This document shows, one piece after another, positions 1 to 64,000 of a DNA stretch of 64,000 nt. Origin of the DNA: Halovibrio variabilis. GTDB taxonomy: Bacteria; Pseudomonadota; Gammaproteobacteria; Pseudomonadales; Halomonadaceae. The notes beneath the pieces were generated by a model. That model saw only the letters and a list, made by a program, of their open reading frames with translations. It was not told the DNA's origin and made no database searches. Numbering within the stretch: position 1 is the stretch's first letter; each line of letters begins with the position of its first letter. The position numbers and the translations under genes were made by a program. The stretch is from the NCBI RefSeq assembly GCF_007991175.1, contig NZ_BJXV01000009.1:1-64000 (forward strand). The letters run 5' to 3'.

Positions 1-216
1 CCATTCAATCAAGCACTGAACGCCATAATACTGAGGTCAAAGTAGCTGCAAGGGAAGTCGTCATTCCCGGCATGAGTGAAAAGAAAATCTCACACGCTTA
101 TGTTTGAAGCGTATGCCGCCAACCTCTACTAGAACGGCACCAACTGCTTTCAGTACGACCGGCGTTCGGTAAGAATCTGCAATAATGAAGCTTCTGGTTA
201 TTTGGGAAGATGAAAT
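1..216. other. Left-edge non-coding or remnant sequence
   Basis: No complete gene is visible. One plus-strand frame is open from base 3 and ends at a TGA at 105-107. It would be the last 34 codons of a gene entering from the left, but I do not recognise it. The rest has stops in every frame and no clear structure. Given the AT-rich accessory genes beside it, this may be decayed mobile or island sequence, which is inference only. Confidence 0.3.
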
Positions 217-1281
217 TTATCTGCTATTATAGCTTTTAAATATCTTTGCAATATCGCTAGCGATATCAGGTGTATTCCATTCTGTTGTCTCAATATCTGA
301 AAATAGAAATTTATAATATTCTTCGTTAACTTTTTCTTTACCTTCCAGCTTATTTAACTCGCTTTGATAAAAAGTAGACACAGCCAGTTTATGCTCAACT
401 TTTGACATAATTTGTTCATATTGATCCGTTTTCTTTAAGTTCACTCTTAGCAACATAGAAAAAAACAAAATCAAACCCACCAACGGAGTTAATGAGAACC
501 AATCCACTTCATTGCTTAGCATGTAATAAAGCCCTAAAAGAATAGTGGCCAAAATCGAAAACACCCATAAAGCTCTTTCCACTCGCAACCAACTAATCTT
601 CTTATTTATTTGAGTAGCATACTTATCAAAGCCAGCATATAATGAAAGAAAACCAGCCTTTCCTTTCATTGCTTCTAAAATATGATCTATTTCAGCAATC
701 CTCTCTCTAAACTTTCTAGACTGCTTTTGCAAAGAATCATTTAAAGCTTTTGTATTATCCTCAACCTCTTTAAACTTAATATTCACATAATCTTCATTAA
801 TTTCTTCAAATTTATTTTCTAACCTCCAAAATAACACTGATGATTTATCAAACCTTTCATATGCACTTAAACAACTAAAAAAAAGATGTTTCTCATCATC
901 AGAACTTAAAGACGAAATCTCTTCAATGTTATTATATACCACCCTCATGACACTTGAAGTTCTTCCGTTTATCCTAACTTCTTCAACAATTATTTGCATA
1001 ATTGCCGCTAGTTTTAAAAAATTTTCTTTATAACTTCCAACAATATCAAAACTTGGTTTCCAATCATTAACAAAAGCGACCCAAAAAGGGTTTTTGTTAT
1101 ACGCAACCAAATGTGGCACAAGGCTTTCTTTTGCAACACTGATACACTCTAAAGAGTTATCCACAAAAATAAGACTTTCTTCCTTATCGCTTGAGTGTGC
1201 AATAAAACTATCTTTTCCTCCCACTATATCTAATCGTATTTTTTCCAAATATTTATCAAAATTGAATTCTTCACTACTCAT
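217..1281 (-). CDS. Hypothetical two-TM coiled-coil membrane protein, AT-rich
   Basis: I do not recognise this 354-residue protein. The N-terminal ~150 residues look globular. Residues ~160-215 are rich in E, K, Q and N with heptad-like spacing, suggesting a coiled coil. Two hydrophobic segments follow at about 236-253 and 262-277, separated by a short loop, and then a charged ~75-residue C-terminal tail. This predicts a hairpin-anchored inner-membrane protein with both large ends on the same side. The coding sequence is strikingly AT-rich (long A/T runs, AAA, AAT and TTT codons) compared with the GC-rich genes after base 2100, which indicates horizontal acquisition. Together with the neighbouring tRNA-Leu and orphan antitoxin it marks an accessory patch. 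A role in defence or surface sensing is possible, but nothing in the sequence demonstrates it. Confidence 0.7.
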   Translation of the reverse strand: MSSEEFNFDKYLEKIRLDIVGGKDSFIAHSSDKEESLIFVDNSLECISVAKESLVPHLVAYNKNPFWVAFVNDWKPSFDIVGSYKENFLKLAAIMQIIVEEVRINGRTSSVMRVVYNNIEEISSLSSDDEKHLFFSCLSAYERFDKSSVLFWRLENKFEEINEDYVNIKFKEVEDNTKALNDSLQKQSRKFRERIAEIDHILEAMKGKAGFLSLYAGFDKYATQINKKISWLRVERALWVFSILATILLGLYYMLSNEVDWFSLTPLVGLILFFSMLLRVNLKKTDQYEQIMSKVEHKLAVSTFYQSELNKLEGKEKVNEEYYKFLFSDIETTEWNTPDIASDIAKIFKSYNSR

Positions 1282-1420
1282 TAGACGATCCCAAAAATAT
1301 ATTTATCCGCAATACCCACTGAATACTATCTATCCACAACTTTTTGTGCTGCTAGCACCCGTCCCTGTTTGCTTCAATTCGCGGCGTGCCCTTTCTATCT
1401 CAGGGTTCTAAGTGATCCGC

Positions 1421-1726
1421 TCACGAAACCTGCCGGGTTAAGTCTTGAAAGTGTACGCCAGTGGCTTTGATGACCGCGGTCATCGTGCGCAAGGTAGGGT
1501 TACCCTTAGGCGATAACGCTCGGTACAGGCTCTCTCTTGATAGCTTGGCCCGTTCAGCAACTACAGCCATTCCACCCTGGGCCTCCACCACATGGCGAAG
1601 CGCCATTAGAAAGGCCGTTTCCCCGCCTTCCTCATCCAACTCATCAAAAGCGGTGCGTAAATAATCTATTGCCATATCAGGATCTTCACGAAGCATGGTA
1701 ATTACAGCATCATCATGGCTATTCAT
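1421..1726 (-). CDS. XRE-family addiction-module antidote (HigA-like), orphan
   Basis: This is a small helix-turn-helix protein of about 101 residues. Its C-terminal half carries the signature of the putative addiction-module antidote family: a helix with AERAKLSRESLYRALS followed by KGNPTLRTM and a short beta-like end. Such proteins bind their own promoter and neutralise a RelE/HigB-type toxin. An in-frame ATG lies 19 codons further upstream (to 1783), but I chose 1726 because AGGG sits seven bases before it and the conserved part begins soon after. In this family the toxin gene normally lies immediately upstream. Here neither 1727-1972 nor 1282-1420 contains a toxin-sized reading frame, so the antidote appears orphaned. 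It may persist as an autonomous regulator or as decay of a former toxin-antitoxin pair. Confidence 0.75.
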   Translation of the reverse strand: MNSHDDAVITMLREDPDMAIDYLRTAFDELDEEGGETAFLMALRHVVEAQGGMAVVAERAKLSRESLYRALSPKGNPTLRTMTAVIKATGVHFQDLTRQVS

Positions 1727-1880
1727 TTCTTCACCCTCATGTTGTGAGAATGAGCTAGGTGATAGGCAGCCTGTCTCGCACAAACACAGCTGAACAAAAA
1801 TAGTAGCCTAGAAGCTACAGCACTGCAGCTAAAACTAAGCATAGCTAGTCAACGCTATAAAGTACGCCCCAAAAATTGAG

Positions 1881-1898
1881 GTGGACAAAAAGTGGACA
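1881..1898. repeat. Short direct repeat near tRNA-Leu 3' side
   Basis: GTGGACA occurs at 1881-1887 and again at 1892-1898, about 75 bases beyond the CCA end of tRNA-Leu on the side of the AT-rich patch. Short repeats of this kind can be recombinase arm sites beside tRNA-targeted islands. No integrase gene is in view, so this is a suggestion only. Confidence 0.3.
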
Positions 1899-1939
1899 GA
1901 TTCAGATATTTGGTAGGGAAAAACTCAAATTACAGGCAC

Positions 1940-1961
1940 AAAAAAAGGCACCTAGGTGCCT
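1940..1961 (-). terminator. Rho-independent terminator of tRNA-Leu
   Basis: A perfect 16-base palindrome, AGGCACCTAGGTGCCT (1946-1961), is followed on the minus strand by a run of seven T. It starts 11 bases past the CCA end of the tRNA, exactly where the tRNA transcript should stop. Confidence 0.85.
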
Positions 1962-1972
1962 GATTTTAAACA

Positions 1973-2059
1973 TGGTGCCGGTAGCCAGACTCGAACTGGC
2001 ACACCCGTAAAGGCGGCGGATTTTGAATCCGCTGCGTCTACCAATTCCGCCATACCGGC
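1973..2059 (-). tRNA. tRNA-Leu (anticodon CAA)
   Basis: An 87-base tRNA on the minus strand. The acceptor stem GCCGGTA pairs with TACCGGC, followed by ACCA with the CCA encoded. The D arm is standard. The anticodon stem GCGGA/TCCGC encloses the loop TTCAAAA, giving anticodon CAA, which reads UUG. The long variable arm and the T arm with GTTCGAGTC are as expected for a class II leucine tRNA. It has its own promoter and terminator. The 3' end faces the AT-rich accessory patch at 1-1970, a common integration target. Confidence 0.96.
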
Positions 2060-2070
2060 AATGGTTGCAC

Positions 2071-2098
2071 ATTATACAGACCTCGCTCTTAAGGTCAA
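2071..2098 (-). promoter_or_regulatory. Sigma-70 promoter of tRNA-Leu
   Basis: On the minus strand TTGACC (2093-2098) and a perfect TATAAT (2071-2076) are separated by 16 bases. The -10 lies 11 bases before the first tRNA base, so transcription would start only a few bases before the mature 5' end. Confidence 0.8.
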
Positions 2099-2134
2099 TA
2101 AAAGCGTGCTGTAATCAGACACATCCGTAAGCAT

Positions 2135-3304
2135 TCAGTGCTGGGGGGAGAGTCGCCGTTCGATCAGGCGTGAAAATAGGCTGGCACCAATCGGCAGAAT
2201 ATCGTCGCCAAGCACGAAAGCCGGATTATGCACTGGGACATTGCCACTGTGTCCCACCCAGCAGTAGGCGCCTGGCACTACCTTCAGCATATCCGCAAAA
2301 TCTTCACTGCCCATTAATGGCTTGTTATCGGTGTTTACATTAGCTTCACCAACGACTTCCCGGGCGGCATCGGCGAGCAACTCCGTTTGCATGGGCGCGT
2401 TCTCCAGCACGCTGAAAACATCGCGAATGTCGATGTCAATACCGACCTCATAACTCGCGGCGACGCCAGCAACCAGCGTCCGCATACGCTCACGGGTTTG
2501 CTCCCGAACGCTGTCAGAAAAGGTTCTTACAGTGCCTGCAAGGGTGGCCGTCTGGGGAATAACGTTATAGGCCGAACCAGAATGCACCTGGGTGATTGAG
2601 AGCACTACGGGGTCGTGGGGATTGATATTCCGGCTCACGATACTCTGAAGTGCTTGAATCAGTGCGCCGCTAACGACCACAGGGTCGCGGGAATAGTGTG
2701 GCATTGCCCCGTGGCTTCCGCGCCCGGTCACGGTGATATCAAAGAAATCAGCACCCGCCATCGCAGGACCTGCACAAAGCGCCACTTCGCCGGGGCCATG
2801 CAAAGGTGAATTGTGAAGCCCATAGATTTCATCACAAGGAAAGCGCTCAAAAAGCCCCTCTGCAATCATTTGGCGGGCACCTCCCAGGCCCTCCTCCGCT
2901 GGCTGAAAAATCAGCACGACGGTGCCAGCAAAGTTGCGGGTCTCAGCAAGATAGCGGGCGGTGCCCAGCAACATGGTGGTATGCCCATCGTGACCACAAC
3001 CATGAAAACGTCCAGGCGTTTGTGAGCTAAACGAGAGCCCACTCTCTTCCTCCATAGGCAGTGCATCCATGTCAGCACGTAACCCAACTCGCTTACCCTG
3101 GCCAAGACGGCCGTGAATTAATCCAACCACCCCCGTGGTGGCGATCCCAGTGTGAACTTCATCAACACCATACTGCTTGAGCAGTTGAGCAACGATTGAG
3201 GAAGTTCGCTGCTCTTCAAAGCCAATTTCAGGGTGGGCGTGCAGATCATGGCGGATAGCGCGTAAATCATCGCCGTACTCTTCTATACGAGCAATCGTAG
3301 TCAT
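2135..3304 (-). CDS. M20-family amidohydrolase (hippurate/N-acyl-amino-acid hydrolase type)
   Basis: A cytoplasmic binuclear metal amidohydrolase of about 389 residues that cleaves N-acyl amino acids or small amides. The N terminus has HDLHAHPE. The metal site is visible as RADMDALPM, GCGHDGHTTM and PAEEGLGG, followed by the dimerisation domain with VTGRGSHGAMPH, and near the end GSEDFADML. This is the M20D arrangement. ATG codons further upstream extend the frame to 3334, but GGAG six bases before 3304 and the start of the conserved domain favour 3304. It is the last gene of the minus-strand operon with an oligopeptide ABC importer and an M81 peptidase, so it probably completes breakdown of what the importer brings in. 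The exact substrate cannot be read from sequence. Confidence 0.88.
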   Translation of the reverse strand: MTTIARIEEYGDDLRAIRHDLHAHPEIGFEEQRTSSIVAQLLKQYGVDEVHTGIATTGVVGLIHGRLGQGKRVGLRADMDALPMEEESGLSFSSQTPGRFHGCGHDGHTTMLLGTARYLAETRNFAGTVVLIFQPAEEGLGGARQMIAEGLFERFPCDEIYGLHNSPLHGPGEVALCAGPAMAGADFFDITVTGRGSHGAMPHYSRDPVVVSGALIQALQSIVSRNINPHDPVVLSITQVHSGSAYNVIPQTATLAGTVRTFSDSVREQTRERMRTLVAGVAASYEVGIDIDIRDVFSVLENAPMQTELLADAAREVVGEANVNTDNKPLMGSEDFADMLKVVPGAYCWVGHSGNVPVHNPAFVLGDDILPIGASLFSRLIERRLSPQH

Positions 3305-3336
3305 CGTGTTCTCCATGTGGGATGAAACCATCATTA

Positions 3337-5010
3337 TTAGTGTGCCTCGACTGGGCTGAACCTTGGCTTGACCGGCGCGCCGGCGGCGAAATCCCAGCCA
3401 CGCCCCGGTGCCGCTTCCATTAGTTGCCGCGTGTACTCAGCCTCTGGTTGGCCAAGCACCTGTGCTGCGGGGCCATACTCGATCAATCGCCCTCGTTGCA
3501 TTACCAGCACGTCGTCGCAAATTTGCGCAGCCACGCGCAGATCGTGGGTAATAAACAGCACGGCAATACCCAGCCTAAGCTGGATTTCGTGGAGTAGCGT
3601 GAGCACCTGGGCTTGCACCGAAACATCCAGAGCGGAGACTGCCTCATCGGCGACGATTACCTCGGGCTCCATGGCCAATGCCCGGGCAATAGCGATACGT
3701 TGGCGCTGACCACCGGAAAACTGGTGAGGGTAGCGGTCAATGGCATCAACCGGTAGCCCTACCAATTCGAGCAGCTCGCGCCCGCGAGCCAGGGCCTCGC
3801 GGCGCGACGTTCCGTAGTTGGTCGGCCCTTCAATTAGGCTCTGCCCCACCGTCATACGCGGGTTTAGCGAGCGATTGGGATCCTGAAAGATCATCTGGAT
3901 GCGCTTGCGGTGCGGCTTGAGCATCGATTTAGGCAGCTCAGTAATCTGCTTACCGCTGACCCTGATATTGCCGCCTGTTGGGGTAATAAGTCGCATCACG
4001 CAGCGCGCCAGCGTCGACTTGCCGGAGCCCGATTCCCCGACAACACCTAACGTTCGCCCGCGTTTGAGCACAAAGCTGACATCATCCACAGCGCGGGTTG
4101 GCGTTACGGGCTTACGCAGCCAGCGCAACACGCCTTGGTTAGCGTTAAACACTTTTTCAAGCGACTGCACTTCCAGCACGGTTTTATTGCTGGTGGCCTC
4201 CCGCGGCGGGCGTGGCAACAGGCTAGGCACGGCGGCAAGCAGGCGTTGGGTGTAAGCCTCTTGAGGGCTACCCAGCACCTGGTCGACAGGGCCACTTTCC
4301 ACCAGCTGGCCATGATGCATGACGCATACACGGTCAGCGATATCCACCACCACGCCCATATCGTGAGTGATAAATAGCACCGCGGTGCCATGCTCGCGCT
4401 GGAGCTGTTTAATCAACGCCAAAATCTGGTGCTGGGTAGTTACATCCAATGCGGTGGTAGGTTCGTCGGCAATCAGCAACTGAGGCTTAAGCAACAGCGC
4501 CATGGCAATCATGATGCGCTGGCGCTGGCCGCCAGAGAGCTGATGCGGGTAACTGGCATAGATGCGTTCAACGTCAGGAAGATGAACCTGTTCAAACACT
4601 TCGAGGACTCGGGCGCGTCGCTGCGGGCCTGTTTGCGAGGTGTGCTGACACAGTACTTCGTCAAGTTGGCGCCCAACACTCAGTACCGGGTTGAGCGCGG
4701 TCATCGGCTCCTGAAAGATCATCGCCATATGCCGCCCTCGCAGGGAGAGTAGCTTTGCCGGAGTGGCAGTGAGTACATCTTCACCTGCAAGCCGGATACA
4801 CCCACTTTGCGCCACTAGTGCTCCGGGGGGCAGCAGTCCCATGGTGGCCAGTGAAGTGACCGACTTGCCGGAACCGCTCTCCCCCACCAAGCACAGCGTC
4901 TCGCCAGCGTTAATGGTGAATGAGATAGCATCCAGAATGCGCGAAGGCTTACGCCCACTGGTCTCAACGACCAGCTCTTCAACCTCAAGTATCGGAGCGT
5001 CGGTCATCAT
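3337..5010 (-). CDS. Oligopeptide ABC transporter, fused dual ATP-binding protein
   Basis: This 557-residue protein carries two complete nucleotide-binding domains in one chain, as in GsiA/YejF-type peptide and glutathione importers. The first domain has Walker A GESGSGKS at ~45-52 and the signature LSGGQRQR, followed by LLIADEPTTALD. The second has a further GESGSGKS, the signature FSGGQRQR and a Walker B VIVADEAVSALD. The extension after each domain resembles the oligopeptide ATPase C terminus. It energises the two permeases encoded just upstream, and its ATG overlaps the preceding stop codon. GGAGG lies five bases before the ATG at 5010, while an alternative ATG directly follows at 5007. 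Substrate is unknown, probably a peptide or acylated amino acid from context. Confidence 0.92.
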   Translation of the reverse strand: MMTDAPILEVEELVVETSGRKPSRILDAISFTINAGETLCLVGESGSGKSVTSLATMGLLPPGALVAQSGCIRLAGEDVLTATPAKLLSLRGRHMAMIFQEPMTALNPVLSVGRQLDEVLCQHTSQTGPQRRARVLEVFEQVHLPDVERIYASYPHQLSGGQRQRIMIAMALLLKPQLLIADEPTTALDVTTQHQILALIKQLQREHGTAVLFITHDMGVVVDIADRVCVMHHGQLVESGPVDQVLGSPQEAYTQRLLAAVPSLLPRPPREATSNKTVLEVQSLEKVFNANQGVLRWLRKPVTPTRAVDDVSFVLKRGRTLGVVGESGSGKSTLARCVMRLITPTGGNIRVSGKQITELPKSMLKPHRKRIQMIFQDPNRSLNPRMTVGQSLIEGPTNYGTSRREALARGRELLELVGLPVDAIDRYPHQFSGGQRQRIAIARALAMEPEVIVADEAVSALDVSVQAQVLTLLHEIQLRLGIAVLFITHDLRVAAQICDDVLVMQRGRLIEYGPAAQVLGQPEAEYTRQLMEAAPGRGWDFAAGAPVKPRFSPVEAH

Positions 5011-5900
5011 GACATCCTCCGTTTCATTTTTGGATCAAGTGCGTCGCGGGCACTATCTCCGAGCAGGTTAATCGACAGGATGCAGGCTGAGAGCAGCAAC
5101 CCGGCCCAGAAGATAAGTGAAGGCTTAAGCTGAAAGTAGACCCGACCTTCGGACATGATATTGCCCCATGAAGGTGTCTCAGTACCGATCCCCGCGCCCA
5201 GAAATGAGAGGATGGCTTCAGTGAGAATGGCCGAAGCGCAGATATAGGTACCCTGCACTATTAATGGCGCTAAAGTACTCGGCATCAGGTGTCGCCACAG
5301 CAGCCGAGGGGTGGAGGTCCCCATTAATATCGCGGCCTCTACAAACGCCTCTTCGCGAGTCGCCAGCACTCGAGAGCGAACCAGGCGTACCACTTGGGGA
5401 ATCTCGGGAACCATAATCGCGATCATCACTGTCCACAGGGAAGCGCTGGTGAGTGAGACGATGGCAATTGCCAGTAGGATGCCGGGGATCGCCATTAATC
5501 CATCCATGATTCGCATGAGTACAGCGTCAAGAGTACGGAAGTAACCCGCCAACAAGCCTAGCGGTAAGCCTATAGCCACACTCGTCACGGCCACACCGAG
5601 CCCCACAGTCAGCGACACGCGGGCGCCGTAGACAATCCGCGAGTAGAGATCGCGTCCATAAGGGTCAGTGCCAAGCCAGAATTCACTACCCATGGGTTTC
5701 AGGCGATCAGCAGGAGATAATGCTAGCGGATCATGGTTCGCTAGCCAGGGAGCAAACAGGGCCACTGAGATAATCAAGGTCAGCACAACGCCTGCGGCAA
5801 GGGTAACCCCTCTTGGGCGAGTCTGGCTTAACCGCGACAATAGGCGACTAACGCCGCGCCCTTCGGGGGCTAGGGTCAAGTGAGAGTGCGAGGCATGCAT
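5007..5900 (-). CDS. Oligopeptide ABC transporter permease (DppC/GsiD type)
   Basis: An inner-membrane permease of 297 residues. An N-terminal cytoplasmic segment precedes the first TM helix (~35-55). Then comes the conserved loop with GTDPYGRDLYSRIVYGARVS typical of DppC proteins, and four or five further helices. The EAA-type coupling motif (EEAFVEAAILMG) sits around residues 185-197. It forms a heterodimer with the DppB-type permease whose stop codon overlaps its ATG, and it overlaps the ATPase gene by four bases, so the three are translationally coupled. Confidence 0.92.
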   Translation of the reverse strand: MHASHSHLTLAPEGRGVSRLLSRLSQTRPRGVTLAAGVVLTLIISVALFAPWLANHDPLALSPADRLKPMGSEFWLGTDPYGRDLYSRIVYGARVSLTVGLGVAVTSVAIGLPLGLLAGYFRTLDAVLMRIMDGLMAIPGILLAIAIVSLTSASLWTVMIAIMVPEIPQVVRLVRSRVLATREEAFVEAAILMGTSTPRLLWRHLMPSTLAPLIVQGTYICASAILTEAILSFLGAGIGTETPSWGNIMSEGRVYFQLKPSLIFWAGLLLSACILSINLLGDSARDALDPKMKRRMS

Positions 5901-6841
5901 CAGTAGCGAATCCTCGGGTCGGTGATCGCGTAGGAGAGGTCGATCAGTAGATTGATAATCACGTAGAGCCCGGCAGTGAGCAGAATCAACGCCTGAATCA
6001 CCGGGTAGTCGCGGGCCAGCACGGCGTCCACAATCAGCCGCCCTAAACCAGGAATATTGAAGACACTTTCGGTGACCACAACGCCAGAAATCATCAGGGC
6101 AAAGCCAGTACCAATAACGGTTAGGATCGGTACCGCTGCATTACGCAACGCATGGCGGAAGAGAACTGCACGCTCGGGAAGTCCTTTGGCGCGGGCGGTA
6201 CGGATATAATCCTCGTCGAGCACCTCAAGCATACTGGCGCGAGTCATGCGCGCGATCAGCGCGATATAGATCGAAGAGAGCGTTAGCGCTGGCAGCACGA
6301 TGCGGCTGGCGAAAGGAGCAATTCCCTCACTGAGACTTCGAAAGCCCTGCACCGGCAGCCAGCCCAGCTCAAGGGCGAACAACTGAATCAATAAATAGCC
6401 AATCACAAATACCGGCACCGAAAAGCCCACCACTGAGGCCGACATCACTAGTTTGTCGAGAAACCGCCCATGGCACCACGCGGCGATCACCCCGAGCGGA
6501 ATCGCGATAATCACAGTAAACAGCATCGCTACCACCGCTAGACTTCCAGTTGGTTCAAGACGCTGCCCGATCATGGTTAGCACAGGGGTCTGTGAGATAA
6601 GCGATGTGCCGAAATTGCCGCGCACCAGCTCGCCAAGCCAAACGAAGAACTGGATATGCAGCGGCTGGTCGAGCCCTAATGCAGCGCGAATATTAGCGAG
6701 TTGAGTGGGGCTCGCCATATCCCCAGCAATAATGGCTGCCGGATCCCCTGGCGAGAGGCGCAGTAGCAGAAAGACAAACAGCGCTACCACGAGCATAACG
6801 GGGATCGACGCTAAAATACGGCGAATAAAGTAAGCGAACAT
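5900..6841 (-). CDS. Oligopeptide ABC transporter permease (DppB/GsiC type)
   Basis: A 313-residue inner-membrane permease. It has the DppB N terminus (FIRRILASIPVMLVVALFVF), the LSPGDPA motif, the conserved GLDQPLHIQFF stretch and six TM helices. The C-terminal coupling region contains DYIRTARAKGLPERAVLFRHALRN-like residues (~213-236), and the end is TDPRIRY, typical of the family. It partners with the DppC-type permease downstream. About 97 bases separate it from the substrate-binding-protein gene, and that gap carries a strong hairpin. Confidence 0.92.
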   Translation of the reverse strand: MFAYFIRRILASIPVMLVVALFVFLLLRLSPGDPAAIIAGDMASPTQLANIRAALGLDQPLHIQFFVWLGELVRGNFGTSLISQTPVLTMIGQRLEPTGSLAVVAMLFTVIIAIPLGVIAAWCHGRFLDKLVMSASVVGFSVPVFVIGYLLIQLFALELGWLPVQGFRSLSEGIAPFASRIVLPALTLSSIYIALIARMTRASMLEVLDEDYIRTARAKGLPERAVLFRHALRNAAVPILTVIGTGFALMISGVVVTESVFNIPGLGRLIVDAVLARDYPVIQALILLTAGLYVIINLLIDLSYAITDPRIRY

Positions 6842-6886
6842 GCGGTGCCTGCTATGAGTTGTGGATAGGCATGGTCGAATAACAAG

Positions 6887-6932
6887 GCCAGTGCGACGGC
6901 TTAATGACTAACGTTGCGACCCACGCACTGGC
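6887..6932 (-). other. Intercistronic hairpin after the binding-protein gene
   Basis: GCCAGTGCG (6887-6895) and CGCACTGGC (6924-6932) form a perfect nine-pair stem around a 28-base loop between the binding-protein stop and the first permease. No T-run follows. Hairpins here commonly protect the upstream mRNA from 3' decay, letting the binding protein outnumber the permeases. That role is inferred. Confidence 0.5.
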
Positions 6933-6938
6933 AAAACC

Positions 6939-8549
6939 TTATTCGCTCTTAGTCAGATTCCAGAACACGGGCACGGGGCCCTTGAGCACGCCATCGAGCT
7001 GGTTGGTCCAGGAAGAGACCGAGCGATAGTCGCCTAACGGCACATAAATAACTTGCTCAAGCGCATGGACTTGGATCACCTCTGCTATACGTTCCCGTTC
7101 TTCGTCACTCTCAGCCATGGCGAAGTCCAGGCGCATAGCTTCCAGTTCTTCATCCTTGGGCCAGCCGAAGAAACTACCCTCTCGCCCTTGGGCGTTGAGC
7201 ATCGGGTTGACGATAGGATTCCACACTTCCGGGATAATCCAGTTGGTAAAGAACATGTTCCAACCTCCATCCGCGGGATCATTCTGGCTGGCACGGCGCG
7301 TCACCAGCGTCTGCCAGTCCATCGGCTGCATTTCGACATTAAAACCGGCCTGACGCAGCGCTTGAGCAGCCACCACTGGCTGGGGAGAGACCGTTGCCAC
7401 ATCAGTAGGCTGTAGCATGACGACCGGAGTACCATCATAACCGGCCTCTTCTAGCAACTCGCGGGCTCGCTCAAGATCGCCTGTGGCCATCCAGGTATCG
7501 GTGCCAGCATCACTGCCTAACGGTGTCGTGCAACCGAAGAAAGAGCCACATGTTTCGTAGTAATCAGCATTGCCAACCAAGGCAGCAAGCACATCCTCTT
7601 GATTCATCGCCAGCATCGCCGCCTGACGAATGCGCACATCATCAAAGGGCGGGTAGAGGAAGTTCATCCGCCCCATGGTCTGGCTGCCCATCTCGCTAAG
7701 TGTCCCAAGGATTAAGTCGTCATTGGTTTCAAGCAGCGGCGCCAGATCAAGCGGCACCTGCTCGATGAAATCGATATCTCCACTGCCCAAGGCGTTAATA
7801 GCCGTTTGTTGGTCGGGCATGGTGATCCACTCGACTCGGTCAACATTGACCACCTTGCCGCCCGCCGTCCAACTTGGCGGCTCATCACGCGGCACGTACT
7901 CCTCGAACTTGGTATATACAACCCGATTACCGGGCTGGAATTCGTCAGCAACAAAACGGAAAGGGCCAGAACCGATCTGCTCAGGAATTGCCTCTTCAGG
8001 ACTTGTGCTCGCCAGACGCTCGGGCATCATGAATGCGGGTACGGAGGAGGGCTTGGCAAGCAGCTCAAGTACATAGCTAAACGGTGAAGATAAGGTAAGG
8101 GTGATGGTACGTTCGTCGCTGGCTTCAAGCGATTCGACATGGTTCATCAACATCAAACCACCGGAGTCGCGTTTTGCCCAGCGCTCAAGAGAGGCAACAC
8201 AGTCGGCAGCGGTGACCGCCTCGCCATCGTGCCAGGTAAGCCCGTCGCGCAGCGTAAAGGTGTACACCATGCCATCGTCAGAGATTTCCCAATCGGCCAT
8301 CTGCGGCTGTGGTTGGAACTCCTCATTCATGCCCAGAAGGGTATCGAAAACCATATAGCCATGATTGCGGGTGATGTGTGCGGTGGTCAGAATGGGGTCG
8401 ATAATCCTTACTCCTGAGTGCATCACCGCATTGACAGTCTGCGCCTGACTCTCGGCGGAAAACGATAAAGCGCCAAGACCAAGCAGCGTGGCACTGAGCA
8501 GGGTACGAGCGGTAATAGAAGTCGATTTCATCACTACCTTGGGTTGCAT
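6939..8549 (-). CDS. Extracytoplasmic solute-binding protein of peptide ABC importer (SBP_bac_5)
   Basis: A periplasmic binding protein of about 536 residues. The start at 8549 has AGAGG seven bases upstream; an ATG 15 codons earlier is less likely. A Sec signal peptide is clear, with KSTSITAR, a hydrophobic core and a cleavage region around AESQAQ. The mature protein has family 5 features: early MHSGVRIIDPILTT, then WEISDDGMVYTFTLRDGLTWHDG-like residues (ending ~128), and IRQAAMLAMNQ in the second lobe. It hands substrate to the permease pair encoded downstream. Family members bind peptides, but also many other compounds, so peptide specificity is inferred from the adjacent peptidase and amidohydrolase genes. 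Confidence 0.9.
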   Translation of the reverse strand: MQPKVVMKSTSITARTLLSATLLGLGALSFSAESQAQTVNAVMHSGVRIIDPILTTAHITRNHGYMVFDTLLGMNEEFQPQPQMADWEISDDGMVYTFTLRDGLTWHDGEAVTAADCVASLERWAKRDSGGLMLMNHVESLEASDERTITLTLSSPFSYVLELLAKPSSVPAFMMPERLASTSPEEAIPEQIGSGPFRFVADEFQPGNRVVYTKFEEYVPRDEPPSWTAGGKVVNVDRVEWITMPDQQTAINALGSGDIDFIEQVPLDLAPLLETNDDLILGTLSEMGSQTMGRMNFLYPPFDDVRIRQAAMLAMNQEDVLAALVGNADYYETCGSFFGCTTPLGSDAGTDTWMATGDLERARELLEEAGYDGTPVVMLQPTDVATVSPQPVVAAQALRQAGFNVEMQPMDWQTLVTRRASQNDPADGGWNMFFTNWIIPEVWNPIVNPMLNAQGREGSFFGWPKDEELEAMRLDFAMAESDEERERIAEVIQVHALEQVIYVPLGDYRSVSSWTNQLDGVLKGPVPVFWNLTKSE

Positions 8550-8606
8550 CGCGATACCTCTTTTCTTTTGGGTGAAACCACGCAACGTGGTCAATAAGGA
8601 CAGCGT

Positions 8607-10100
8607 TCACTGCACAGGAGAAACAAAAGACTCCCCCATAGGACGCGTGCGGATACCCGGCGCTAAGTAGCGCCAGGGCAGCTCACTAGGGTCAGCCGCC
8701 ATCGGGCCAGGCGATTTAGCAATCAAGATGGCTGAGGCGATAGGTTGAAAATCGGCACGGAAATGCACCGAGCTTTTGAGCACTAAAATCTTCTTCAGCT
8801 CAGGCTCAATACCCACCATGCGCAGCAGGTTGCGATCCAGCAATTGCGTCTTGCGACTGGTCACCAGGATCACGACACCATCGACTCTTAGCTGCGCGCT
8901 GGGACCTAGGTCTACTTGATTGCCGTGCATCATTGGGCCGTCGTACCGACAGCGTCCATCGCTCAGCCGAACCACCTCAAACTCTGCCTCTACTGGCGCA
9001 TCGCCAACACTAGGCTCGCCCCCCAATGCTAAAAAGAGATGCGCACCCACACCCGCAGCGTGTGCTTTGGCAGCCGCCTCCGGATCACAGATCAACCCCA
9101 AGGCGGCGTTTTGGGCATCCGCTTCAATCAGCGCACGCAACATACCGGTGGTGGTTGCATCTCCCCCGGCACCTGGGTTGTCCTGGGTATCGGCGATAAC
9201 CACTGGCTTGCTTTCACCACTCGCAAGCCGCATCGCTTCAGCAACAGCCTCTTTAGGCGTCAGGAAAGGGACTTGCCAATGGGGTTCAAGAGTGACGATT
9301 TCGTCAGCAAGCCTTGCCACTTCAGTCTGTAATAGCTCGCGGTCAGGCCCGTGCCCCCACACTACTGGCCCGCATTCAGCAAAGTCGGCCGCAGGGAAGC
9401 CAGCGGCGAATGAGCAAATGCCGTTACTGCACCGGTCATGCTCGACAAGCCCGTGATAGACACCCTGGGCGGGTTCAAGAAAGGTGCTACCAGCGGAGAT
9501 AGGAATAAGGAAAGGAATTCGCCGCGACACGAGGTGTAATTGCTCGCCATCGAAGATGCGTTTGAGCAGTCCCATTGTGAGGGCGCCCGTTTCAGCCATA
9601 TCCACATGCGGATAAGTGCGAAAGGCCACTAGGCCCGAAGCGGCTTCAAGCATGCGCTGGGTAACATTAGCGTGAAGGTCAAGGCTAGCCACTATTGGCA
9701 TCTCACTGCCGACGATCTTACGCAATCTAGCGAGTAATTCACCTTCGCCATCTGCAAGATGTTCGCAAACCATCGCCCCGTGCAAATCGAGATAAATAGC
9801 GTCAAAACTGTCTGATGCGGCAGCAGCCGTTATTTCACCGGAAATACGCTCGAAGGCCTCCTGAGTCACATGCGCCGAAGGGCTTGCTGCTGCCCATATC
9901 ACCGGGAAAACCTGATGCCCATCGGCTAAGGCAGCAGTGATAAACCCTCCAATCGGTATATTTACTTTTTCTAACTTAAATATCTCATCGGCTCGACATA
10001 GAGCAGGGAACCCTCCCCCCTGAACAAAGCTTGAGTAGCCCGCCCTGGTAGGCGCGAAGGTATTGGTTTCATGCTGAAAACCTGCGATCAAGATATTCAT
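8607..10100 (-). CDS. M81-family metallopeptidase (MlrC-like)
   Basis: This 497-residue protein is related to MlrC, the Sphingomonas enzyme that degrades linearised microcystin. The N terminus reads MNILIAGFQHETNTFAPT, the family hallmark. Likely zinc-ligand motifs are DLHGAM, SLDLHANVT and YPHVDMAETG, and the C-terminal domain carries DTQDNPGAGGDATT. AGGAG lies six bases before the ATG. It is the first gene of the operon, followed after 57 bases by the substrate-binding protein. The family is broadly distributed in proteobacteria, often next to peptide ABC importers, and true microcystin degradation should not be assumed. A cytoplasmic peptidase acting on imported small or unusual peptides fits the context. 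Confidence 0.88.
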   Translation of the reverse strand: MNILIAGFQHETNTFAPTRAGYSSFVQGGGFPALCRADEIFKLEKVNIPIGGFITAALADGHQVFPVIWAAASPSAHVTQEAFERISGEITAAAASDSFDAIYLDLHGAMVCEHLADGEGELLARLRKIVGSEMPIVASLDLHANVTQRMLEAASGLVAFRTYPHVDMAETGALTMGLLKRIFDGEQLHLVSRRIPFLIPISAGSTFLEPAQGVYHGLVEHDRCSNGICSFAAGFPAADFAECGPVVWGHGPDRELLQTEVARLADEIVTLEPHWQVPFLTPKEAVAEAMRLASGESKPVVIADTQDNPGAGGDATTTGMLRALIEADAQNAALGLICDPEAAAKAHAAGVGAHLFLALGGEPSVGDAPVEAEFEVVRLSDGRCRYDGPMMHGNQVDLGPSAQLRVDGVVILVTSRKTQLLDRNLLRMVGIEPELKKILVLKSSVHFRADFQPIASAILIAKSPGPMAADPSELPWRYLAPGIRTRPMGESFVSPVQ

Positions 10101-10235
10101 GCACCACTCCTAGACTTAGGTATATGACGCAGTGCAGCAGCATCATGTTTTTCACTCTAGGCGTGGCATAGACAGACATGCAATGACCGATGCATCATTA
10201 AAACGTTGCCCATTGAGCAACACTCGGAAAATTAA

Positions 10236-11189
10236 ATGGAAGCAGGCATGTCACAGCGTCTCTTATCAAGTAAGGAAGGATTTAATTCGCGTCGAATGCG
10301 CTATGCCTTTGAAGCCATTACACAAGGCTCCATACGCCGGGCAGCCGATAAACTCGACATCGAACCATCCGTGATCAGTCGTCAAATTGCCCGTTTGGAA
10401 GCCGAGCTCGGCGTAAAATTGCTGGAACGTCATGGGCGTGGGGTGCGCGCCACTGAAGCGGGGGAGTTGCTGCTGGATTTTCAGCGCGAGCGCCAAGCAG
10501 CGGAAACAGCTCTGTTAAGTGATTTTTCGGAGCTAGACAACCTCAGTAGAGGCACGCTACGTCTAGCGATTAGTGAAGGCTACAGCGCCACCTTGATGAG
10601 TGAAGTCATCAACACTTTTTCCCAACGACATCCGCAGCTGTTTTTTGAAGTAACCCACGCGAGCGTCAATCAGGTAGTTACTCGGGTGATGGAGGGAGAT
10701 GCTCACCTAGGGGTCGCTTATTCGCCGCACCTGCTACCGGGCGTTCAATCGATTGCCTCAGCGTGCCAACCCGTATGCGCGGTGATGCACCCCGACCATC
10801 CACTTAACCGTCTTCCCTTACCGTTGTCGCTTGATGATATTCTTCACTACCCGCTCGGGCTGATTTCCCAGGGCTATGGTTTACGTCAACTGGTTGACAC
10901 TGTAGAGGTCATCGACAAACGCCACTTCACGCCAAGCCTCGTCAGCAATTCATTAGCGACCCTGAAGCAGTACGTATCGGCAGGTCATGCGGTAACGTTT
11001 ATGCCGGCGGTGGCCCTCAGACATGAGCTCGCACGTGGCCAACTAGTAGCGCTAAGCATTGCTCACCCCATCTTTGCTGAGGCTGAATCGCATCTTATTG
11101 TGCGTCAGCACCGACCACTGTCATTGGCTGCTTCCCGGTTAATCGAAGAAATATGCAGCGTTTACCCTTTCGCCAGAACCTCGCTATGA
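10236..11189 (+). CDS. LysR-family transcriptional regulator
   Basis: A DNA-binding regulator of 317 residues (313 if it starts at the ATG at 10248, preceded by AGCAGG). The winged HTH spans ~20-80 and includes GSIRRAADKLDIEPSVISRQ and LEAELGVKLLER. The substrate-binding regulatory domain follows from ~107 with LRLAISEGYSATLMSEVI. It is transcribed divergently from the M81/ABC/M20 operon across 135 bases, the classic LysR arrangement. It therefore probably controls that operon, and its effector may be the imported compound or a breakdown product. No operator was confidently identified. Confidence 0.9.
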   Translation: MEAGMSQRLLSSKEGFNSRRMRYAFEAITQGSIRRAADKLDIEPSVISRQIARLEAELGVKLLERHGRGVRATEAGELLLDFQRERQAAETALLSDFSELDNLSRGTLRLAISEGYSATLMSEVINTFSQRHPQLFFEVTHASVNQVVTRVMEGDAHLGVAYSPHLLPGVQSIASACQPVCAVMHPDHPLNRLPLPLSLDDILHYPLGLISQGYGLRQLVDTVEVIDKRHFTPSLVSNSLATLKQYVSAGHAVTFMPAVALRHELARGQLVALSIAHPIFAEAESHLIVRQHRPLSLAASRLIEEICSVYPFARTSL

Positions 11190-11294
11190 GACTTCGTCGA
11201 CACGACTGACTTCAAGCGAGTAGTCGAGTATCCTATCGCCTCTTTGCTGGGCCGCTCTCAGCACCTTCTACCACTAGCGAAACGTTTCTACCTC

Positions 11295-12326
11295 ATGCAG
11301 CGCTCCGATTTCTATTACCAGTTACCCGACGAGCTAATTGCTCGCTACCCTTCTGAGCAGCGTAGCGACTGCCGTTTGCTGTGCGTGGATGGCCAAAGCG
11401 GTGCGCTGGAACATCGCCGCTTTCCCGATTTGCTCGAGCTTCTGGAGCCGGGCGACCTCTTGGTGTTTAACGATACCCGGGTGATTCCGGCGCGCCTGCA
11501 CGGCCATAAAGCCAGCGGTGGCAAGGTGGAGATGCTGCTTGAACGCCCGCTGGATGCTCACCGTGGCTTAGCGCATATCCGTTCGAGCAAATCGCCCAAG
11601 CCCGGTACCGAGCTGATTTTCGAGGGCGATGTCCACGCCATTGTGGAAGGCCGGCGTGATGCGCTGTTTGAGCTGCGCTTTTTAGGTGAAACGCCAATGA
11701 TCGCGCTGCTCGAAAAATACGGCCATATGCCACTGCCGCCCTATATTACCCGCGAAGACGAACTCAGCGACCGAGAACGTTATCAAACCGTGTATGCGCG
11801 GCGTGATGGCGCGGTGGCGGCGCCGACCGCAGGGCTGCACTTTGATCAGCCACTGCTGGATGCACTGGCGGATAAAGGTATCAAGCGCACCTTTGTGACC
11901 CTGCATGTCGGCGCGGGCACCTTTCAGCCGGTGCGCGTCGACAATATTCTTGAACACCACATGCACAGCGAATGGATTGAAGTTACCGAAGCCACCTGCC
12001 AACAGGTGCGCGAGACGCTAGCGGCGGGCAAGCGCGTGGTGGCGGTCGGCACCACCAGCGTACGCTGCCTGGAAAGCGCCTGCCAAAAGAGCAGCGATGG
12101 ACAGATAGCGCCTTACAGTGGCGATACCGACATTTTCATTTATCCCGGTTACCAATGGCGCTGTGTGGATGCTTTAATTACCAACTTTCATTTGCCTGAA
12201 TCGACGCTGCTAATGCTGGTGTCTGCTTTTGCTGGCTACGAGACCATCATGCATGCCTACCAACGGGCAGTGGCCGAACGCTATGCATTTTTTAGTTATG
12301 GCGATGCCATGCTGCTGACCCGCTAG
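11295..12326 (+). CDS. queA: tRNA preQ1 ribosyltransferase-isomerase QueA
   Basis: QueA transfers the ribosyl part of S-adenosylmethionine to preQ1 in tRNA, forming epoxyqueuosine. The protein begins [19 protein letters not shown], matching the family start, so I place the start at 11295 rather than an ATG 17 codons upstream. Recognisable blocks include [15 protein letters not shown], the middle domain, [21 protein letters not shown]-like residues and [18 protein letters not shown]. Its 343 residues are slightly shorter than in E. coli. It is followed by tgt with about 80 bases between, the usual queuosine pair. Confidence 0.96.
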
Positions 12327-13535
<1,209 letters not shown>

Positions 13536-13698
13536 CGGCGTGCGCTGGCTTTTCAGACAAACCAGACAGGCCCTAGCGAATTAATCGCCACACGCTCTGG
13601 CGCGTGGTTTAAACTGTTCGACCACTATGCATTTTAAATACGTGCATTCTAAATACGCACTCTAAACAAGACGTTTTCTAACTCAGGAGCTCTCTGCA

Positions 13699-14025
13699 AT
13701 GCTGGATTTCTTTATCTCACCAGCCCATGCCCAAGACGCCGGTGCTGGCGGTGGCATCGCGCAAATTGTCATGCTGGTCGGCTTCGTGCTGATTTTCTAC
13801 TTTCTGCTCTGGCGCCCGCAGGCCAAACGCGCCAAGCAGCACAAGCAGTTGGTCTCCAATCTGGATAAAGGCGATGAGATCGTCATTGGCGGCGGTTTGG
13901 TGGGACGCATCACCAAAGTCAACGATGAGTTTCTGACCATCGAGATTTCTGAAGGCACCGAAGTTAACGTGCAGAAAAATGCCGTTGCCGCCGTACTGCC
14001 TAAAGGCACTATCAAGTCCATCTAA
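13699..14025 (+). CDS. yajC: Sec translocon accessory subunit YajC
   Basis: A small single-pass inner-membrane protein of 108 residues that associates with SecDF-SecYEG. After a short periplasmic start (ISPAHAQDAGAGGG) comes one TM helix (~22-40), then RPQAKRAKQHK and the cytoplasmic domain with LDKGDEIVIGGGLVGRI and ISEGTEVNVQKNAVAAVLPKG. AGGAG lies nine bases before the ATG. It is the first gene of yajC-secD-secF. Confidence 0.96.
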   Translation: MLDFFISPAHAQDAGAGGGIAQIVMLVGFVLIFYFLLWRPQAKRAKQHKQLVSNLDKGDEIVIGGGLVGRITKVNDEFLTIEISEGTEVNVQKNAVAAVLPKGTIKSI

Positions 14026-14157
14026 TCCTAGCGTTGCCCCTGCCGACCCAGTGCCAGCCACCCCGGCAGGGGTGACATGGTATCAATGATGGTGAACTTT
14101 GCTGTGCACGGCGAGTCCGTGCACAGCATTCCGTTTGTAATTGAAGGCAGGGCTTGC

Positions 14158-16011
14158 ATGCTCAACCGTTACCCCCTGTGGAAGTATCTGCTGATACTGG
14201 TCGTCCTGGTGGTTGGCCTTATCTACTCGCTTCCCAATCTATTCCCCGCAGATCCCGCTATCCAAATTAGCAACGCTCAAGGTGACTCGCTAAGTGCGCG
14301 CCAGATAGAACGCGTTGAAGACGCTTTGATCGAGAACGGCATTGACATCAAAGCAATCGAAGAAAACAACGGCCAGTGGTTAATCCGTCTTCGTCATGAC
14401 GACGACCAGCTCGATGCACGCGATATTGCCGCTGACATAGTCGACGGTGACACGACCGTGGCGCTCAATCTTGCCGAAGCAACGCCTGAGTGGCTACAAG
14501 CCTTCTCTGCCTCACCCATGACGCTAGGCCTGGATTTGCGCGGTGGCGTGCACTTCCTGCTCGAAGTGGACATGGACGCCGCGCTGACCCAGCGCCTGGA
14601 AGTCAACGCCAGCGCCATGCGCGAACTGCTGCGCAATGAGCGCATTCGCTACCGCAATACCGATATCGAAGAACGCTCGCTATCGATCGACTTTGCCAGC
14701 GCCGAAGACCGCGATACGGCGCGCCGCCTGATTAGCCGCGACTTCCCGGAGTTTGAGTACACCAGCGAAGGCGATGGTCGTGCTTCAACGCTGGAAATGA
14801 CGCTTAGCGATCAATCGGTTAACGAAATCCAGGACTACGCGGTTAACCAGAACTTGACCACGCTGCGCAACCGGGTCGACGAGCTGGGTGTGGCAGAGCC
14901 TATGGTCCAACGCCAAGGCCCCAACCAAATTGTCGTTGAACTGCCGGGCATCCAGGACACCGTGGCCGCCAAGCGCATTGTGGGCGCCACTGCCAACCTG
15001 GAATTCCGCCTGGAAGCCCGCCCCGATGCGCCGAATAACGAAACGGAAACCTTTACGTTTCGGAATCAGCCATCGCGAACTGCCGAGCTAATGCGCGATG
15101 TGATTATTACCGGCGACAGCGTTTCGAACGCGAGCAATAGCTTTGACCAAAACGGCCGCCCGCAGGTCAACATTGACCTGGATGGGACCGGCGGCACGCT
15201 GATGAATCGCGCCACGCGCACCAATATTGGTCGCAATATGGCAGTGTTGTTCATCGAGCATAAGAGCGAAAACACGGCAGTGGTCGACCCGGAAACGGGC
15301 GAAGAGACGATGGAGCGTGAAACCTATGTTGAGCGCGGCATCATCAGCTTGGCCACTATCCAAAGTGCGCTGGGCAACAGCTTTCGGATTACCGGTTTAG
15401 ACTCGCCAACAGAAGCGGCGGAGCTTGCCCTGCTGCTGCGCTCTGGCTCCCTGGCGGCGCCCATCTACTTCGTGCAAGAGCGCACCATTGGCCCCAGCCT
15501 GGGCGCTGAAAACATTGAGCGTGGTCTGCTGTCGGTGCAAATTGGCCTGCTGCTGGTCGTGCTGTTTATGCTGGTGCGTTACAAAGTGTTTGGTGTGTTT
15601 GCCAACATTGCCTTGGCACTCAACCTGACCCTGCTGGTCGCGGTGATGTCGATGCTGGGCGCCACCCTGACGCTACCGGGCATTGCTGGCATTGTGTTAA
15701 CGCTGGGCATGGCGGTAGACGCCAACGTGCTAATTTTCGAGCGAATACGCGAAGAGTTACGTAACGGCCTGTCGGTTCAACAGGCGATAAAAGCCGGTTA
15801 TGAGCGCGCCTTTACCTCCATCGTTGACGCCAATATCACCACGCTGCTGGTGGCCGTTATCCTGTTCTCGATTGGCACCGGCCCGGTGAAAGGGTTTGCC
15901 GTCACGCTTTCTATCGGCATTTTGACATCGCTGTTCACCGCGCTAATGGTGACACGCGCCATGGTCAACTTGACCTATGGCAGCAAACCCGTCAAAAAGC
16001 TGTGGATCTAA
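14158..16011 (+). CDS. secD: Protein translocase subunit SecD
   Basis: SecD works with SecF and uses the proton gradient to complete Sec-dependent export on the periplasmic side. I chose 14158 because AGGG is seven bases upstream and the protein then begins MLNRYPLWKYLLI; the frame is open further back. After TM1 there is the large periplasmic region, including the P1 motif GLDLRGGVHFLLEVDMD, and RVDELGVAEPMVQRQG. Five more TM helices at the C terminus include the D5-type motif VDANVLIFERIREEL with the functionally important aspartate. The length of 617 residues is typical. Confidence 0.96.
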   Translation: MLNRYPLWKYLLILVVLVVGLIYSLPNLFPADPAIQISNAQGDSLSARQIERVEDALIENGIDIKAIEENNGQWLIRLRHDDDQLDARDIAADIVDGDTTVALNLAEATPEWLQAFSASPMTLGLDLRGGVHFLLEVDMDAALTQRLEVNASAMRELLRNERIRYRNTDIEERSLSIDFASAEDRDTARRLISRDFPEFEYTSEGDGRASTLEMTLSDQSVNEIQDYAVNQNLTTLRNRVDELGVAEPMVQRQGPNQIVVELPGIQDTVAAKRIVGATANLEFRLEARPDAPNNETETFTFRNQPSRTAELMRDVIITGDSVSNASNSFDQNGRPQVNIDLDGTGGTLMNRATRTNIGRNMAVLFIEHKSENTAVVDPETGEETMERETYVERGIISLATIQSALGNSFRITGLDSPTEAAELALLLRSGSLAAPIYFVQERTIGPSLGAENIERGLLSVQIGLLLVVLFMLVRYKVFGVFANIALALNLTLLVAVMSMLGATLTLPGIAGIVLTLGMAVDANVLIFERIREELRNGLSVQQAIKAGYERAFTSIVDANITTLLVAVILFSIGTGPVKGFAVTLSIGILTSLFTALMVTRAMVNLTYGSKPVKKLWI

Positions 16012-16044
16012 CCACGTGCTTAGCCCAGAACTTAAGAGGTGGTA

Positions 16045-16971
16045 ATGAAACCCCTATCACACCTGCAAATCGACTTTATGGGGCGGCGCAACATCGCGTT
16101 TGTCGCCTCTGCTGTGCTACTGATCGTGTCGATTGGCGCTATTTTGCTTCAGCAGCTCAACCTGGGCCTGGACTTTACCGGCGGCACATTGGTTGAGGTG
16201 CGCTACGGCACGGCGCCCTCACTCGATGCCATTCGTGTTCTACTCGAAGAGAACGGCTTCCAAGACGTCTCGGTGCAAACCTTCGGCGCATCCACCGAAG
16301 TACTGATCCGCCTGCAGCAGGCGTTTGACGCCGATGTGGGTGGCGAGGTCGTTAACTTGCTGCGCTCCAGTGGCGATAGCGTCGACCTTGTGCGCTCTGA
16401 GTTTGTTGGCTCCCAAGTCGGTGACCAACTGCGCGACCAGAGCGGGCTGGGTCTGTTGGTAGCGCTGGGCGTGGTGATGCTTTACGTGGCTTTCCGCTTC
16501 CAGTACAAGTTTGCGATTGGTGCACTGCTGGCATTAATGCACGATGTGATCATCGTGGTGGGCGTGTTCGCGCTGTTTCAGCTCGACTTCGACCTCACCG
16601 TGCTGGCGGCCATTCTGGCGGTGATCGGCTACTCGTTGAACGACACTATCGTGGTTTATGACCGCGTTCGTGAAGCAATCCGCACCTCGCGGATCGACGA
16701 TATGCCGCAGATCTTCAACGAAGCGATTAACGCCACGCTGTCACGCACCCTGGCAACCTCGGGCACTACTCTGCTGGTACTGCTCGCGCTGCTACTGCTG
16801 GGTGGCGATATGATTGAAAACTTTGCCATTGCGCTGTTAATCGGCATCGTGGTGGGTACGTTCTCGTCTGTCTATATTGCCGCGGCGTTGTTGCTACCGC
16901 TGAAACTCTCGCGGGAAGATTTGATCCCCACCAAGAAAGAGCTCGACGAAGAAGAGGAAGAGCTGCCTTAA
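16045..16971 (+). CDS. secF: Protein translocase subunit SecF
   Basis: Partner of SecD. It has 308 residues from the ATG at 16045, which has AGAGG five bases before it; a GTG two codons upstream is unlikely. The first TM helix is at ~18-38 and is followed by NLGLDFTGGTLVEVRY in the periplasmic domain. Five more helices carry the DVIIVVGVFALF and YSLNDTIVVYDRVREAIR motifs. The tail is acidic (DEEEEELP). A strong bidirectional terminator follows. Confidence 0.96.
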   Translation: MKPLSHLQIDFMGRRNIAFVASAVLLIVSIGAILLQQLNLGLDFTGGTLVEVRYGTAPSLDAIRVLLEENGFQDVSVQTFGASTEVLIRLQQAFDADVGGEVVNLLRSSGDSVDLVRSEFVGSQVGDQLRDQSGLGLLVALGVVMLYVAFRFQYKFAIGALLALMHDVIIVVGVFALFQLDFDLTVLAAILAVIGYSLNDTIVVYDRVREAIRTSRIDDMPQIFNEAINATLSRTLATSGTTLLVLLALLLLGGDMIENFAIALLIGIVVGTFSSVYIAAALLLPLKLSREDLIPTKKELDEEEEELP

Positions 16972-17004
16972 CGATCTCTTTACCGCCTATTTATCAAGCC
17001 TACA

Positions 17005-17040
17005 AAAATGCCCCTGCTGGGAAACCAGCAGGGGCATTTT
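17005..17040. terminator. Bidirectional Rho-independent terminator
   Basis: A 16-pair perfect stem (17005-17020 with 17025-17040) closed by a GAAA tetraloop, flanked by A-run on the left and T-run on the right. It can stop transcription of secF from the left and of the suhB-like gene from the right. Confidence 0.93.
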
Positions 17041-17072
17041 TTATTCGCCGTAAACGGCTTAGGCAGCGCTAA

Positions 17073-17867
17073 TCAGAAGTGCGGCGACAGCTGCTTAATC
17101 AGCGCCTTGTAAAGACGCGGACCGGCAGCCATTAGCTGGCCTTCCACTTTCACGCTCGGCTGACCGTCAGGGGTCCCCATCAAGGCGCCCGCTTCTTTCA
17201 AAAACAGCGTGCCGACCTGCATTTCCTGCTCTTCCAGGCCGAGCACGAATGCGCTATCGACGCGGCCGCAGGCCAATTCGCACAGATCTAACAGGCCGCT
17301 ACCGGTGGCCAGCAGGGTTTCTACCTGCGGCGCTAACTGCTGGGTAATGGTTAAGTAGGCAGGCAGATGACGGGTACGCAGCGAGGCTTCCGGCAGGCTC
17401 ATGGCCATGCGCGTGCCGCTGATGGCAGTCGGCTTACTAACGCGCATACGCTTGTCATTATGCTGGGCGCCGCGACCACGGCTGGCGATATATTCGTCGT
17501 CGGCGAAGGGGGGGATGATGACCGCGTGCTCGGGGCGACCTTTGATAAGACACACCACTGAGAGTGCAAAGCCCTTACCCGCGACGGCTAAGTTAGAGTA
17601 ACCGTGCATGGGTTCGATTTTCCAGACGATATCGGCGCCTTCGCCTTCGCCCGCTCGATGCGGGGTAAAGCGGCCGATAACACCGTGCTGGGGATAGCCG
17701 CGCTCCAACTGCTGAACAATCGTCGCTTCGGCCTTGCGCGCCGTCTCGTCGAGCAGGCGGTCAAGGTTAAATTCATCGTGAGCGTTTTCAATGCGTTCGC
17801 GTACGCGCAGGAAGTGTTCAACACCGCTGCGCGCTGCGCGCAACGTAAATTGGACCATCGGATTCAT
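17073..17867 (-). CDS. SuhB-like inositol-monophosphatase-fold protein with degenerate active site
   Basis: The 264-residue length, the start MNPMVQFTLRAAR and the blocks RGRGAQHNDKRMRV, LLDLCELACGRVDSAF and FLKEAGALM place this in the SuhB family. The catalytic metal ligands are gone, however. The GEE-type first motif is replaced by GRFT (65-68). The DPLDGTTN motif has become EPMHGYSN (85-92), so both aspartates are lost. The WDxAAG motif is now QEMQVG (214-219). Phosphatase activity is therefore unlikely. SuhB in E. coli has a separate role with NusA/NusG and RNA polymerase in rRNA antitermination, which does not need catalysis. Retention of that role here is an inference. It is divergent from trmJ, as suhB often is. 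Confidence 0.85.
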   Translation of the reverse strand: MNPMVQFTLRAARSGVEHFLRVRERIENAHDEFNLDRLLDETARKAEATIVQQLERGYPQHGVIGRFTPHRAGEGEGADIVWKIEPMHGYSNLAVAGKGFALSVVCLIKGRPEHAVIIPPFADDEYIASRGRGAQHNDKRMRVSKPTAISGTRMAMSLPEASLRTRHLPAYLTITQQLAPQVETLLATGSGLLDLCELACGRVDSAFVLGLEEQEMQVGTLFLKEAGALMGTPDGQPSVKVEGQLMAAGPRLYKALIKQLSPHF

Positions 17868-18061
17868 GGTTGGGCCTTGTCACAGTGATGTTAAAGAACG
17901 TGATGCTAATAATAGAGCATTAGTAGGCGTAGGTGCCGCCTTTGGCGCGCAATTCTAGCAGACCGCTCTCGGGCATGCCATCGACTCATGCTAGACTGCG
18001 CGTTTTACGCCCTTATGATTACCTACTCTTATTAACAGATTCTTATTCACCGAGCCTTATC

Positions 18062-18826
18062 ATGCTTGAACGCATTCGCATTGTTTTAATCGGCACCAGC
18101 CATCCTGGCAACATCGGCGGCGTCGCCCGTGCGATGCACAACATGGGCCTGGCAGAGCTAGCCCTGGTCGCCCCGCGCTGCGAGGTGATCACTCAGGACA
18201 GCATTTCCCGGGCGTCCGGCGCCGATCATTTGCTTCACCAGGCCCAGGTGCACGCCACCCTGGAGGAAGCGGTGGCCGACTGCACCTGGACCGTAGGCGC
18301 CAGTGCACGCTCGCGCACCCTGCCCTGGCCAATGCTCTCGCCCAGGGAGTTAGCTGACCGTCTGCCCGCCGAATGCCAGGCGGTTGAATCCCGCGTGGCG
18401 CTGGTATTTGGCCGCGAAGACAGCGGCCTTACCAACGCCGAACTGCAGCGCTGCCACGCCCACGTGCACATTCCCACCAATACCGAATTTAGTTCGCTCA
18501 ATTTGGCCGCTGCCGTGCAGGTGCTCGCCTATGAGTGCCGCATGGCCTGGCTAAATCAAGCAGATGGCCAAGCGGATGCGCCCCCAGCCGTACCGAGCGA
18601 CGAGGATGACTTGGCCACCCACGCCGAGCTTGAGCGCTATTTTGAGCACTTGGAGCGCACGCTGATTGGCATTGATTTTCACGACCCTGCGCAACCTCGC
18701 CAGTTGATGGCACGACTGCGCCGTTTGTATTTACGTGCCCGCCCCGAGCGTATGGAAATGAATATTCTGCGCGGCATTTTATCGGCCACCGAGAAGGCCG
18801 CGCAGCATCAACAGCCGCGAGAGTGA
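18062..18826 (+). CDS. trmJ: tRNA (Cm32/Um32) methyltransferase TrmJ
   Basis: A SPOUT-class methyltransferase that 2'-O-methylates position 32 of several tRNAs. The 254-residue protein starts MLERIRIVLIGTSHPGNIGG at 18062; an upstream in-frame ATG at 17933 would add 43 residues unlike the family. The SAM-binding knot is seen as LVFGREDSGLTNAEL, PTNTEFSSLNLAAAVQVLAYE and the helical C-terminal part. It is divergent from the suhB-like gene and followed by cysE. Confidence 0.95.
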   Translation: MLERIRIVLIGTSHPGNIGGVARAMHNMGLAELALVAPRCEVITQDSISRASGADHLLHQAQVHATLEEAVADCTWTVGASARSRTLPWPMLSPRELADRLPAECQAVESRVALVFGREDSGLTNAELQRCHAHVHIPTNTEFSSLNLAAAVQVLAYECRMAWLNQADGQADAPPAVPSDEDDLATHAELERYFEHLERTLIGIDFHDPAQPRQLMARLRRLYLRARPERMEMNILRGILSATEKAAQHQQPRE

Positions 18827-18926
18827 GCCGCTAAACTTGAAGAGACTGCCACACGCCCCCACCATATTGAGTTCACTACTGTCTGTGACTCAGCGATGAT
18901 GGCCAAAAACCGCCCAAGGGATCCCC

Positions 18927-19802
18927 ATGTTTCAACGCCTGCGTGAAGATATCAATAGCGTTTTTGACCGCGACCCAGCCGCGCGTAACTTTCTTGAGGT
19001 GCTGACCAACTATCCCGGCCTGCACGCCCTACTGCTGCATCGCTGCGGCCACTGGCTGTGGCAGAAAAACCTCAAGTGGCTGGCCCGCTCGCTGTCGACG
19101 TTTGCACGCTGGCTCACCGGCATTGAAATCCACCCGGGCGCCACCATTGGCCGACGCTTTTTTATCGACCATGGCATGGGCGTGGTGATCGGTGAAACGG
19201 CCCGAGTAGGCAATAACGTCACGCTTTACCAGGGCGTTACCCTGGGCGGTACCAGCTGGAACAAAGGCAAGCGCCACCCCACCTTGGGCGATGGCGTGAT
19301 TGTCGGGGCGGGCGCCAAAATATTAGGCCCCTTCACCGTCGGCGCGGGGGCTAAAATCGGCTCTAACGCGGTCATCACCAAAGAAGTCCCCCCGGGGGCC
19401 ACCGTGGTGGGTATCCCCGGCAAAGTTGTTCAGCGTGCCGACCCTGATGTCGAAGAGGCGCTGGATGTTGACCCTGCCCGGCGCGAAGCCATCTGCCAGA
19501 AATTTGGCTTTGATGCCTACGGCGTCAGCCAGGACATGCCCGACCCCGTGGCCCGCTCCATGCAGGCCATGCTTGACCATATGCACGCCGTCGATGAGCG
19601 CATCGAGCGCATGTGCTCGACCCTGCGCAAACTGGATGCCAGCTACCGAGACGGGCAACTACCTGAGCTGCGTGACGAAGATTTCGCCGGCATTTTAGAC
19701 GAGCACGACACCGGTTGCCCCGGCGTTGGCAAGCGCTCGGCAGCCCCCTCGACAGAAGAGCCGGCGAGCGAGCAAGACACGATGCCGCCGCGTAATGGTT
19801 GA
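18927..19802 (+). CDS. cysE: Serine O-acetyltransferase CysE
   Basis: It makes O-acetylserine from serine and acetyl-CoA, the first committed step to cysteine. The N-terminal helical domain is short, and the left-handed parallel beta-helix starts near residue 68 ([20 protein letters not shown]) and continues through [22 protein letters not shown]. Catalytic His and Asp lie in FIDHGMG and the conserved preceding part. A long C-terminal tail of ~120 residues follows VVGIPGKVV, as in other CysE/EpsC-type enzymes. AAGGGA precedes the ATG. Its position just before iscR-iscS matches the need of the desulfurase for cysteine. Confidence 0.94.
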
Positions 19803-19880
19803 CCAAAGCACTCAGGTTTTCCCATAATGGCTATACATTTGCCGTTAGTGCGCTGAGCAGTCAGCGTCGAGGTGCTTGCC

Positions 19881-20360
19881 ATGCGCTTGACCACCAAAGG
19901 CCGTTACGCGGTTACCGCCATGCTTGATTTAGCCCTGCATGCCGACAGCGGCCCGACCAGCCTAGGCGATATCTCCCAGCGCCAAGAGATATCGCTGTCC
20001 TATTTAGAGCAGCTGTTCGCTCGCTTGCGCCGTGCTGGCTTGGTCAACAGTGTGCGTGGCCCAGGCGGCGGCTATCTGCTGTCTCAACCACCGGAGGCAA
20101 TTAGCGTCTCAAAGGTGATTGACGCGGTGAATGAAAGCGTTGACGCCACCCGCTGCCAGGGTCTTTCAGATTGCCAGCAGGGCAATACCTGTTTGACCCA
20201 CCACCTGTGGTGCGAACTTTCCGTGCAGATTCGCCATTTCCTGGATGATATGACCTTGGCACAACTGATGCTGCGCCCTGATGTCATACGCATTGCATCG
20301 CGACAACAATCTCGACAACAACAGCGTGCCGAAGCGGGCATTCTTGCCTCGTCACCCTGA
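19881..20360 (+). CDS. iscR: Fe-S cluster-binding regulator IscR (Rrf2 family)
   Basis: A Rrf2-type winged-helix repressor of 159 residues. The start [18 protein letters not shown] at 19881 has GAGG eight bases upstream; a GTG three codons earlier is less likely. HTH elements include [19 protein letters not shown] and [10 protein letters not shown]. The cluster ligands are present as [19 protein letters not shown] (three Cys plus His), so it should bind [2Fe-2S] and sense cluster status. It presumably autoregulates the downstream iscS-iscA genes. Confidence 0.95.
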
Positions 20361-20423
20361 GCTGACTCATTCAAAACCCAGCTTATCAAAACCAATGCAC
20401 CGCTAAACCGCCGGACCTTAACG

Positions 20424-21602
20424 ATGACCACACCTACGCTGCCCATTTACCTGGATTACGCCGCCACTAACCCGGTCGATGCCCGCGTGGTCGAGGTTAT
20501 GCAGCGCTACCTGACGGTTGACCAGCTATTTGCCAACCCGGCGTCGCGCAGCCATATGCTAGGCTGGCAGGCAGAGCAGGTGATTGAGCAGGCCCGTCGC
20601 CAGGTGGCCGATGCGATTGGCGCCGACCCCAGAGAGATTGTCTGGACCAGCGGGGCCACCGAAGCCGACAACTTAGCGCTGATTGGCTTTATGCGCGCTA
20701 ATCGCGAACGCGGCTTGCACTTGGTCACCTCAACGATCGAGCACAAAGCAGTGGTAGATACCGCCCATGCGCTGGAAAAAGAGGGCTTTGAGGTCACCTG
20801 GCTAACGCCGGGGCGGGATGGCTGTATTCAGCCCGAACAACTGCGCGCGGCGATGCGCGACGATACGGCGTTGGTGTCACTGATGGCGGTGAACAACGAG
20901 CTGGGCAGTATTAACGACATTGCCGCCCTGGCGGAGGTCGCCCACGCGTTTGGCGCGGTCTTTCATACCGATGCCGCCCAGGCCGTGGGGCGTATTTCCC
21001 TGGACGTAGTGAACCAGCAGATTGACCTGATGTCACTGTCTGGGCACAAAGCCTACGGCCCCAAAGGCGTTGGGGCGCTGTATGTCAAACGCCACCCGGA
21101 TATTCGCGTGGAGGCACTGATCCACGGCGGCGGTCACGAACGCGGCATGCGCTCAGGCACCCTGCCGACGCATCAAATTGCCGGCATGGGTGAAGCCTTT
21201 GCGCTGATGCAGCAACAGCACGACGACGATATGGCACATATCACGCGGTTACAGCAACGCTTCTTGCGCGGCCTTGATGGCGTCGAAGGTGTTTACTCGA
21301 ACACGCCACTGGAGCAAGCTGTACCGCATATTGTCAATTTGGCGTTTGAAGGTGTCGACGGCGAATCACTGTTAATGGCGCTACGCGACGTCGCCGTTTC
21401 CACCGGCTCGGCGTGCAACTCGGCCAGTGTCGACCCTTCCTACGTACTGCTCGGCATCGGCACGCCGCGCTCGCTGGCTCTCTCATCGCTGCGCTTTAGC
21501 TTCGGGCGCTTTACTAACGACGCCGACATTGATCATGCGCTAGCGCTTATACGCCATGCGGTGAGCGGTTTACGTACACCGCCCCGCCAAGCGGCTGACT
21601 AG
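20424..21602 (+). CDS. iscS: Cysteine desulfurase IscS
   Basis: A PLP enzyme that converts cysteine to alanine and passes persulfide sulfur to Fe-S assembly and tRNA thiolation. PLP-binding Lys is K209 in LSGHKAYGPKG. The persulfide Cys is C331 in VSTGSACNSASVDPS, on a long class I loop. It has 392 residues. The C terminus ends soon after RFSFGRFTNDADIDHAL, with only SGLRTPPRQAAD where E. coli IscS continues for about 15 more residues. That tail contributes to IscU binding in E. coli. No iscU follows. Confidence 0.95.
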   Translation: MTTPTLPIYLDYAATNPVDARVVEVMQRYLTVDQLFANPASRSHMLGWQAEQVIEQARRQVADAIGADPREIVWTSGATEADNLALIGFMRANRERGLHLVTSTIEHKAVVDTAHALEKEGFEVTWLTPGRDGCIQPEQLRAAMRDDTALVSLMAVNNELGSINDIAALAEVAHAFGAVFHTDAAQAVGRISLDVVNQQIDLMSLSGHKAYGPKGVGALYVKRHPDIRVEALIHGGGHERGMRSGTLPTHQIAGMGEAFALMQQQHDDDMAHITRLQQRFLRGLDGVEGVYSNTPLEQAVPHIVNLAFEGVDGESLLMALRDVAVSTGSACNSASVDPSYVLLGIGTPRSLALSSLRFSFGRFTNDADIDHALALIRHAVSGLRTPPRQAAD

Positions 21603-21627
21603 CTGACTATTTTAAGGAGGACGCCTC

Positions 21628-21954
21628 ATGGCAACACTCAACATCACCCCGGCTGCCGCACAACAGATCCGCCACGTACTCGATGAACGTGGCCAGGGCC
21701 TTGGCCTGCGCGTATCGGTCAAGCCCAGCGGCTGTTCAGGCTATAGCTACGTGCTTGATTTTGCCGATACTATTAACGTAGAAGAAGTCCACTTTGAAGA
21801 CCACGGTGCCAGCGTCTATGTCACCCCCGATGCGGTGGAAATGCTCAACGGCAGCGAAGTGGATTACGTCAGTGAAGGGCTCAATCGCTTCTTCCGGTTC
21901 AACAATCCCAACGTAAAAGACGAATGCGGCTGCGGCGAGAGCTTTACTGTCTAG
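21628..21954 (+). CDS. iscA: A-type Fe-S carrier protein (IscA/ErpA-like)
   Basis: A 108-residue HesB/IscA-fold protein. It has the three conserved cysteines in SGCSGYSYVLDFAD and in the CGCGESF end, which carry an iron or a [4Fe-4S]/[2Fe-2S] cluster to target enzymes. AAGGAGG lies seven bases before the ATG. It follows iscS by 25 bases. The FTV end is typical of IscA. ErpA function cannot be separated by sequence alone; likely clients nearby include RlmN and IspG. Confidence 0.92.
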   Translation: MATLNITPAAAQQIRHVLDERGQGLGLRVSVKPSGCSGYSYVLDFADTINVEEVHFEDHGASVYVTPDAVEMLNGSEVDYVSEGLNRFFRFNNPNVKDECGCGESFTV

Positions 21955-21986
21955 CTACCTTTCCCCGGTCGGCGTTTCATCACCGG

Positions 21987-22015
21987 TATTCATCCCCCGG
22001 CTTAAGCGCTATAAT
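21987..22015 (+). promoter_or_regulatory. Candidate promoter ahead of ndk
   Basis: A perfect TATAAT at 22010-22015 follows TATTCA (21987-21992) at 17-base spacing, a poor -35. Transcription would start near 22022, giving an ndk leader of about 150 bases. Confidence 0.5.
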
Positions 22016-22112
22016 CGCGTTTCTGGATACGCAACATCAGGCAGCCGGATCATTCCTGCACGCTTGATAAAACGTTAGCTGTTGAAACGCTACCAGCCGA
22101 ATTATTTTCTGG

Positions 22113-22145
22113 GCCGCCCCGGCTAGCTGGGGCGGCAATTTTGCT
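22113..22145 (+). terminator. GC-rich hairpin in the ndk leader
   Basis: GCCGCCCC (22113-22120) pairs with GGGGCGGC (22129-22136) around an eight-base loop, followed by AATTTTGCTT. It may end isc readthrough or act as an attenuator or the 3' end of a short leader RNA. The T-run is short, so termination efficiency is uncertain. Confidence 0.55.
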
Positions 22146-22172
22146 TAACCCCCTTTTATGGAGACCACTTAC

Positions 22173-22598
22173 ATGGCTACTGAACGCACTCTTTCTATCA
22201 TCAAGCCTGACGCCGTTGCCAAAAATGCGATCGGTGAGATCATCGCCCGTTTTGAAAAAGCTGGCTTGAACGTGGTGGCTGCCAAAATGCTGCACCTCTC
22301 TGAAGAGAAAGCTGGCGGTTTCTACGCAGAACACAAAGAGCGTCCGTTCTTTAAAGATCTGGTCGGCTTTATGACCTCTGGTCCGGTAGTGGTTCAAGTA
22401 CTGGAAGGCGAAGACGCGATTGCCAAAAACCGCGACCTGATGGGCGCCACTAACCCCAAAGACGCGGCTCCCGGCACAATTCGCGCTGACTTTGCGGAAA
22501 CAATCGACGCTAACGCTGTCCATGGTTCTGATTCTCCGGAAAGCGCTGAGCGCGAAATTAGCTACTTCTTTGGTAACGACGAAATCTGCCCGCGCTAA
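22173..22598 (+). CDS. ndk: Nucleoside diphosphate kinase Ndk
   Basis: It transfers the gamma-phosphate from ATP to (d)NDPs, balancing nucleotide pools. The 141-residue protein starts [18 protein letters not shown] at 22173 (GGAG ten bases upstream); an ATG five codons earlier exists. The phospho-histidine is in [12 protein letters not shown]. Other conserved blocks are [18 protein letters not shown] and [17 protein letters not shown]. Confidence 0.97.
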
Positions 22599-22684
22599 GC
22601 CTGTCTATTAGCGCCGCCACAACGTCAGTTGCCGGCCATTTTGCGGGGGTTAGTCCCCCGCCCCTTTCGATAACGCTGACCGCC

Positions 22685-23890
22685 ATGACCACCACTGTAG
22701 CCCAACATACGCCCGCCCCCCGTCCAGGCGCCGATGCCGATAGTTCAGACGCTGCCAGCACGCCTGCGGCCAAAGCGGCACCTGAGCGCCATAACCTGCT
22801 TGGCATGTCCCGCGAGCAGATGGAAGCCTTCTTTTTGTCGATTGGCGAAAAGAAATTTCGTGCCGCCCAGCTAATGAAGTGGATTCACCAAGAAGGCAGC
22901 GATGACTTTGCGGCCATGACGAATCTCTCCAAGCCGCTGCGCGAAAAACTGGCGCAGGTGGCGGAAATTCGCGGTCCAGGGGTGATATACGAAGGCACTT
23001 CTAGCGACGGCACACGCAAGTGGGTGCTCGAGGTAGAAGACGGCAGCTACGTAGAAACGGTATTAATCCCGGCAGAGAACGGCAAACGCCGCACGCTGTG
23101 CGTCTCGTCCCAGGTCGGCTGCTCGTTGGACTGCAGTTTCTGCTCCACCGGCAAGCAAGGTTTTCAGCGCAACTTAACCGCTGCTGAAATCATCGGCCAG
23201 GTATGGGTCGCCCAGCGCAGCGTGGGGCCACGCCGTGATACCGCTAACCGGCCGGTCACCAACGTGGTGATGATGGGCATGGGTGAACCATTGCTCAACT
23301 TTGACAACGTTGTGCCCGCCATGAAGCTAATGCTCGACGACAACGGCTACGGCTTATCCAAGCGTCGGGTGACGCTGTCGACCTCCGGCGTCGTGCCGAT
23401 GATAGACAAATTGGGCGATGAAATGGACGTCAGCCTGGCCATTTCACTACACGCGGCCAACGATGAGCTGCGCAATGAACTGGTGCCCATCAACCGCAAA
23501 TACAATATTCGCGCGTTGCTGGATGCCTGTCATCGCTACTTAGCAAAATGTCCGGATAATCGTCAGATCACCATTGAGTACACGTTGATCAAAGACGTTA
23601 ATGACCAGCAAGAGCACGCCGAGCAGCTTGCCGTACTGCTGAAAGAGCTGCCCTGCAAGGTCAATCTGATCCCGTTTAATCCATTCCCTAATTCTGGCTA
23701 CGAGAAGCCCTCACGCAATCAAACCATGCGTTTTCAGCAGTGGCTATACGATGCTGGCTACAACGCAACGGTGAGAACCACCCGTGGCGAAGATATCGAT
23801 GCCGCCTGCGGCCAGTTGGTAGGCCGGGTGAAAGACCGCACTAAACGCAGTGCGCGTCACATCCAGTCGGTACAGCTAGATGCGGACTAA
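22685..23890 (+). CDS. rlmN: Dual-specificity RNA methyltransferase RlmN
   Basis: A radical-SAM enzyme that makes 2-methyladenosine at 23S rRNA A2503 and at position 37 of some tRNAs. The radical cluster motif is [32 protein letters not shown] follows, and a resolving Cys lies in the C-terminal [11 protein letters not shown]. The N-terminal ~35 residues are Ala/Pro-rich and variable, so a later start is possible, but the conserved part begins at ~[13 protein letters not shown]. Confidence 0.96.
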
Positions 23891-24027
23891 GCTGACAGGC
23901 ACCTGACGGGCACAAAAAAGGGGCTTGTCTTGACTTCCGCCTAGCACGGCGCTTTGATGGTCACGGTTTTTATTTGCATTGCCTTATTAATAGTTAGTCG
24001 TTGGACGTTCACCACAAGAGGATTGAC

Positions 24028-24762
24028 ATGATCGCTTGCCGCCGGCGCCAACACCCATTGCGGGTGCCCATGCTGACCGTTCTTATCGGTAGCCTGTGGC
24101 TTGCTGGCTGTGCATCGTCCAACACGCTGACAGCACAAGACAGCCCTGCAGCGGCGGACGCCTATACTCAGCTAGGCGTCGCTTACCTGGAGCGCGACAA
24201 CCTTCCCCGCGCGCTCAATGCATTGGACCGGGCGCTGGAAATCGCCCCACGCCATGCCGAAGCGTTGCAGGCGTTGGCGCTGGTTTATCAACGTCAGGGC
24301 GAAAGCGAACTGGCCAACGACTATTTTCAACAGGCGGTGAATGCCGATCCGGACTTCACTCGCGCCCGCAACAATTACGCCGCGTTTTTATACGCTCAGG
24401 GCCAGTTTAACGCCGCCTGTGAGCAGTTAGAGACCGCATCGGAGGATGCCCAGTACGCCAACCGTGCCCAGCTATTCACTAATTTAGGGCAGTGTTACCT
24501 GGCGCTGGACGAATTTGATAAAGCGCGCGCTCGCTTGCAGCGCGCGCAGAGTATTGATCCGCGCAACCCGCGCGGTTATTTAATGTTAGCTGAACTCGAA
24601 TACTCGCAGGGCAATTACCCTCAGGCCTGGGCACCGCTGCAGACTTATTTACAGCTCGCCGAGCCCAACCGAGCGGCGCTGGAAATGGCGGTTGAAATCG
24701 CCCAGGCGCGCGGCGACCATAGTGTCGCCGCCGACTACCAGCGCCAACTTGGCAACGACTGA
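24028..24762 (+). CDS. pilF: Type IV pilus biogenesis lipoprotein PilF/PilW
   Basis: A pilotin-like outer-membrane lipoprotein that helps the PilQ secretin multimerise. I place the start at 24028, where AGAGG lies six bases upstream; the frame is open to a TTG at 24001. A signal peptide ends in the lipobox LWLAGC. Then come about five TPR repeats, for example YTQLGVAYLERDNLPRAL and FTNLGQCYLALDEFDKA. It sits between rlmN and rodZ, as in pseudomonads. Pilus structural genes are not in this window. Confidence 0.92.
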   Translation: MIACRRRQHPLRVPMLTVLIGSLWLAGCASSNTLTAQDSPAAADAYTQLGVAYLERDNLPRALNALDRALEIAPRHAEALQALALVYQRQGESELANDYFQQAVNADPDFTRARNNYAAFLYAQGQFNAACEQLETASEDAQYANRAQLFTNLGQCYLALDEFDKARARLQRAQSIDPRNPRGYLMLAELEYSQGNYPQAWAPLQTYLQLAEPNRAALEMAVEIAQARGDHSVAADYQRQLGND

Positions 24763-24809
24763 CTGATTGACGCCCTGATCACCGCTTATTTAATGAAGGA
24801 TGCTCAGCC

Positions 24810-25841
24810 ATGAGCGATACACAGTCACAAGAAAGCGTCATAAACAGCACCAGCACTAACGATCCCAAAAGCGCCTCCCCGGGCGAACTGCTTTCTCGCC
24901 AGCGCGAACAGCTGGGGATCCCCCTTGCTGACGCCGCCAGGGCATTAAACTTACGCCCGGCCGTAGTGGCAGGGCTAGAGCAAGACAACTACCAAGAGAT
25001 CCCCGTCGCCGCTTATCGACGCGGTTATCTGCGCTCTTACGCCAAATATCTTGGCATGGATGACCACCTAGTACTTGAGGCGTATCAAGTCCATAACAAC
25101 GCAACCGATGTTGATAGCAAAGTCGCCCCGGTTTCCTTTAACAAGCCGCCCTCACGCATCGGCGCTTGGCTGTTCAAGCTGGTTACCCTGCTGGTCATTG
25201 CAGGGCTGATCGCGGTAACCGTTATGTGGTGGCAAAGCCGTGGCGGCAATGCGCCTCCGGGCTTTGGTTCTTCGCCAGCGCCAGAACCCCCTACGCAAGA
25301 AAGCGTTAATGCTCCGAGCGAAGCGAGCGGCGCAGACCCCGCTGACACGCAGAGCCCTCCGGCCGACTCCCGCTTTACCAGTGGCGACGATAGCGCGACA
25401 CGGCAAAGCGACGCCACCAACGTGACGCCATCGCCGACGGCTCCGCAAGATCAAGCCGCGAGCAGCGACGATGACGCCGACCCCATCGCGGCGTTCGATC
25501 CGCCGGCGCTGACCGAGACAGACGATCAGCCACAAACACCAACGGACGCGGCGGAAAGTGATACGCAGAGCTCCCCTGACCCGGAACCCGTCACTAACGC
25601 CAATACCCTTGAGCTAACCTTTAATGAACAGTCGTGGACTGAGATTTTTGACGCCACTAATCAGCGCGTCTTTGTCGGTCTGCAAACCCCCGGCACCACC
25701 GCCACTGTCGAAGGCGAGCCCCCGTTTCGTTTAACCGTGGGCAATGCCACCGGCGTTGAGCTGCGCTACCAAGGCGAGGAAGTTGACCTTTCTGCCGAAG
25801 CTGGTGCCAACAATGTTGCCCGTTTTTCTCTAGGAGAGTGA
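24810..25841 (+). CDS. rodZ: Cell-shape protein RodZ
   Basis: A bitopic inner-membrane protein that links MreB to the elongasome. The N-terminal cytoplasmic HTH (residues ~23-90, [19 protein letters not shown] and [16 protein letters not shown]) binds MreB. One TM helix lies at about 117-141. A long Pro/Ser/Asp/Thr-rich periplasmic linker (~145-260) leads to the C-terminal DUF4115 beta domain ([16 protein letters not shown]). The strongly acidic linker is in keeping with a halophile. ispG begins eight bases after the stop. Confidence 0.93.
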
Positions 25842-25848
25842 CCGCCCT

Positions 25849-26964
25849 ATGCACGCCCCTTCTCCGATTAAACGCCGCTTTTCCCGTCAGATTCACGTCG
25901 GTAATGTAGCGGTGGGTGGTGATGCCCCGATTGCCGTTCAGAGCATGACCAACACCAACACACTCGATGTTGCTGCTACGGTGGCACAGATCCAACAGCT
26001 GGAAACAGCCGGTGCGGATATTGTGCGCGTTTCGGTGCCCGACATGGACGCCGCCGAAACCTTTGGCCAAATCAAAAAACTGGTCAACGTACCGCTCGTT
26101 GCCGACATCCATTTTGATTACAAAATCGCCCTGCGCGTTGCGGAACTAGGCGTTGACTGCCTGCGCATCAACCCCGGCAACATCGGCCGCGAAGACCGCG
26201 TGCGCGCGGTGGTTAGCGCGGCCCGCGAGCATGGCATTCCGATCCGCATTGGCGTTAACGCCGGTTCGCTGGAAAAAGACCTGCAGAAAAAATACGGCGA
26301 GCCAACACCCGCCGCGCTGGTGGAATCCGCGATGCGCCATATTGATTACCTGGACCGCCTCGACTTCCCCGAGTTCAAGGTCAGTGTCAAAGCCTCCGAT
26401 GTGTTTATGGCCGTGGCGGCCTACCGCGATTTGGCGGCGCGCATCGAACAACCGCTGCACTTGGGGATTACCGAAGCAGGCGGGCTACGCTCGGGCACGG
26501 TGAAATCATCGATTGGCCTGGGCATGCTGCTGATGGACGGCATCGGTGACACCATTCGGGTCTCGCTGGCAGCGGACCCCGTGGAAGAAATCAAAGTCGG
26601 CTTTGACATGCTGCGCAGCCTCAAGCTGCGCTCTAAAGGCATCAACTTCATTGCCTGCCCCAGCTGTTCGCGCCAGAACTTCGACGTCATTGACACCATG
26701 AATCAGCTTGAAGAACGGCTGGAAGACGTCATGACGCCGCTGAATGTCTCGGTGATTGGCTGCGTGGTCAATGGCCCCGGCGAAGCCAAAGAGACCGATA
26801 TCGGCCTCACCGGCGGCAGCCCGGCCAACCTGGTGTATATCGACGGCAAACCGGCCAGCAAACTGCGCAACGACCATCTGGTAGACGACCTGGAGCAGCT
26901 GATTCGCGCAAAAGTCCGCGAAAAACAGCAGCAGCAAGACGACATGATTGCCCGCGGCGTTTAA
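25849..26964 (+). CDS. ispG: 4-hydroxy-3-methylbut-2-en-1-yl diphosphate synthase IspG
   Basis: The penultimate enzyme of the MEP isoprenoid pathway, which reduces MEcPP to HMBPP using a [4Fe-4S] cluster. Cluster ligands are visible in [12 protein letters not shown] and [26 protein letters not shown] and LRINPGNIG are the barrel motifs. At 371 residues it matches E. coli. Gene order rodZ-ispG-hisS is conserved in gammaproteobacteria. Confidence 0.97.
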
Positions 26965-27025
26965 ACGCCGGGGATAGCTGCCAGCCTGAACGAGCAACGT
27001 CAGATGGCAGAATAAGGAGTTTTCA

Positions 27026-28327
27026 TTGAGCAAGTCCGCTGTAAAAAAAATACAAGCCATTCGTGGCATGAACGACCTATTACCCAGCGATAGCCCGCGC
27101 TGGCAATTTTTTGAAGCCAAAGTACGTCAGCTAATGCTGCGTTACGGGTTTAATGAAATTCGCACGCCCATTGTTGAGCAAACCGCGCTGTTTGCGCGCT
27201 CCATCGGTGAAGTCACCGATATCGTCGAAAAAGAGATGTACACTTTTGACGATCGTAACGATGAAAGCCTAACGCTACGCCCGGAAGGCACCGCCAGCTG
27301 TGTGCGGGCGGCCATGGAACACGGTCTGCTGCATAACCAGACCCAGCGGCTGTGGTACCAAGGCCCGATGTTTCGCTACGAGCGCCCCCAAAAAGGCCGC
27401 TACCGCCAGTTCCACCAGATTGGTGTTGAAACTTTTGGCTTTGAAGGCCCGGACATTGATGCCGAGGTGATCCTACTTTCGGCGCGGTTATGGCAAGAGC
27501 TGGGGCTCATGGAACACGTCACCCTTGAACTCAACTCGCTGGGCTCAAGTGCGGCGCGGGCCGCCTACCGCGATACCCTGGTGGGCTATTTTGAGCAGCA
27601 CCATGACGTGCTCGATGAAGACTCCAAACGCCGCTTAACCAGCAACCCGCTGCGCATTCTCGATTCTAAAAACCCGGCTATGGCCGAGATGCTCGACGCC
27701 GCACCGCAGTTAATGGATCACCTGGATGCCGAATCCCGGGAACACTTCGAGCAACTCACTAAGATGCTGGAAGCGGCGGGTATTGCCTATGTGATTAACC
27801 CGCGCTTAGTGCGGGGGCTCGACTACTACGGCCGCACCGTGTTCGAGTGGACCACGACGGCACTGGGCAGCCAGGGCACCGTGTGCGCAGGCGGCCGTTA
27901 CGACGGCCTGGTTGAACAGCTGGGCGGCAAGCCAACCCCCGCTGTGGGTTTTGCGATGGGCATTGAACGGCTTATCTTACTGCTTGAGACCCTCGACCTG
28001 ATTCCCGATGAGGCCCTCGGCGGCTGCGATGTGTACCTGCTGCCCATGGACGATAACGCCACCATCGCGGCGCTCACCCTGGCCGAACAGCTGCGCAGCG
28101 AACTGCCTGCCCTGCGCCTTCAGCTTCACTGCGGCGGCGGTAGTTTCAAAAGCCGGATCAAGAAAGCCGATAAAAGTAATGCGCCGATGGCGATACTGCT
28201 TGGCGAAGATGAAATCGCCGAACAGGCGGCAACACTCAAGTTTCTGCGCGATGACCGCGAACAACAGCGTGTTCCCCTAGCGGCGCTAGGCGATACGCTA
28301 CGTAAGGCATTCGCCACTAACGCTTAA
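27026..28327 (+). CDS. hisS: Histidyl-tRNA synthetase HisS
   Basis: A class II aminoacyl-tRNA synthetase of 433 residues. Conserved elements are IRGMNDLLP, the motif 2 region [11 protein letters not shown] with [34 protein letters not shown], and [13 protein letters not shown] with motif 3 near [10 protein letters not shown]. The C terminus is the anticodon-binding domain. The start is an unusual TTG, but AAGGAG lies six bases before it and the frame has no better start. Confidence 0.96.
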
Positions 28328-28381
28328 CGCTCGCACAGGCTAACCACCTTGGAGCACACCGATTAGAATAGGAGGCCGCCC

Positions 28382-29041
28382 GTGGCGGAGCTGAGAAGCG
28401 ACGAAGAGCAGCTAGACGCAGTCAAGCGCTGGTGGAAAGAAAACGGAATCTCCTTGGTCACAGGCGCCGTTCTGGCGGCGGCGGGGGTATTTGGCTGGAA
28501 TGCCTGGCAAAACTACCAGCAGGGCCAGGCAGAAGCAGCGTCCATGCGCTACCAGCAACTGGTCAATATGACGGCTGGCAACGAGCTTGGAGAGGACCAG
28601 TTGGCAAACGCGCGGGAAATGGTCAGCGACATTACCGACGCGCATGGCGATACGCTGTATGCCGAGCTCGCTCTGTTGCTGGACGCACGCCTAGCGGTTC
28701 AACAAGGTGACTTGGAAAGCGCCAAAACCGCGCTGGAAAACGTTGCCAACGACTCTTCGCGCCGCTATGTGCAGAGCCTTGCATGGCTGCGCTTGGCCCG
28801 TGTGGAACTTGCCGATGAAAACCCCGAGCAGGCGCTTGCGCTGTTAGACGAACCGATTAGCGACGCGTTGGCCGCTCAGCGGGCCAACGTGCGTGGCGAT
28901 GCGCACATCGCCCAGGGCGACACTGACGGGGCCCGCGACGCGTGGGAAACCGCCATTGATGTGTCTCAAAACCAAGACCAGCCGCTCTATGGCGTGCAGT
29001 TAAAGCTTGACGATCTCGGCGCTGAGGAGGCGACACAATGA
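28382..29041 (+). CDS. yfgM: Periplasmic chaperone / Sec-ancillary protein YfgM
   Basis: A 219-residue protein anchored by one N-terminal TM helix (~24-42), with a periplasmic TPR-like helical domain. The N terminus RSDEEQLDAVKRWWKENG is characteristic. In E. coli YfgM interacts with SecYEG and PpiD and hands over secreted proteins. It starts at GTG with AGGAGG six bases upstream. Its stop overlaps the ATG of bamB by four bases. Confidence 0.92.
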   Translation: MAELRSDEEQLDAVKRWWKENGISLVTGAVLAAAGVFGWNAWQNYQQGQAEAASMRYQQLVNMTAGNELGEDQLANAREMVSDITDAHGDTLYAELALLLDARLAVQQGDLESAKTALENVANDSSRRYVQSLAWLRLARVELADENPEQALALLDEPISDALAAQRANVRGDAHIAQGDTDGARDAWETAIDVSQNQDQPLYGVQLKLDDLGAEEATQ

Positions 29042-30207
29042 ACACCCGTATTTTAAAAAAGCAGCTGACGCGCCTGGGTTTGGCATCGCTGTCACTCGCG
29101 CTGCTGGCCGGCTGTGCCAGCAAAGGCGAGTCTGCCGACGCCCCCAAAGAGCTGCGTAGTTTCGATGCGACCTCCTCCCTGGATTCTCAGTGGGATCGCA
29201 ACGTTGGCGACGGCTTTGGCCACGCGCGTTACCCGATTGCCCCCGCCCGTGAGGGCGACAGCGTGTTTGCAGCCGATGCTGAGGGCGTGGTGATGGCGAT
29301 GGGCGCCAATAGCGGCGACGTCGAGTGGAAAATTGACCTCGACACCACTATTTCCAGCGCATTAACGGCGATTGCCGGGCAGGTTTACCTAGCCACCGGT
29401 AACGGCGAAGTCATCTCCCTGGATCAACGTGACGGCAGCGAAAACTGGCGTTCGCGAGTCTCCAGTGAAGTATTGGCCGCCCCTCAGGCAAACCAGCAGC
29501 TGCTGGTCGTACAAAGTGTCGATGGTCAGGTCACTGCCCTGGACCGCGCCAGCGGCGAAGAGCGCTGGGTATACACCAGCTCGCAGCCTTCTCTCACCCT
29601 GCGCGGCACCGGTACGCCGATGGTGATCGATCCGGTCAGCTTTATCGGCTTAGCCAACGGCCGTTTAGCGACGCTGGATAACCGCAGCGGCCAGCCGCTC
29701 TGGGAAATGCAAATTGCCACGCCGAGTGGGCGTAGTGAAGTGGAGCGCTTGGTTGACCTTTCCGGCCAGCCGGTCATCAGCCCCGATGGGCGCCTGTTTG
29801 TGACCAGCTATAACGGCCGTGTCGTCGCCCTGGAAGCGACCCAAGGTGATGTCCTTTGGGAAGCGGATTTATCCAGCCGTCATACGCCGGTTCTGGTCGG
29901 TGACTTTCTGTTTGTGGTCACCGACGACAGTCAGGTTGTCGCCCTCGACGCTAACAGCGGCCGCGAAATTTGGCGCAACGACGATCTAGAAGATCGTTGG
30001 CTGACCGCCCCCGCCTTTGCCGATGGGCGCTTGGTAGTGGGCGATTTTGAAGGTTATCTTCACCTGATCGACGCTCGCGAAGGCGACATTGTAGGCCGTA
30101 CTCGCGTGCACAGCTCGGGCATCAGCGTACGCCCGGTGACTGAAGGCAGCACCATTCATGTCCAGGCCAACAATGGTCGCCTGGAAACCCTGGAAGTAAC
30201 TCCATGA
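29038..30207 (+). CDS. bamB: Outer-membrane assembly lipoprotein BamB
   Basis: A lipoprotein subunit of the BAM complex. The lipobox is LLAGC at ~26-30 after a hydrophobic signal sequence. The mature chain forms an eight-bladed PQQ-type beta-propeller, with repeats such as [32 protein letters not shown] and [13 protein letters not shown]. At 389 residues it is normal length. Its last bases overlap the der start. Confidence 0.95.
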
Positions 30208-31607
30208 CACCCGTCATTGCTTTAGTCGGTCGCCCCAATGTGGGCAAATCGACGTTATTTAACCGCCTAACGCGCTCGCGTGATGCCCTGGTAGCCGATT
30301 TTCCCGGCCTCACCCGCGACCGCAAGTACGGCAACGGCATGCTGGGCGATAAAGTCTATACGGTGATTGATACCGGTGGCATTAGCGGTGACGAAGACGG
30401 CATCGACGCCGTCATGGCCGAGCAATCCCTCGCGGCCATTGATGAAGCCGATATTGTGCTGTTTATGGTCGATGGTCGCGCTGGCCTTATCGCCGCGGAT
30501 CAGGCAATTGCCAACCACCTGCGGGTTAACCAGAAAAAAACCTGGCTGGTGGTGAATAAAACCGACGGGCTCGAAGAGCACTCGGCGATGGGTGATTTCT
30601 GGTCGCTGGGGCTTGGCGAGCCCTGGCCGATTGCCGCCGCCCACGGGCGCAACGTGTCGACCCTAATCGACGTGGTACTCGAGCCGTTCCCCGAACGCGA
30701 CGCCAGCATTCCAGCAGACACCGGCAGCAAAGGCGTGCGTATCAGTGTGATTGGCCGCCCCAACGTGGGCAAATCGACATTGGTCAATCGTCTGCTGGGC
30801 GAAGAACGCGTGGTGGTCTTTGATGAAGCGGGCACCACCCGCGATGCCATCGAGATCCCTTTTGAACGTCGCGGCAAGCCCTACGTACTGATTGATACCG
30901 CGGGCATTCGGCGGCGCAAAAATATCCGTGAAGTCACCGAAAAGTTTTCGATCATCAAAACCCTGGATGCGATTAAAGAATCGCATGTGGTGATTATGGT
31001 ACTGGATGGCTCCAGCGGTTTGGTGGAGCAGGATTTGCACCTGCTCGACTATGTGCTAACCACCGGGCGGGCGCTGGTGCTGGCGGTGAACAAGTGGGAT
31101 GGGCTGGAGACCGAAGCCAAGGATAAGATGCGTGCTGAGGTGAAGCGCCGTCTGGGCTTTGCGGATTACGCCGAGCTGCACTTTATCTCTGCCCTGCACG
31201 GCACGGCGGTGGGCGATCTCTACCCTTCCATCGATCGCGCCTTCGATGCCGCCAACGCGCACTGGTCGACTAATCGCTTAACTACCCTGCTCCAGGACGC
31301 GGTCAGCCAAAACCCGCCGCCCATGGTTCACGGGCGCCGCATTAAACTTCGTATGGCGCACCAGGGTGGCAGCAACCCACCGATTATCGTCGTCCACGGC
31401 AATCAAACCGAGTCGTTGCCCGAAGCCTACCGCCGCTACCTGACCAACACCTTCCGCAAGGTGCTCAAGGTGCGCGGCACACCGATTCGCTTTGAGTTTC
31501 GCTCGGGCAGCAACCCTTTCGACAACATGGCGGGCGCCAGCGACAAAGAGAAGGCCAAAAAGCGCGAACTTACCCGCACCAAAGAGGCGCGCAAAAGCCG
31601 TCGTTAG
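30204..31607 (+). CDS. der: Ribosome biogenesis GTPase Der (EngA)
   Basis: An essential GTPase with two tandem G domains for 50S assembly. G1 motifs GRPNVGKST occur at ~8-16 and ~187-195. The G4 motifs are NKTD and NKWD, and the switch regions include [12 protein letters not shown] and [11 protein letters not shown]-terminal KH-like domain ([18 protein letters not shown]) and a basic tail follow. It ends the long plus-strand operon and is followed by a terminator. Confidence 0.97.
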
Positions 31608-31633
31608 CCGCTCCAGCTTTGTGAATCATCTTG

Positions 31634-31664
31634 CGCCCGCAGGCTTCGCCTAGCGGGCGTTTTT
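31634..31664 (+). terminator. Rho-independent terminator after der
   Basis: CGCCCGC (31634-31640) pairs with GCGGGCG (31653-31659) and is followed by TTTTT. Confidence 0.85.
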
Positions 31665-31965
31665 GTGCGTTTCATCAAGTTGCCAAAGCTATCTCAATTT
31701 CGCTTGACAGAACACGGTTTCGGCACTCAAATGGCGGCGGCGCTACCCACAGCCTCCATGCTGGAGCTTGCCAGCCAGCTGGCGGCTCAAGGCGAGGCCG
31801 GCGGGGAGTCAACTGGCCATTACGCCAGCACCCAACGTTGAGGGCTGCTTAGTTCAATGTCCATACTCATCCTCTTGGTGGGTTATCATAGTCAGGATTG
31901 ATTTACTGTTATCAGCGGTTATCTTGTGAGCAAGAAACCCATTCGCCTATAAGGAAAACCGTCTC
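31665..31965 (+). other. der to M48 gap, no convincing gene
   Basis: About 300 bases with a candidate promoter near its end. One plus-strand frame is open from the terminator and contains an ATG at 31731, giving MAAALPTASMLELASQLAAQ and some 16 further residues to a stop near 31841. It looks protein-like (amphipathic, Ala-rich) but has no ribosome-binding site and I do not recognise it. It could be a remnant or chance. Confidence 0.35.
31898..31925 (+). promoter_or_regulatory. Candidate promoter of the M48 peptidase gene
   Basis: TTGATT (31898-31903), 16 bases, TATCTT (31920-31925). It is followed by AAGGA shortly before the ATG at 31966. Confidence 0.45.
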
Positions 31966-32772
31966 ATGCGCTGGCTTCGCCCTCTCGCTATTACCGCACT
32001 ATGTGCGTCTATTGCCGCTTGCTCTACCTCGCCTACCGGGCGTTCACAACTACTGCTGCTGTCTGATGCCGAGCTCAATGCGATGGGCCGTCAGGCGTTT
32101 TCTCAGTACCAGCAGGAGCTGCCCACCGCAGGCCAGGCCAGCCACCGCTATGTGCAGTGTATTGCCGACGCCATTGTGGCGGAGCTTCCCGCTGAGCAGC
32201 GGCAGTTAGACTGGCAAATTCGTGTGTTTGAGTCCGAGCAGCCCAACGCCTTTGCGCTTCCCGGCGGCTATATGGGCGTGAATACCGGCATGCTGGATAT
32301 CGCCACTAATCAAGACCAGCTGGCGTCTGTCGTCGGTCACGAAATTGGTCACGTGCTGGCCAACCACGCCAATGAACGCGCATCTACCGAGAGCGCTACC
32401 TCGTTGGGTCTATCGGTTATTTCCAGCACTTCCGGCATGCAGTCTGCCGGTGGCCAGCAACTGATGGGCGTGCTGGGCATGGGCGCGCAATACGGCATCG
32501 TACTGCCGTTCTCCCGTGCCCATGAAAGCGAGGCCGACGTTATTGGCTTGGACCTTATGGCGCAAGCGGGCTTCGACCCACGCGAGAGCGTTACCCTTTG
32601 GGAAAACATGCAGGCAGCGACAGGTGGCGGCGGCGCGCCCCCTGCGTGGATGTCGACTCACCCCGGCCAAGGCCAGCGCATTGAAGGCCTTCAAGGCAAT
32701 ATGGATCAAGCCCTGGCCCGCTACGAGCAAGCCCGTAGCAGTGGTCGGATGCCCAACTGCCCGCGGCCCTAA
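31966..32772 (+). CDS. M48-family metalloprotease lipoprotein (LoiP/YcaL-like)
   Basis: A 268-residue zinc protease, probably facing the periplasm from the outer membrane. The signal peptide ends in a lipobox-like SIAAC (Cys19). The zinc site is HEIGH (125-129) with the third ligand in HESEADVIGLD. Family blocks NAFALPGGYMGVNTG and STHPGQGQRIE are present. Homologues LoiP, YcaL and BepA take part in outer-membrane protein quality control, so a functional link to the nearby bamB is plausible but not proven. Confidence 0.9.
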   Translation: MRWLRPLAITALCASIAACSTSPTGRSQLLLLSDAELNAMGRQAFSQYQQELPTAGQASHRYVQCIADAIVAELPAEQRQLDWQIRVFESEQPNAFALPGGYMGVNTGMLDIATNQDQLASVVGHEIGHVLANHANERASTESATSLGLSVISSTSGMQSAGGQQLMGVLGMGAQYGIVLPFSRAHESEADVIGLDLMAQAGFDPRESVTLWENMQAATGGGGAPPAWMSTHPGQGQRIEGLQGNMDQALARYEQARSSGRMPNCPRP

Positions 32773-32814
32773 CGGTCGCTTTCAGCTTTAAATGATTCGG
32801 CTCTTGAGGTTTAA

Positions 32815-33078
32815 ATGATTAGATTGGGATTACTGCTGCTGGTACTGCCGCTGTTCGTGCTGATGGGCGTGTATTTCTGGGAGCTAAACGACGTGCGCGC
32901 GTGCCAGCTGGACGGCGGTCACTGGGACTATATCGACAGTGTCTGTCGGGATAATCCGCAACCCTTCGTCTCCTGGCTGGAGCGTTCACCGCTGTTAGTC
33001 AATGGCGGCATGCTGCTCTCGGTGGTGGGGCTGGTGATGTGCATGGTGGGGTTGTACGTAAAGCGAGCCAAAGCCTGA
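32815..33078 (+). CDS. Small two-TM membrane protein of unknown function
   Basis: An 87-residue protein I do not recognise. TM1 covers ~4-22, and a short loop contains two cysteines (CQLDGGHWDYIDSVC) that could form a periplasmic disulfide. TM2 covers ~63-82 and the protein ends in a positively charged tail. It starts 42 bases after the M48 gene and may be co-transcribed. Codon use resembles the neighbours, which supports it being a real gene. Confidence 0.65.
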   Translation: MIRLGLLLLVLPLFVLMGVYFWELNDVRACQLDGGHWDYIDSVCRDNPQPFVSWLERSPLLVNGGMLLSVVGLVMCMVGLYVKRAKA

Positions 33079-33108
33079 ACTCTAACAGCCTCAACCATGC
33101 AGCTTTGG

Positions 33109-33183
33109 GTGGCAAGCTTCAGCTCGCGCCCTTTAGTCTCCCGGCCTGATACTGGCAGTAGTGGGAGGTAGCTTCAGCTCGCG
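33109..33183. repeat. REP-like palindromic element, two imperfect copies
   Basis: Two copies of a GC-rich extragenic sequence built on AGCTTCAGCTCGCG lie in the gap between the convergent 87-aa and aroE genes (33109-33128 with a deviating left part, and 33161-33183 preceded by GTGGGAGG). The inverted form occurs again at 51860-51882. The GTGGGAG...GCTCGCG layout resembles REP elements of pseudomonads. Confidence 0.65.
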
Positions 33184-33217
33184 ACCTTTCAGACTTTAGC
33201 TACTTACCATCAAACAG

Positions 33218-34039
33218 TTACAAATAGTTAAGCGACTGGCGCAGCATTTCGCGCACGGGCGCCGTTTCGGGGCGGACATTACGCCACAAAAAAAACGATT
33301 CGGCGGCCTGTTCGACCAGCATGCCCAGGCCGTCGAGTAGCTTTGCCCCGCGCGGCCCGGCCCAGTGTAAAAACACCGTCGGCTCGGCCCCGTACATCAT
33401 GTCGTAGGCCCAGGCATGTGGAGCAAAAAGCCCATCGGGCAGCGGCGGCAAATCGCCTGAGAGGCTGGCGCTGGTGCCGTTAATGACGATATCGAATTGA
33501 CCACTCAGCGTATCAAAACCGCCACCGCTGATAGCGCCTAAGTCGGCAAAATCGTGGGCCAGCTGCTCGGCTTTGGCGGCGGTGCGGTTCACCACGACGA
33601 CCTCACTGGGCTGTTCGGCAAGCAGTGGCTCCAGAATGCCGCGCACGGCGCCACCCGCGCCCACTACCAATATGCGTTTTCCAGCGACCCCCACGCGGTG
33701 ATAGGCCAAATCGCGCACTAGGCCAATGCCATCAGTGGTATCGCCATAGGTGCGGCCGTTGCCCCCCACGATTAGCGTATTCACCGCTTCTGCCCGACGG
33801 GCACGATGGCTCAAGGTATCGCACAGCGCGAAGGCATCGCTTTTAAAGGGCACGGTCACGTTAGCCCCGCGGCCACCCGCGTCGACAAACGCTCGCCAGG
33901 CACCGGCAAAGCCATCCAGCGGTGCCTCTTCGGCGGTGTACTCAAGCGCTTGCTGGGTTTGATGAGCGAACTCCGCGTGGATTTGCGGTGACTTGGAGTG
34001 CTTGATCGGGTTGCCAAACACGCAGTAGCGATCGGTCAT
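33218..34039 (-). CDS. aroE: Shikimate dehydrogenase AroE
   Basis: It reduces 3-dehydroshikimate to shikimate with NADPH in aromatic amino acid synthesis. The start is [18 protein letters not shown]. Substrate-binding NVTVPFK and the catalytic Asp region [11 protein letters not shown] are present, as are the NADP-binding [13 protein letters not shown] and VVNRTAAKA. Its 273 residues match E. coli. It is the last gene of the operon with hemF, tsaC and dprA. Confidence 0.96.
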
Positions 34040-34051
34040 GATGGCGCTCCG

Positions 34052-35077
<1,026 letters not shown>

Positions 35078-35093
35078 TCAATTGGCGTACGGC

Positions 35094-35651
35094 TTAAGAG
35101 CGCATGACTTTGCCAGTGGCTAAATCCCTAATCGTGCTGGGATTGGCATTGCCCCCCAGCGCACCTTCCACCACCTGGGCAACGTCATCGCCAAAGATGG
35201 CGGTAACCTCTGTAGCGCTCATCGCCGGTGGCTCGCCGGTACGATTGGCCGAGGTGGATACCAAAGGGCCGCCAAACGCCTCGCAGAGGGCTTTCATCAC
35301 CGGGTGGTCGGTCACTCGCAGCGCCACGCATTCGTGGGCGCCGCGCACCAGACCATGGCTGCGACCATTATCGGGCACTAGCCACGTATTGGGTCCTGGC
35401 CAGCTCGCCGCTAAAGGGGCATGCAGCGCCAACGGCAGCTGCGCTAGCCAGGGCTGAAACTGCTGAATACTCGCGGCAACGAGGATGACGCCTTTGGCAG
35501 GGTCGCGCTGTTTCATGCGCATCAGGTGCGCCAACGCCTTATCGTTGTCGGGGTCGCAGCTAAGCCCCCACACTGCTTCGGTGGGGCAGGCAATCACCTC
35601 GCCAGCGCGCAAAGCGCTAAGCGCGGGAGCTAGATCGGCAGCCGAACTCAT
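35094..35651 (-). CDS. tsaC: Threonylcarbamoyl-AMP synthase TsaC (RimN/YrdC)
   Basis: It makes threonylcarbamoyl-AMP from threonine, bicarbonate and ATP for the t6A modification of tRNA. The protein has 185 residues with the YrdC fold. The motifs are CPTEAVWGLSCDP, MKQRDPAKGVILVA, WPGPNTWLVP, CVALRVTDHP and PLVSTSANRTGEPP. As usual, it sits between dprA and hemF-aroE. Confidence 0.95.
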   Translation of the reverse strand: MSSAADLAPALSALRAGEVIACPTEAVWGLSCDPDNDKALAHLMRMKQRDPAKGVILVAASIQQFQPWLAQLPLALHAPLAASWPGPNTWLVPDNGRSHGLVRGAHECVALRVTDHPVMKALCEAFGGPLVSTSANRTGEPPAMSATEVTAIFGDDVAQVVEGALGGNANPSTIRDLATGKVMRS

Positions 35652-35703
35652 GGTCTCTCCTTACCGTCAGGGCTGATGCTCCGTGTTTAATAATTTTATC
35701 TTA

Positions 35704-36846
35704 TCATGGCCGCGGCAGCCGCACCCAGCCTCCCGCCTGTTGGCTAACCCAGCCATCAAGCTCGAGCATTAATAGGCGCTGCTGGCAGTCACTCACCGAA
35801 ACGCCGGTGGAATGCACCAGCAGGTCAAGGGGCGTGGGCGTGGCCGATAGCGAGGTTAATAATGTATCAGGCAATGGTTCGGTCGCGTTCTTTGGGGCGA
35901 TAAACGCTGAGGGCACGTCGTCTGCAGTAACGCTACCCTGTGCAGCGTCCAAAGGTGACATAAACTCACCGGCCCAGTGGCCAAGGTCGGCAATGATATC
36001 GTCAACGCTGCAGGCCAAGTGGGCGGCCCCTTGGCGCAGCAACGACAAACAGCCGTAGGCCTGCACGTTATGTAGCGAACCGGGCAGCACAAACAGCTCG
36101 CGATTTTGCTCCAAGGTAAGCCGTGCGCTAACCAGCGAACCGCTCTTTTCAGTGGCTTCGACCACCAAGGTGCCGAGCGAAAGACCGGTAATGATGCGAT
36201 TGCGGCGCGGGAAAAATGCCGGGCGTGCCCGTGTTCCCGGCGGGTGCTCCGACAGCAGCAGTCCTCCGGGTAGGCGACTGAGCTGCTCATGAAGATCCCG
36301 GTGCGAGGCGGGATAGATCACATCCACGCCGCAGCCAAGCACGCCAATGCTGTTGCCTGCGGCGTTTAACGCTGCCCGCTGGGCAACGCCATCAACCCCT
36401 AACGCCATGCCACTGACCACGCACCAGCCGCGCTGGACTAGATCGCGGGCAAAGGTTTGCGCGTTGTGGGTACCTTCGCCGGTGGGACGGCGCGTGCCGA
36501 CCATGGCAAGCTTGGGCCCTTGTAGTGCGCCAAGGTCACCCTGCGCCCAAAGCACGACGGGCGGGTCGGGAATTTCATTCAACAGTGCCGGCCAGGCAGG
36601 ATGGTCGCGATGCAGTACGTGGCGGTTAGGGCCGTTTTGCTGCCACGCCAGGGTCTCGTCAATCACCTTTTGCAGCGGGCTGCGCGTGGGGTGCTCAAGC
36701 CACAGGCGCAGCTCGCTGGCGGCCCGGCTCGGTAGCGCCGCCAGCCAGCCGTCCGGCCACTGCGGCTGACGGGCTAATAATTGCGCAATACGCAGCGCAC
36801 CCATACCGGGTAATGCATTAACCACCAGCCACGCCTGGGCGTCCAT
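35704..36846 (-). CDS. dprA: DNA-processing protein DprA (Smf)
   Basis: A single-strand DNA-binding RecA loader used in natural transformation. The SAM-like N-terminal domain precedes the Rossmann core, with VGTRRPTGEGT, VVSGMALGVDGVAQRAAL, GVLGCGVDVIYPASH and FPRRNRIITGLS. A C-terminal winged-helix-like domain closes the 380 residues. It is conserved in bacteria not known to be competent, so competence cannot be concluded. Confidence 0.94.
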   Translation of the reverse strand: MDAQAWLVVNALPGMGALRIAQLLARQPQWPDGWLAALPSRAASELRLWLEHPTRSPLQKVIDETLAWQQNGPNRHVLHRDHPAWPALLNEIPDPPVVLWAQGDLGALQGPKLAMVGTRRPTGEGTHNAQTFARDLVQRGWCVVSGMALGVDGVAQRAALNAAGNSIGVLGCGVDVIYPASHRDLHEQLSRLPGGLLLSEHPPGTRARPAFFPRRNRIITGLSLGTLVVEATEKSGSLVSARLTLEQNRELFVLPGSLHNVQAYGCLSLLRQGAAHLACSVDDIIADLGHWAGEFMSPLDAAQGSVTADDVPSAFIAPKNATEPLPDTLLTSLSATPTPLDLLVHSTGVSVSDCQQRLLMLELDGWVSQQAGGWVRLPRP

Positions 36847-36881
36847 ACCAGCTCCTTATCAATACGTTTTTTTACCGCCCG

Positions 36882-37727
36882 CTAATTACCCGATGACGCT
36901 ACTTGATCGCCCTTTTCCAGCACACGGGATGCCTGCATCACTAAGGCGTAGCTGACGTGATCATAGGGTTTAAATACCATCACCCTGCCCGCCTCGGTGC
37001 TGGGCAGCCGAATCAGCTCCTCGGTGCGTGGATCGTTAACCAACTCACCCTGCTGATTGACGCGCAGCATATGCCCTGCTTGCAAGCCATCCAGGGTGCC
37101 CACGTCTAGCGTTACCACCTGCAGGCGACCAATAAAGCGCACCCCGCCGGGAACGGCAATGATATGCCCATCGACGGCATTGAGCGGCGCGCGGGGCGTC
37201 AACTCAGTGCTCAGCTCACGCGCCTCCAGCGGCAGAATAATATCGTTAACACGCACTTCCTGATGCGCACTCAGCACCTCAATCCGGGCAATCTCCCCCT
37301 CACTGCTGATCTGGCGGGCGACGCCCACGTTGATCAACTCGGTGCCAAGTGGTGTGCCATCCAACGCTTGATAATCCTCGGCGGGGCGATAGATACCCAC
37401 CCGGCCTTGCCGCGGCACCTCGCCGCGCACGTAGAGCGTATCTCCCGCGCCGCTAATCAGGCGCCGATTATCACCGCCCACCACGTAGGCCAAGGCCTGC
37501 AACGCTTCAGCATCATTCACCACGCGGTGTTGGCGCAAAAACGCTTTTACACTGTCCATGGGGATCGCTTTGATCGCTTCGCGGTGTGGCAGCGTGCGTA
37601 CCTGTGGCGATAGCTTGACCACGCTCCGGTCGCCTTCGAATGCCGCCGCGCCAGGGCTCAGCAGCATGGCTGTGGTCAACAGCAGTGCGCCACGTAAACT
37701 GCGATAGGCGTGTTGTTTTGCCGCCAT
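36882..37727 (-). CDS. Secreted protein of the LysM-containing family, LysM domain absent
   Basis: A protein of 281 residues from the start at 37727, which has GGAGA six bases upstream; the frame extends to 37853 without family similarity. A Sec signal peptide (LRGALLLTTAMLLSPGAAAFEG) is followed directly by VVKLSPQVRTLPHREAIKAIP and the beta-rich domains. This is the part that, in the Pseudomonas-type protein encoded between dprA and def, follows an N-terminal LysM domain. No LysM sequence (DTLW-type) is present, so the peptidoglycan-binding module seems to have been lost. Role in family is unknown; a periplasmic or cell-wall function is likely. It is the first gene of lysM-like-dprA-tsaC-hemF-aroE. 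Confidence 0.8.
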   Translation of the reverse strand: MAAKQHAYRSLRGALLLTTAMLLSPGAAAFEGDRSVVKLSPQVRTLPHREAIKAIPMDSVKAFLRQHRVVNDAEALQALAYVVGGDNRRLISGAGDTLYVRGEVPRQGRVGIYRPAEDYQALDGTPLGTELINVGVARQISSEGEIARIEVLSAHQEVRVNDIILPLEARELSTELTPRAPLNAVDGHIIAVPGGVRFIGRLQVVTLDVGTLDGLQAGHMLRVNQQGELVNDPRTEELIRLPSTEAGRVMVFKPYDHVSYALVMQASRVLEKGDQVASSGN

Positions 37728-37867
37728 ACGGCTCTCCCCACTTACGATGAATAAGCCCGCCCAATCAGCGCGCGTATTTTGTTGATGAAGCGCTGTGCGG
37801 ATCGGTCTCCGCATGCCCAGAAACGTTGACAGCATGATATAGTGACCCATCATAAAGTACTTGGGTC

Positions 37868-37885
37868 TAGCGATCTTTATCGCTA
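37868..37885. promoter_or_regulatory. Inverted repeat in the lysM-like/def divergent region
   Basis: TAGCGAT (37868-37874) and ATCGCTA (37879-37885) are perfect inverted repeats around CTTT. They sit midway between two divergent operons, so this could be an operator or a small hairpin. Confidence 0.35.
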
Positions 37886-37932
37886 CCTAGTTTGACTTAA
37901 TTTAGACTCAGCATAACGGTGATTGTAACGCC

Positions 37933-38445
37933 ATGGCCAAACTTCCTATTCTTGAATTCCCCGATGAGCGCCTGCGCACTAAGGCGGCTGCGGTGGAGAG
38001 CGTTGACGATGAGGTACGCCAGCTCGTCGACGATATGCTGGAGACCATGTATGACGCCCGCGGTATCGGTCTAGCCGCGACTCAGATCGATGTCCACCGC
38101 CGTATTGTCGTCATGGACGTCAGCGACGATAATTCGCAGCCGTTAGTGCTTATCAACCCGCGCTATACCCCGCTTGGCGACGCAAAAGAGCCACTGTCAG
38201 AAGGCTGCCTGTCGATCCCCGAATATTACGCCGACGTGCCGCGCTATCTTAGCGTGCAGCTCAACGCGCTGGATCGCAATGGCGAGGCTTACGAGCTAGA
38301 AGCGGAAGGCCTGCTGGCGCACTGTATTCAACACGAGTACGACCACCTGGAAGGCGTGCTGTTTGTTGACTACTTGTCGCCGCTTAAGCGCGACCGTATC
38401 CGCAAGAAAATGCAAAAGCGCCATAAGCAGGGCCAGGACGCCTAA
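37933..38445 (+). CDS. def: Peptide deformylase Def
   Basis: A metal hydrolase that removes formyl from nascent proteins. All three motifs are present: [15 protein letters not shown] (Cys ligand) and [15 protein letters not shown] (two His ligands and catalytic Glu). Its 170 residues are typical. It begins def-fmt-rsmB. Confidence 0.97.
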
Positions 38446-38492
38446 TCGTCATTCCATACACGCTTTCCATGCACGCTAGGTAACCTTCCCAT

Positions 38493-39509
38493 ATGTCACG
38501 ATTGCGCGTTGTTTTTGCTGGCACGCCTGAATTCGCCGCTTCAAGCCTGGCCGCCCTGCTGGAAAGCCAGCACGAGGTGGTCGCGGTGTATACCCAACCC
38601 GACCGGCCTGCCGGGCGCGGACGCAAGCTAACCCCCAGCCCGGTCAAGCAGCTAGCCTTGACGCACGATCTGCCGGTCTATCAGCCCCAGACGCTAAAAG
38701 CCCCCGCGGCGCAAGCCGAACTGGCCGCGCTCAATGCCGACATTTTGGTCGTCGTTGCCTATGGCCTGCTGCTGCCCCAGGCCGTGTTGGATATACCGCG
38801 ACTTGGCTGCATTAACGTTCACGCCTCGCTGCTGCCCCGGTGGCGCGGCGCGGCCCCCATTCAGCGGGCGATTGAAGCAGGCGATAGCGTTTCGGGGGTG
38901 ACCATTATGCAGATGGACGCAGGGCTGGATACCGGCGCCATGCTGACTGACGTGCGCACGCCGATTACCCCGCGCACCACCGGCGGCGATTTGCACGACC
39001 GCCTCGCCATTCAAGGCGCCAATGCGCTGGTGAGCGTACTCGACGACCTAGCGGCGGGGCCCGTTGAGGCCAAGCCTCAGCCCGAGCAAGGCGTGACCTA
39101 TGCCGCCAAGCTCAGCAAAGCGGAAGCCGAGCTCGATTTTGCCCAGCCAGCGCCTCGGCTAGCCAGCAAGATTCGCGCCTTTAACCCCTGGCCGGTCGCC
39201 TGGTGCGCACTGGGCGATGACCGCTTACGCCTGTTAATGGCCAGCGCCGAAGAAGGCGAGCACCCACCCAGCGCGCCCGGCACCCTGCTTGAACACGGCG
39301 ACGATCATCTACGCATTGCCTGCGGTACCGACGGTCGCGACGTGCTGTGTGTTACCAGCGCGCAACTGCCCGGCGGCAAAGCCATGGCCGTACGCGACTT
39401 ACTCAATGCCCACCACGCGCGCCTGGCCCCCGGCACTCGTCTTGGCGCTCATCTAGACACTCGTCTTGATAAACCAGCGGCTCAGGCCAGCGAAGGAGAA
39501 ACACCATGA
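38493..39509 (+). CDS. fmt: Methionyl-tRNA formyltransferase Fmt
   Basis: It formylates initiator Met-tRNA with 10-formyl-THF. The N-terminal Rossmann domain has VVFAGTPEFAASSLAAL, TQPDRPAGRG, and the active-site HASLLPRWRGAAPIQRAI. MQMDAGLDTGAML follows, then the OB-fold C-terminal domain with RAFNPWPVAWC. At 338 residues it is slightly longer than in E. coli. It overlaps rsmB by four bases. Confidence 0.97.
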   Translation: MSRLRVVFAGTPEFAASSLAALLESQHEVVAVYTQPDRPAGRGRKLTPSPVKQLALTHDLPVYQPQTLKAPAAQAELAALNADILVVVAYGLLLPQAVLDIPRLGCINVHASLLPRWRGAAPIQRAIEAGDSVSGVTIMQMDAGLDTGAMLTDVRTPITPRTTGGDLHDRLAIQGANALVSVLDDLAAGPVEAKPQPEQGVTYAAKLSKAEAELDFAQPAPRLASKIRAFNPWPVAWCALGDDRLRLLMASAEEGEHPPSAPGTLLEHGDDHLRIACGTDGRDVLCVTSAQLPGGKAMAVRDLLNAHHARLAPGTRLGAHLDTRLDKPAAQASEGETP

Positions 39510-40837
39510 GCCAGAAGCGCTCCCCTCAAAGCGGCGGCAGCGGCCAGGAAGTTCGAGCGGCTGCCGCCCGCGCGCTGGCCCCGGTACTGAGCGACCAAGG
39601 CTCGTTGGCAGGCTTGGATGAACACAGCGTGGTGGCTCGCGACCGCGGGTTGCTCAAAGAGCTGTGCTTCGGCACCTGCCGCCGCTTACCGCGCTTAGAA
39701 GCGTTAGCGGGCGTGCTGCTTAAGCAGCCGTTTAAAAAGCGCGACAGCGATGTGCAAGCGCTGCTGCTGCTGGGTATTTACCAACTGCTGTATATGCGTA
39801 TCCCTGCCCATGCCGCGGTAGGTGAAACGGCTGGCGCCGCGCGCTTACTGAACAAGGAGTGGGCCACTCGCGTACTCAATGGCTGCTTGCGCCGCCTCCA
39901 GCGCGAATCCGAGGCGCTTCAGGCCCAGGTAGACCAGGATGAGAACGTCGCCCTGGAGCACCCGCCCTGGTTGCTCAACGCGTTGCGTTACGCCTGGCCG
40001 GAACAGTGGCGCGATATTGTTGAAGCCAACAACCAGCCCGGCCCCATGACGTTGAGAGTCAACCAGCGCTATAACGACCGTGAGGCCTACTTAGCGCTGC
40101 TCACCAAACAGGGCCTGAACGGGCACTTATGCACTCACGCCCCGGACGGCATCACTCTGGAAACGCCCTGCGATGTCACCGCGCTGCCCGGCTTTGAAGA
40201 GGGCCACGTGAGCGTTCAGGACGAGGCCGCCCAGCTAACCGCGGCGCTGCTGGGTCCGGTGCTCGCGCCTCGCCCCGGCGCCCGCGTGCTCGACGCTTGC
40301 TGCGCCCCGGGGGGCAAAACCGCCCACCTGCTCGAGCAGTTTGAGATTGCGCTAACGGCGATTGACAGCGATAACCAACGCTTAGCGCGGGTGGACGACA
40401 CCCTCAACCGCCTCGGCGTAGAGGCGACCCTTCAGCACGCCGATGCCACCGAGCGCGACTGGTGGGACGGCACGCCGTTTGACGCTATTCTGCTTGACGC
40501 TCCTTGCTCAGGCACCGGGGTGATCCGACGTCATCCGGATATCAAAAAACTGCGCCGTAGGGACGATATCCGCACGCTGGTCAAGCTCCAGCGGCAGCTA
40601 CTGGATAATCTCTGGCCGATGCTGCGCGAGGGCGGCACACTGCTCTACGCCTCCTGCTCGGTACTGCCCGACGAGAACATTGAACAGCTTGAGGCGTTTC
40701 TCGCACGGACGCCGAATGCCCACGTGACCACGCCTACCGATCTCGCCTGGGGCATCCCCAGCGGCGCGGGTCGCCAGCTGTTTCCAGCCCTGAGCAGCCA
40801 CGACGGCTTTTTTTATGCCAGACTAGAGAAGCGTTAA
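39506..40837 (+). CDS. rsmB: 16S rRNA m5C967 methyltransferase RsmB
   Basis: A 443-residue enzyme. The N-terminal NusB-like RNA-binding domain (~15-145) is followed by the methyltransferase domain. SAM-binding is LDACCAPGGKTAHLLE, and the two catalytic cysteines are in LDAPCSGTGVIRRHPDIK and YASCSVLPDEN. It is encoded directly after fmt and upstream of trkA, as in E. coli. Confidence 0.96.
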   Translation: MSQKRSPQSGGSGQEVRAAAARALAPVLSDQGSLAGLDEHSVVARDRGLLKELCFGTCRRLPRLEALAGVLLKQPFKKRDSDVQALLLLGIYQLLYMRIPAHAAVGETAGAARLLNKEWATRVLNGCLRRLQRESEALQAQVDQDENVALEHPPWLLNALRYAWPEQWRDIVEANNQPGPMTLRVNQRYNDREAYLALLTKQGLNGHLCTHAPDGITLETPCDVTALPGFEEGHVSVQDEAAQLTAALLGPVLAPRPGARVLDACCAPGGKTAHLLEQFEIALTAIDSDNQRLARVDDTLNRLGVEATLQHADATERDWWDGTPFDAILLDAPCSGTGVIRRHPDIKKLRRRDDIRTLVKLQRQLLDNLWPMLREGGTLLYASCSVLPDENIEQLEAFLARTPNAHVTTPTDLAWGIPSGAGRQLFPALSSHDGFFYARLEKR

Positions 40838-40888
40838 GCCTGCTTTTCGGCGGCGGCTGGTTTACACTGGCCGCCGTCTTTATTGCAG

Positions 40889-40932
40889 CGCACTATCGCC
40901 AAAGTACTGACGCAAAGTACTCGCACTATCGC
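40889..40932. repeat. Interleaved short repeats between rsmB and trkA
   Basis: CGCACTATCGC appears at 40889-40899 and 40922-40932, and CAAAGTACT occurs twice between them. Origin and role are unknown. Confidence 0.5.
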
Positions 40933-40986
40933 AACGCACTACAGACGTCTTGACCGACAAAATAGTCTTTTGAACGTCAGGTTCGC

Positions 40987-41016
40987 GTCTTAAGAGGGCA
41001 ATCGCCTCGTTAAGAC
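40987..41016 (+). promoter_or_regulatory. Stem-loop in the trkA leader
   Basis: GTCTTAAGAGG (40987-40997) can pair with CCTCGTTAAGAC (41005-41016), 11 pairs with one bulged G, about 33 bases before the trkA ATG. A short T-run follows further down. It may be a terminator-attenuator or an RNA element setting trkA expression. Confidence 0.45.
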
Positions 41017-41048
41017 TTCGGCGCTTTTAATGGAACCGATGCTCAGCA

Positions 41049-42422
41049 ATGAAAATCATCATTCTCGGCGCCGGCCAGGTCGGCGGCACCTTGGCAGAAC
41101 ACCTCGCCCGCGAGGAAAACGACATCACTGTCGTTGATACCGACGCCAAAAAACTACGTGATCTGCACACCAAACTCGATATTCGCACCGTGACCGGCGC
41201 GGGCTCCTATCCGATTGTGCTGCGCCAAGCGGGCGGCGAAGACGCCGACATGTTGATCGCCGTGACCAACAGCGACGAGATCAATATGATCGCCTGCCAG
41301 GTGGCGCATACGCTGTTTCGCACCCCGACCAAAATAGCCCGGGTGCGGGCCACGGCGTACCTCACCCGTAAAGGGCTATTCGCCCACGAAGCGATTCCCA
41401 TTGATGTACTCATCAGCCCCGAGCAGGTGGTCACCGACCACGTGCGCCGCCTGATCGAGCACCCCGGTGCCCTGCAGGTGCTGGAGTTTGCCGGTGGCCT
41501 GGTACAGCTGGTGGCGGTTAAAGCCTTCTACGGCGGCCCGCTGGTGGGCCAGGATCTGGCGTTCCTGCGTCGCCATATGCCCAATGTAGACACCCGTGTG
41601 GCGGCGATTTACCGCCGCAGCCGACCGATTATTCCCCGCGGCGATACGGTCATCGAAGCCGACGACGAGGTGTTTTTCCTCGCCGCCCGCCGGGATATTC
41701 GCGCGGTGATGAGCGAACTGCGCCGGGTTGAGCGGGACTTTCGCCGGGTGGTGATTGCTGGGGGCGGCAATATCGGCGAGCGGCTGGCCGAGCATTTAGA
41801 GCATAGCCACCAGGTCAAGATCATCGAACACAGCCTGGAGCGCTGCACCACGCTGTCCGAGCGCCTGGATCGCACCGTGGTGCTCCACGGCAGCGCCACC
41901 AGCAAGCGCCTGCTGGAAGAAGAGAACATCGAAGAGTGCGATATCTTTTGCGCGCTGACCAACGACGACGAGGTCAATATCATGTCGTCGCTACTCGCCA
42001 AACGCCTGGGCGCCAAGAAGGTACTGACACTGATTAACAACGCCGCTTACGTGGATCTGGTGCAGGGCGGCGAGATCGATATCGCTATTTCTCCCCAGCA
42101 GGCGACGATCGGCAGCCTGCTGACCCACGTGCGCCGCGGCGACATTGTCAACGTCCACTCGCTGCGCCGCGGCGCCGCCGAGGCGATTGAAGCCATCGCC
42201 CACGGCGACAAGCAGTCGTCCAAAGTGGTGGGGCGCACGATTCGCGAGATCGACCTGCCCGACGGCACCACCATCGGCGCGATCGTGCGCGGCAAAGAGG
42301 TCATCATTGCCCACGGTAACGTCACCGTAGAGAGCGGCGACCACGTGATTCTGTTTGTCATCGACAAGCGCCGCATCCGCGATGTGGAGCGCCTGTTCCA
42401 AGTCGGTTTAACGTTCTTTTGA
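41049..42422 (+). CDS. trkA: Trk potassium uptake regulatory subunit TrkA
   Basis: A peripheral cytoplasmic NAD(H)-binding protein that gates TrkH. The 457 residues hold two RCK_N/RCK_C halves: Rossmann motif [14 protein letters not shown] near the start and [14 protein letters not shown] near residue 236, each followed by a TrkA_C module. It is followed by trkH after 52 bases. In halomonads K+ uptake through Trk is the immediate response to osmotic upshift, before compatible solutes accumulate. Confidence 0.96.
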
Positions 42423-42474
42423 TAGCCCTCGAACCACTGCCACTGGCGGCTAATAACAGGAGCATGCGACAACC

Positions 42475-43923
42475 ATGAGTCTGCGGGTTATTTTGCGCAT
42501 TTTGGGGCTGCTGCTCATGCTGTTCAGCCTGACCATGCTCCCCCCTACGTTGATTTCACTGTGGTTTCGTGACGGCGTATGGAGCGCCTTTATTAGCGGC
42601 ATTGCGATTTCCGTCGCCACCGGGCTGCTGCTGTATCTACCTAATCGCCACTCGCAAAAAGAGCTGCGTATCCGCGATGGGTTTATCATTGCCGCCATGT
42701 TTTGGACCGTGCTGGCGCTGTTTGGCTCGCTACCGCTGATGCTCTTCGGCGAAGGCTCGCTGGGCATTACCGATGCGGTCTTTGAGTCGTTTTCCGGGTT
42801 AACCACCACCGGTGCCACGGTAATTACCGGCATCGACTTTTTACCCGAATCGATTCTTTACTATCGTCAGCAGCTCCAGTGGCTGGGCGGCATGGGGATT
42901 GTGGTGCTAGCCGTTGCCATTTTGCCGACCCTGGGCGTTGGCGGCATGGCGCTTTACCGCACCGAAATCCCGGGGCCGCTAAAAGACTCCAAGCTCACCC
43001 CGCGCATCACCGAAACCGCCAAGGCGCTGTGGTATATCTACGCCACCCTCACTCTCGCCTGCATGATCGCCTATATGCTGGCGGGCATGGGCTGGTTCGA
43101 TGCCTTGAGTCATAGCTTTTCAACCGTTGCCTTAGGTGGTTTTTCCACCTACGACGCCAGCATCGGCTATTTTGATAGCGCCACGATTGAGCTGATCTGT
43201 GTCTCCTTCATGCTCATTTCCGCGTTCAGCTTTAGTTTGCACTTTATAGCCTGGCGCGAAAAAAGCCTGCTGCACTACTTCCAAGATCCCGAAGCGCGCT
43301 TTTTGATGCTTTTTTTGCTCGCGCTGGCAGTAGTCACGGTGCTCTCCCTGTGGTTAACCGACACCTACGACACGCTGCGCGGCCTGCGCCACGGGGTTTT
43401 CCAAGTGGTGTCAGTGGCCACCACTGCAGGTTTTAGCGTCGCTGATTTCTCCATGTGGCCAGGCGCCCTGCCGTTTCTGCTATTTGTGGCCGCCTTCGTG
43501 GGGGGCTGCTCCGGCTCTACCGGCGGTGGCATGAAAGTGATTCGAATTATCTTGATTATCAAACAGGGCATGCGCGAAATCATGCGTCTGATCCACCCCA
43601 ACGCGGTGATTGCGGTCAAGGTAGGTAAAGTCAGCGTTCCCGATAGCATTGCCCAGGCGGTCTGGGGATTCTTTTCCGTTTACGTGCTGCTGTTCTTTCT
43701 AATGCTGGTGGGGGTAATGGCCACCGGGGTCGACCAGGTAACGGCTTGGTCGACGGTGGGCTCTGCACTCAACAACCTGGGCCCCGCGCTGGGCGAGGCC
43801 CACGCTCACTATGGTGACATGCCCAGCTTGGCGAAATGGATTCTGGTGCTTGCCATGCTGCTGGGGCGTCTGGAAATTTTTACGGTACTGGTGCTGTTTA
43901 CCCCCGCCTTCTGGCGGCGTTAA
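42475..43923 (+). CDS. trkH: Trk potassium transporter membrane subunit TrkH
   Basis: The K+-translocating subunit, with 482 residues and four pore-loop repeats of TM-P-TM type. Selectivity regions include FSGLTTTGATVI, ALGGFSTYDASIG, ATTAGFSVADF and the fourth pore NNLGPALGE. GGCSGSTGGGMKVIRI is the conserved intracellular hinge region. It works with TrkA just upstream. Confidence 0.96.
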   Translation: MSLRVILRILGLLLMLFSLTMLPPTLISLWFRDGVWSAFISGIAISVATGLLLYLPNRHSQKELRIRDGFIIAAMFWTVLALFGSLPLMLFGEGSLGITDAVFESFSGLTTTGATVITGIDFLPESILYYRQQLQWLGGMGIVVLAVAILPTLGVGGMALYRTEIPGPLKDSKLTPRITETAKALWYIYATLTLACMIAYMLAGMGWFDALSHSFSTVALGGFSTYDASIGYFDSATIELICVSFMLISAFSFSLHFIAWREKSLLHYFQDPEARFLMLFLLALAVVTVLSLWLTDTYDTLRGLRHGVFQVVSVATTAGFSVADFSMWPGALPFLLFVAAFVGGCSGSTGGGMKVIRIILIIKQGMREIMRLIHPNAVIAVKVGKVSVPDSIAQAVWGFFSVYVLLFFLMLVGVMATGVDQVTAWSTVGSALNNLGPALGEAHAHYGDMPSLAKWILVLAMLLGRLEIFTVLVLFTPAFWRR

Positions 43924-43965
43924 AGCCCCACCACTCCCCCTTATAGACCGAATTGAGAGCTGTTA

Positions 43966-45234
43966 ATGTCCCACGACGATATGTCCCACGAAGCGTCACT
44001 CCATCAAGACAGTGTGCCGCTGGAAGCAACGCCGCTCCCCGCCACTAGCGGGCCGCTAAAAACCATCACGGTCGGTGAGACCCGCTATACGCTGCTGGGC
44101 ACCGCCCATGTGTCGGCGGCAAGCGCGGACGATGTGCGTGCGCTGCTGGATTGCGGCACGTTTGATGCGGTGGCCATCGAGCTTTGCGACGCCCGCCACC
44201 ACAGCATGTCCAACCCTGATGCCATGGGCGAGCAGGACCTTTTCCAAGTCTTCAGGGAAGGCAAAGCCGGCATGGTCGCGGCGAGCCTGGCCCTGGGCGC
44301 CTTTCAGCAGCGCATTGCCGATCAGTCTGGCATTCAGCCGGGGGCCGAAATGCGTGCCGCCGTTGAAGAAGCCAGCCGCCGCCAGCTACCGCTACTGCTG
44401 GTGGACCGTGATGTGGGCCTGACGCTGAAACGCATTTACCGCAATGTGCCGTGGTGGCAGCGCTTCTCGCTGTTTTCCGGCCTGATTGGCAGCGTGCTGT
44501 CGCGCCAGGATGTGTCCCAACAGGAAATCGAAAAGCTTAAAGAAGGCGACATGCTGGAAGCCACGTTCAGCGAATTTGCCGCCGAATCGGAAGCGCTATA
44601 CACCCCGCTGATTCGCGAGCGGGACCGCTACATGGCGCTGCGCCTAGCCGAAGAAGCGCCACCGGGGCGTTACCAACACGTGCTCGTCGTGGTGGGTGCC
44701 GGTCACCTAAAGGGCACCGGCGAACATCTTGAAGCCCCATGGCCTGCGAACCCGAAGGCAGAGCGTGAATCACTCGAAGCCACCCCGCCGCCGTCCAAGC
44801 TGTGGAAAGCGCTGCCCTGGCTGATTACCGCGTTAGTACTCACCGGCTTTGCGATTGGTTTTTCGCGCAACACCGATCTCGGCTGGCAGCTAGTGCTTGA
44901 GTGGTTCTTGATTAACGGCCTGCTTTCCGGCGGCGCGACGATTATTGCCATGGCGCATCCTGTCACGGTAATTGCCACCTTCTTTGCCGCCCCGCTTACC
45001 TCGCTGAACCCGACCATCGGCGCAGGCTTCGTGGCCGCTGGGGTTGAGCTGTATATGCGCAAACCCAAAGTGCGCGACTTCTCATCGCTGCGCCAAGATG
45101 TCACCCAGCTGAAAGGCTGGTGGCAAAACCGCGTATCGCGCACCCTGCTGGTGTTTATTCTAGCCACGGTAGGCTCCGCAATAGGCACCTGGGTGGCCGG
45201 GTTTAGAATCGCCGGTGCCCTGTTTGCTGGCTAG
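43966..45234 (+). CDS. TraB/GumN-family membrane protein
   Basis: A 422-residue protein. Residues ~30-270 form the TraB-like domain, opened by TRYTLLGTAHVSAAS (GxAH motif) and closed by VVVGAGHLKG, both typical of this presumed hydrolase fold. The C-terminal part has about four or five TM helices from ~285, including LITALVLTGFAIGF and a helix pair around AMAHPVTVIATFFA. Relatives inhibit pheromone production in enterococci, but the role in proteobacteria is unknown. The start codon region is duplicated (ATGTCCCACGA at 43966 and 43981), so initiation at either ATG is possible. It ends overlapping the convergent tapT gene by four bases. Confidence 0.85.
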   Translation: MSHDDMSHEASLHQDSVPLEATPLPATSGPLKTITVGETRYTLLGTAHVSAASADDVRALLDCGTFDAVAIELCDARHHSMSNPDAMGEQDLFQVFREGKAGMVAASLALGAFQQRIADQSGIQPGAEMRAAVEEASRRQLPLLLVDRDVGLTLKRIYRNVPWWQRFSLFSGLIGSVLSRQDVSQQEIEKLKEGDMLEATFSEFAAESEALYTPLIRERDRYMALRLAEEAPPGRYQHVLVVVGAGHLKGTGEHLEAPWPANPKAERESLEATPPPSKLWKALPWLITALVLTGFAIGFSRNTDLGWQLVLEWFLINGLLSGGATIIAMAHPVTVIATFFAAPLTSLNPTIGAGFVAAGVELYMRKPKVRDFSSLRQDVTQLKGWWQNRVSRTLLVFILATVGSAIGTWVAGFRIAGALFAG

Positions 45235-45968
45235 GCGCCCTGGAGTAATAACAAGCGCTGCATCGCCGCGGTGGGCGGATCAATTTTGTGGTGCAAGCGG
45301 CTTGCCGCGTAGCTGTCGTTGAACACCTCAAAGTAGTCATCGAGCAGATCCGCCGCATGAGTATCTTCACTCTGGCGCAGCAGTTCGATCGCCACTTCGG
45401 CGGTACATAAATGCGTTTTTGAGGCCGGTTTACGCAGCCGGTAGCGGGTTTCCCGCTCGGTGCGCAGCGGCAGCACCGGCAGCGCATCCAGGTAAGCGCT
45501 TTTACGGAACATACGTCGCGCCTGACGCCAGGTGCCGTCCAAAATGATAAACACCGGAATACGCGCCTCGTGCTTTGCCGCATGAACCGCCTCTATATCC
45601 ACCACGCGGTCCGCGTAATCGGGCTGGTCATCGGGGAAAATCACAAAGGGCGCGTAGCGGGGGTCTTCTAGCAATGCCGCCAACTGAGCATCCGGCGCCG
45701 TGCGGTACCAGGTAAATACCTGCGTCGAGGTGATGACATCGCGAATCAAACGCCCGGTATTGGTCGGTTTATAATGCTCCATCCGGTGCGTCAGCAGCCA
45801 TACCTGGGCAACGCTTTCCGCCTTCACTTGATACGGGCATAAGCAATTTAGCACGGGCAACTGGCAACGCTCGCAGCGGGTTACAAAGCTGCCCCGCGCT
45901 TTAAACTCCCGCCTAGCCGGCCGCTCGGCGTCGACACCATTACCCACAGCGCTATCAAAAGCAGACAT
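45231..45968 (-). CDS. tapT: tRNA-uridine aminocarboxypropyltransferase (DTW family, TapT-like)
   Basis: DTW-domain enzymes transfer the aminocarboxypropyl group of SAM to U47 of tRNA, giving acp3U. The protein has 245 residues. An N-terminal cysteine cluster CERCQLPVLNCLCPY is typical, as are LLTHRMEHYKPTNTGRLI and the catalytic DGTWRQARRMFRKS (the DTW motif). CTAEVAIELL lies near the end. It is divergent from bioB and tail-to-tail with the TraB-like gene. Confidence 0.92.
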   Translation of the reverse strand: MSAFDSAVGNGVDAERPARREFKARGSFVTRCERCQLPVLNCLCPYQVKAESVAQVWLLTHRMEHYKPTNTGRLIRDVITSTQVFTWYRTAPDAQLAALLEDPRYAPFVIFPDDQPDYADRVVDIEAVHAAKHEARIPVFIILDGTWRQARRMFRKSAYLDALPVLPLRTERETRYRLRKPASKTHLCTAEVAIELLRQSEDTHAADLLDDYFEVFNDSYAASRLHHKIDPPTAAMQRLLLLQGA

Positions 45969-46060
45969 CCGCGCTCCATAGGGTTTGAATAACCAAGGGT
46001 GGCAAAGGCGCAGAGTATAAAGCAGGCCACGCTTTCTTGACGAATGTTTCCACGTTCACC

Positions 46061-46144
46061 GTCAACCTAAAAACTTTTCAACGTTGACACCTTAAGTGCA
46101 ACGCCGCTAAAGTCTCGTCAACTATTAAAAGTCAAAAGGTTTAC
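46061..46144 (+). promoter_or_regulatory. bio promoter with two candidate BirA operators
   Basis: TTGACA (46084-46089), 18 bases, TAAAGT (46108-46113) forms a likely sigma-70 promoter. Two dyads with BirA geometry (seven-base half-sites, 14-base spacer) overlap it. The first is GTCAACC (46061-46067) with CGTTGAC (46082-46088), covering the edge of the -35. The second is GTCAACT (46117-46123) with GGTTTAC (46138-46144), running from the start site to the bioB ribosome-binding site. The right half of the second matches the BirA consensus well. Repression by biotinyl-AMP-BirA is inferred. AAGG (46136-46139) serves bioB, so part of the match could be coincidence. Confidence 0.55.
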
Positions 46145-47212
46145 ATGATGACCGCGACCGATATGCAGCGCCACGACTGGACGCTAGACGAGATTAACGC
46201 GCTTTTCGCACTGCCGTTCAATGACCTGCTGTTTCAAGCCCAGCAGGTTCACCGTGCCCACTTCGATGCCAACGCGGTGCAAGTGTCGACGCTGCTGTCG
46301 ATTAAAACCGGCGCCTGCCCGGAAGATTGCAAATACTGCCCCCAATCCGGCCACTACAATACCCAACTGGAAAAAGAGAAGCTGCTGGAAATTGAAAAAG
46401 TCATCGAACAGGCCAAGGCCGCCAAAGAAGCCGGGGCCAGCCGTTTTTGCATGGGCGCGGCATGGCGCAGCCCCCGCGACAAAGACTTACTGCTGGTCGA
46501 AGAGATGGTCCGCCAGGTGAAAGCCGTGGGCCTTGAAACCTGCATGACGCTGGGCATGGTCGACGGCGAACAGGCTAGCCGCCTGGCCACGGCGGGGCTC
46601 GATTACTACAATCATAACCTGGATACGTCGCCCGAGTTCTACGGCGAAATCATCACTACGCGTACCTACAGCGACCGTTTGGAAACGCTTTCCAACGTGC
46701 GCGATGCGGGCATGAAAGTGTGCTCCGGTGGCATTCTGGGCATGGGCGAAGACGCCCGGGATCGTAGCGCCCTGTTGCAACAGCTGGCCAAGCTTAGCCC
46801 GCACCCGGAATCCGTGCCGATCAATATGCTGGTCAAGGTCCCCGGCACACCGCTGGAAAACGTTGAAGACCTGGACCCCATTGAGTTTATCCGCGCGATT
46901 GCAGTGGCTCGCATCATGATGCCCCAGAGCCATGTTCGGCTTTCCGCCGGCCGCGAGCAGATGAATGAATCAACCCAGGCGCTGGCATTTTTGGCCGGGG
47001 CTAACTCGATCTTCTACGGCGACAAGCTGTTAACCACCGGCAACCCTCAAGTAGACCGTGACCGCGCGCTATTTAGCAAACTGGGCCTACACCCGGAAAA
47101 GCGTGAAACCTGCGAAAGCGAAGATGTTCAAGCGACACGGCTCGCCCAACAGGCCCAACAGCAAGCGCACGCCGAACGCGTTGCCGAGCTGGCGGTAGAT
47201 GCTAGTGTCTAA
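46145..47212 (+). CDS. bioB: Biotin synthase BioB
   Basis: A radical-SAM enzyme that inserts sulfur into dethiobiotin. The cluster motif CPEDCKYC has Cys58, 62 and 65. Other ligands and contacts are in [36 protein letters not shown] and the Arg in [12 protein letters not shown]. It has 355 residues and two adjacent ATG codons at the start. It is the first gene of bioB-F-H-C-D-A. Confidence 0.97.
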
Positions 47213-48362
47213 CGCGTGGCAACAGCGCTTAGCCGATGCCCGTGAGAACCGCCTGCAGACGCAACGCTGGCGAACTAGGCGGGCAGTGGAAAACGGTACT
47301 CTCGACTTTGCCGGTAACGACTACCTGGGCCTCGCTCAGGACCCTCGTGTGAGCGAGGCCCAGGCGGCAGGCGCGCGCCATTATGGCGCAGGCGCCGGTG
47401 CATCGCATTTGGTCAGCGGCCACCTGGCAGTGCACGAAGCGCTAGAAGACGCTCTCGCCGAGTGGACGGGCCGCGAGCGTGCATTGCTATTTTCCACCGG
47501 CTATATGGCCAATCTTGGCGTGCTGCAGGCGCTCGCCGACCGCGACACGGCCATCTTTCAGGATCGCCTGAACCACGCCTCGCTCCTTGATGGCGGTCGC
47601 CTAAGCGGTGCCCGCTCACGGCGTTTTCATCACCGCGATACTCACGACCTGGACAGGCTGCTTACGCGCAGTGAAAGACCCCACAAGCTGGTGGTGAGCG
47701 ATGGCGTGTTTAGCATGGACGGCGATGTTGCCGAAATAGCCAGCCTCGTTACCACCAGCCAGCGGCATCATGCCTGGCTAATGATTGACGATGCCCACGG
47801 AGTCGGCGTGCTGGGTGATAATGGCAGCGGCTGCGCAGGCAGTACCTGGAACAGCACCGAGGTGCCGATTTTAGTCGGCACCCTGGGCAAAGCGCTGGGC
47901 ACCGCTGGCGCCTTTGTGGCGGGAGATGCCGCGCTGATCGAGCACCTGATTCAGTTTTCGCGCAGCTATATTTACACCACCGCCCAGCCCCCGGCCATTG
48001 CCGCCGCCACGCTTAAAGCGCTGACGATCATTCAAAGTGAACCCGAACACCGCGACCGTCTGAACGCCAACATCGCTTACTTTCGTCAGGTAGCGCAGCA
48101 GTTAGGGCTACCGCTAAGTGCCTCGGCAACGGCCATTCAGCCGCTGGTCTTGGGGGATGAAGCGCGCACCCTGCACTGGGCAGCGCGGTTGCAAACGCTG
48201 GGCATTCACGTAGGGGCGATTCGCCCGCCCACGGTGCCTAACGGTGAAGCACGGCTACGCATCACTTTGAGCGCACGCCACACCCGCGACCATATCGACC
48301 GCCTACTGGCAGCGCTGGCAAGTTGCCAGCGCGAGGGGGCCGCGTGTCTCACCCACGCCTAG
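47199..48362 (+). CDS. bioF: 8-amino-7-oxononanoate synthase BioF
   Basis: A PLP enzyme that condenses pimeloyl-ACP with alanine. The 387-residue chain has [57 protein letters not shown] and the PLP lysine in [14 protein letters not shown]. The ATG at 47199 lies inside the end of bioB, a 14-base overlap. Translational coupling through the operon is therefore likely. Confidence 0.96.
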
Positions 48363-49072
48363 TGCTGCTTTCCGGTTGGGGCATTGATCAGCGTATCTGG
48401 CAGTTGCTTGACGGGTGCTGGCCAAGCGGGATAAACGCCCAGCCTGTGGAGTGGCCGGGGTATGCTGACGCGCCCGCGCTACCCACCCACCCGACACTGG
48501 CCCAGTTAGCCGCGTCCATGGCTGCATCATTACCCAGCGATGCCGTCTGGGTAGGCTGGTCCCTGGGCGGGTTGCTTGCCACCGCCCTGCTCGACTACCT
48601 GCCAGCCCCTAAGGGGCTTATTTTGCTGAGCGCAGGAGCGACGCTCTGCAGCGAAGATGGCGTCAGGCATGCCGAGCTTGCCAGCTTTCAGCGCGCCTTT
48701 CGCCGCGACCCAGATGCCACATGGCGGCACTTTTTGCGCTGGCAGGCCCAGGGTGAACCCAATGCACGCCAGGCTTACCAGCGGCTGCACGCCCTGCTCG
48801 GCGATTCACCCAAAGCCGACCACGAAACGCTTTCCCAAGGGCTTGACTGGTTGGCAACGCTCAATAACCAGGCGCGCTTAGCCGCTGCCAACTGCCCGAT
48901 CGTCACGCTCACCGGCGAGCATGATCCACTGATGAGCCCTGGCCAACGCCGGGCGGGCGAATGCTTAAGCGGCGTCGGCCACTGCCCGATGTTATCGCAA
49001 CCCCACGCCTTAACCGCTGAGATTAGCCGCCATGCCGCGAGGATGACTAACGCCCGCACGGAGGTTGTGTGA
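48344..49072 (+). CDS. bioH: Pimeloyl-ACP methyl ester esterase BioH
   Basis: An alpha/beta hydrolase that frees pimeloyl-ACP from its methyl ester and so ends the BioC-BioH route. The nucleophile is in VGWSLGGLLA, the acid in GEHDPLMS and the histidine in GVGHCPML. I chose the GTG at 48344, preceded by GAGGGGG, which gives 242 residues starting [13 protein letters not shown]; the frame is open to 48323. It overlaps the end of bioF by 19 bases. In E. coli bioH is outside the bio cluster; here it is inside. Confidence 0.92.
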   Translation: MSHPRLVLLSGWGIDQRIWQLLDGCWPSGINAQPVEWPGYADAPALPTHPTLAQLAASMAASLPSDAVWVGWSLGGLLATALLDYLPAPKGLILLSAGATLCSEDGVRHAELASFQRAFRRDPDATWRHFLRWQAQGEPNARQAYQRLHALLGDSPKADHETLSQGLDWLATLNNQARLAAANCPIVTLTGEHDPLMSPGQRRAGECLSGVGHCPMLSQPHALTAEISRHAARMTNARTEVV

Positions 49073-49854
49073 CGGAGCTTACCGACGCTATTAGCGAAGA
49101 TAACTGGCAGGCGCGGGTCGCCAAAGCGTTCTCCCGGGCGGCACCCCACTATGATGCGCTTGCCAGTGCCCAGCGCCATATCGGCGAAGCGCTGTGGCAA
49201 ACACTGCCTGACAAGGCGCATGATCTTCTCGACCTTGGCTGCGGCACCGGTTACTGGACCCACCGTTTGGCCCAACGCTACCCCACGGCTCAGCTGACCG
49301 GTTTGGATCTAGCCCCCGGCATGCTGGAACAGGCGCGCCAGCGCTACGGTGAACGTATCCACTGGCAAGCGGGTGACGCGGCGGCGCTGCCGTTTGGTGA
49401 TGGCGCCTTTGAACTAGTGTTCTCAAATCTGGCCGTGCAGTGGTGCCGTAATATTAGCGCGGTCATGGATGAACTTTATCGCGTGCTACGACCTGGCGGC
49501 CGCGCCCATATTACCACCTTGCTACCCGGCACCTTAGAAGAGATTGCCATCGTCTGGCAGCGCCCCGAGGCGTTGCTGCAAACGCCTAGTCACGCCAGCG
49601 TCGAACGGGCCATTGCTGAAAGTGGCCTGGCCATCACTCAGCAAGCGGCCACCGTTGAGCGTTTTCACTACCCCGACTTAAACGCGGTGATGGCCTCCAT
49701 CAAAGGCGTCGGCGCCCAGGTGGCGCGGCCTAACGCCCAGATCACCCGTGCTGACGTCGCCGCCGCCAAAGCGCGCTTTGAGCCCTTGCGTCAGCCGCAA
49801 GGCCTGCCGGTGAGCTATCACTGTTTAACGCTGCAATTGGAAAAATCGTTATGA
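49069..49854 (+). CDS. bioC: Malonyl-ACP O-methyltransferase BioC
   Basis: It methylates the free carboxyl of malonyl-ACP, disguising it for fatty acid elongation to pimeloyl methyl ester. The SAM motif I is DLLDLGCGTGYWTHRLA, followed by LDLAPGMLEQA, QAGDAAALPFGDGAFELVFSN-like residues (~98-118) and LYRVLRPGG. It has 261 residues from a GTG start that overlaps the bioH stop (GTGTGA), with GGAGG just upstream. Confidence 0.95.
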   Translation: MTELTDAISEDNWQARVAKAFSRAAPHYDALASAQRHIGEALWQTLPDKAHDLLDLGCGTGYWTHRLAQRYPTAQLTGLDLAPGMLEQARQRYGERIHWQAGDAAALPFGDGAFELVFSNLAVQWCRNISAVMDELYRVLRPGGRAHITTLLPGTLEEIAIVWQRPEALLQTPSHASVERAIAESGLAITQQAATVERFHYPDLNAVMASIKGVGAQVARPNAQITRADVAAAKARFEPLRQPQGLPVSYHCLTLQLEKSL

Positions 49855-50555
49855 CGCTTCTCTTTGTCACCGGCACCGATACCGATGCAGGTAAGACCCT
49901 AGCCGCCAGCGCGCTTCTACACATGGCCCAACAGCAAGGGCTGAGCACCCTGGGGCTTAAACCGGTGGCGTCGGGCAGCGAGCAAACCGCGCAAGGTCCG
50001 TGTAAAGAGGAATTGCGCAACGCCGATGCGCTCGCCCTGCAGCAACAAAGCGTGCCGCCGGTTGCCTACGCCACGGTTAATCCCTTTGCCTTTGCGCCCG
50101 CTATTGCGCCCCACTTAGCCGCCGCCGAAGCGGGTCAACCGCTGGATGCCCGCACGATTACCGCCACCCTGCGCGCAACGCTTACCCAAACACCCAGGGA
50201 CTTCACCTTGATTGAAGGGGCAGGCGGCTGGCGTGTGCCGCTGAACGCGCAAGAGGATTTTGCCGACCTGGCGAGCGCCCTTGAGTTGCCGGTTATTCTG
50301 GTCGTCGGCTTAAAACTGGGCTGCTTGAATCATGCCCGCTTAACGGCGGAAGCCATTCGTGCCGATGACCTGCCACTTGCCGGTTGGATTGGCAGCGTCA
50401 TTGACCCCGCTTTTGCCGCCGATAACGCACGCTTCGAGGCCAATATCGCCCTTCTGAACGCTAAGCTCGCAGCGCCCTGTCTGGGCATTATTTCCCACCT
50501 TGATGCGCCCTGCGCCGCGACTGCCGCCCCCTATCTATCACTGGAGCTATTATGA
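49851..50555 (+). CDS. bioD: Dethiobiotin synthetase BioD
   Basis: It carboxylates DAPA with ATP and CO2 to dethiobiotin. The P-loop is FVTGTDTDAGKTLAAS, and LKPVASGS, TLIEGAGGWRVPL and ILVVGLKLGCLNHA are further family motifs. The chain has 234 residues. It overlaps bioC and bioA by four bases on each side. Confidence 0.96.
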   Translation: MTLLFVTGTDTDAGKTLAASALLHMAQQQGLSTLGLKPVASGSEQTAQGPCKEELRNADALALQQQSVPPVAYATVNPFAFAPAIAPHLAAAEAGQPLDARTITATLRATLTQTPRDFTLIEGAGGWRVPLNAQEDFADLASALELPVILVVGLKLGCLNHARLTAEAIRADDLPLAGWIGSVIDPAFAADNARFEANIALLNAKLAAPCLGIISHLDAPCAATAAPYLSLELL

Positions 50556-51823
50556 CCACGCCGGTTTGGCACCCCTATGCCCACTTAAAAACCCAAACGC
50601 CCGCGCCCAAGGTGATTGGCGGTGACGGCGCTCACTTTGTACTTGAAGGCGGCGAGAGGGTCCTGGATGCCACCTGTTCCTGGTGGTGCATGATTCACGG
50701 CTACGGCCACCCACGCTTAGTGGCGGCTATTCGCGAGCAGGCAGGCGAGCTGTGCCATGTGATGCTCGGCGGCTTAACGCATGAGCCCGCTGACCAGTTG
50801 GCCCGCGAATTGGTGCGCATTACCCCCGCCGGGCTGAATCACGTGTTCTATTCGGACAGCGGCTCGGTGGGCATGGAAGTGGCCATGAAAATGGCCCTTC
50901 AGTACCAGGTGCTCACCGGCCACCCCGGCAAGCAAAAAATGCTCTCGTTGATGAAGGCCTACCACGGCGACACCACCGGCTGCATGGCGGTCTGCGACCC
51001 GGAAGAAGGCATGCACAGCCTATTCGCCAGCCTGCTGCCTCAGCACCACTTCGCCCCGGCGCCCACGGCGCCTTTTGATGCCACCGTTGAGCAGGTCGAA
51101 CACGACCTTAACGCCCTGCGCGATGTGCTTGAGCGCCACCATCACGAAATCGCCGCGCTACTCATGGAACCGCTGCTGCAAGCCGCTGGCGGTCTCAACA
51201 TGACCTCACCGGCCTACCTGACTGGCGCCCGGGCACTGTGCGATGAGTTTGGCGTGCTGCTGATTTTTGACGAAGTGGCCACTGGCTTTGGCCGTACCGG
51301 CAAGCTGTTTGCCGCCGACCATGCGGGCGTTACGCCGGACATTATGGTGCTCTCCAAAGGCTTGACCGGCGGCTATTTGGGTCACGCCGCGACGCTCGCT
51401 AACGACCGTGTTCACGACGCCTTTATCGGTGACAGCCCCCAGCATGCCTTTATGCACGGGCCGACGTTTATGGGCAACCCGCTGGCCTGCCGCGTGGCGC
51501 TGGAAAGCCTGCGCGTGTTCGAAGAAGACGACTATCTTGGCAAGATTGGCCAGCTAAACCGGGTGCTGCGCTGCGAGCTCATTGATAACGAGCAGTTAAG
51601 CGCCCATAGCCAAGTGGCCGATGTGCGCGTACTCGGTGCCACGGCGGTGATTGAAGCGCACTCCGCTGAGGCGCTAGCGGGGGTTGGCGAATTTGCCCGC
51701 GAGCGCGGCGTGTGGCTACGCCCCATCGGCCGCTGGCTGTATACCATGCCCGCCTACATCACCTCTGAAGCGGAAATGGTACAGATTACCGACGTGATGA
51801 AGGGGTGGTTTAACCGCACCTAA
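50552..51823 (+). CDS. bioA: Adenosylmethionine-8-amino-7-oxononanoate aminotransferase BioA
   Basis: A PLP aminotransferase that uses SAM as amino donor to make DAPA. Motifs are VLDATCSWWCMIHGYGHP, FYSDSGSVGMEVAMKMA, the aspartate region LLIFDEVATGFGRTGKLF, and the PLP lysine in MVLSKGLTGGYLG. The 423 residues match the family. As last gene of the bio operon it is followed by a REP-like region. Confidence 0.96.
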   Translation: MTTPVWHPYAHLKTQTPAPKVIGGDGAHFVLEGGERVLDATCSWWCMIHGYGHPRLVAAIREQAGELCHVMLGGLTHEPADQLARELVRITPAGLNHVFYSDSGSVGMEVAMKMALQYQVLTGHPGKQKMLSLMKAYHGDTTGCMAVCDPEEGMHSLFASLLPQHHFAPAPTAPFDATVEQVEHDLNALRDVLERHHHEIAALLMEPLLQAAGGLNMTSPAYLTGARALCDEFGVLLIFDEVATGFGRTGKLFAADHAGVTPDIMVLSKGLTGGYLGHAATLANDRVHDAFIGDSPQHAFMHGPTFMGNPLACRVALESLRVFEEDDYLGKIGQLNRVLRCELIDNEQLSAHSQVADVRVLGATAVIEAHSAEALAGVGEFARERGVWLRPIGRWLYTMPAYITSEAEMVQITDVMKGWFNRT

Positions 51824-51859
51824 GAGGCAGGGCATTAAGGTTGGTAGCTCAAACAATCG

Positions 51860-51969
51860 CGAGCTGAAGCTCCCTCCCACAAGTGACTCCCACAAGTGAC
51901 TTTTGGCACAGTGCAGGTATCCGGCTGTGTAGTGCTCAAACATTCGAGAGAAAAAGCTCTCTCCTACTG
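51860..51969. repeat. REP-like elements between bioA and cobB
   Basis: CGCGAGCTGAAGCTCCCTCC (starting at 51860) is the inverted form of the element at 33161-33183. A diverged copy with CGAGAG and AGCTCTCTCCTAC lies at 51946-51968. Between them CCCACAAGTGACT is repeated in tandem (about 51879-51903). The gap lies between convergent genes. Confidence 0.65.
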
Positions 51970-51977
51970 GCAGCACC

Positions 51978-52691
51978 CTAAGACAACAGCAGATTACCCT
52001 GCTGTTTCCAGCGATTGACTAGCGCTGGAACGCCTTCGCCAGCGGTGGTGTTAATCGCCAGTACGCCCGGCGGGCTAAGGCTATCCGCCTCCGGGTCGAC
52101 CAATGCGCAGGGCGTGTCGTAGTCGATGTAAGACAACAGCGAGGCCGCGGGCATCACCGCCAGCGAGGTGCCCACCACCAGCAGAAAATCTGCCTGGCTG
52201 ACCAGCTCGCAGGCCTCGGCGAATAGCGGCACCGACTCGCCAAACCAGACCACGTCCGGGCGCAGCTGGCTGCCCTTATCGCAGATGTTGCCCAACTCAA
52301 TACCGCCTTTAGGCAGCGGGTAGCGCATACGCTCATCGATAGACGAGCGCGCTTTTAAAATTTCGCCGTGCAAGTGCATCACGTGACGCGACCCTGCTCG
52401 CTCATGCAGGTCGTCAATATTCTGAGTAATGATACTGACGTTGAACCCTGCCTGCTCAAGGCCCGCCAGCGCTTTATGCGCGGCGTTGGGCTTAGCACGG
52501 CGTATCTGTTCGCGGCGCTGATTGTAAAAATCCAGCACCTGCTGCGGATCGCGCTGCCAGGCTTCAGGTGTCGCCACATCCTCAACCGGGTGGTTTTCCC
52601 ACAGGCCATCGCTGGCGCGAAAGGTTTTAATCCCGCTCTCGGTGCTAATCCCCGAGCCGGTCAACACCACCAAATGCGGGCTTGCTGCCAT
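51978..52691 (-). CDS. cobB: Sir2-family NAD-dependent protein deacylase (CobB-like, zinc-less)
   Basis: A 237-residue sirtuin with NAD-binding LTGSGISTESGIKTFR, TQNIDDLHERAGS, the catalytic His108 in MHLHGE and VVGTSLAVMP near the end. Tyr56 and Arg59 (YNQR) form the class III YxxR pair associated with desuccinylase activity. The small domain ARSSIDERMRYPLPKGGIE has only Cys137, so the four zinc cysteines of E. coli CobB are missing. Zinc-less bacterial sirtuins of this kind are known. It lies 42 bases after aceK on the same strand. Confidence 0.9.
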   Translation of the reverse strand: MAASPHLVVLTGSGISTESGIKTFRASDGLWENHPVEDVATPEAWQRDPQQVLDFYNQRREQIRRAKPNAAHKALAGLEQAGFNVSIITQNIDDLHERAGSRHVMHLHGEILKARSSIDERMRYPLPKGGIELGNICDKGSQLRPDVVWFGESVPLFAEACELVSQADFLLVVGTSLAVMPAASLLSYIDYDTPCALVDPEADSLSPPGVLAINTTAGEGVPALVNRWKQQGNLLLS

Positions 52692-52733
52692 GGTTACCTC
52701 GTTGTTTGTGCTTCATTACCTGCCAATATCATC

Positions 52734-54500
52734 TTAATATACCAATTGGCCAATGCTACCCGCAAAACGCTGTTTGTTGCGGTAAGGGTAAACGTCGATA
52801 ACCCGACCATCGACTATCGCCTGCTGTAGCGCCAACCAATAATCAGGATCAAACAGCTCAGGATGCTGCTGCATAAACAGGCGGCGCAGCGCCGGATTAG
52901 CAAACATAAAGGGGCCAAACTCCTCGGGGAAAATATCATTGGCACCGATCGACAAACTCTCGCCGCCACCGCCCTGAAAGTCATTGCCATAGTTCGTGGG
53001 GATATGCCGAAAACGGCATTCGGTTAGATAGCAGACTTCGTCGTAATCGTAGAAGATCACCCGGCCATGGCGAGTGACACCGAAGTTTTTCAGCAACATA
53101 TCGCCGGGGAAGATATTGGCCGCCGCCATCTGCTTAATGGCATTGCCGTAATCCTTGAGCACCATCACCTGCTCTTTGTCGCTACACTGCTCCAAATAGA
53201 GATTGAGCGGCGTCATCATCCGTTCAGTATAGCAGTGTTTGATGATGACCTTATCGCCGCGCAGCAATACCGTCGAGGGCGCAACGTCGAGTAAGTGCGC
53301 CAGGCATTCTGGCGAAAAATGATCCTGACGCACGGTAAAGTTGGAGAACTCCTGGGTATCGGCCATGCGCCCGACCCGGTCATGGCGTTTGACTAGCCGG
53401 TACTTTTCGCGCACGCCCTCGTGGGTGACCTCTTTCGAAGGGTCGAATTTGTCCTTGATGATTTTAAACACGGTGCGAAAGCTGGGTAGCACAAATACCG
53501 CCATCACCATGCCGCGCACGCCGGGGGCAATGACAAATTGGTCCTCACGCTTGGCGACCTGGCGATTCAAGGCGCGGAAAAACTCGGTTTTGCCATGTTT
53601 GAAGAAGCCGATAGCGGCGTAAAGCTCGCCCTCGGGTTTGTGCGGCATTAACTGCTGTAGATAAGCGACAAACTCGCCCGGCACCGGCACATCGACCTGA
53701 AAGTAAGCTCGGGTGAAGGAGAAGATAATCGACACCTCATCGGTTTCGATCAGCACCGTATCCAGATGCAGGCAGGGGTCGGCATCGGCCTTGTCGCCAA
53801 AGCCTTCGCCGTGAAGTACCGGCAACACCAGCGGCACCTGCTCGCCGCCGCCGCGAATACGCCCCACCAAGTAGGCGCCTTTATTGCGATAAAACACGCT
53901 GTTTAGCAGCTCAATTTGCGTATCGTCGGCGTGCACGATCGTCGCCGGTAATTGCTGCTCTAAAAAGCTGGCCCCTAACTGGGTGTCGCTGTCGATATCC
54001 GCAAAGCGGTTATCCAAGCTTGCCTCAAGCAGCGCCCATCTAAGCGCGCCTTGCCAATCGCCATTGACCGTTTGGCGGCGGCACAGCTCAATTCCCGAGC
54101 GATGGGCAGCATCCTCCCGGGAGCTATACACAAACATCCACTCGTTGCGGATATGTCGATGGTGAAAAATTGAGCAGAACAGCGAGTTAAAGAAGGTCTC
54201 CGCGAGTTCGTAATCCAACCGATGACTGATCAGCTCGGCGTAATAGCCACGCGCTTCGCGCCAGCTCTCGCAGTGAGCGACCACCTCAGGGTCAAAGGTG
54301 CGCTTCAAGCGCCCCAGGGTGACGTCGATTTTTTGCTGATACAGATTAATCCGCTCCGCCGATGCCTGCTGGGCGTCGCGCCATGCCGCCTCGCGAAAGC
54401 GCCGGCGCGCATCGAGGGTAATGGCTTTAAAGCGCGCACGGTACTCGTCGAAACCGTGCAAAATGGTGGTCGCTAGGCGGTACGCCGGGGAGTGTTTCAC
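52734..54500 (-). CDS. aceK: Isocitrate dehydrogenase kinase/phosphatase AceK
   Basis: A bifunctional enzyme that phosphorylates and inactivates isocitrate dehydrogenase, or reactivates it, directing carbon to the glyoxylate shunt. It has 588 residues. The ATP-binding region IAPGVRGMVMAVFVLPSF is followed by the kinase domain with KIIKDKFDPSKEVTHEGV and the conserved NFGVTRHGRVIFYDYDEV segment containing the catalytic aspartates. The N-terminal regulatory domain is intact. aceA and aceB are not adjacent, unlike E. coli. Confidence 0.96.
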   Translation of the reverse strand: MKHSPAYRLATTILHGFDEYRARFKAITLDARRRFREAAWRDAQQASAERINLYQQKIDVTLGRLKRTFDPEVVAHCESWREARGYYAELISHRLDYELAETFFNSLFCSIFHHRHIRNEWMFVYSSREDAAHRSGIELCRRQTVNGDWQGALRWALLEASLDNRFADIDSDTQLGASFLEQQLPATIVHADDTQIELLNSVFYRNKGAYLVGRIRGGGEQVPLVLPVLHGEGFGDKADADPCLHLDTVLIETDEVSIIFSFTRAYFQVDVPVPGEFVAYLQQLMPHKPEGELYAAIGFFKHGKTEFFRALNRQVAKREDQFVIAPGVRGMVMAVFVLPSFRTVFKIIKDKFDPSKEVTHEGVREKYRLVKRHDRVGRMADTQEFSNFTVRQDHFSPECLAHLLDVAPSTVLLRGDKVIIKHCYTERMMTPLNLYLEQCSDKEQVMVLKDYGNAIKQMAAANIFPGDMLLKNFGVTRHGRVIFYDYDEVCYLTECRFRHIPTNYGNDFQGGGGESLSIGANDIFPEEFGPFMFANPALRRLFMQQHPELFDPDYWLALQQAIVDGRVIDVYPYRNKQRFAGSIGQLVY

Positions 54501-54606
54501 GGGGCAAACTCCTGGATGTTTTCGCTAGCGTTACCCAACGGCAAACTACATGCGAGACGACCTTGGTGGACACTGGGCTCTCAGAACCAGTCGCTACAAC
54601 CAGTCG

Positions 54607-56178
54607 CTAAGCCTCTGGCGAGGCTAACAGGGCCATTAACGGCGCTACGCTCGCTGGGTCGGCAAGCGCTGCTGATACGCTCGCAATTTCCTCTGCCAGC
54701 GGCCGGTCCTGTTCAAGGGAGGGGGCGTATTGGCGAACCCACGCGTATAACGCTTGAGACGCATGACTAAGCGAGTGGGTGTCTTTCAACTCAGCGCCCT
54801 GCGCCAGCACCAATGCCTCAATGGCTAAGATGTCGTAAAGCTGTGACAAACTGGTACTGACTCGTCGAGCCGCAATTGTCCCCAGCGGCACGATATCCTG
54901 GTTGTCAGCATTGGTGGGAATCGATTGAATCGAGGCGGGCATGGCATGGCTACGCAGCTCGGCGACAAGCGCGGTAGCACTCACCTGAGCGCCCATAAAG
55001 CCACTGTGCAAGCCGGTATCGCGCGGCTGCATAAAGGCGGGCAGCCCCTTGCTTTTTAGCGGGTCGGTAATCCTGGCGATACGCCGTTCGCTATACAGCG
55101 CCATCTGTACCAGCGCGTTATTAAGGTGGTCACTGGCAAACGCCAGCTGCTGGCCAAAAAAGTTACCGCCATGCAGCACAAGGTCGTCATCGGCAAATAA
55201 AAGCGGGTTATCGGTAACCGCCGCGAGCTCAATGCGCACCGTTTGCGCATGCTGCTCGACGACATCCCACGCCGCGCCGAGCGCTTGGGGGGCGCAGCGC
55301 AATGTGTAGGCATCTTGGGGCAGGGGGCGGTTTTGTTCGATACCGTGTTGCATGTCAGCCAGCGGTGCCGAGGCTGACTGCCAGGGAATTAATGCCGTGC
55401 TGGTTGCCGACAACCCCCAAAGCCAGCGGTGTAGCTGCTGCTGACCAGGGTGCGGGCGTAACGCGCCAATTGCGGGATGAAAGGCTTCCCGGTGGCCTTC
55501 CAACAGCTCTGCGTAAAGCAGCACCAGCAGCGTGCTGAGTTTTACCGCTCGTTGGGCACCGGTCGTGTTAAGCGCCGCGATGCCAGCGGTGGTCGAGGTC
55601 CCATTGACCAGCGAAATAGCATCTTTGCCTTTGAGTACCAGCGGCTGCCAGCCTAATTGGCGATGTGCGGTTGCGCTATCGATCCAGTCTCCCCCCTTTA
55701 GGCTCACCTTCCCTTCACCGCTCAGGGCGCGGGCTAAATGCGCTAACGGGGTTAAATCACCGCTGGCCCCCACGGTGCCGCGTGATGGCACTAGGGGCAC
55801 TAAATCGGCGTCTAACCATGCCAGCAACCGTTCAACGAGCAGTGGATTAGCGCCGGAGTGGCCCTGGGCCAAGCTGGCAATACGCGCCACCATCATCGCC
55901 CGCACATGGCGGTGCGACAGCGGTTCACCGACGCCGCTGCATAGGTGATAGACCAGATTCTGCTGTAAAAGCGCCGACTGGCTGGGGTCAACATCGGTCG
56001 TGGCTAACGGCCCATAGCCGGTGGTGACGCCGTAAATTCGCTGGCGGCGCTCAATAGCCCCACACAGAAAATCGTGCGCCTGCTCAATGGCGCGTTTTTC
56101 CTGCTCTGAAAGCACCAGCGATTGACGCCCAAGCGCTGCCGCCTCAATCTCATCAAGCGTTCGACACCCATCGCGCAT
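54607..56178 (-). CDS. tal: Aromatic amino acid ammonia-lyase, tyrosine type (TAL) for PYP chromophore
   Basis: A 523-residue HAL/PAL/TAL enzyme that uses an MIO electrophile formed from Ala138-Ser139-Gly140 (GTVGASGDLTPLAH). YGVTTGYGPL near the start is the usual Tyr loop. The residues at the ring-binding site are His78-Leu79 (QNLVYHLCSG). In Rhodobacter TAL this His-Leu pair gives tyrosine specificity, whereas PAL has Phe-Leu and histidine lyases Ser-His. Tyrosine to p-coumarate plus ammonia is therefore the predicted reaction. No hutU, hutI or hutG is nearby. It lies 39 bases downstream of the AMP-ligase and the pyp gene, so it supplies the PYP chromophore. RBS AGGA lies nine bases before the ATG. 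Confidence 0.88.
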   Translation of the reverse strand: MRDGCRTLDEIEAAALGRQSLVLSEQEKRAIEQAHDFLCGAIERRQRIYGVTTGYGPLATTDVDPSQSALLQQNLVYHLCSGVGEPLSHRHVRAMMVARIASLAQGHSGANPLLVERLLAWLDADLVPLVPSRGTVGASGDLTPLAHLARALSGEGKVSLKGGDWIDSATAHRQLGWQPLVLKGKDAISLVNGTSTTAGIAALNTTGAQRAVKLSTLLVLLYAELLEGHREAFHPAIGALRPHPGQQQLHRWLWGLSATSTALIPWQSASAPLADMQHGIEQNRPLPQDAYTLRCAPQALGAAWDVVEQHAQTVRIELAAVTDNPLLFADDDLVLHGGNFFGQQLAFASDHLNNALVQMALYSERRIARITDPLKSKGLPAFMQPRDTGLHSGFMGAQVSATALVAELRSHAMPASIQSIPTNADNQDIVPLGTIAARRVSTSLSQLYDILAIEALVLAQGAELKDTHSLSHASQALYAWVRQYAPSLEQDRPLAEEIASVSAALADPASVAPLMALLASPEA

Positions 56179-56217
56179 AGCGTAAATTCCTGTTTAAAAG
56201 CGTACTCGTCGGCTGGC

Positions 56218-57348
56218 TTACCAATCGGCTAATTTGCCCATGGCATTGGTGGGCAAGGCATCGCCGTAGGTCACCCCCACCGGGCGCTCGGCGACAGGCC
56301 ATTGGGCAATCTCTTGAGCAATCTCAACGGCGGTTTCATCGGCATGCTTCAACGGCACTACAAAGGCCTTTAAGCGTTGCTGAGCGGACTGCCCGGTGGT
56401 GCGAACAGCGCAGTCGGCGACGCTTTCCAGTGACATTAGCCGCTTAGCCACATAACCGGGACTGACATTGACACCCCCAATGGCGACGACGTCATCGTGG
56501 CGACCCTTTAGCGTAAAGGTACGCGCGTCTAGCCAGTGGGTTTCATCCAGCAGGGGGATGGCAGCGGTAGCGTCGACACGTTGAAGCTGTTGAGTGCCGT
56601 GGCGTTGCCAATGGTCTAGCAGTTGATAAGGACTGTCACGCTGCCAGCGGGTGGCCACACCGCCGGTCTCGGTGCTGCCGTAAATATCCAGCAGCCCGGT
56701 CAAACCCTGGTCGATTAACGCAGCAGATGTCGCGGCCGATAGCGGTGCGGTGGATGAGACGCCCATCACGCTGGCTGGCCATGAACGGCGTGAACGCGCC
56801 AGATAATCCCAGCGCGGCGGCACCGTAACGACCAGATCGCCGGAACTGAGGCTGGGTAACGCCGCAGCGTCCGCGCTTACCCGTGAAAGCCCCGCCACGC
56901 CAGGTAGCGCTATGCCCAGCATAAAACCGTAAAGATGATGCAGCGGCAACCAGCTAACCACTCGGTTTACCGGCATTCGTAACGCAAAGCGTTGTGCCAA
57001 GGCATGCGCCTCAGCTTCGATATGTTCCCAGCGGTGTAAGTGGGCGGTCGGTGCCCCGGTACTTCCCGAAGTGCGGAACGTAAGTCCCGATGTCTCGTTG
57101 ACCGCTTGCGCCACTAACGACGACCAGTCATCGAAACGTTGTGTCATTAATAGACGGTCTTCTGCCCCCGTCTCGTGTAAACAGAAAAACTCGTTTACGC
57201 AGGCAGCAAGGTGCAGCCTTTCAAGCGAGTCAATAACGGGCGCATGATGCCAATCTGGGGCAGCTTCCCCCCGGTAAGCGGTGAGTTCGGCGCTGAGCAG
57301 CGATTGCAGAACCGCTTTACAATCGGCTTCGGTTAGCCATTGCGGCAT
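56218..57348 (-). CDS. pcl: p-Coumarate:CoA ligase-like AMP-forming enzyme (pCL)
   Basis: A short ANL-superfamily ligase, about 376 residues from the ATG at 57348, which follows AAGGA; the frame is open to 57414. The P-loop is TFRTSGSTGAPTAHLHRWEH (A3), then SWLPLHHLYGF, YGSTETGG (A5), the hinge GRHDDVVAIGGVNVSPG (A8) and a C-terminal lysine in LPTNAMGKLADW (A10). At under 400 residues it is much shorter than plant 4CLs (over 500), with a reduced N-terminal part, as in other bacterial PYP-linked ligases. It would activate p-coumarate from the downstream lyase for transfer to PYP. Exact acceptor (CoA) is inferred. Confidence 0.86.
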   Translation of the reverse strand: MPQWLTEADCKAVLQSLLSAELTAYRGEAAPDWHHAPVIDSLERLHLAACVNEFFCLHETGAEDRLLMTQRFDDWSSLVAQAVNETSGLTFRTSGSTGAPTAHLHRWEHIEAEAHALAQRFALRMPVNRVVSWLPLHHLYGFMLGIALPGVAGLSRVSADAAALPSLSSGDLVVTVPPRWDYLARSRRSWPASVMGVSSTAPLSAATSAALIDQGLTGLLDIYGSTETGGVATRWQRDSPYQLLDHWQRHGTQQLQRVDATAAIPLLDETHWLDARTFTLKGRHDDVVAIGGVNVSPGYVAKRLMSLESVADCAVRTTGQSAQQRLKAFVVPLKHADETAVEIAQEIAQWPVAERPVGVTYGDALPTNAMGKLADW

Positions 57349-57383
57349 CCTACTATCCTTAATGAAGCCTAGGGTTTTACCCA

Positions 57384-57430
57384 TCAAAAAGAAAACGCCG
57401 CCCGACCGTATCAATCAAAGGCCAAGCGGC
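57384..57430 (-). terminator. Hairpin with T-rich tail between pyp and pcl
   Basis: GCCGC and GCGGC (57426-57430 and 57397-57401) pair, with a weaker inner GG/CC pairing, and the minus strand then reads GTTTTCTTTTTG. It may act as a leaky terminator, so that pyp mRNA exceeds pcl and tal mRNA. Confidence 0.45.
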
Positions 57431-57441
57431 AATCAGCAGCT

Positions 57442-57825
57442 TTATAACCGCTTAACAAATATCCAATACGCATCGCCAGACAGCGCTTTTTTCATATGCA
57501 CTTTCACCTTGGTAGGTGTCATCTGGTAGTCAAATACGTACTCAAACATGGTATTGAGATCGCCGCTCTTAACGCCGTCTTTGAAGCGACCCTGAAACTC
57601 TTTGCTTTGCGTGCAGGGCGCCACGTCGGTAAAGAAGTTTTTACCAATCACGCTTTTAGGATCACGACCGGTAATGCCGCCTTCCGCTGCGTTGTATTGA
57701 ACGATTTTGCCGTTGGCATCAAGCTGAATGGCGCCAAAGGCTAGTTCGTCAAGTTTTTTATCATCCATTTTTGCCAGCGAATTTTCGATATCATCGCCGC
57801 CGAAACGAACCGTTTCCATTGCCAT
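57442..57825 (-). CDS. pyp: Photoactive yellow protein PYP
   Basis: A small cytoplasmic PAS-fold blue-light receptor. In numbering that begins at METVRFGG, the key residues of Halorhodospira PYP are all there: Tyr42, Glu46, Thr50 and Arg52 in [14 protein letters not shown], and the chromophore-binding Cys69 in [11 protein letters not shown]. The C terminus [19 protein letters not shown] is nearly the same as in that protein. The protein is 127 residues from 57825 (AGGAG eight bases upstream) or 125 from the ATG at 57819; the frame extends to 57870. p-Coumarate is attached by thioester to Cys69 and isomerises on blue light. The adjacent ligase and lyase make the chromophore. The downstream signalling partner is unknown. 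Confidence 0.97.
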
Positions 57826-58003
57826 TACCGCATCTCCTGAGTAAAACGCACTATGGGATTGGTTACCCACCGAAAGCTCTACAAATATTTTACAGTAGTT
57901 ATAAAGCTAAGCTAAAAAATAGCAGCATCGATGCTCTAGGGCAATTAAATCATACGAATGGATGAATCAAATATCATACTTTAGCGAGACTGGCGTCATA
58001 CGT
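57826..58003. promoter_or_regulatory. Upstream region of pyp with a 12-bp palindrome
   Basis: An AT-rich gap. AGCATCGATGCT (57924-57935) is a perfect palindrome and ATCATAC is repeated at 57949-57955 and 57973-57979. A clear sigma-70 pair was not found for pyp. The palindrome is a candidate operator. Confidence 0.4.
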
Positions 58004-58501
58004 TCATTCTAGTAGCCCACAAACACTCGTCACCTGTAAACAAAACCGCCCGGCGGTGCGGTCGGCGATCAGAAACCCCAACTGGGTAATCTGCGCAGGC
58101 TGAATAGTCGGCGCATCGGTGAGCAGCGTGCCACGCCGCACTGCTTCAAAGGCGCGCCAGGGGAAGTGCAGCGTTTCCCAACCGTCACGCGCGGGGGTAA
58201 ATTTCACTCGATAGGCTGAAGCGTCGCCAAGGGAAGTGCTTTTCAAGCGCAGCTGATAGGTACGCCCGTCGCCGCGAACGGTGAGCGCTATGCCCTGGGC
58301 ATCCGCTAACATGGGTTCAAAACCGTTGGGCTCGCGGCGAACGGAGGCAAAGCCGCCGCCGTTTTCCAGCGACACCTCGCCATGAAAACGCCCTTCACCA
58401 TCCACAACGCTGAACGAGCTCTGGGAAACACCACCCATAACGCCATCGTCCACGGCAAACCAGCGCTGCTGTTCGTTAGGGTTATCAAAGGTTAGCTCCA
58501 T
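58004..58501 (-). CDS. CIA30-domain protein
   Basis: A 165-residue protein that resembles NADH:ubiquinone oxidoreductase intermediate-associated protein 30 domains, which have a galactose-binding-like beta-sandwich. Family features are WFAVDDGVMGGVSQSSF, FHGEVSLENGGGFASVR and a C-terminal ITQLGFLIADRTAGRF. No signal peptide is seen. Bacterial members are poorly characterised and need not concern complex I. It lies upstream of pyp on the same strand, 178 bases away, and downstream of the ethanolamine permease beyond a terminator. Confidence 0.85.
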   Translation of the reverse strand: MELTFDNPNEQQRWFAVDDGVMGGVSQSSFSVVDGEGRFHGEVSLENGGGFASVRREPNGFEPMLADAQGIALTVRGDGRTYQLRLKSTSLGDASAYRVKFTPARDGWETLHFPWRAFEAVRRGTLLTDAPTIQPAQITQLGFLIADRTAGRFCLQVTSVCGLLE

Positions 58502-58527
58502 GTTGTCTCCTTACCTTTCCTTAAGCC

Positions 58528-58567
58528 AAAAAAATAAAAGCCCCTGTACCGTGAGGCACAGAGGCTT
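58528..58567 (-). terminator. Rho-independent terminator of the eut operon
   Basis: A 13-pair stem with two mismatches (58538-58550 with 58555-58567) around GTGA. The minus strand continues with TTATTTTTTT. It follows the ethanolamine permease stop at 58605. Confidence 0.82.
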
Positions 58568-58604
58568 CAAAGACATCATTAGCCTAGGTGATTAGCCCTG
58601 CCAA

Positions 58605-60047
58605 TTACAGCTTGCTCGCGGCTACCGGCACCGGGGCCACGTCGTTATCGTCCAGGTCTTCAGGCGAGGCGACCACCAGGGCGAATTCTTCTTCGGCCGT
58701 TTTCGCCACCAGGTTATTTTTGCTGTAAAGGAAGTAATAGGCGGCACCGGCGATGAACAGCACGATCGTGTAGTTAAACGCGCGGGGATCAAACGCGTAC
58801 ACGCCCGTCAGCGCGACAATTGCCAGCACTAAGGCAATCGATGAGGTCACTACCCCGCCCGGGGTTTTATAGGGGCGCGGCAGATCGGGCTGTTTTACTC
58901 GCAACATAATGTGGCTCAGTGCCATCAATGCGTATGAGATCGTCGCACCCACTACGGCCATGCCTAAAATCAAATCGCCTTCGCCACTGAGTGACACCAA
59001 AAAGCCAAACACGCCGGGCACGATCAGCGCTAAATAGGGCACTTTACGCTCGCTGGTCAGCGACAGGCGCTTAGGTAAATAGCCTGCCCGCGAGAGCGCA
59101 AACACCAATCGGCTGTAGCCATAGATAATCGAGAAGAACGAAGCAATTAAGCCTGCCAGTCCCAATACGTTGACCAGTGTGGCCAGCACCGGGCTGCCTG
59201 CGACGTTCAGCGCATCAACTAACGGCACACCGCTTTGGCCGATCATTTCGGCCCCCGCCGCTCCGGCCAGCAGCACCACCACTAGCAAGGCGGTGAACAG
59301 CAAAAACAGCATCGCACCGATAATGCCTTTGGGCATATCCCGCGCAGGGTCTTTGGCCTCTTCCGCCGCCAGCGGAACACCCTCAACCGCTAAGAACAAC
59401 CACATACCAAACGGCAGCGCCGCCCAAATGCCGTACCAGCCAAACGGCATAAAGGTGCTGGCACCCGCGGCATCGGTAGGGGCAATATCAAACAGATTAG
59501 CCGCATCAAAATTACCGATTAGCGCCACCGCGGTAGCCAGAATGGCGAACACCGCCAGGCCGCTAATTACCATCATCACTTTGAGCGCTTCGCCTACGCC
59601 GGCCAGGTGAATGCCGATAAAGATGGCATAAAACAGAAGATAGACGAGCGGCCCGTTGATCCCCAGCAGCGATTCCACCGCGGCGCCGATAAAAATCACA
59701 ATCGCCGCAGGGGCCAAAGCGTACTCAATCAGTACCGCCAACCCCGTTAAGTAACCACCGGCTGGCCCCATGGCCTGGCGGGCAAAGCTGTAGCCGCCAC
59801 CCGCGGCGGGAATCGCCGCCGACATTTCCGCAAGCGACAGTACCAGCGCCAGATACATCAGCGCCATTAAGCAGGCGGCAATCGCAAAGCCGCCCCAGCC
59901 GGCTTCGGCAATGCCAAAGTTCCAGCCGGCGAAGTCACCGGAAATCACGTAGGAAACCCCTAACCCCGCCAGCAGCATCCAGCCGGCGGTGCCTTTGCGT
60001 AGCTGGCGCTTGGCCAGATACGCTTGATTAACAGATGGTTGTGTCAT
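58605..60047 (-). CDS. eat: Ethanolamine permease (APC family)
   Basis: An inner-membrane transporter of about 480 residues with some 12 TM helices. It begins MTQPSVNQAYLAKRQLRKG at 60047 (AGGG upstream), and the earlier open frame to 60230 overlaps eutC and is unlikely. APC motifs are GDFAGWNFGIAEAGWGGF, AAIPAAGGGYSFARQAMGP and YGYSRLVFALSRAGYLP. Position in eutB-eutC-eat indicates ethanolamine uptake. The C-terminal tail is hydrophilic and acidic. Confidence 0.93.
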   Translation of the reverse strand: MTQPSVNQAYLAKRQLRKGTAGWMLLAGLGVSYVISGDFAGWNFGIAEAGWGGFAIAACLMALMYLALVLSLAEMSAAIPAAGGGYSFARQAMGPAGGYLTGLAVLIEYALAPAAIVIFIGAAVESLLGINGPLVYLLFYAIFIGIHLAGVGEALKVMMVISGLAVFAILATAVALIGNFDAANLFDIAPTDAAGASTFMPFGWYGIWAALPFGMWLFLAVEGVPLAAEEAKDPARDMPKGIIGAMLFLLFTALLVVVLLAGAAGAEMIGQSGVPLVDALNVAGSPVLATLVNVLGLAGLIASFFSIIYGYSRLVFALSRAGYLPKRLSLTSERKVPYLALIVPGVFGFLVSLSGEGDLILGMAVVGATISYALMALSHIMLRVKQPDLPRPYKTPGGVVTSSIALVLAIVALTGVYAFDPRAFNYTIVLFIAGAAYYFLYSKNNLVAKTAEEEFALVVASPEDLDDNDVAPVPVAASKL

Positions 60048-60162
60048 CGTTTTGCCCTCATGGTGTGGAACATAATCGTCGCAAGCGGCGTGCTGGTGAT
60101 TACTCACGTTGTTCCGTGTTGTTGTGTGATTATTATTAGCGAGTGTCGCTCGTGGGGGGACG

Positions 60163-60999
60163 TTAATCCGCCACCAAAAAGTTACGCGTCGAGCCTGAGG
60201 CTGAGTCGCCTTCCAGTACGTCGTCTTCACTGCGGTCTTTTAATTGAACGCCTGATAACTTGAGCTGGCGGGCCTCTTTTAAGAGCAGAAAGAAGCGCCG
60301 AGCAGCCTCCTCCACTTGCAGGCCTGCCGGGCGCACGTTGGAAATACAGTTGCGGCGGTCATCCTTAAGCCCTGGCTCTGGTGCCCAGGTCATATACAGC
60401 CCCAGGCTATCCGGCGAGCTCAGCCCCGGCCGCTCGCCGATCATCACCAGCACGGCATCGGCATTGAGCAGTGCGCCAATTTCGTCGCCAATCGCCACCC
60501 GCCCCTGCTCGACAAGTGTCAGTGGTGCTAGCGTCCAATCAGCCGCATCGCTGTTCAGCATCTGATAAAGCGCGCTAAGAAACGGCGCACTGTTCTGCTG
60601 AACGGCCAGCGCAGAAAGCCCATCGACCACGACCACCGCAAGGTCATAGCGCTGCTGAGACTCAGCGGCTTGCTGTAGGTACTCACGGGTCTCGTCGTTA
60701 AGGCGACGGCCATAGTCGGGCCGCTGCAGGTACATGGCACGGTCCTGGGCATAGCTGTGCAGGCGCAGCGGTGCTTTAGACAAATCCAGCGCTTCGGTTA
60801 ACGCTTTCGCCAAAGTTTCTACCTCAAGCGGGCAATGAACCGCATCCTGGGCCTGGGCATGGGCGAGTTGAAAAGCCAGTAGCTTGTTGGTGGGCAGGCT
60901 GACCCCAGCACGCCCCAAACCAATCCGTGCATCGGTAAAGGCATTCAGCCGCTCCCAGGGGTTTTCCACCACGATGGGGGATGAAGGTTTATCCGCCAT
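60163..60999 (-). CDS. eutC: Ethanolamine ammonia-lyase small subunit EutC
   Basis: With EutB it forms the adenosylcobalamin-dependent enzyme that splits ethanolamine to acetaldehyde and ammonia. The start at 60999 has AAGGAG seven bases upstream, giving 278 residues. It overlaps the end of eutB by 11 bases; the upstream frame to 61116 lies within eutB. Motifs are TDARIGLGRAGVSLPT, LQRPDYGRRLND, VVVDGLSALAVQ, MIGERPGLSSPDSLG and NCISNVRPAGL. Confidence 0.95.
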   Translation of the reverse strand: MADKPSSPIVVENPWERLNAFTDARIGLGRAGVSLPTNKLLAFQLAHAQAQDAVHCPLEVETLAKALTEALDLSKAPLRLHSYAQDRAMYLQRPDYGRRLNDETREYLQQAAESQQRYDLAVVVVDGLSALAVQQNSAPFLSALYQMLNSDAADWTLAPLTLVEQGRVAIGDEIGALLNADAVLVMIGERPGLSSPDSLGLYMTWAPEPGLKDDRRNCISNVRPAGLQVEEAARRFFLLLKEARQLKLSGVQLKDRSEDDVLEGDSASGSTRNFLVAD

Positions 61000-62404
61000 G
61001 GCTTGGCTCCTTGGGCAGGTGGCGCAGGCTGTTGGCAAACGCAGCGGGGAGCTGGTCGTTGAGCCTGTGGGTGCTGATATCCTGAAAAATCTGCATCTCT
61101 TCGAGCCAACGCTCAAATTCCGGTGCCGCTTTTAGTCCCAGCACTCGCCGGGCATAGAGCGCATCGTGAAAGGAGGTGGTCTGGTAATTGAGCATAATGT
61201 CGTCAGAGCCGGGAATGCCCATAATAAAATTGCAGCCCGCGACACCCAGCAAGGTGAGCAGGTTATCCATATCGTTCTGGTCGGCCTCGGCGTGGTTGGT
61301 ATAGCAAACGTCGCAGCCCATGGGCACGCCCAACAGCTTGCCGCAGAAGTGGTCTTCCAACCCCGCCCGGGTGATCTCCTTGCCGTCGAACAGGTATTCA
61401 GGGCCGATAAACCCCACCACGGTATTGACCAGCAGCGGGTTAAATTTGCGCGCCACGGCGTAGGCACGGGCTTCGCAGGTTTGCTGGTCGAGCCCGTGAT
61501 GGGCATCGGCGGAGAGCGAGCTGCCTTGGCCGGTTTCAAAATACATCACGTTGCGCCCCACCGTGCCGCGGTTGAGAGACTGCGCCGCCGCTTCGGCTTC
61601 AGCGAGGGTGCTTAAGTCAAAACCAAAGCTGCGGTTAGTGGCTTCGGTACCGCCTATTGACTGAAATACCAAATCGACCGGGGCGCCCTGCTCTATGGCT
61701 TCCAGCGTGTTCGTCACATGGGTAAGCACGCAGGATTGAGTAGGGATCTGATACTTCTGAATGACGTCATCCATCAGGCGCATCAGCTTGACGCTTTGGG
61801 CGACGTTATCGGTGGCCGGGTTAATGCCAATCACCGCGTCACCGCTGCCGTAGAGCAGGCCATCGAGAATACTGGCGGCAATGCCGGTGACATCGTCGGT
61901 GGGGTGGTTTGGCTGAAGCCTTGTCGAGAGCCGACCCGGCAGGCCGATGGTGTTGCGAAACGCTGTGGTGACCTGGCACTTTTTGGCGACCAGAATCAGA
62001 TCCTGGTTGCGCATTAGCTTGCTGACGGCGGCGGCCATTTCGGGGGTAATCCCGGCTTTCACCTCCGCGAGTACCTCGCTGGTGGCGTGATCGGAGAGCA
62101 GCCAGTTCCGAAAATCGCCCACGGTCAGGTGGCTGATGGGAGCGAAGGCGGCGGCATCATGGTCATCCATAATCAGCCGGGTGATTTCGTCCTCTTCGTA
62201 GGGGATCAACGCTTCGTTCAAAAAGGTGGTAAGCGGGAGTTCCGCCAATACCATTTGGGCGACCACACGCTCTTCGGCACTCTCCGCCATTACGCCAGCC
62301 AAACGGTCGCCGGAACGAGGCGGCGTGGCCTTGGCCATCAGCTCGGCTAGGCTTGCGAAGCGGTAGCTGCGGCTCCCCACCGTGGTGTAATAGGTCTGCG
62401 CCAT
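60989..62404 (-). CDS. eutB: Ethanolamine ammonia-lyase large subunit EutB
   Basis: The catalytic barrel subunit of 471 residues. Conserved stretches are YRFASLAELMAKATPPRSGDRLAG-like (14-37), GLPGRLSTRLQPNHPTDD, DAVIGINPATDN, VLTHVTNTLEAIEQGAPVD and YFETGQGSSLSADAHHG. It requires adenosylcobalamin. Neither eutA (reactivase) nor microcompartment shell genes nor a cobalamin riboswitch are visible. GGGGA lies eight bases before the ATG. Confidence 0.96.
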   Translation of the reverse strand: MAQTYYTTVGSRSYRFASLAELMAKATPPRSGDRLAGVMAESAEERVVAQMVLAELPLTTFLNEALIPYEEDEITRLIMDDHDAAAFAPISHLTVGDFRNWLLSDHATSEVLAEVKAGITPEMAAAVSKLMRNQDLILVAKKCQVTTAFRNTIGLPGRLSTRLQPNHPTDDVTGIAASILDGLLYGSGDAVIGINPATDNVAQSVKLMRLMDDVIQKYQIPTQSCVLTHVTNTLEAIEQGAPVDLVFQSIGGTEATNRSFGFDLSTLAEAEAAAQSLNRGTVGRNVMYFETGQGSSLSADAHHGLDQQTCEARAYAVARKFNPLLVNTVVGFIGPEYLFDGKEITRAGLEDHFCGKLLGVPMGCDVCYTNHAEADQNDMDNLLTLLGVAGCNFIMGIPGSDDIMLNYQTTSFHDALYARRVLGLKAAPEFERWLEEMQIFQDISTHRLNDQLPAAFANSLRHLPKEPSHGG

Positions 62405-62632
62405 GAGACTTTCCCCTATGCATTGCGGATGCTTGCATTGCGACTACTTTTTAATCGCGCTAATAGCGCATTGAGGTATAAAACTTGCTTGTCTTTACCA
62501 TAGCGTTATCAATAGATAGCGAGTATCGAGTTTTGGCAAACCCGTCACCCTTCTATTAATACCAATAAATACAAAGCACTAAGGCGATTGCCAAGTAAAA
62601 ATTAGACTTTTTAGCGCCAGAAGGAGAGCCCC
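62405..62632. promoter_or_regulatory. Divergent eutB / AraC-regulator region
   Basis: A 228-base AT-rich control region. GCATTGCG is repeated at 62420-62427 and 62435-62442, and GCGC-TAATA-GCGC lies nearby. AraC-type regulators bind direct repeats, so these are candidate contacts, though the first pair is probably in the eutB leader. Confidence 0.35.
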
Positions 62633-63583
62633 ATGGCCACACTCGACAGCGCGCTTGCACCAAAAAAACGCACCCAGGAGGCGTTTGATGCCGATGAGCA
62701 TGCACAAAACCTGACGCGTTGGCAGCAAGAATACGACCAGCTCAGCCCTGGTTGCTTTTACGGGCGGCTGGATGAAATCGAGCTGCCCGCCATGCAGGTG
62801 TTTAAAGAATATACCGGGCAGGCGCTGCGTCAGGACTGCCGCGTGTGGACGGACTCACTGTGGTTGGGCATTCCCACGCGGGCACTTGGGTCACGGATCA
62901 ATGGGCAGGCGTTAGACGAGCATGAGGTGATGTGTCGCCCCGGCGGGCACGACTTTGAACTGGTTACTCCAGAGGCTTTCAATATTTATGGGCTGGTGAT
63001 TCGCCTGCCGCTATTACAGGCCGCCGCACGGCAGCAGGGGGTTGTACTGGATGAGGATTGGCACTGTTCACCGCGCCGCCGCATCACCCCGGAGACGCTA
63101 AGTGCCGTGGCGTTTTTACTTGAACGCCTGCTCTCTCATCAACAGGACGCCATTGCCGAGAAGGTGCATCAGGATATCCTCCTGACGGGACTGCTTGAGC
63201 TACTTAAAACCAACCAAACAAGCCATGCGTTGCCACCCAGTTACACCCATCGAAAAGCAGTGGTTGACCGTGTTAAACGCTACGTTGAGGAAAACCTGGA
63301 AGGGCCTGTGACCATGGAGGAGCTTTGCCAGCTAACCCATGTTAGCCGCCGCACTCTGCAGTATAGCTTTACCACTATCTTAGGCATTAGCCCGCTGCAG
63401 TTTTTACGCTTAACGCGGCTCAATCGCGTACGTCGAGCGTTGCGGGCGGCATCATCGGAGCATTCAGTCACCGAAATAGCCACCTATTGGGGCTTCTGGC
63501 ATTTGGGGCAATTTGCCCATGACTATAAGCAGCAATTTGGCGAATGCCCTTCGCAAACGCTTAATGCGCAATCCACTCTATAA
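62633..63583 (+). CDS. AraC-family regulator, EutR-like
   Basis: A 316-residue activator. The N-terminal ~210 residues form a sensing domain of the EutR/AraC-binding-like type (PGCFYGRLDEIELPAMQVFKEYT... start). The C-terminal double HTH runs from ~220, with VTMEELCQLTHVSRRTLQYSF and the second helix region ATYWGFWHLGQFAHDYKQQFGE. AAGGAG lies shortly before the ATG. It is divergent from eutB, so it most likely activates eutB-eutC-eat, probably in response to ethanolamine and B12 as EutR does. Confidence 0.9.
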   Translation: MATLDSALAPKKRTQEAFDADEHAQNLTRWQQEYDQLSPGCFYGRLDEIELPAMQVFKEYTGQALRQDCRVWTDSLWLGIPTRALGSRINGQALDEHEVMCRPGGHDFELVTPEAFNIYGLVIRLPLLQAAARQQGVVLDEDWHCSPRRRITPETLSAVAFLLERLLSHQQDAIAEKVHQDILLTGLLELLKTNQTSHALPPSYTHRKAVVDRVKRYVEENLEGPVTMEELCQLTHVSRRTLQYSFTTILGISPLQFLRLTRLNRVRRALRAASSEHSVTEIATYWGFWHLGQFAHDYKQQFGECPSQTLNAQSTL

Positions 63584-63584
63584 T

Positions 63585-64000
63585 TTAGCTCAGCCAGCGC
63601 TGAGCAAATCGCTCGGCGGTGAGAGGCCGGTCAAAGTAATAACCTTGACCCTGAGCGCAGCCCATCGAGACCAACGCGTCTAATTGAGCCTGACTTTCGA
63701 TTCCTTCCGCTATTGTCTCTAGCCCCAGCGTATTCGCCATAGCAATAATCGTCGCCACAATCACACGGTCGTTGTCGCTGGTCAGCATATCGCGTACGAA
63801 AGAGATATCGATTTTGATTTTAGCGGCGGCAAAGCGTTTTAAATAAGCCAGCGACGAGTACCCCGTGCCGAAGTCGTCGATGGCTAGCCCAAACCCATGG
63901 TTTTTTAGCACTTCGGTCATGGCAATCGCTTTTTCGGGATTGACCATGATGCCGCTCTCGGTAATTTCCAGACTAAGTTGCCATGCTTCTAAACCGAAAT
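63585..64000 (-). CDS. EAL-domain c-di-GMP phosphodiesterase, C-terminal part
   Basis: The gene starts beyond the right edge; the frame is open to base 64000. The last ~138 residues form the C-terminal half of an EAL domain. They contain LSLEITESG, IDDFGTGYSSLAYLKR, KIDISFVRDM, TIAEGIES and GQGYYFDRPL, so metal and catalytic residues in this part are intact and phosphodiesterase activity is likely. Upstream domains (GGDEF, PAS, membrane) cannot be seen. The stop lies next to that of the AraC-type gene. Confidence 0.93.
   Translation of the reverse strand, partial: FGLEAWQLSLEITESGIMVNPEKAIAMTEVLKNHGFGLAIDDFGTGYSSLAYLKRFAAAKIKIDISFVRDMLTSDNDRVIVATIIAMANTLGLETIAEGIESQAQLDALVSMGCAQGQGYYFDRPLTAERFAQRWLS

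What the first reader, a model, noticed from the sequence alone, without database searches (positions are those of the whole stretch)
54607..57825. Self-contained photoactive yellow protein module: pyp-pcl-tal
Three same-strand genes encode the receptor (all of Tyr42, Glu46, Thr50, Arg52 and Cys69 present), a short p-coumarate ligase and a tyrosine-type ammonia-lyase. This is all that is needed to make holo-PYP from tyrosine. In Halorhodospira and Rhodobacter such genes are known. In a heterotrophic halomonad without visible photosynthesis genes the purpose of blue-light sensing is unclear, and the output partner is not obvious in the window.
Basis: partly seen in the sequence, partly recalled or inferred. 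Interest (0 to 1): 0.8.

Follow-up and report, generated by a model that had tools for sequence, protein, structure and literature searches.

The report
Blue-light sensor with chromophore-making genes
This salt-loving bacterium carries a known type of blue-light sensor together with the enzymes expected to build its yellow pigment, and several close relatives have dropped the first enzyme yet keep the sensor intact, which suggests they get the pigment precursor some other way.

Summary
On the minus strand, 57825-54607 encodes a photoactive yellow protein (PYP, 79% identical to Halorhodospira halophila PYP, pocket residues kept), a short 4-coumarate-CoA-ligase-like protein and a lyase with the His-Leu pair of tyrosine ammonia-lyases, in the H. 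halophila order. It is a known kind; fluorescent tags have already been made from two Halomonas PYPs. The comparison adds something. In 18 Halomonas/Vreelandella genomes the cassette sits between a CIA30-family gene and aceK; in 32 of 53 other aceK flanks these genes are adjacent and the site is empty. In 7 of the 18 only the lyase is cleanly missing (lyase state changes 4 times among the 18, 5 among 23 cassettes), while PYP and ligase stay under strong purifying selection. Lyase-less PYP genomes tend to carry an aryl-polyene-type lyase or a hydroxycinnamate gene (8 of 10, versus 1 of 13 with the lyase), but this test is post hoc and not significant once kinship is allowed for. No output partner is fixed beside the gene here; some relatives with the cassette elsewhere have MCP-CheB-CheR or c-di-GMP genes next to it.

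The parts
57442..57825 (-). pyp: photoactive yellow protein, 127 aa, single PAS-type domain
   Evidence: TIGR02373 212 bits over cut-off 143; best PDB matches are PYP chains; 15 of 15 checked positions as in H. halophila PYP, 79% identity
56218..57348 (-). pcl: short 4-coumarate-CoA-ligase-like protein, expected to activate p-coumarate for transfer to PYP
   Evidence: TIGR02372 E 7.7e-98 but 7 bits under the curated cut-off; PF00501 over cut-off; a ligase match lies near pyp in 78 of 80 named relatives (of the other two, one ends at a contig edge)
54607..56178 (-). tal: aromatic amino acid ammonia-lyase, predicted tyrosine-specific (His-Leu pair in NLVYHLCSGVG, MIO motif in ASGDLTPLAH)
   Evidence: PF00221; motif comparison with S-H (HutH) and F-H lyases of the family
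57826..58003 (-). Upstream region of pyp with a block recognisable in 18 of 18 same-site loci; a -35/-10 pair (TTGCCC, 17 nt, TATTTT near 57944-57916, TG before the second) is my own reading, 8 of 12 consensus bases
   Evidence: alignment; the scan does not list this pair (its limit is 9 of 12); the 19-mer at 57940-57958 has one other match, with 3 mismatches, in the genome
54501..54606 (-). Downstream junction with the aceK leader (CCACCAAGGTCGTCTCGCATGTAGTTTGC, 54569-54541), which directly follows CIA30 in empty sites, follows tal here, and follows pcl where tal is gone
58004..58501 (-). Upstream flank: CIA30-family protein (not part of the cassette)
   Evidence: PF08547; directly upstream of aceK in 32 of 53 other flanks
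52734..54500 (-). Downstream flank: aceK, isocitrate dehydrogenase kinase/phosphatase (not part of the cassette)
   Evidence: NF002804 over cut-off; found in 74 of 82 genus genomes
63585..64000 (-). 3' part of a 790-aa EAL-type gene that continues beyond the window (G000:C9:63585-65957); weak candidate for a c-di-GMP output, not at this place in 10 of 18 same-site loci
   Evidence: EAL by tblastn; a GGDEF motif read by eye in the translation; not scanned with Pfam

Best explanation
The locus is a complete blue-light receptor cassette. The lyase deaminates tyrosine to p-coumarate, the ligase makes p-coumaroyl-CoA, and PYP takes the p-coumaroyl group on Cys69 to become a yellow holoprotein absorbing near 446 nm with a sub-second photocycle. 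The three genes are transcribed from a promoter just upstream of pyp. The partner protein is encoded elsewhere in the genome and is most likely a chemotaxis transducer or a c-di-GMP enzyme. Identity of the parts and their shared inheritance are shown here by sequence; chemistry, spectrum, transcription and partner are inferred from the family.
For: Family scores and residues. Same order as the H. halophila operon, whose TAL and pCL activities were shown experimentally according to PMC12826048. The six Thr50 PYPs in that paper absorb at 440-447 nm. The cassette lies between CIA30 and aceK in 18 genomes; in 32 of 53 other aceK flanks those two genes are adjacent. PYP, ligase and lyase distances are correlated over 14 loci (r 0.87-0.96, 0 of 2000 permutations as high). 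PYP dN/dS is 0 to 0.056 in the 8 close pairs printed. The window genome has 22 MCP-type matches, 21 over the cut-off, and FliG. In 4 of the 15 other loci signalling genes stand directly beside the cassette: MCP-CheB-CheR (L046), MCP (L047), GGDEF-EAL (L035), receiver and histidine kinases (L038).
Against: The ligase is 7 bits under its curated cut-off and the lyase reaches no NCBIfam cut-off. No output gene is fixed next to the cassette in the window lineage, and in 11 of the 15 other loci none is directly adjacent by my reading. No background rate of such neighbours was computed. The L046 MCP has only a 28% match in the window genome.
Confidence: 0.9

Rival explanations
1. Chromophore supply is exchangeable: the lyase is the dispensable member, and many PYP-bearing halomonads take p-coumarate from an aryl-polyene pathway lyase or from the environment, so that PYP there reports light only when p-coumarate is present. 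The window strain is the self-sufficient form. (This extends the best explanation to the relatives and does not compete with it for the window itself.)
For: Lyase cleanly absent at the same site in 7 of 18 genomes, with the pcl stop followed by the aceK leader; no lyase over 40% identity elsewhere in those 7; the lyase state changes 4 times among the 18 and 5 times among 23 cassettes, 4 of the 5 forced by starred branches; PYP dN/dS 0.027-0.044 and ligase 0.109-0.140 in lyase-less pairs, similar to lyase-bearing ones; F-H lyase or NF006588 match over cut-off in 8 of 10 lyase-less or split PYP genomes of the genus, 1 of 13 with intact lyase, 13 of 59 without PYP, Fisher p 0.0007 for both contrasts.
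Against: The composite of two genes was chosen after seeing the data. With G210 (split lyase) counted as lyase-bearing it is 7 of 9 versus 2 of 14, p 0.007. In pairs independent on the aceK tree there are 0 contrary and on average 2.7 of 5 in the predicted direction, sign test p 0.25. NF006588 alone is not significant between lyase-less and lyase-bearing genomes (p 0.13), and its independent pairs go 1.0 one way and 1.2 the other (all). G237 and G232 have neither source. The substrate of the F-H lyase is unknown, and the name hydroxycinnamoyl-CoA hydratase-lyase for NF006588 (PRK09120) is recalled.
Confidence: 0.35
2. The cassette is decaying baggage: after arrival by transfer it is being lost piece by piece (first the lyase, then all), and PYP has no function in heterotrophic halomonads.
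For: Patchy distribution: occupied versus empty needs 9 changes on the aceK tree of 71 rows; one lyase lies in two frames in a one-contig genome (G210).
Against: PYP is under strong purifying selection in lyase-bearing and lyase-less genomes alike, and its upstream block is recognisable in 18 of 18 loci. In the 18 loci PYP and ligase matches run over nearly their full length without stops.
Confidence: 0.07
3. The lyase is a histidine or phenylalanine lyase serving catabolism and is next to pyp by accident.
For: Its highest NCBIfam scores are two HutH-type models.
Against: It is 75 and 104 bits below those two cut-offs, while the one HutH of the genus that I scanned (G248) passes both; its motif is His-Leu, not Ser-His; it is inherited with the ligase.
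Confidence: 0.03

Closest known systems
Halorhodospira halophila pyp-pcl-tal operon
   Same: Same three genes in the same order according to PMC12826048; PYP 79% identical with all 15 checked positions kept
   Different: Host is a halomonad without photosynthesis genes in view; the site is CIA30-aceK; lyase repeatedly lost in sister species. The H. halophila ligase and lyase were not compared directly
Vreelandella (Halomonas) boliviensis LC1 and Halomonas sp. GFAJ-1 PYPs (parents of HboL-FAST and HspG-FAST)
   Different: PMC11347991 names these PYPs as scaffolds for fluorescent tags (passages); I saw no statement there on their gene neighbourhood or function in the cell
Idiomarina loihiensis PYP
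   Same: Single-domain PYP in a non-photosynthetic gammaproteobacterium (recalled); PYPs of other Idiomarina species are 74-78% identical to the window's
   Different: A role in blue-light control of biofilm is cited for it (PMC12826048); I. loihiensis itself was not among the loci fetched; nothing is known of the function here
Rhodobacter sphaeroides TAL (PDB 2o6y, organism and name from recall)
   Same: Best solved match of the lyase; the His-Leu pair is at the same place
   Different: Listed as putative histidine ammonia-lyase in the PDB table; its gene context was not compared here

Membership tests
Photoactive yellow protein (TIGR02373) | Equivalog model over its cut-off, about 125 residues | tested here: met
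   212.2 bits, cut-off 143.05, positions 1-124 of 124
Photoactive yellow protein (TIGR02373) | Chromophore pocket with Cys69, Glu46, Tyr42 | tested here: met
   All 15 positions checked equal H. halophila PYP
Photoactive yellow protein (TIGR02373) | Covalent p-coumarate, absorbance near 446 nm, photocycle | not testable with these tools
   Needs purified protein
PYP-type 4-coumarate-CoA ligase (TIGR02372) | Equivalog model over its cut-off | tested here: not met
   327.7 bits, cut-off 334.7; match starts at residue 61 of the 398-aa frame scanned. I therefore call it ligase-like; its function rests on this near miss and on synteny
PYP-type 4-coumarate-CoA ligase (TIGR02372) | Forms p-coumaroyl-CoA | not testable with these tools
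   Enzyme assay needed
Tyrosine ammonia-lyase | MIO-forming Ala-Ser-Gly in a PF00221 lyase | tested here: met
   ASGDLTPLAH; PF00221 E 2.8e-147
Tyrosine ammonia-lyase | His-Leu selectivity pair (rule recalled; the pair in 2o6y is visible) | tested here: met
   NLVYHLCSGVG in window; HutH-type lyases of the genus have LSH, the F-H type has TFH
Tyrosine ammonia-lyase | Tyrosine as preferred substrate | not testable with these tools
   Kinetics needed
Histidine ammonia-lyase (HutH, TIGR01225) | Equivalog model over its cut-off | tested here: not met
   435 bits, cut-off 539; a HutH of the genus scores 734
pyp operon (H. halophila type) | pyp, pcl, tal on one strand in this order | tested here: met
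pyp operon (H. halophila type) | Transcribed as one message | not tested
   Only gene spacing and strand are known here

The most novel reading that the evidence does not exclude
In halomonads PYP is fed from an exchangeable p-coumarate pool. The dedicated lyase is lost over and over where p-coumarate comes from the aryl-polyene pigment pathway or from plant and algal phenolics, turning PYP into a light sensor gated by pigment synthesis or by environmental phenolics.
Probability: 0.3. Interest if true: 0.65.

Novelty: new member of a known kind. Interest (0 to 1): 0.42.

Why it matters
The cassette itself is known. Its use is as a natural experiment: closely related strains with the same PYP at the same site, with and without the lyase and with and without the whole cassette, would let one test what PYP does in a heterotroph and where its chromophore comes from. 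PMC12826048 found TAL in only 7 of 113 predicted pyp operons and named uptake of p-coumarate from the environment as one possibility. Here that question can be put to sister species whose loci differ by one gene.

Tried and rejected
Rejected: chance (family scores); HutH identity; a known RNA element at 52000-60500 (one sub-threshold Rfam match, E 0.93); a shared regulatory motif elsewhere in the genome (the 19-mer upstream of pyp has one other match, with 3 mismatches, against one in the backwards control). Motility as a correlate: FliG in 22 of 23 PYP+ and 48 of 59 PYP- genomes, p 0.16. BLUF as a second blue-light receptor: 0 of 82 genus genomes; LOV was not searched. The L046 MCP as a conserved partner: outside G218 no match over 51% identity among those listed, and the better ones cover only the part after about residue 190 of the 440-residue query.

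Literature: 'photoactive yellow protein' with 'Halomonas' gave 4 papers, with 'Idiomarina' 17, with 'Vreelandella' none, with 'blue light', 'biofilm' and 'c-di-GMP' 11, 10 listed, with 'exogenous', 'p-coumaric acid' and 'tyrosine ammonia lyase' 7; 'aryl polyene' with 'ammonia lyase' 4, with 'coumaric' 6, 5 listed. By titles and abstract starts none of the 4 Halomonas papers studies PYP function in a halomonad, and none of those on aryl polyenes deals with their lyase as a p-coumarate source. Read: PMC12826048 parts 1-5 of 8; passages of PMC11347991 and PMC9664959. I did not use structure prediction, fold search or RNA models.

Rows dropped before counts: 20 genomes with weak PAS-type matches only (under the PYP cut-off) were not counted as PYP+, nor was the weak second copy in G140 (L045, 58 bits). 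Of 74 aceK-bearing genus genomes, 18 are the same-site loci and 53 further flanks were fetched; G244 (contig edge), G223 and G267 (broken aceK) were left out. The split lyase of G210 was left out of the dN/dS and distance tables, counted as lyase-bearing in the trees, and as lyase-less in the main test (the other counting is given too). The tests use the 82 genus genomes only, 23 of the 32 PYP+ genomes of the family.
Full report
WHAT IS THERE. On the minus strand the order is CIA30-family gene (58501-58004), pyp (57825-57442), ligase (57348-56218), lyase (56178-54607), aceK (54500-52734). PYP scores 212 bits against a cut-off of 143 for TIGR02373, matches PYP chains in the PDB first, and keeps all 15 pocket and tuning residues checked, at 79% identity to H. 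halophila PYP. The ligase matches TIGR02372 at 327.7 bits, 7 under the cut-off. The lyase is PF00221, matches PDB 2o6y best (recalled as R. sphaeroides TAL), carries NLVYHLCSGVG with the His-Leu pair, and falls short of the cut-offs of all 8 NCBIfam models it matches. HutH-type lyases of the genus have LSH in that place, and the one scanned passes the HutH cut-offs.

DISTRIBUTION. In 275 genomes of the family, 32 have PYP over the cut-off: 23 of 82 in the window's genus, 2 in g8, 4 in g14, 3 in g15; one genome has two, so 33 loci (genus size). The genus is Halomonas/Vreelandella: contigs of the same lengths bear those names. Outside the family the nearest relatives include Alkalimonas, Rheinheimera and Idiomarina. 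A lyase-like gene lies within 3.5 kb of pyp, on either strand, in 38 of the 68 named loci with enough flank, 24 of them at 45% identity or more to the lyase queries (out of the 80 loci). That is more than the 7 of 113 predicted operons of PMC12826048, but my set is biased to near relatives, and I did not check whether the remaining 14 are tyrosine lyases.

ONE SITE, ONE UNIT. 18 of the 33 loci sit between CIA30 and aceK. The other 15 have different neighbours. Of 53 further aceK flanks fetched, 32 have CIA30 upstream within 300 bases and no cassette between, including four genomes that carry PYP elsewhere; in one of the 32 (G233) only the first 17 residues of CIA30 match. By my reading, 27 of the 32 keep GTCGYCTCG in the aceK leader, and 13 of the 18 occupied sites keep it after the cassette, the rest with variants or shortened. 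So the insert in the window is the three genes with their upstream region. PYP, ligase and lyase distances are correlated over 14 lyase-bearing loci (r 0.87-0.96; 0.71-0.88 over the 10 same-site ones; none of 2000 permutations as high), so the lyase travelled with the others. On the aceK tree (71 rows, quick method) the occupied state needs 9 changes; I cannot say how many are losses, gains or exchanges.

THE LYASE IS REPEATEDLY LOST. In 7 of the 18 same-site loci (G236, G237, G238, G248, G251, G259, G262) the ligase stop is followed after 75-96 bases by the aceK start, and no lyase remnant was found by tblastn. Three of the 7 records are labelled MAGs (G236, G237, G251), but the gap lies inside a contig each time. 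A search of all 32 PYP+ genomes with the window lyase finds nothing above 40% identity elsewhere in these 7; G237, G232, G135 and G139 have no match at all at E 0.001. G210 has the lyase in two frames, in a one-contig genome; it may be a real break or a sequence error. On the PYP+ligase tree of 23 rows, with G210 as lyase-bearing, the lyase state needs 5 changes (4 among the 18 same-site rows), at least 4 of the 5 forced by starred branches, 5-6 over bootstraps. Since lyase-bearing rows lie on both sides of the root and the lyase is inherited with the ligase, I read these as losses. PYP in lyase-less pairs has dN/dS 0.027-0.044, ligase 0.109-0.140 (4 pairs); lyase-bearing pairs give 0-0.056 and 0.132-0.188 (3 pairs); the mixed pair G236/G208 gives 0.017 and 0.144 (simple counting method, dS near 1 in some pairs). 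The receptor and ligase are thus kept about as strictly without the lyase as with it.

WHERE MIGHT THE CHROMOPHORE COME FROM. Four of the 7 (G236, G248, G251, G262) carry another PF00221 lyase with TFHGCGLG. I looked at its neighbourhood in G236, G248 and G262: similar gene sets by eye, with a ketosynthase and a DUF3261 protein confirmed by Pfam in G248 only, where a 764-aa gene gave no family. I identify this from recall as an aryl-polyene cluster. Its top NCBIfam model is the tyrosine lyase BagA/FevW in one of two proteins and HutH in the other, all under cut-off, so its substrate is open. Over the genus this lyase (E 1e-90 or better with the G236 protein) is in 5 of 10 lyase-less or split PYP genomes, 0 of 13 lyase-bearing, 7 of 59 without PYP (p 0.007 lyase-less versus lyase-bearing, 0.011 versus no PYP). 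NF006588 over its cut-off (name hydroxycinnamoyl-CoA hydratase-lyase recalled) is in 4 of 10, 1 of 13 and 6 of 59 (p 0.13 and 0.03). Either: 8 of 10, 1 of 13, 13 of 59 (p 0.0007 for both contrasts); with G210 counted as lyase-bearing, 7 of 9 versus 2 of 14, p 0.007. The composite is post hoc. In pairs independent on the tree there are 0 contrary and on average 2.7 concordant out of 5, p 0.25; for NF006588 alone 1.0 against 1.2. Outside the genus, in g15 the F-H lyase is in 11 genomes including all 3 PYP carriers, so there it is background; of the lyase-less g14 genomes G135 has NF006588 over cut-off and G139 does not. G237 and G232 lack both. The window strain has its own lyase and neither alternative.

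OUTPUT. The window lineage has no fixed signalling neighbour. An EAL-type gene about 6 kb upstream has a homologue at that place in 8 of 18 same-site loci. Among the 15 other loci, signalling genes are directly beside the cassette in four: MCP-CheB-CheR after tal in Vreelandella massiliensis (L046), MCP after tal in Halomonas llamarensis (L047, with a GGDEF-EAL two genes on), two GGDEF-EAL genes, the first next to pcl, in Marinospirillum alkaliphilum (L035), and receivers and histidine kinases before the second V. massiliensis pyp (L038; the nearest receiver named by eye); a REC-GGDEF and a hybrid kinase follow one gene away in H. salicampi (L048). No background rate was computed. These fit the phototaxis and c-di-GMP outputs proposed in PMC12826048. 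The window genome has 22 MCP-type matches, 21 over the cut-off, and FliG, and no BLUF.

KNOWN OR NEW. The cassette is the H. halophila kind, and halomonad PYPs are in print as tag scaffolds (PMC11347991, passages). PMC12826048 and PMC9664959 do not contain the word Halomonas in the main text held; their supplements were not open to me. I did not see the repeated clean loss of the lyase at a fixed site described in what I read, but none of the searches named in Tried and rejected was aimed at it alone.

Noticed in passing
L051 (G210:C1, Halomonas sp. A40-4) 11381-12933: The lyase reads in two different frames in a one-contig genome; a break or a sequence error.
   Followed up: partly
L054 (G195, Vreelandella andesensis) 4813-6812: A MerR-resolvase gene and a gene with a weak Cas12f1-like TNB match (IS607-like with TnpB, named from recall) lie between tal and aceK.
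   Followed up: partly
L038 (G218:C2) and L046 (G218:C1): V. massiliensis has two PYPs: one with pcl-tal-MCP-CheB-CheR, one without ligase after a receiver/histidine kinase cluster.
   Followed up: partly
L045 (G140:C183) 1872-2240: A diverged second PYP-like protein (26% identical, under the cut-off) keeps the Cys69, Tyr42 and Glu46 positions but differs at other pocket positions.
   Followed up: no
window 54569-54541: The aceK leader holds a stretch (CCACCAAGGTCGTCTCGCATGTAGT) whose core GTCGYCTCG recurs in 27 of 32 empty sites and 13 of 18 occupied ones; possible regulatory element of aceK.
   Followed up: partly
window 57442-57825: pyp has 46% G+C against 59-60% for its two enzyme genes and 57.5% for the window.
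   Followed up: no
82 genus genomes: No BLUF protein in any of 82 genomes, so PYP may be one of few blue-light receptors of the genus (LOV not searched).
   Followed up: partly
L205 (G266): A near relative of the lyase-less G248/G251 on the aceK tree has an empty site and no F-H lyase.
   Followed up: no
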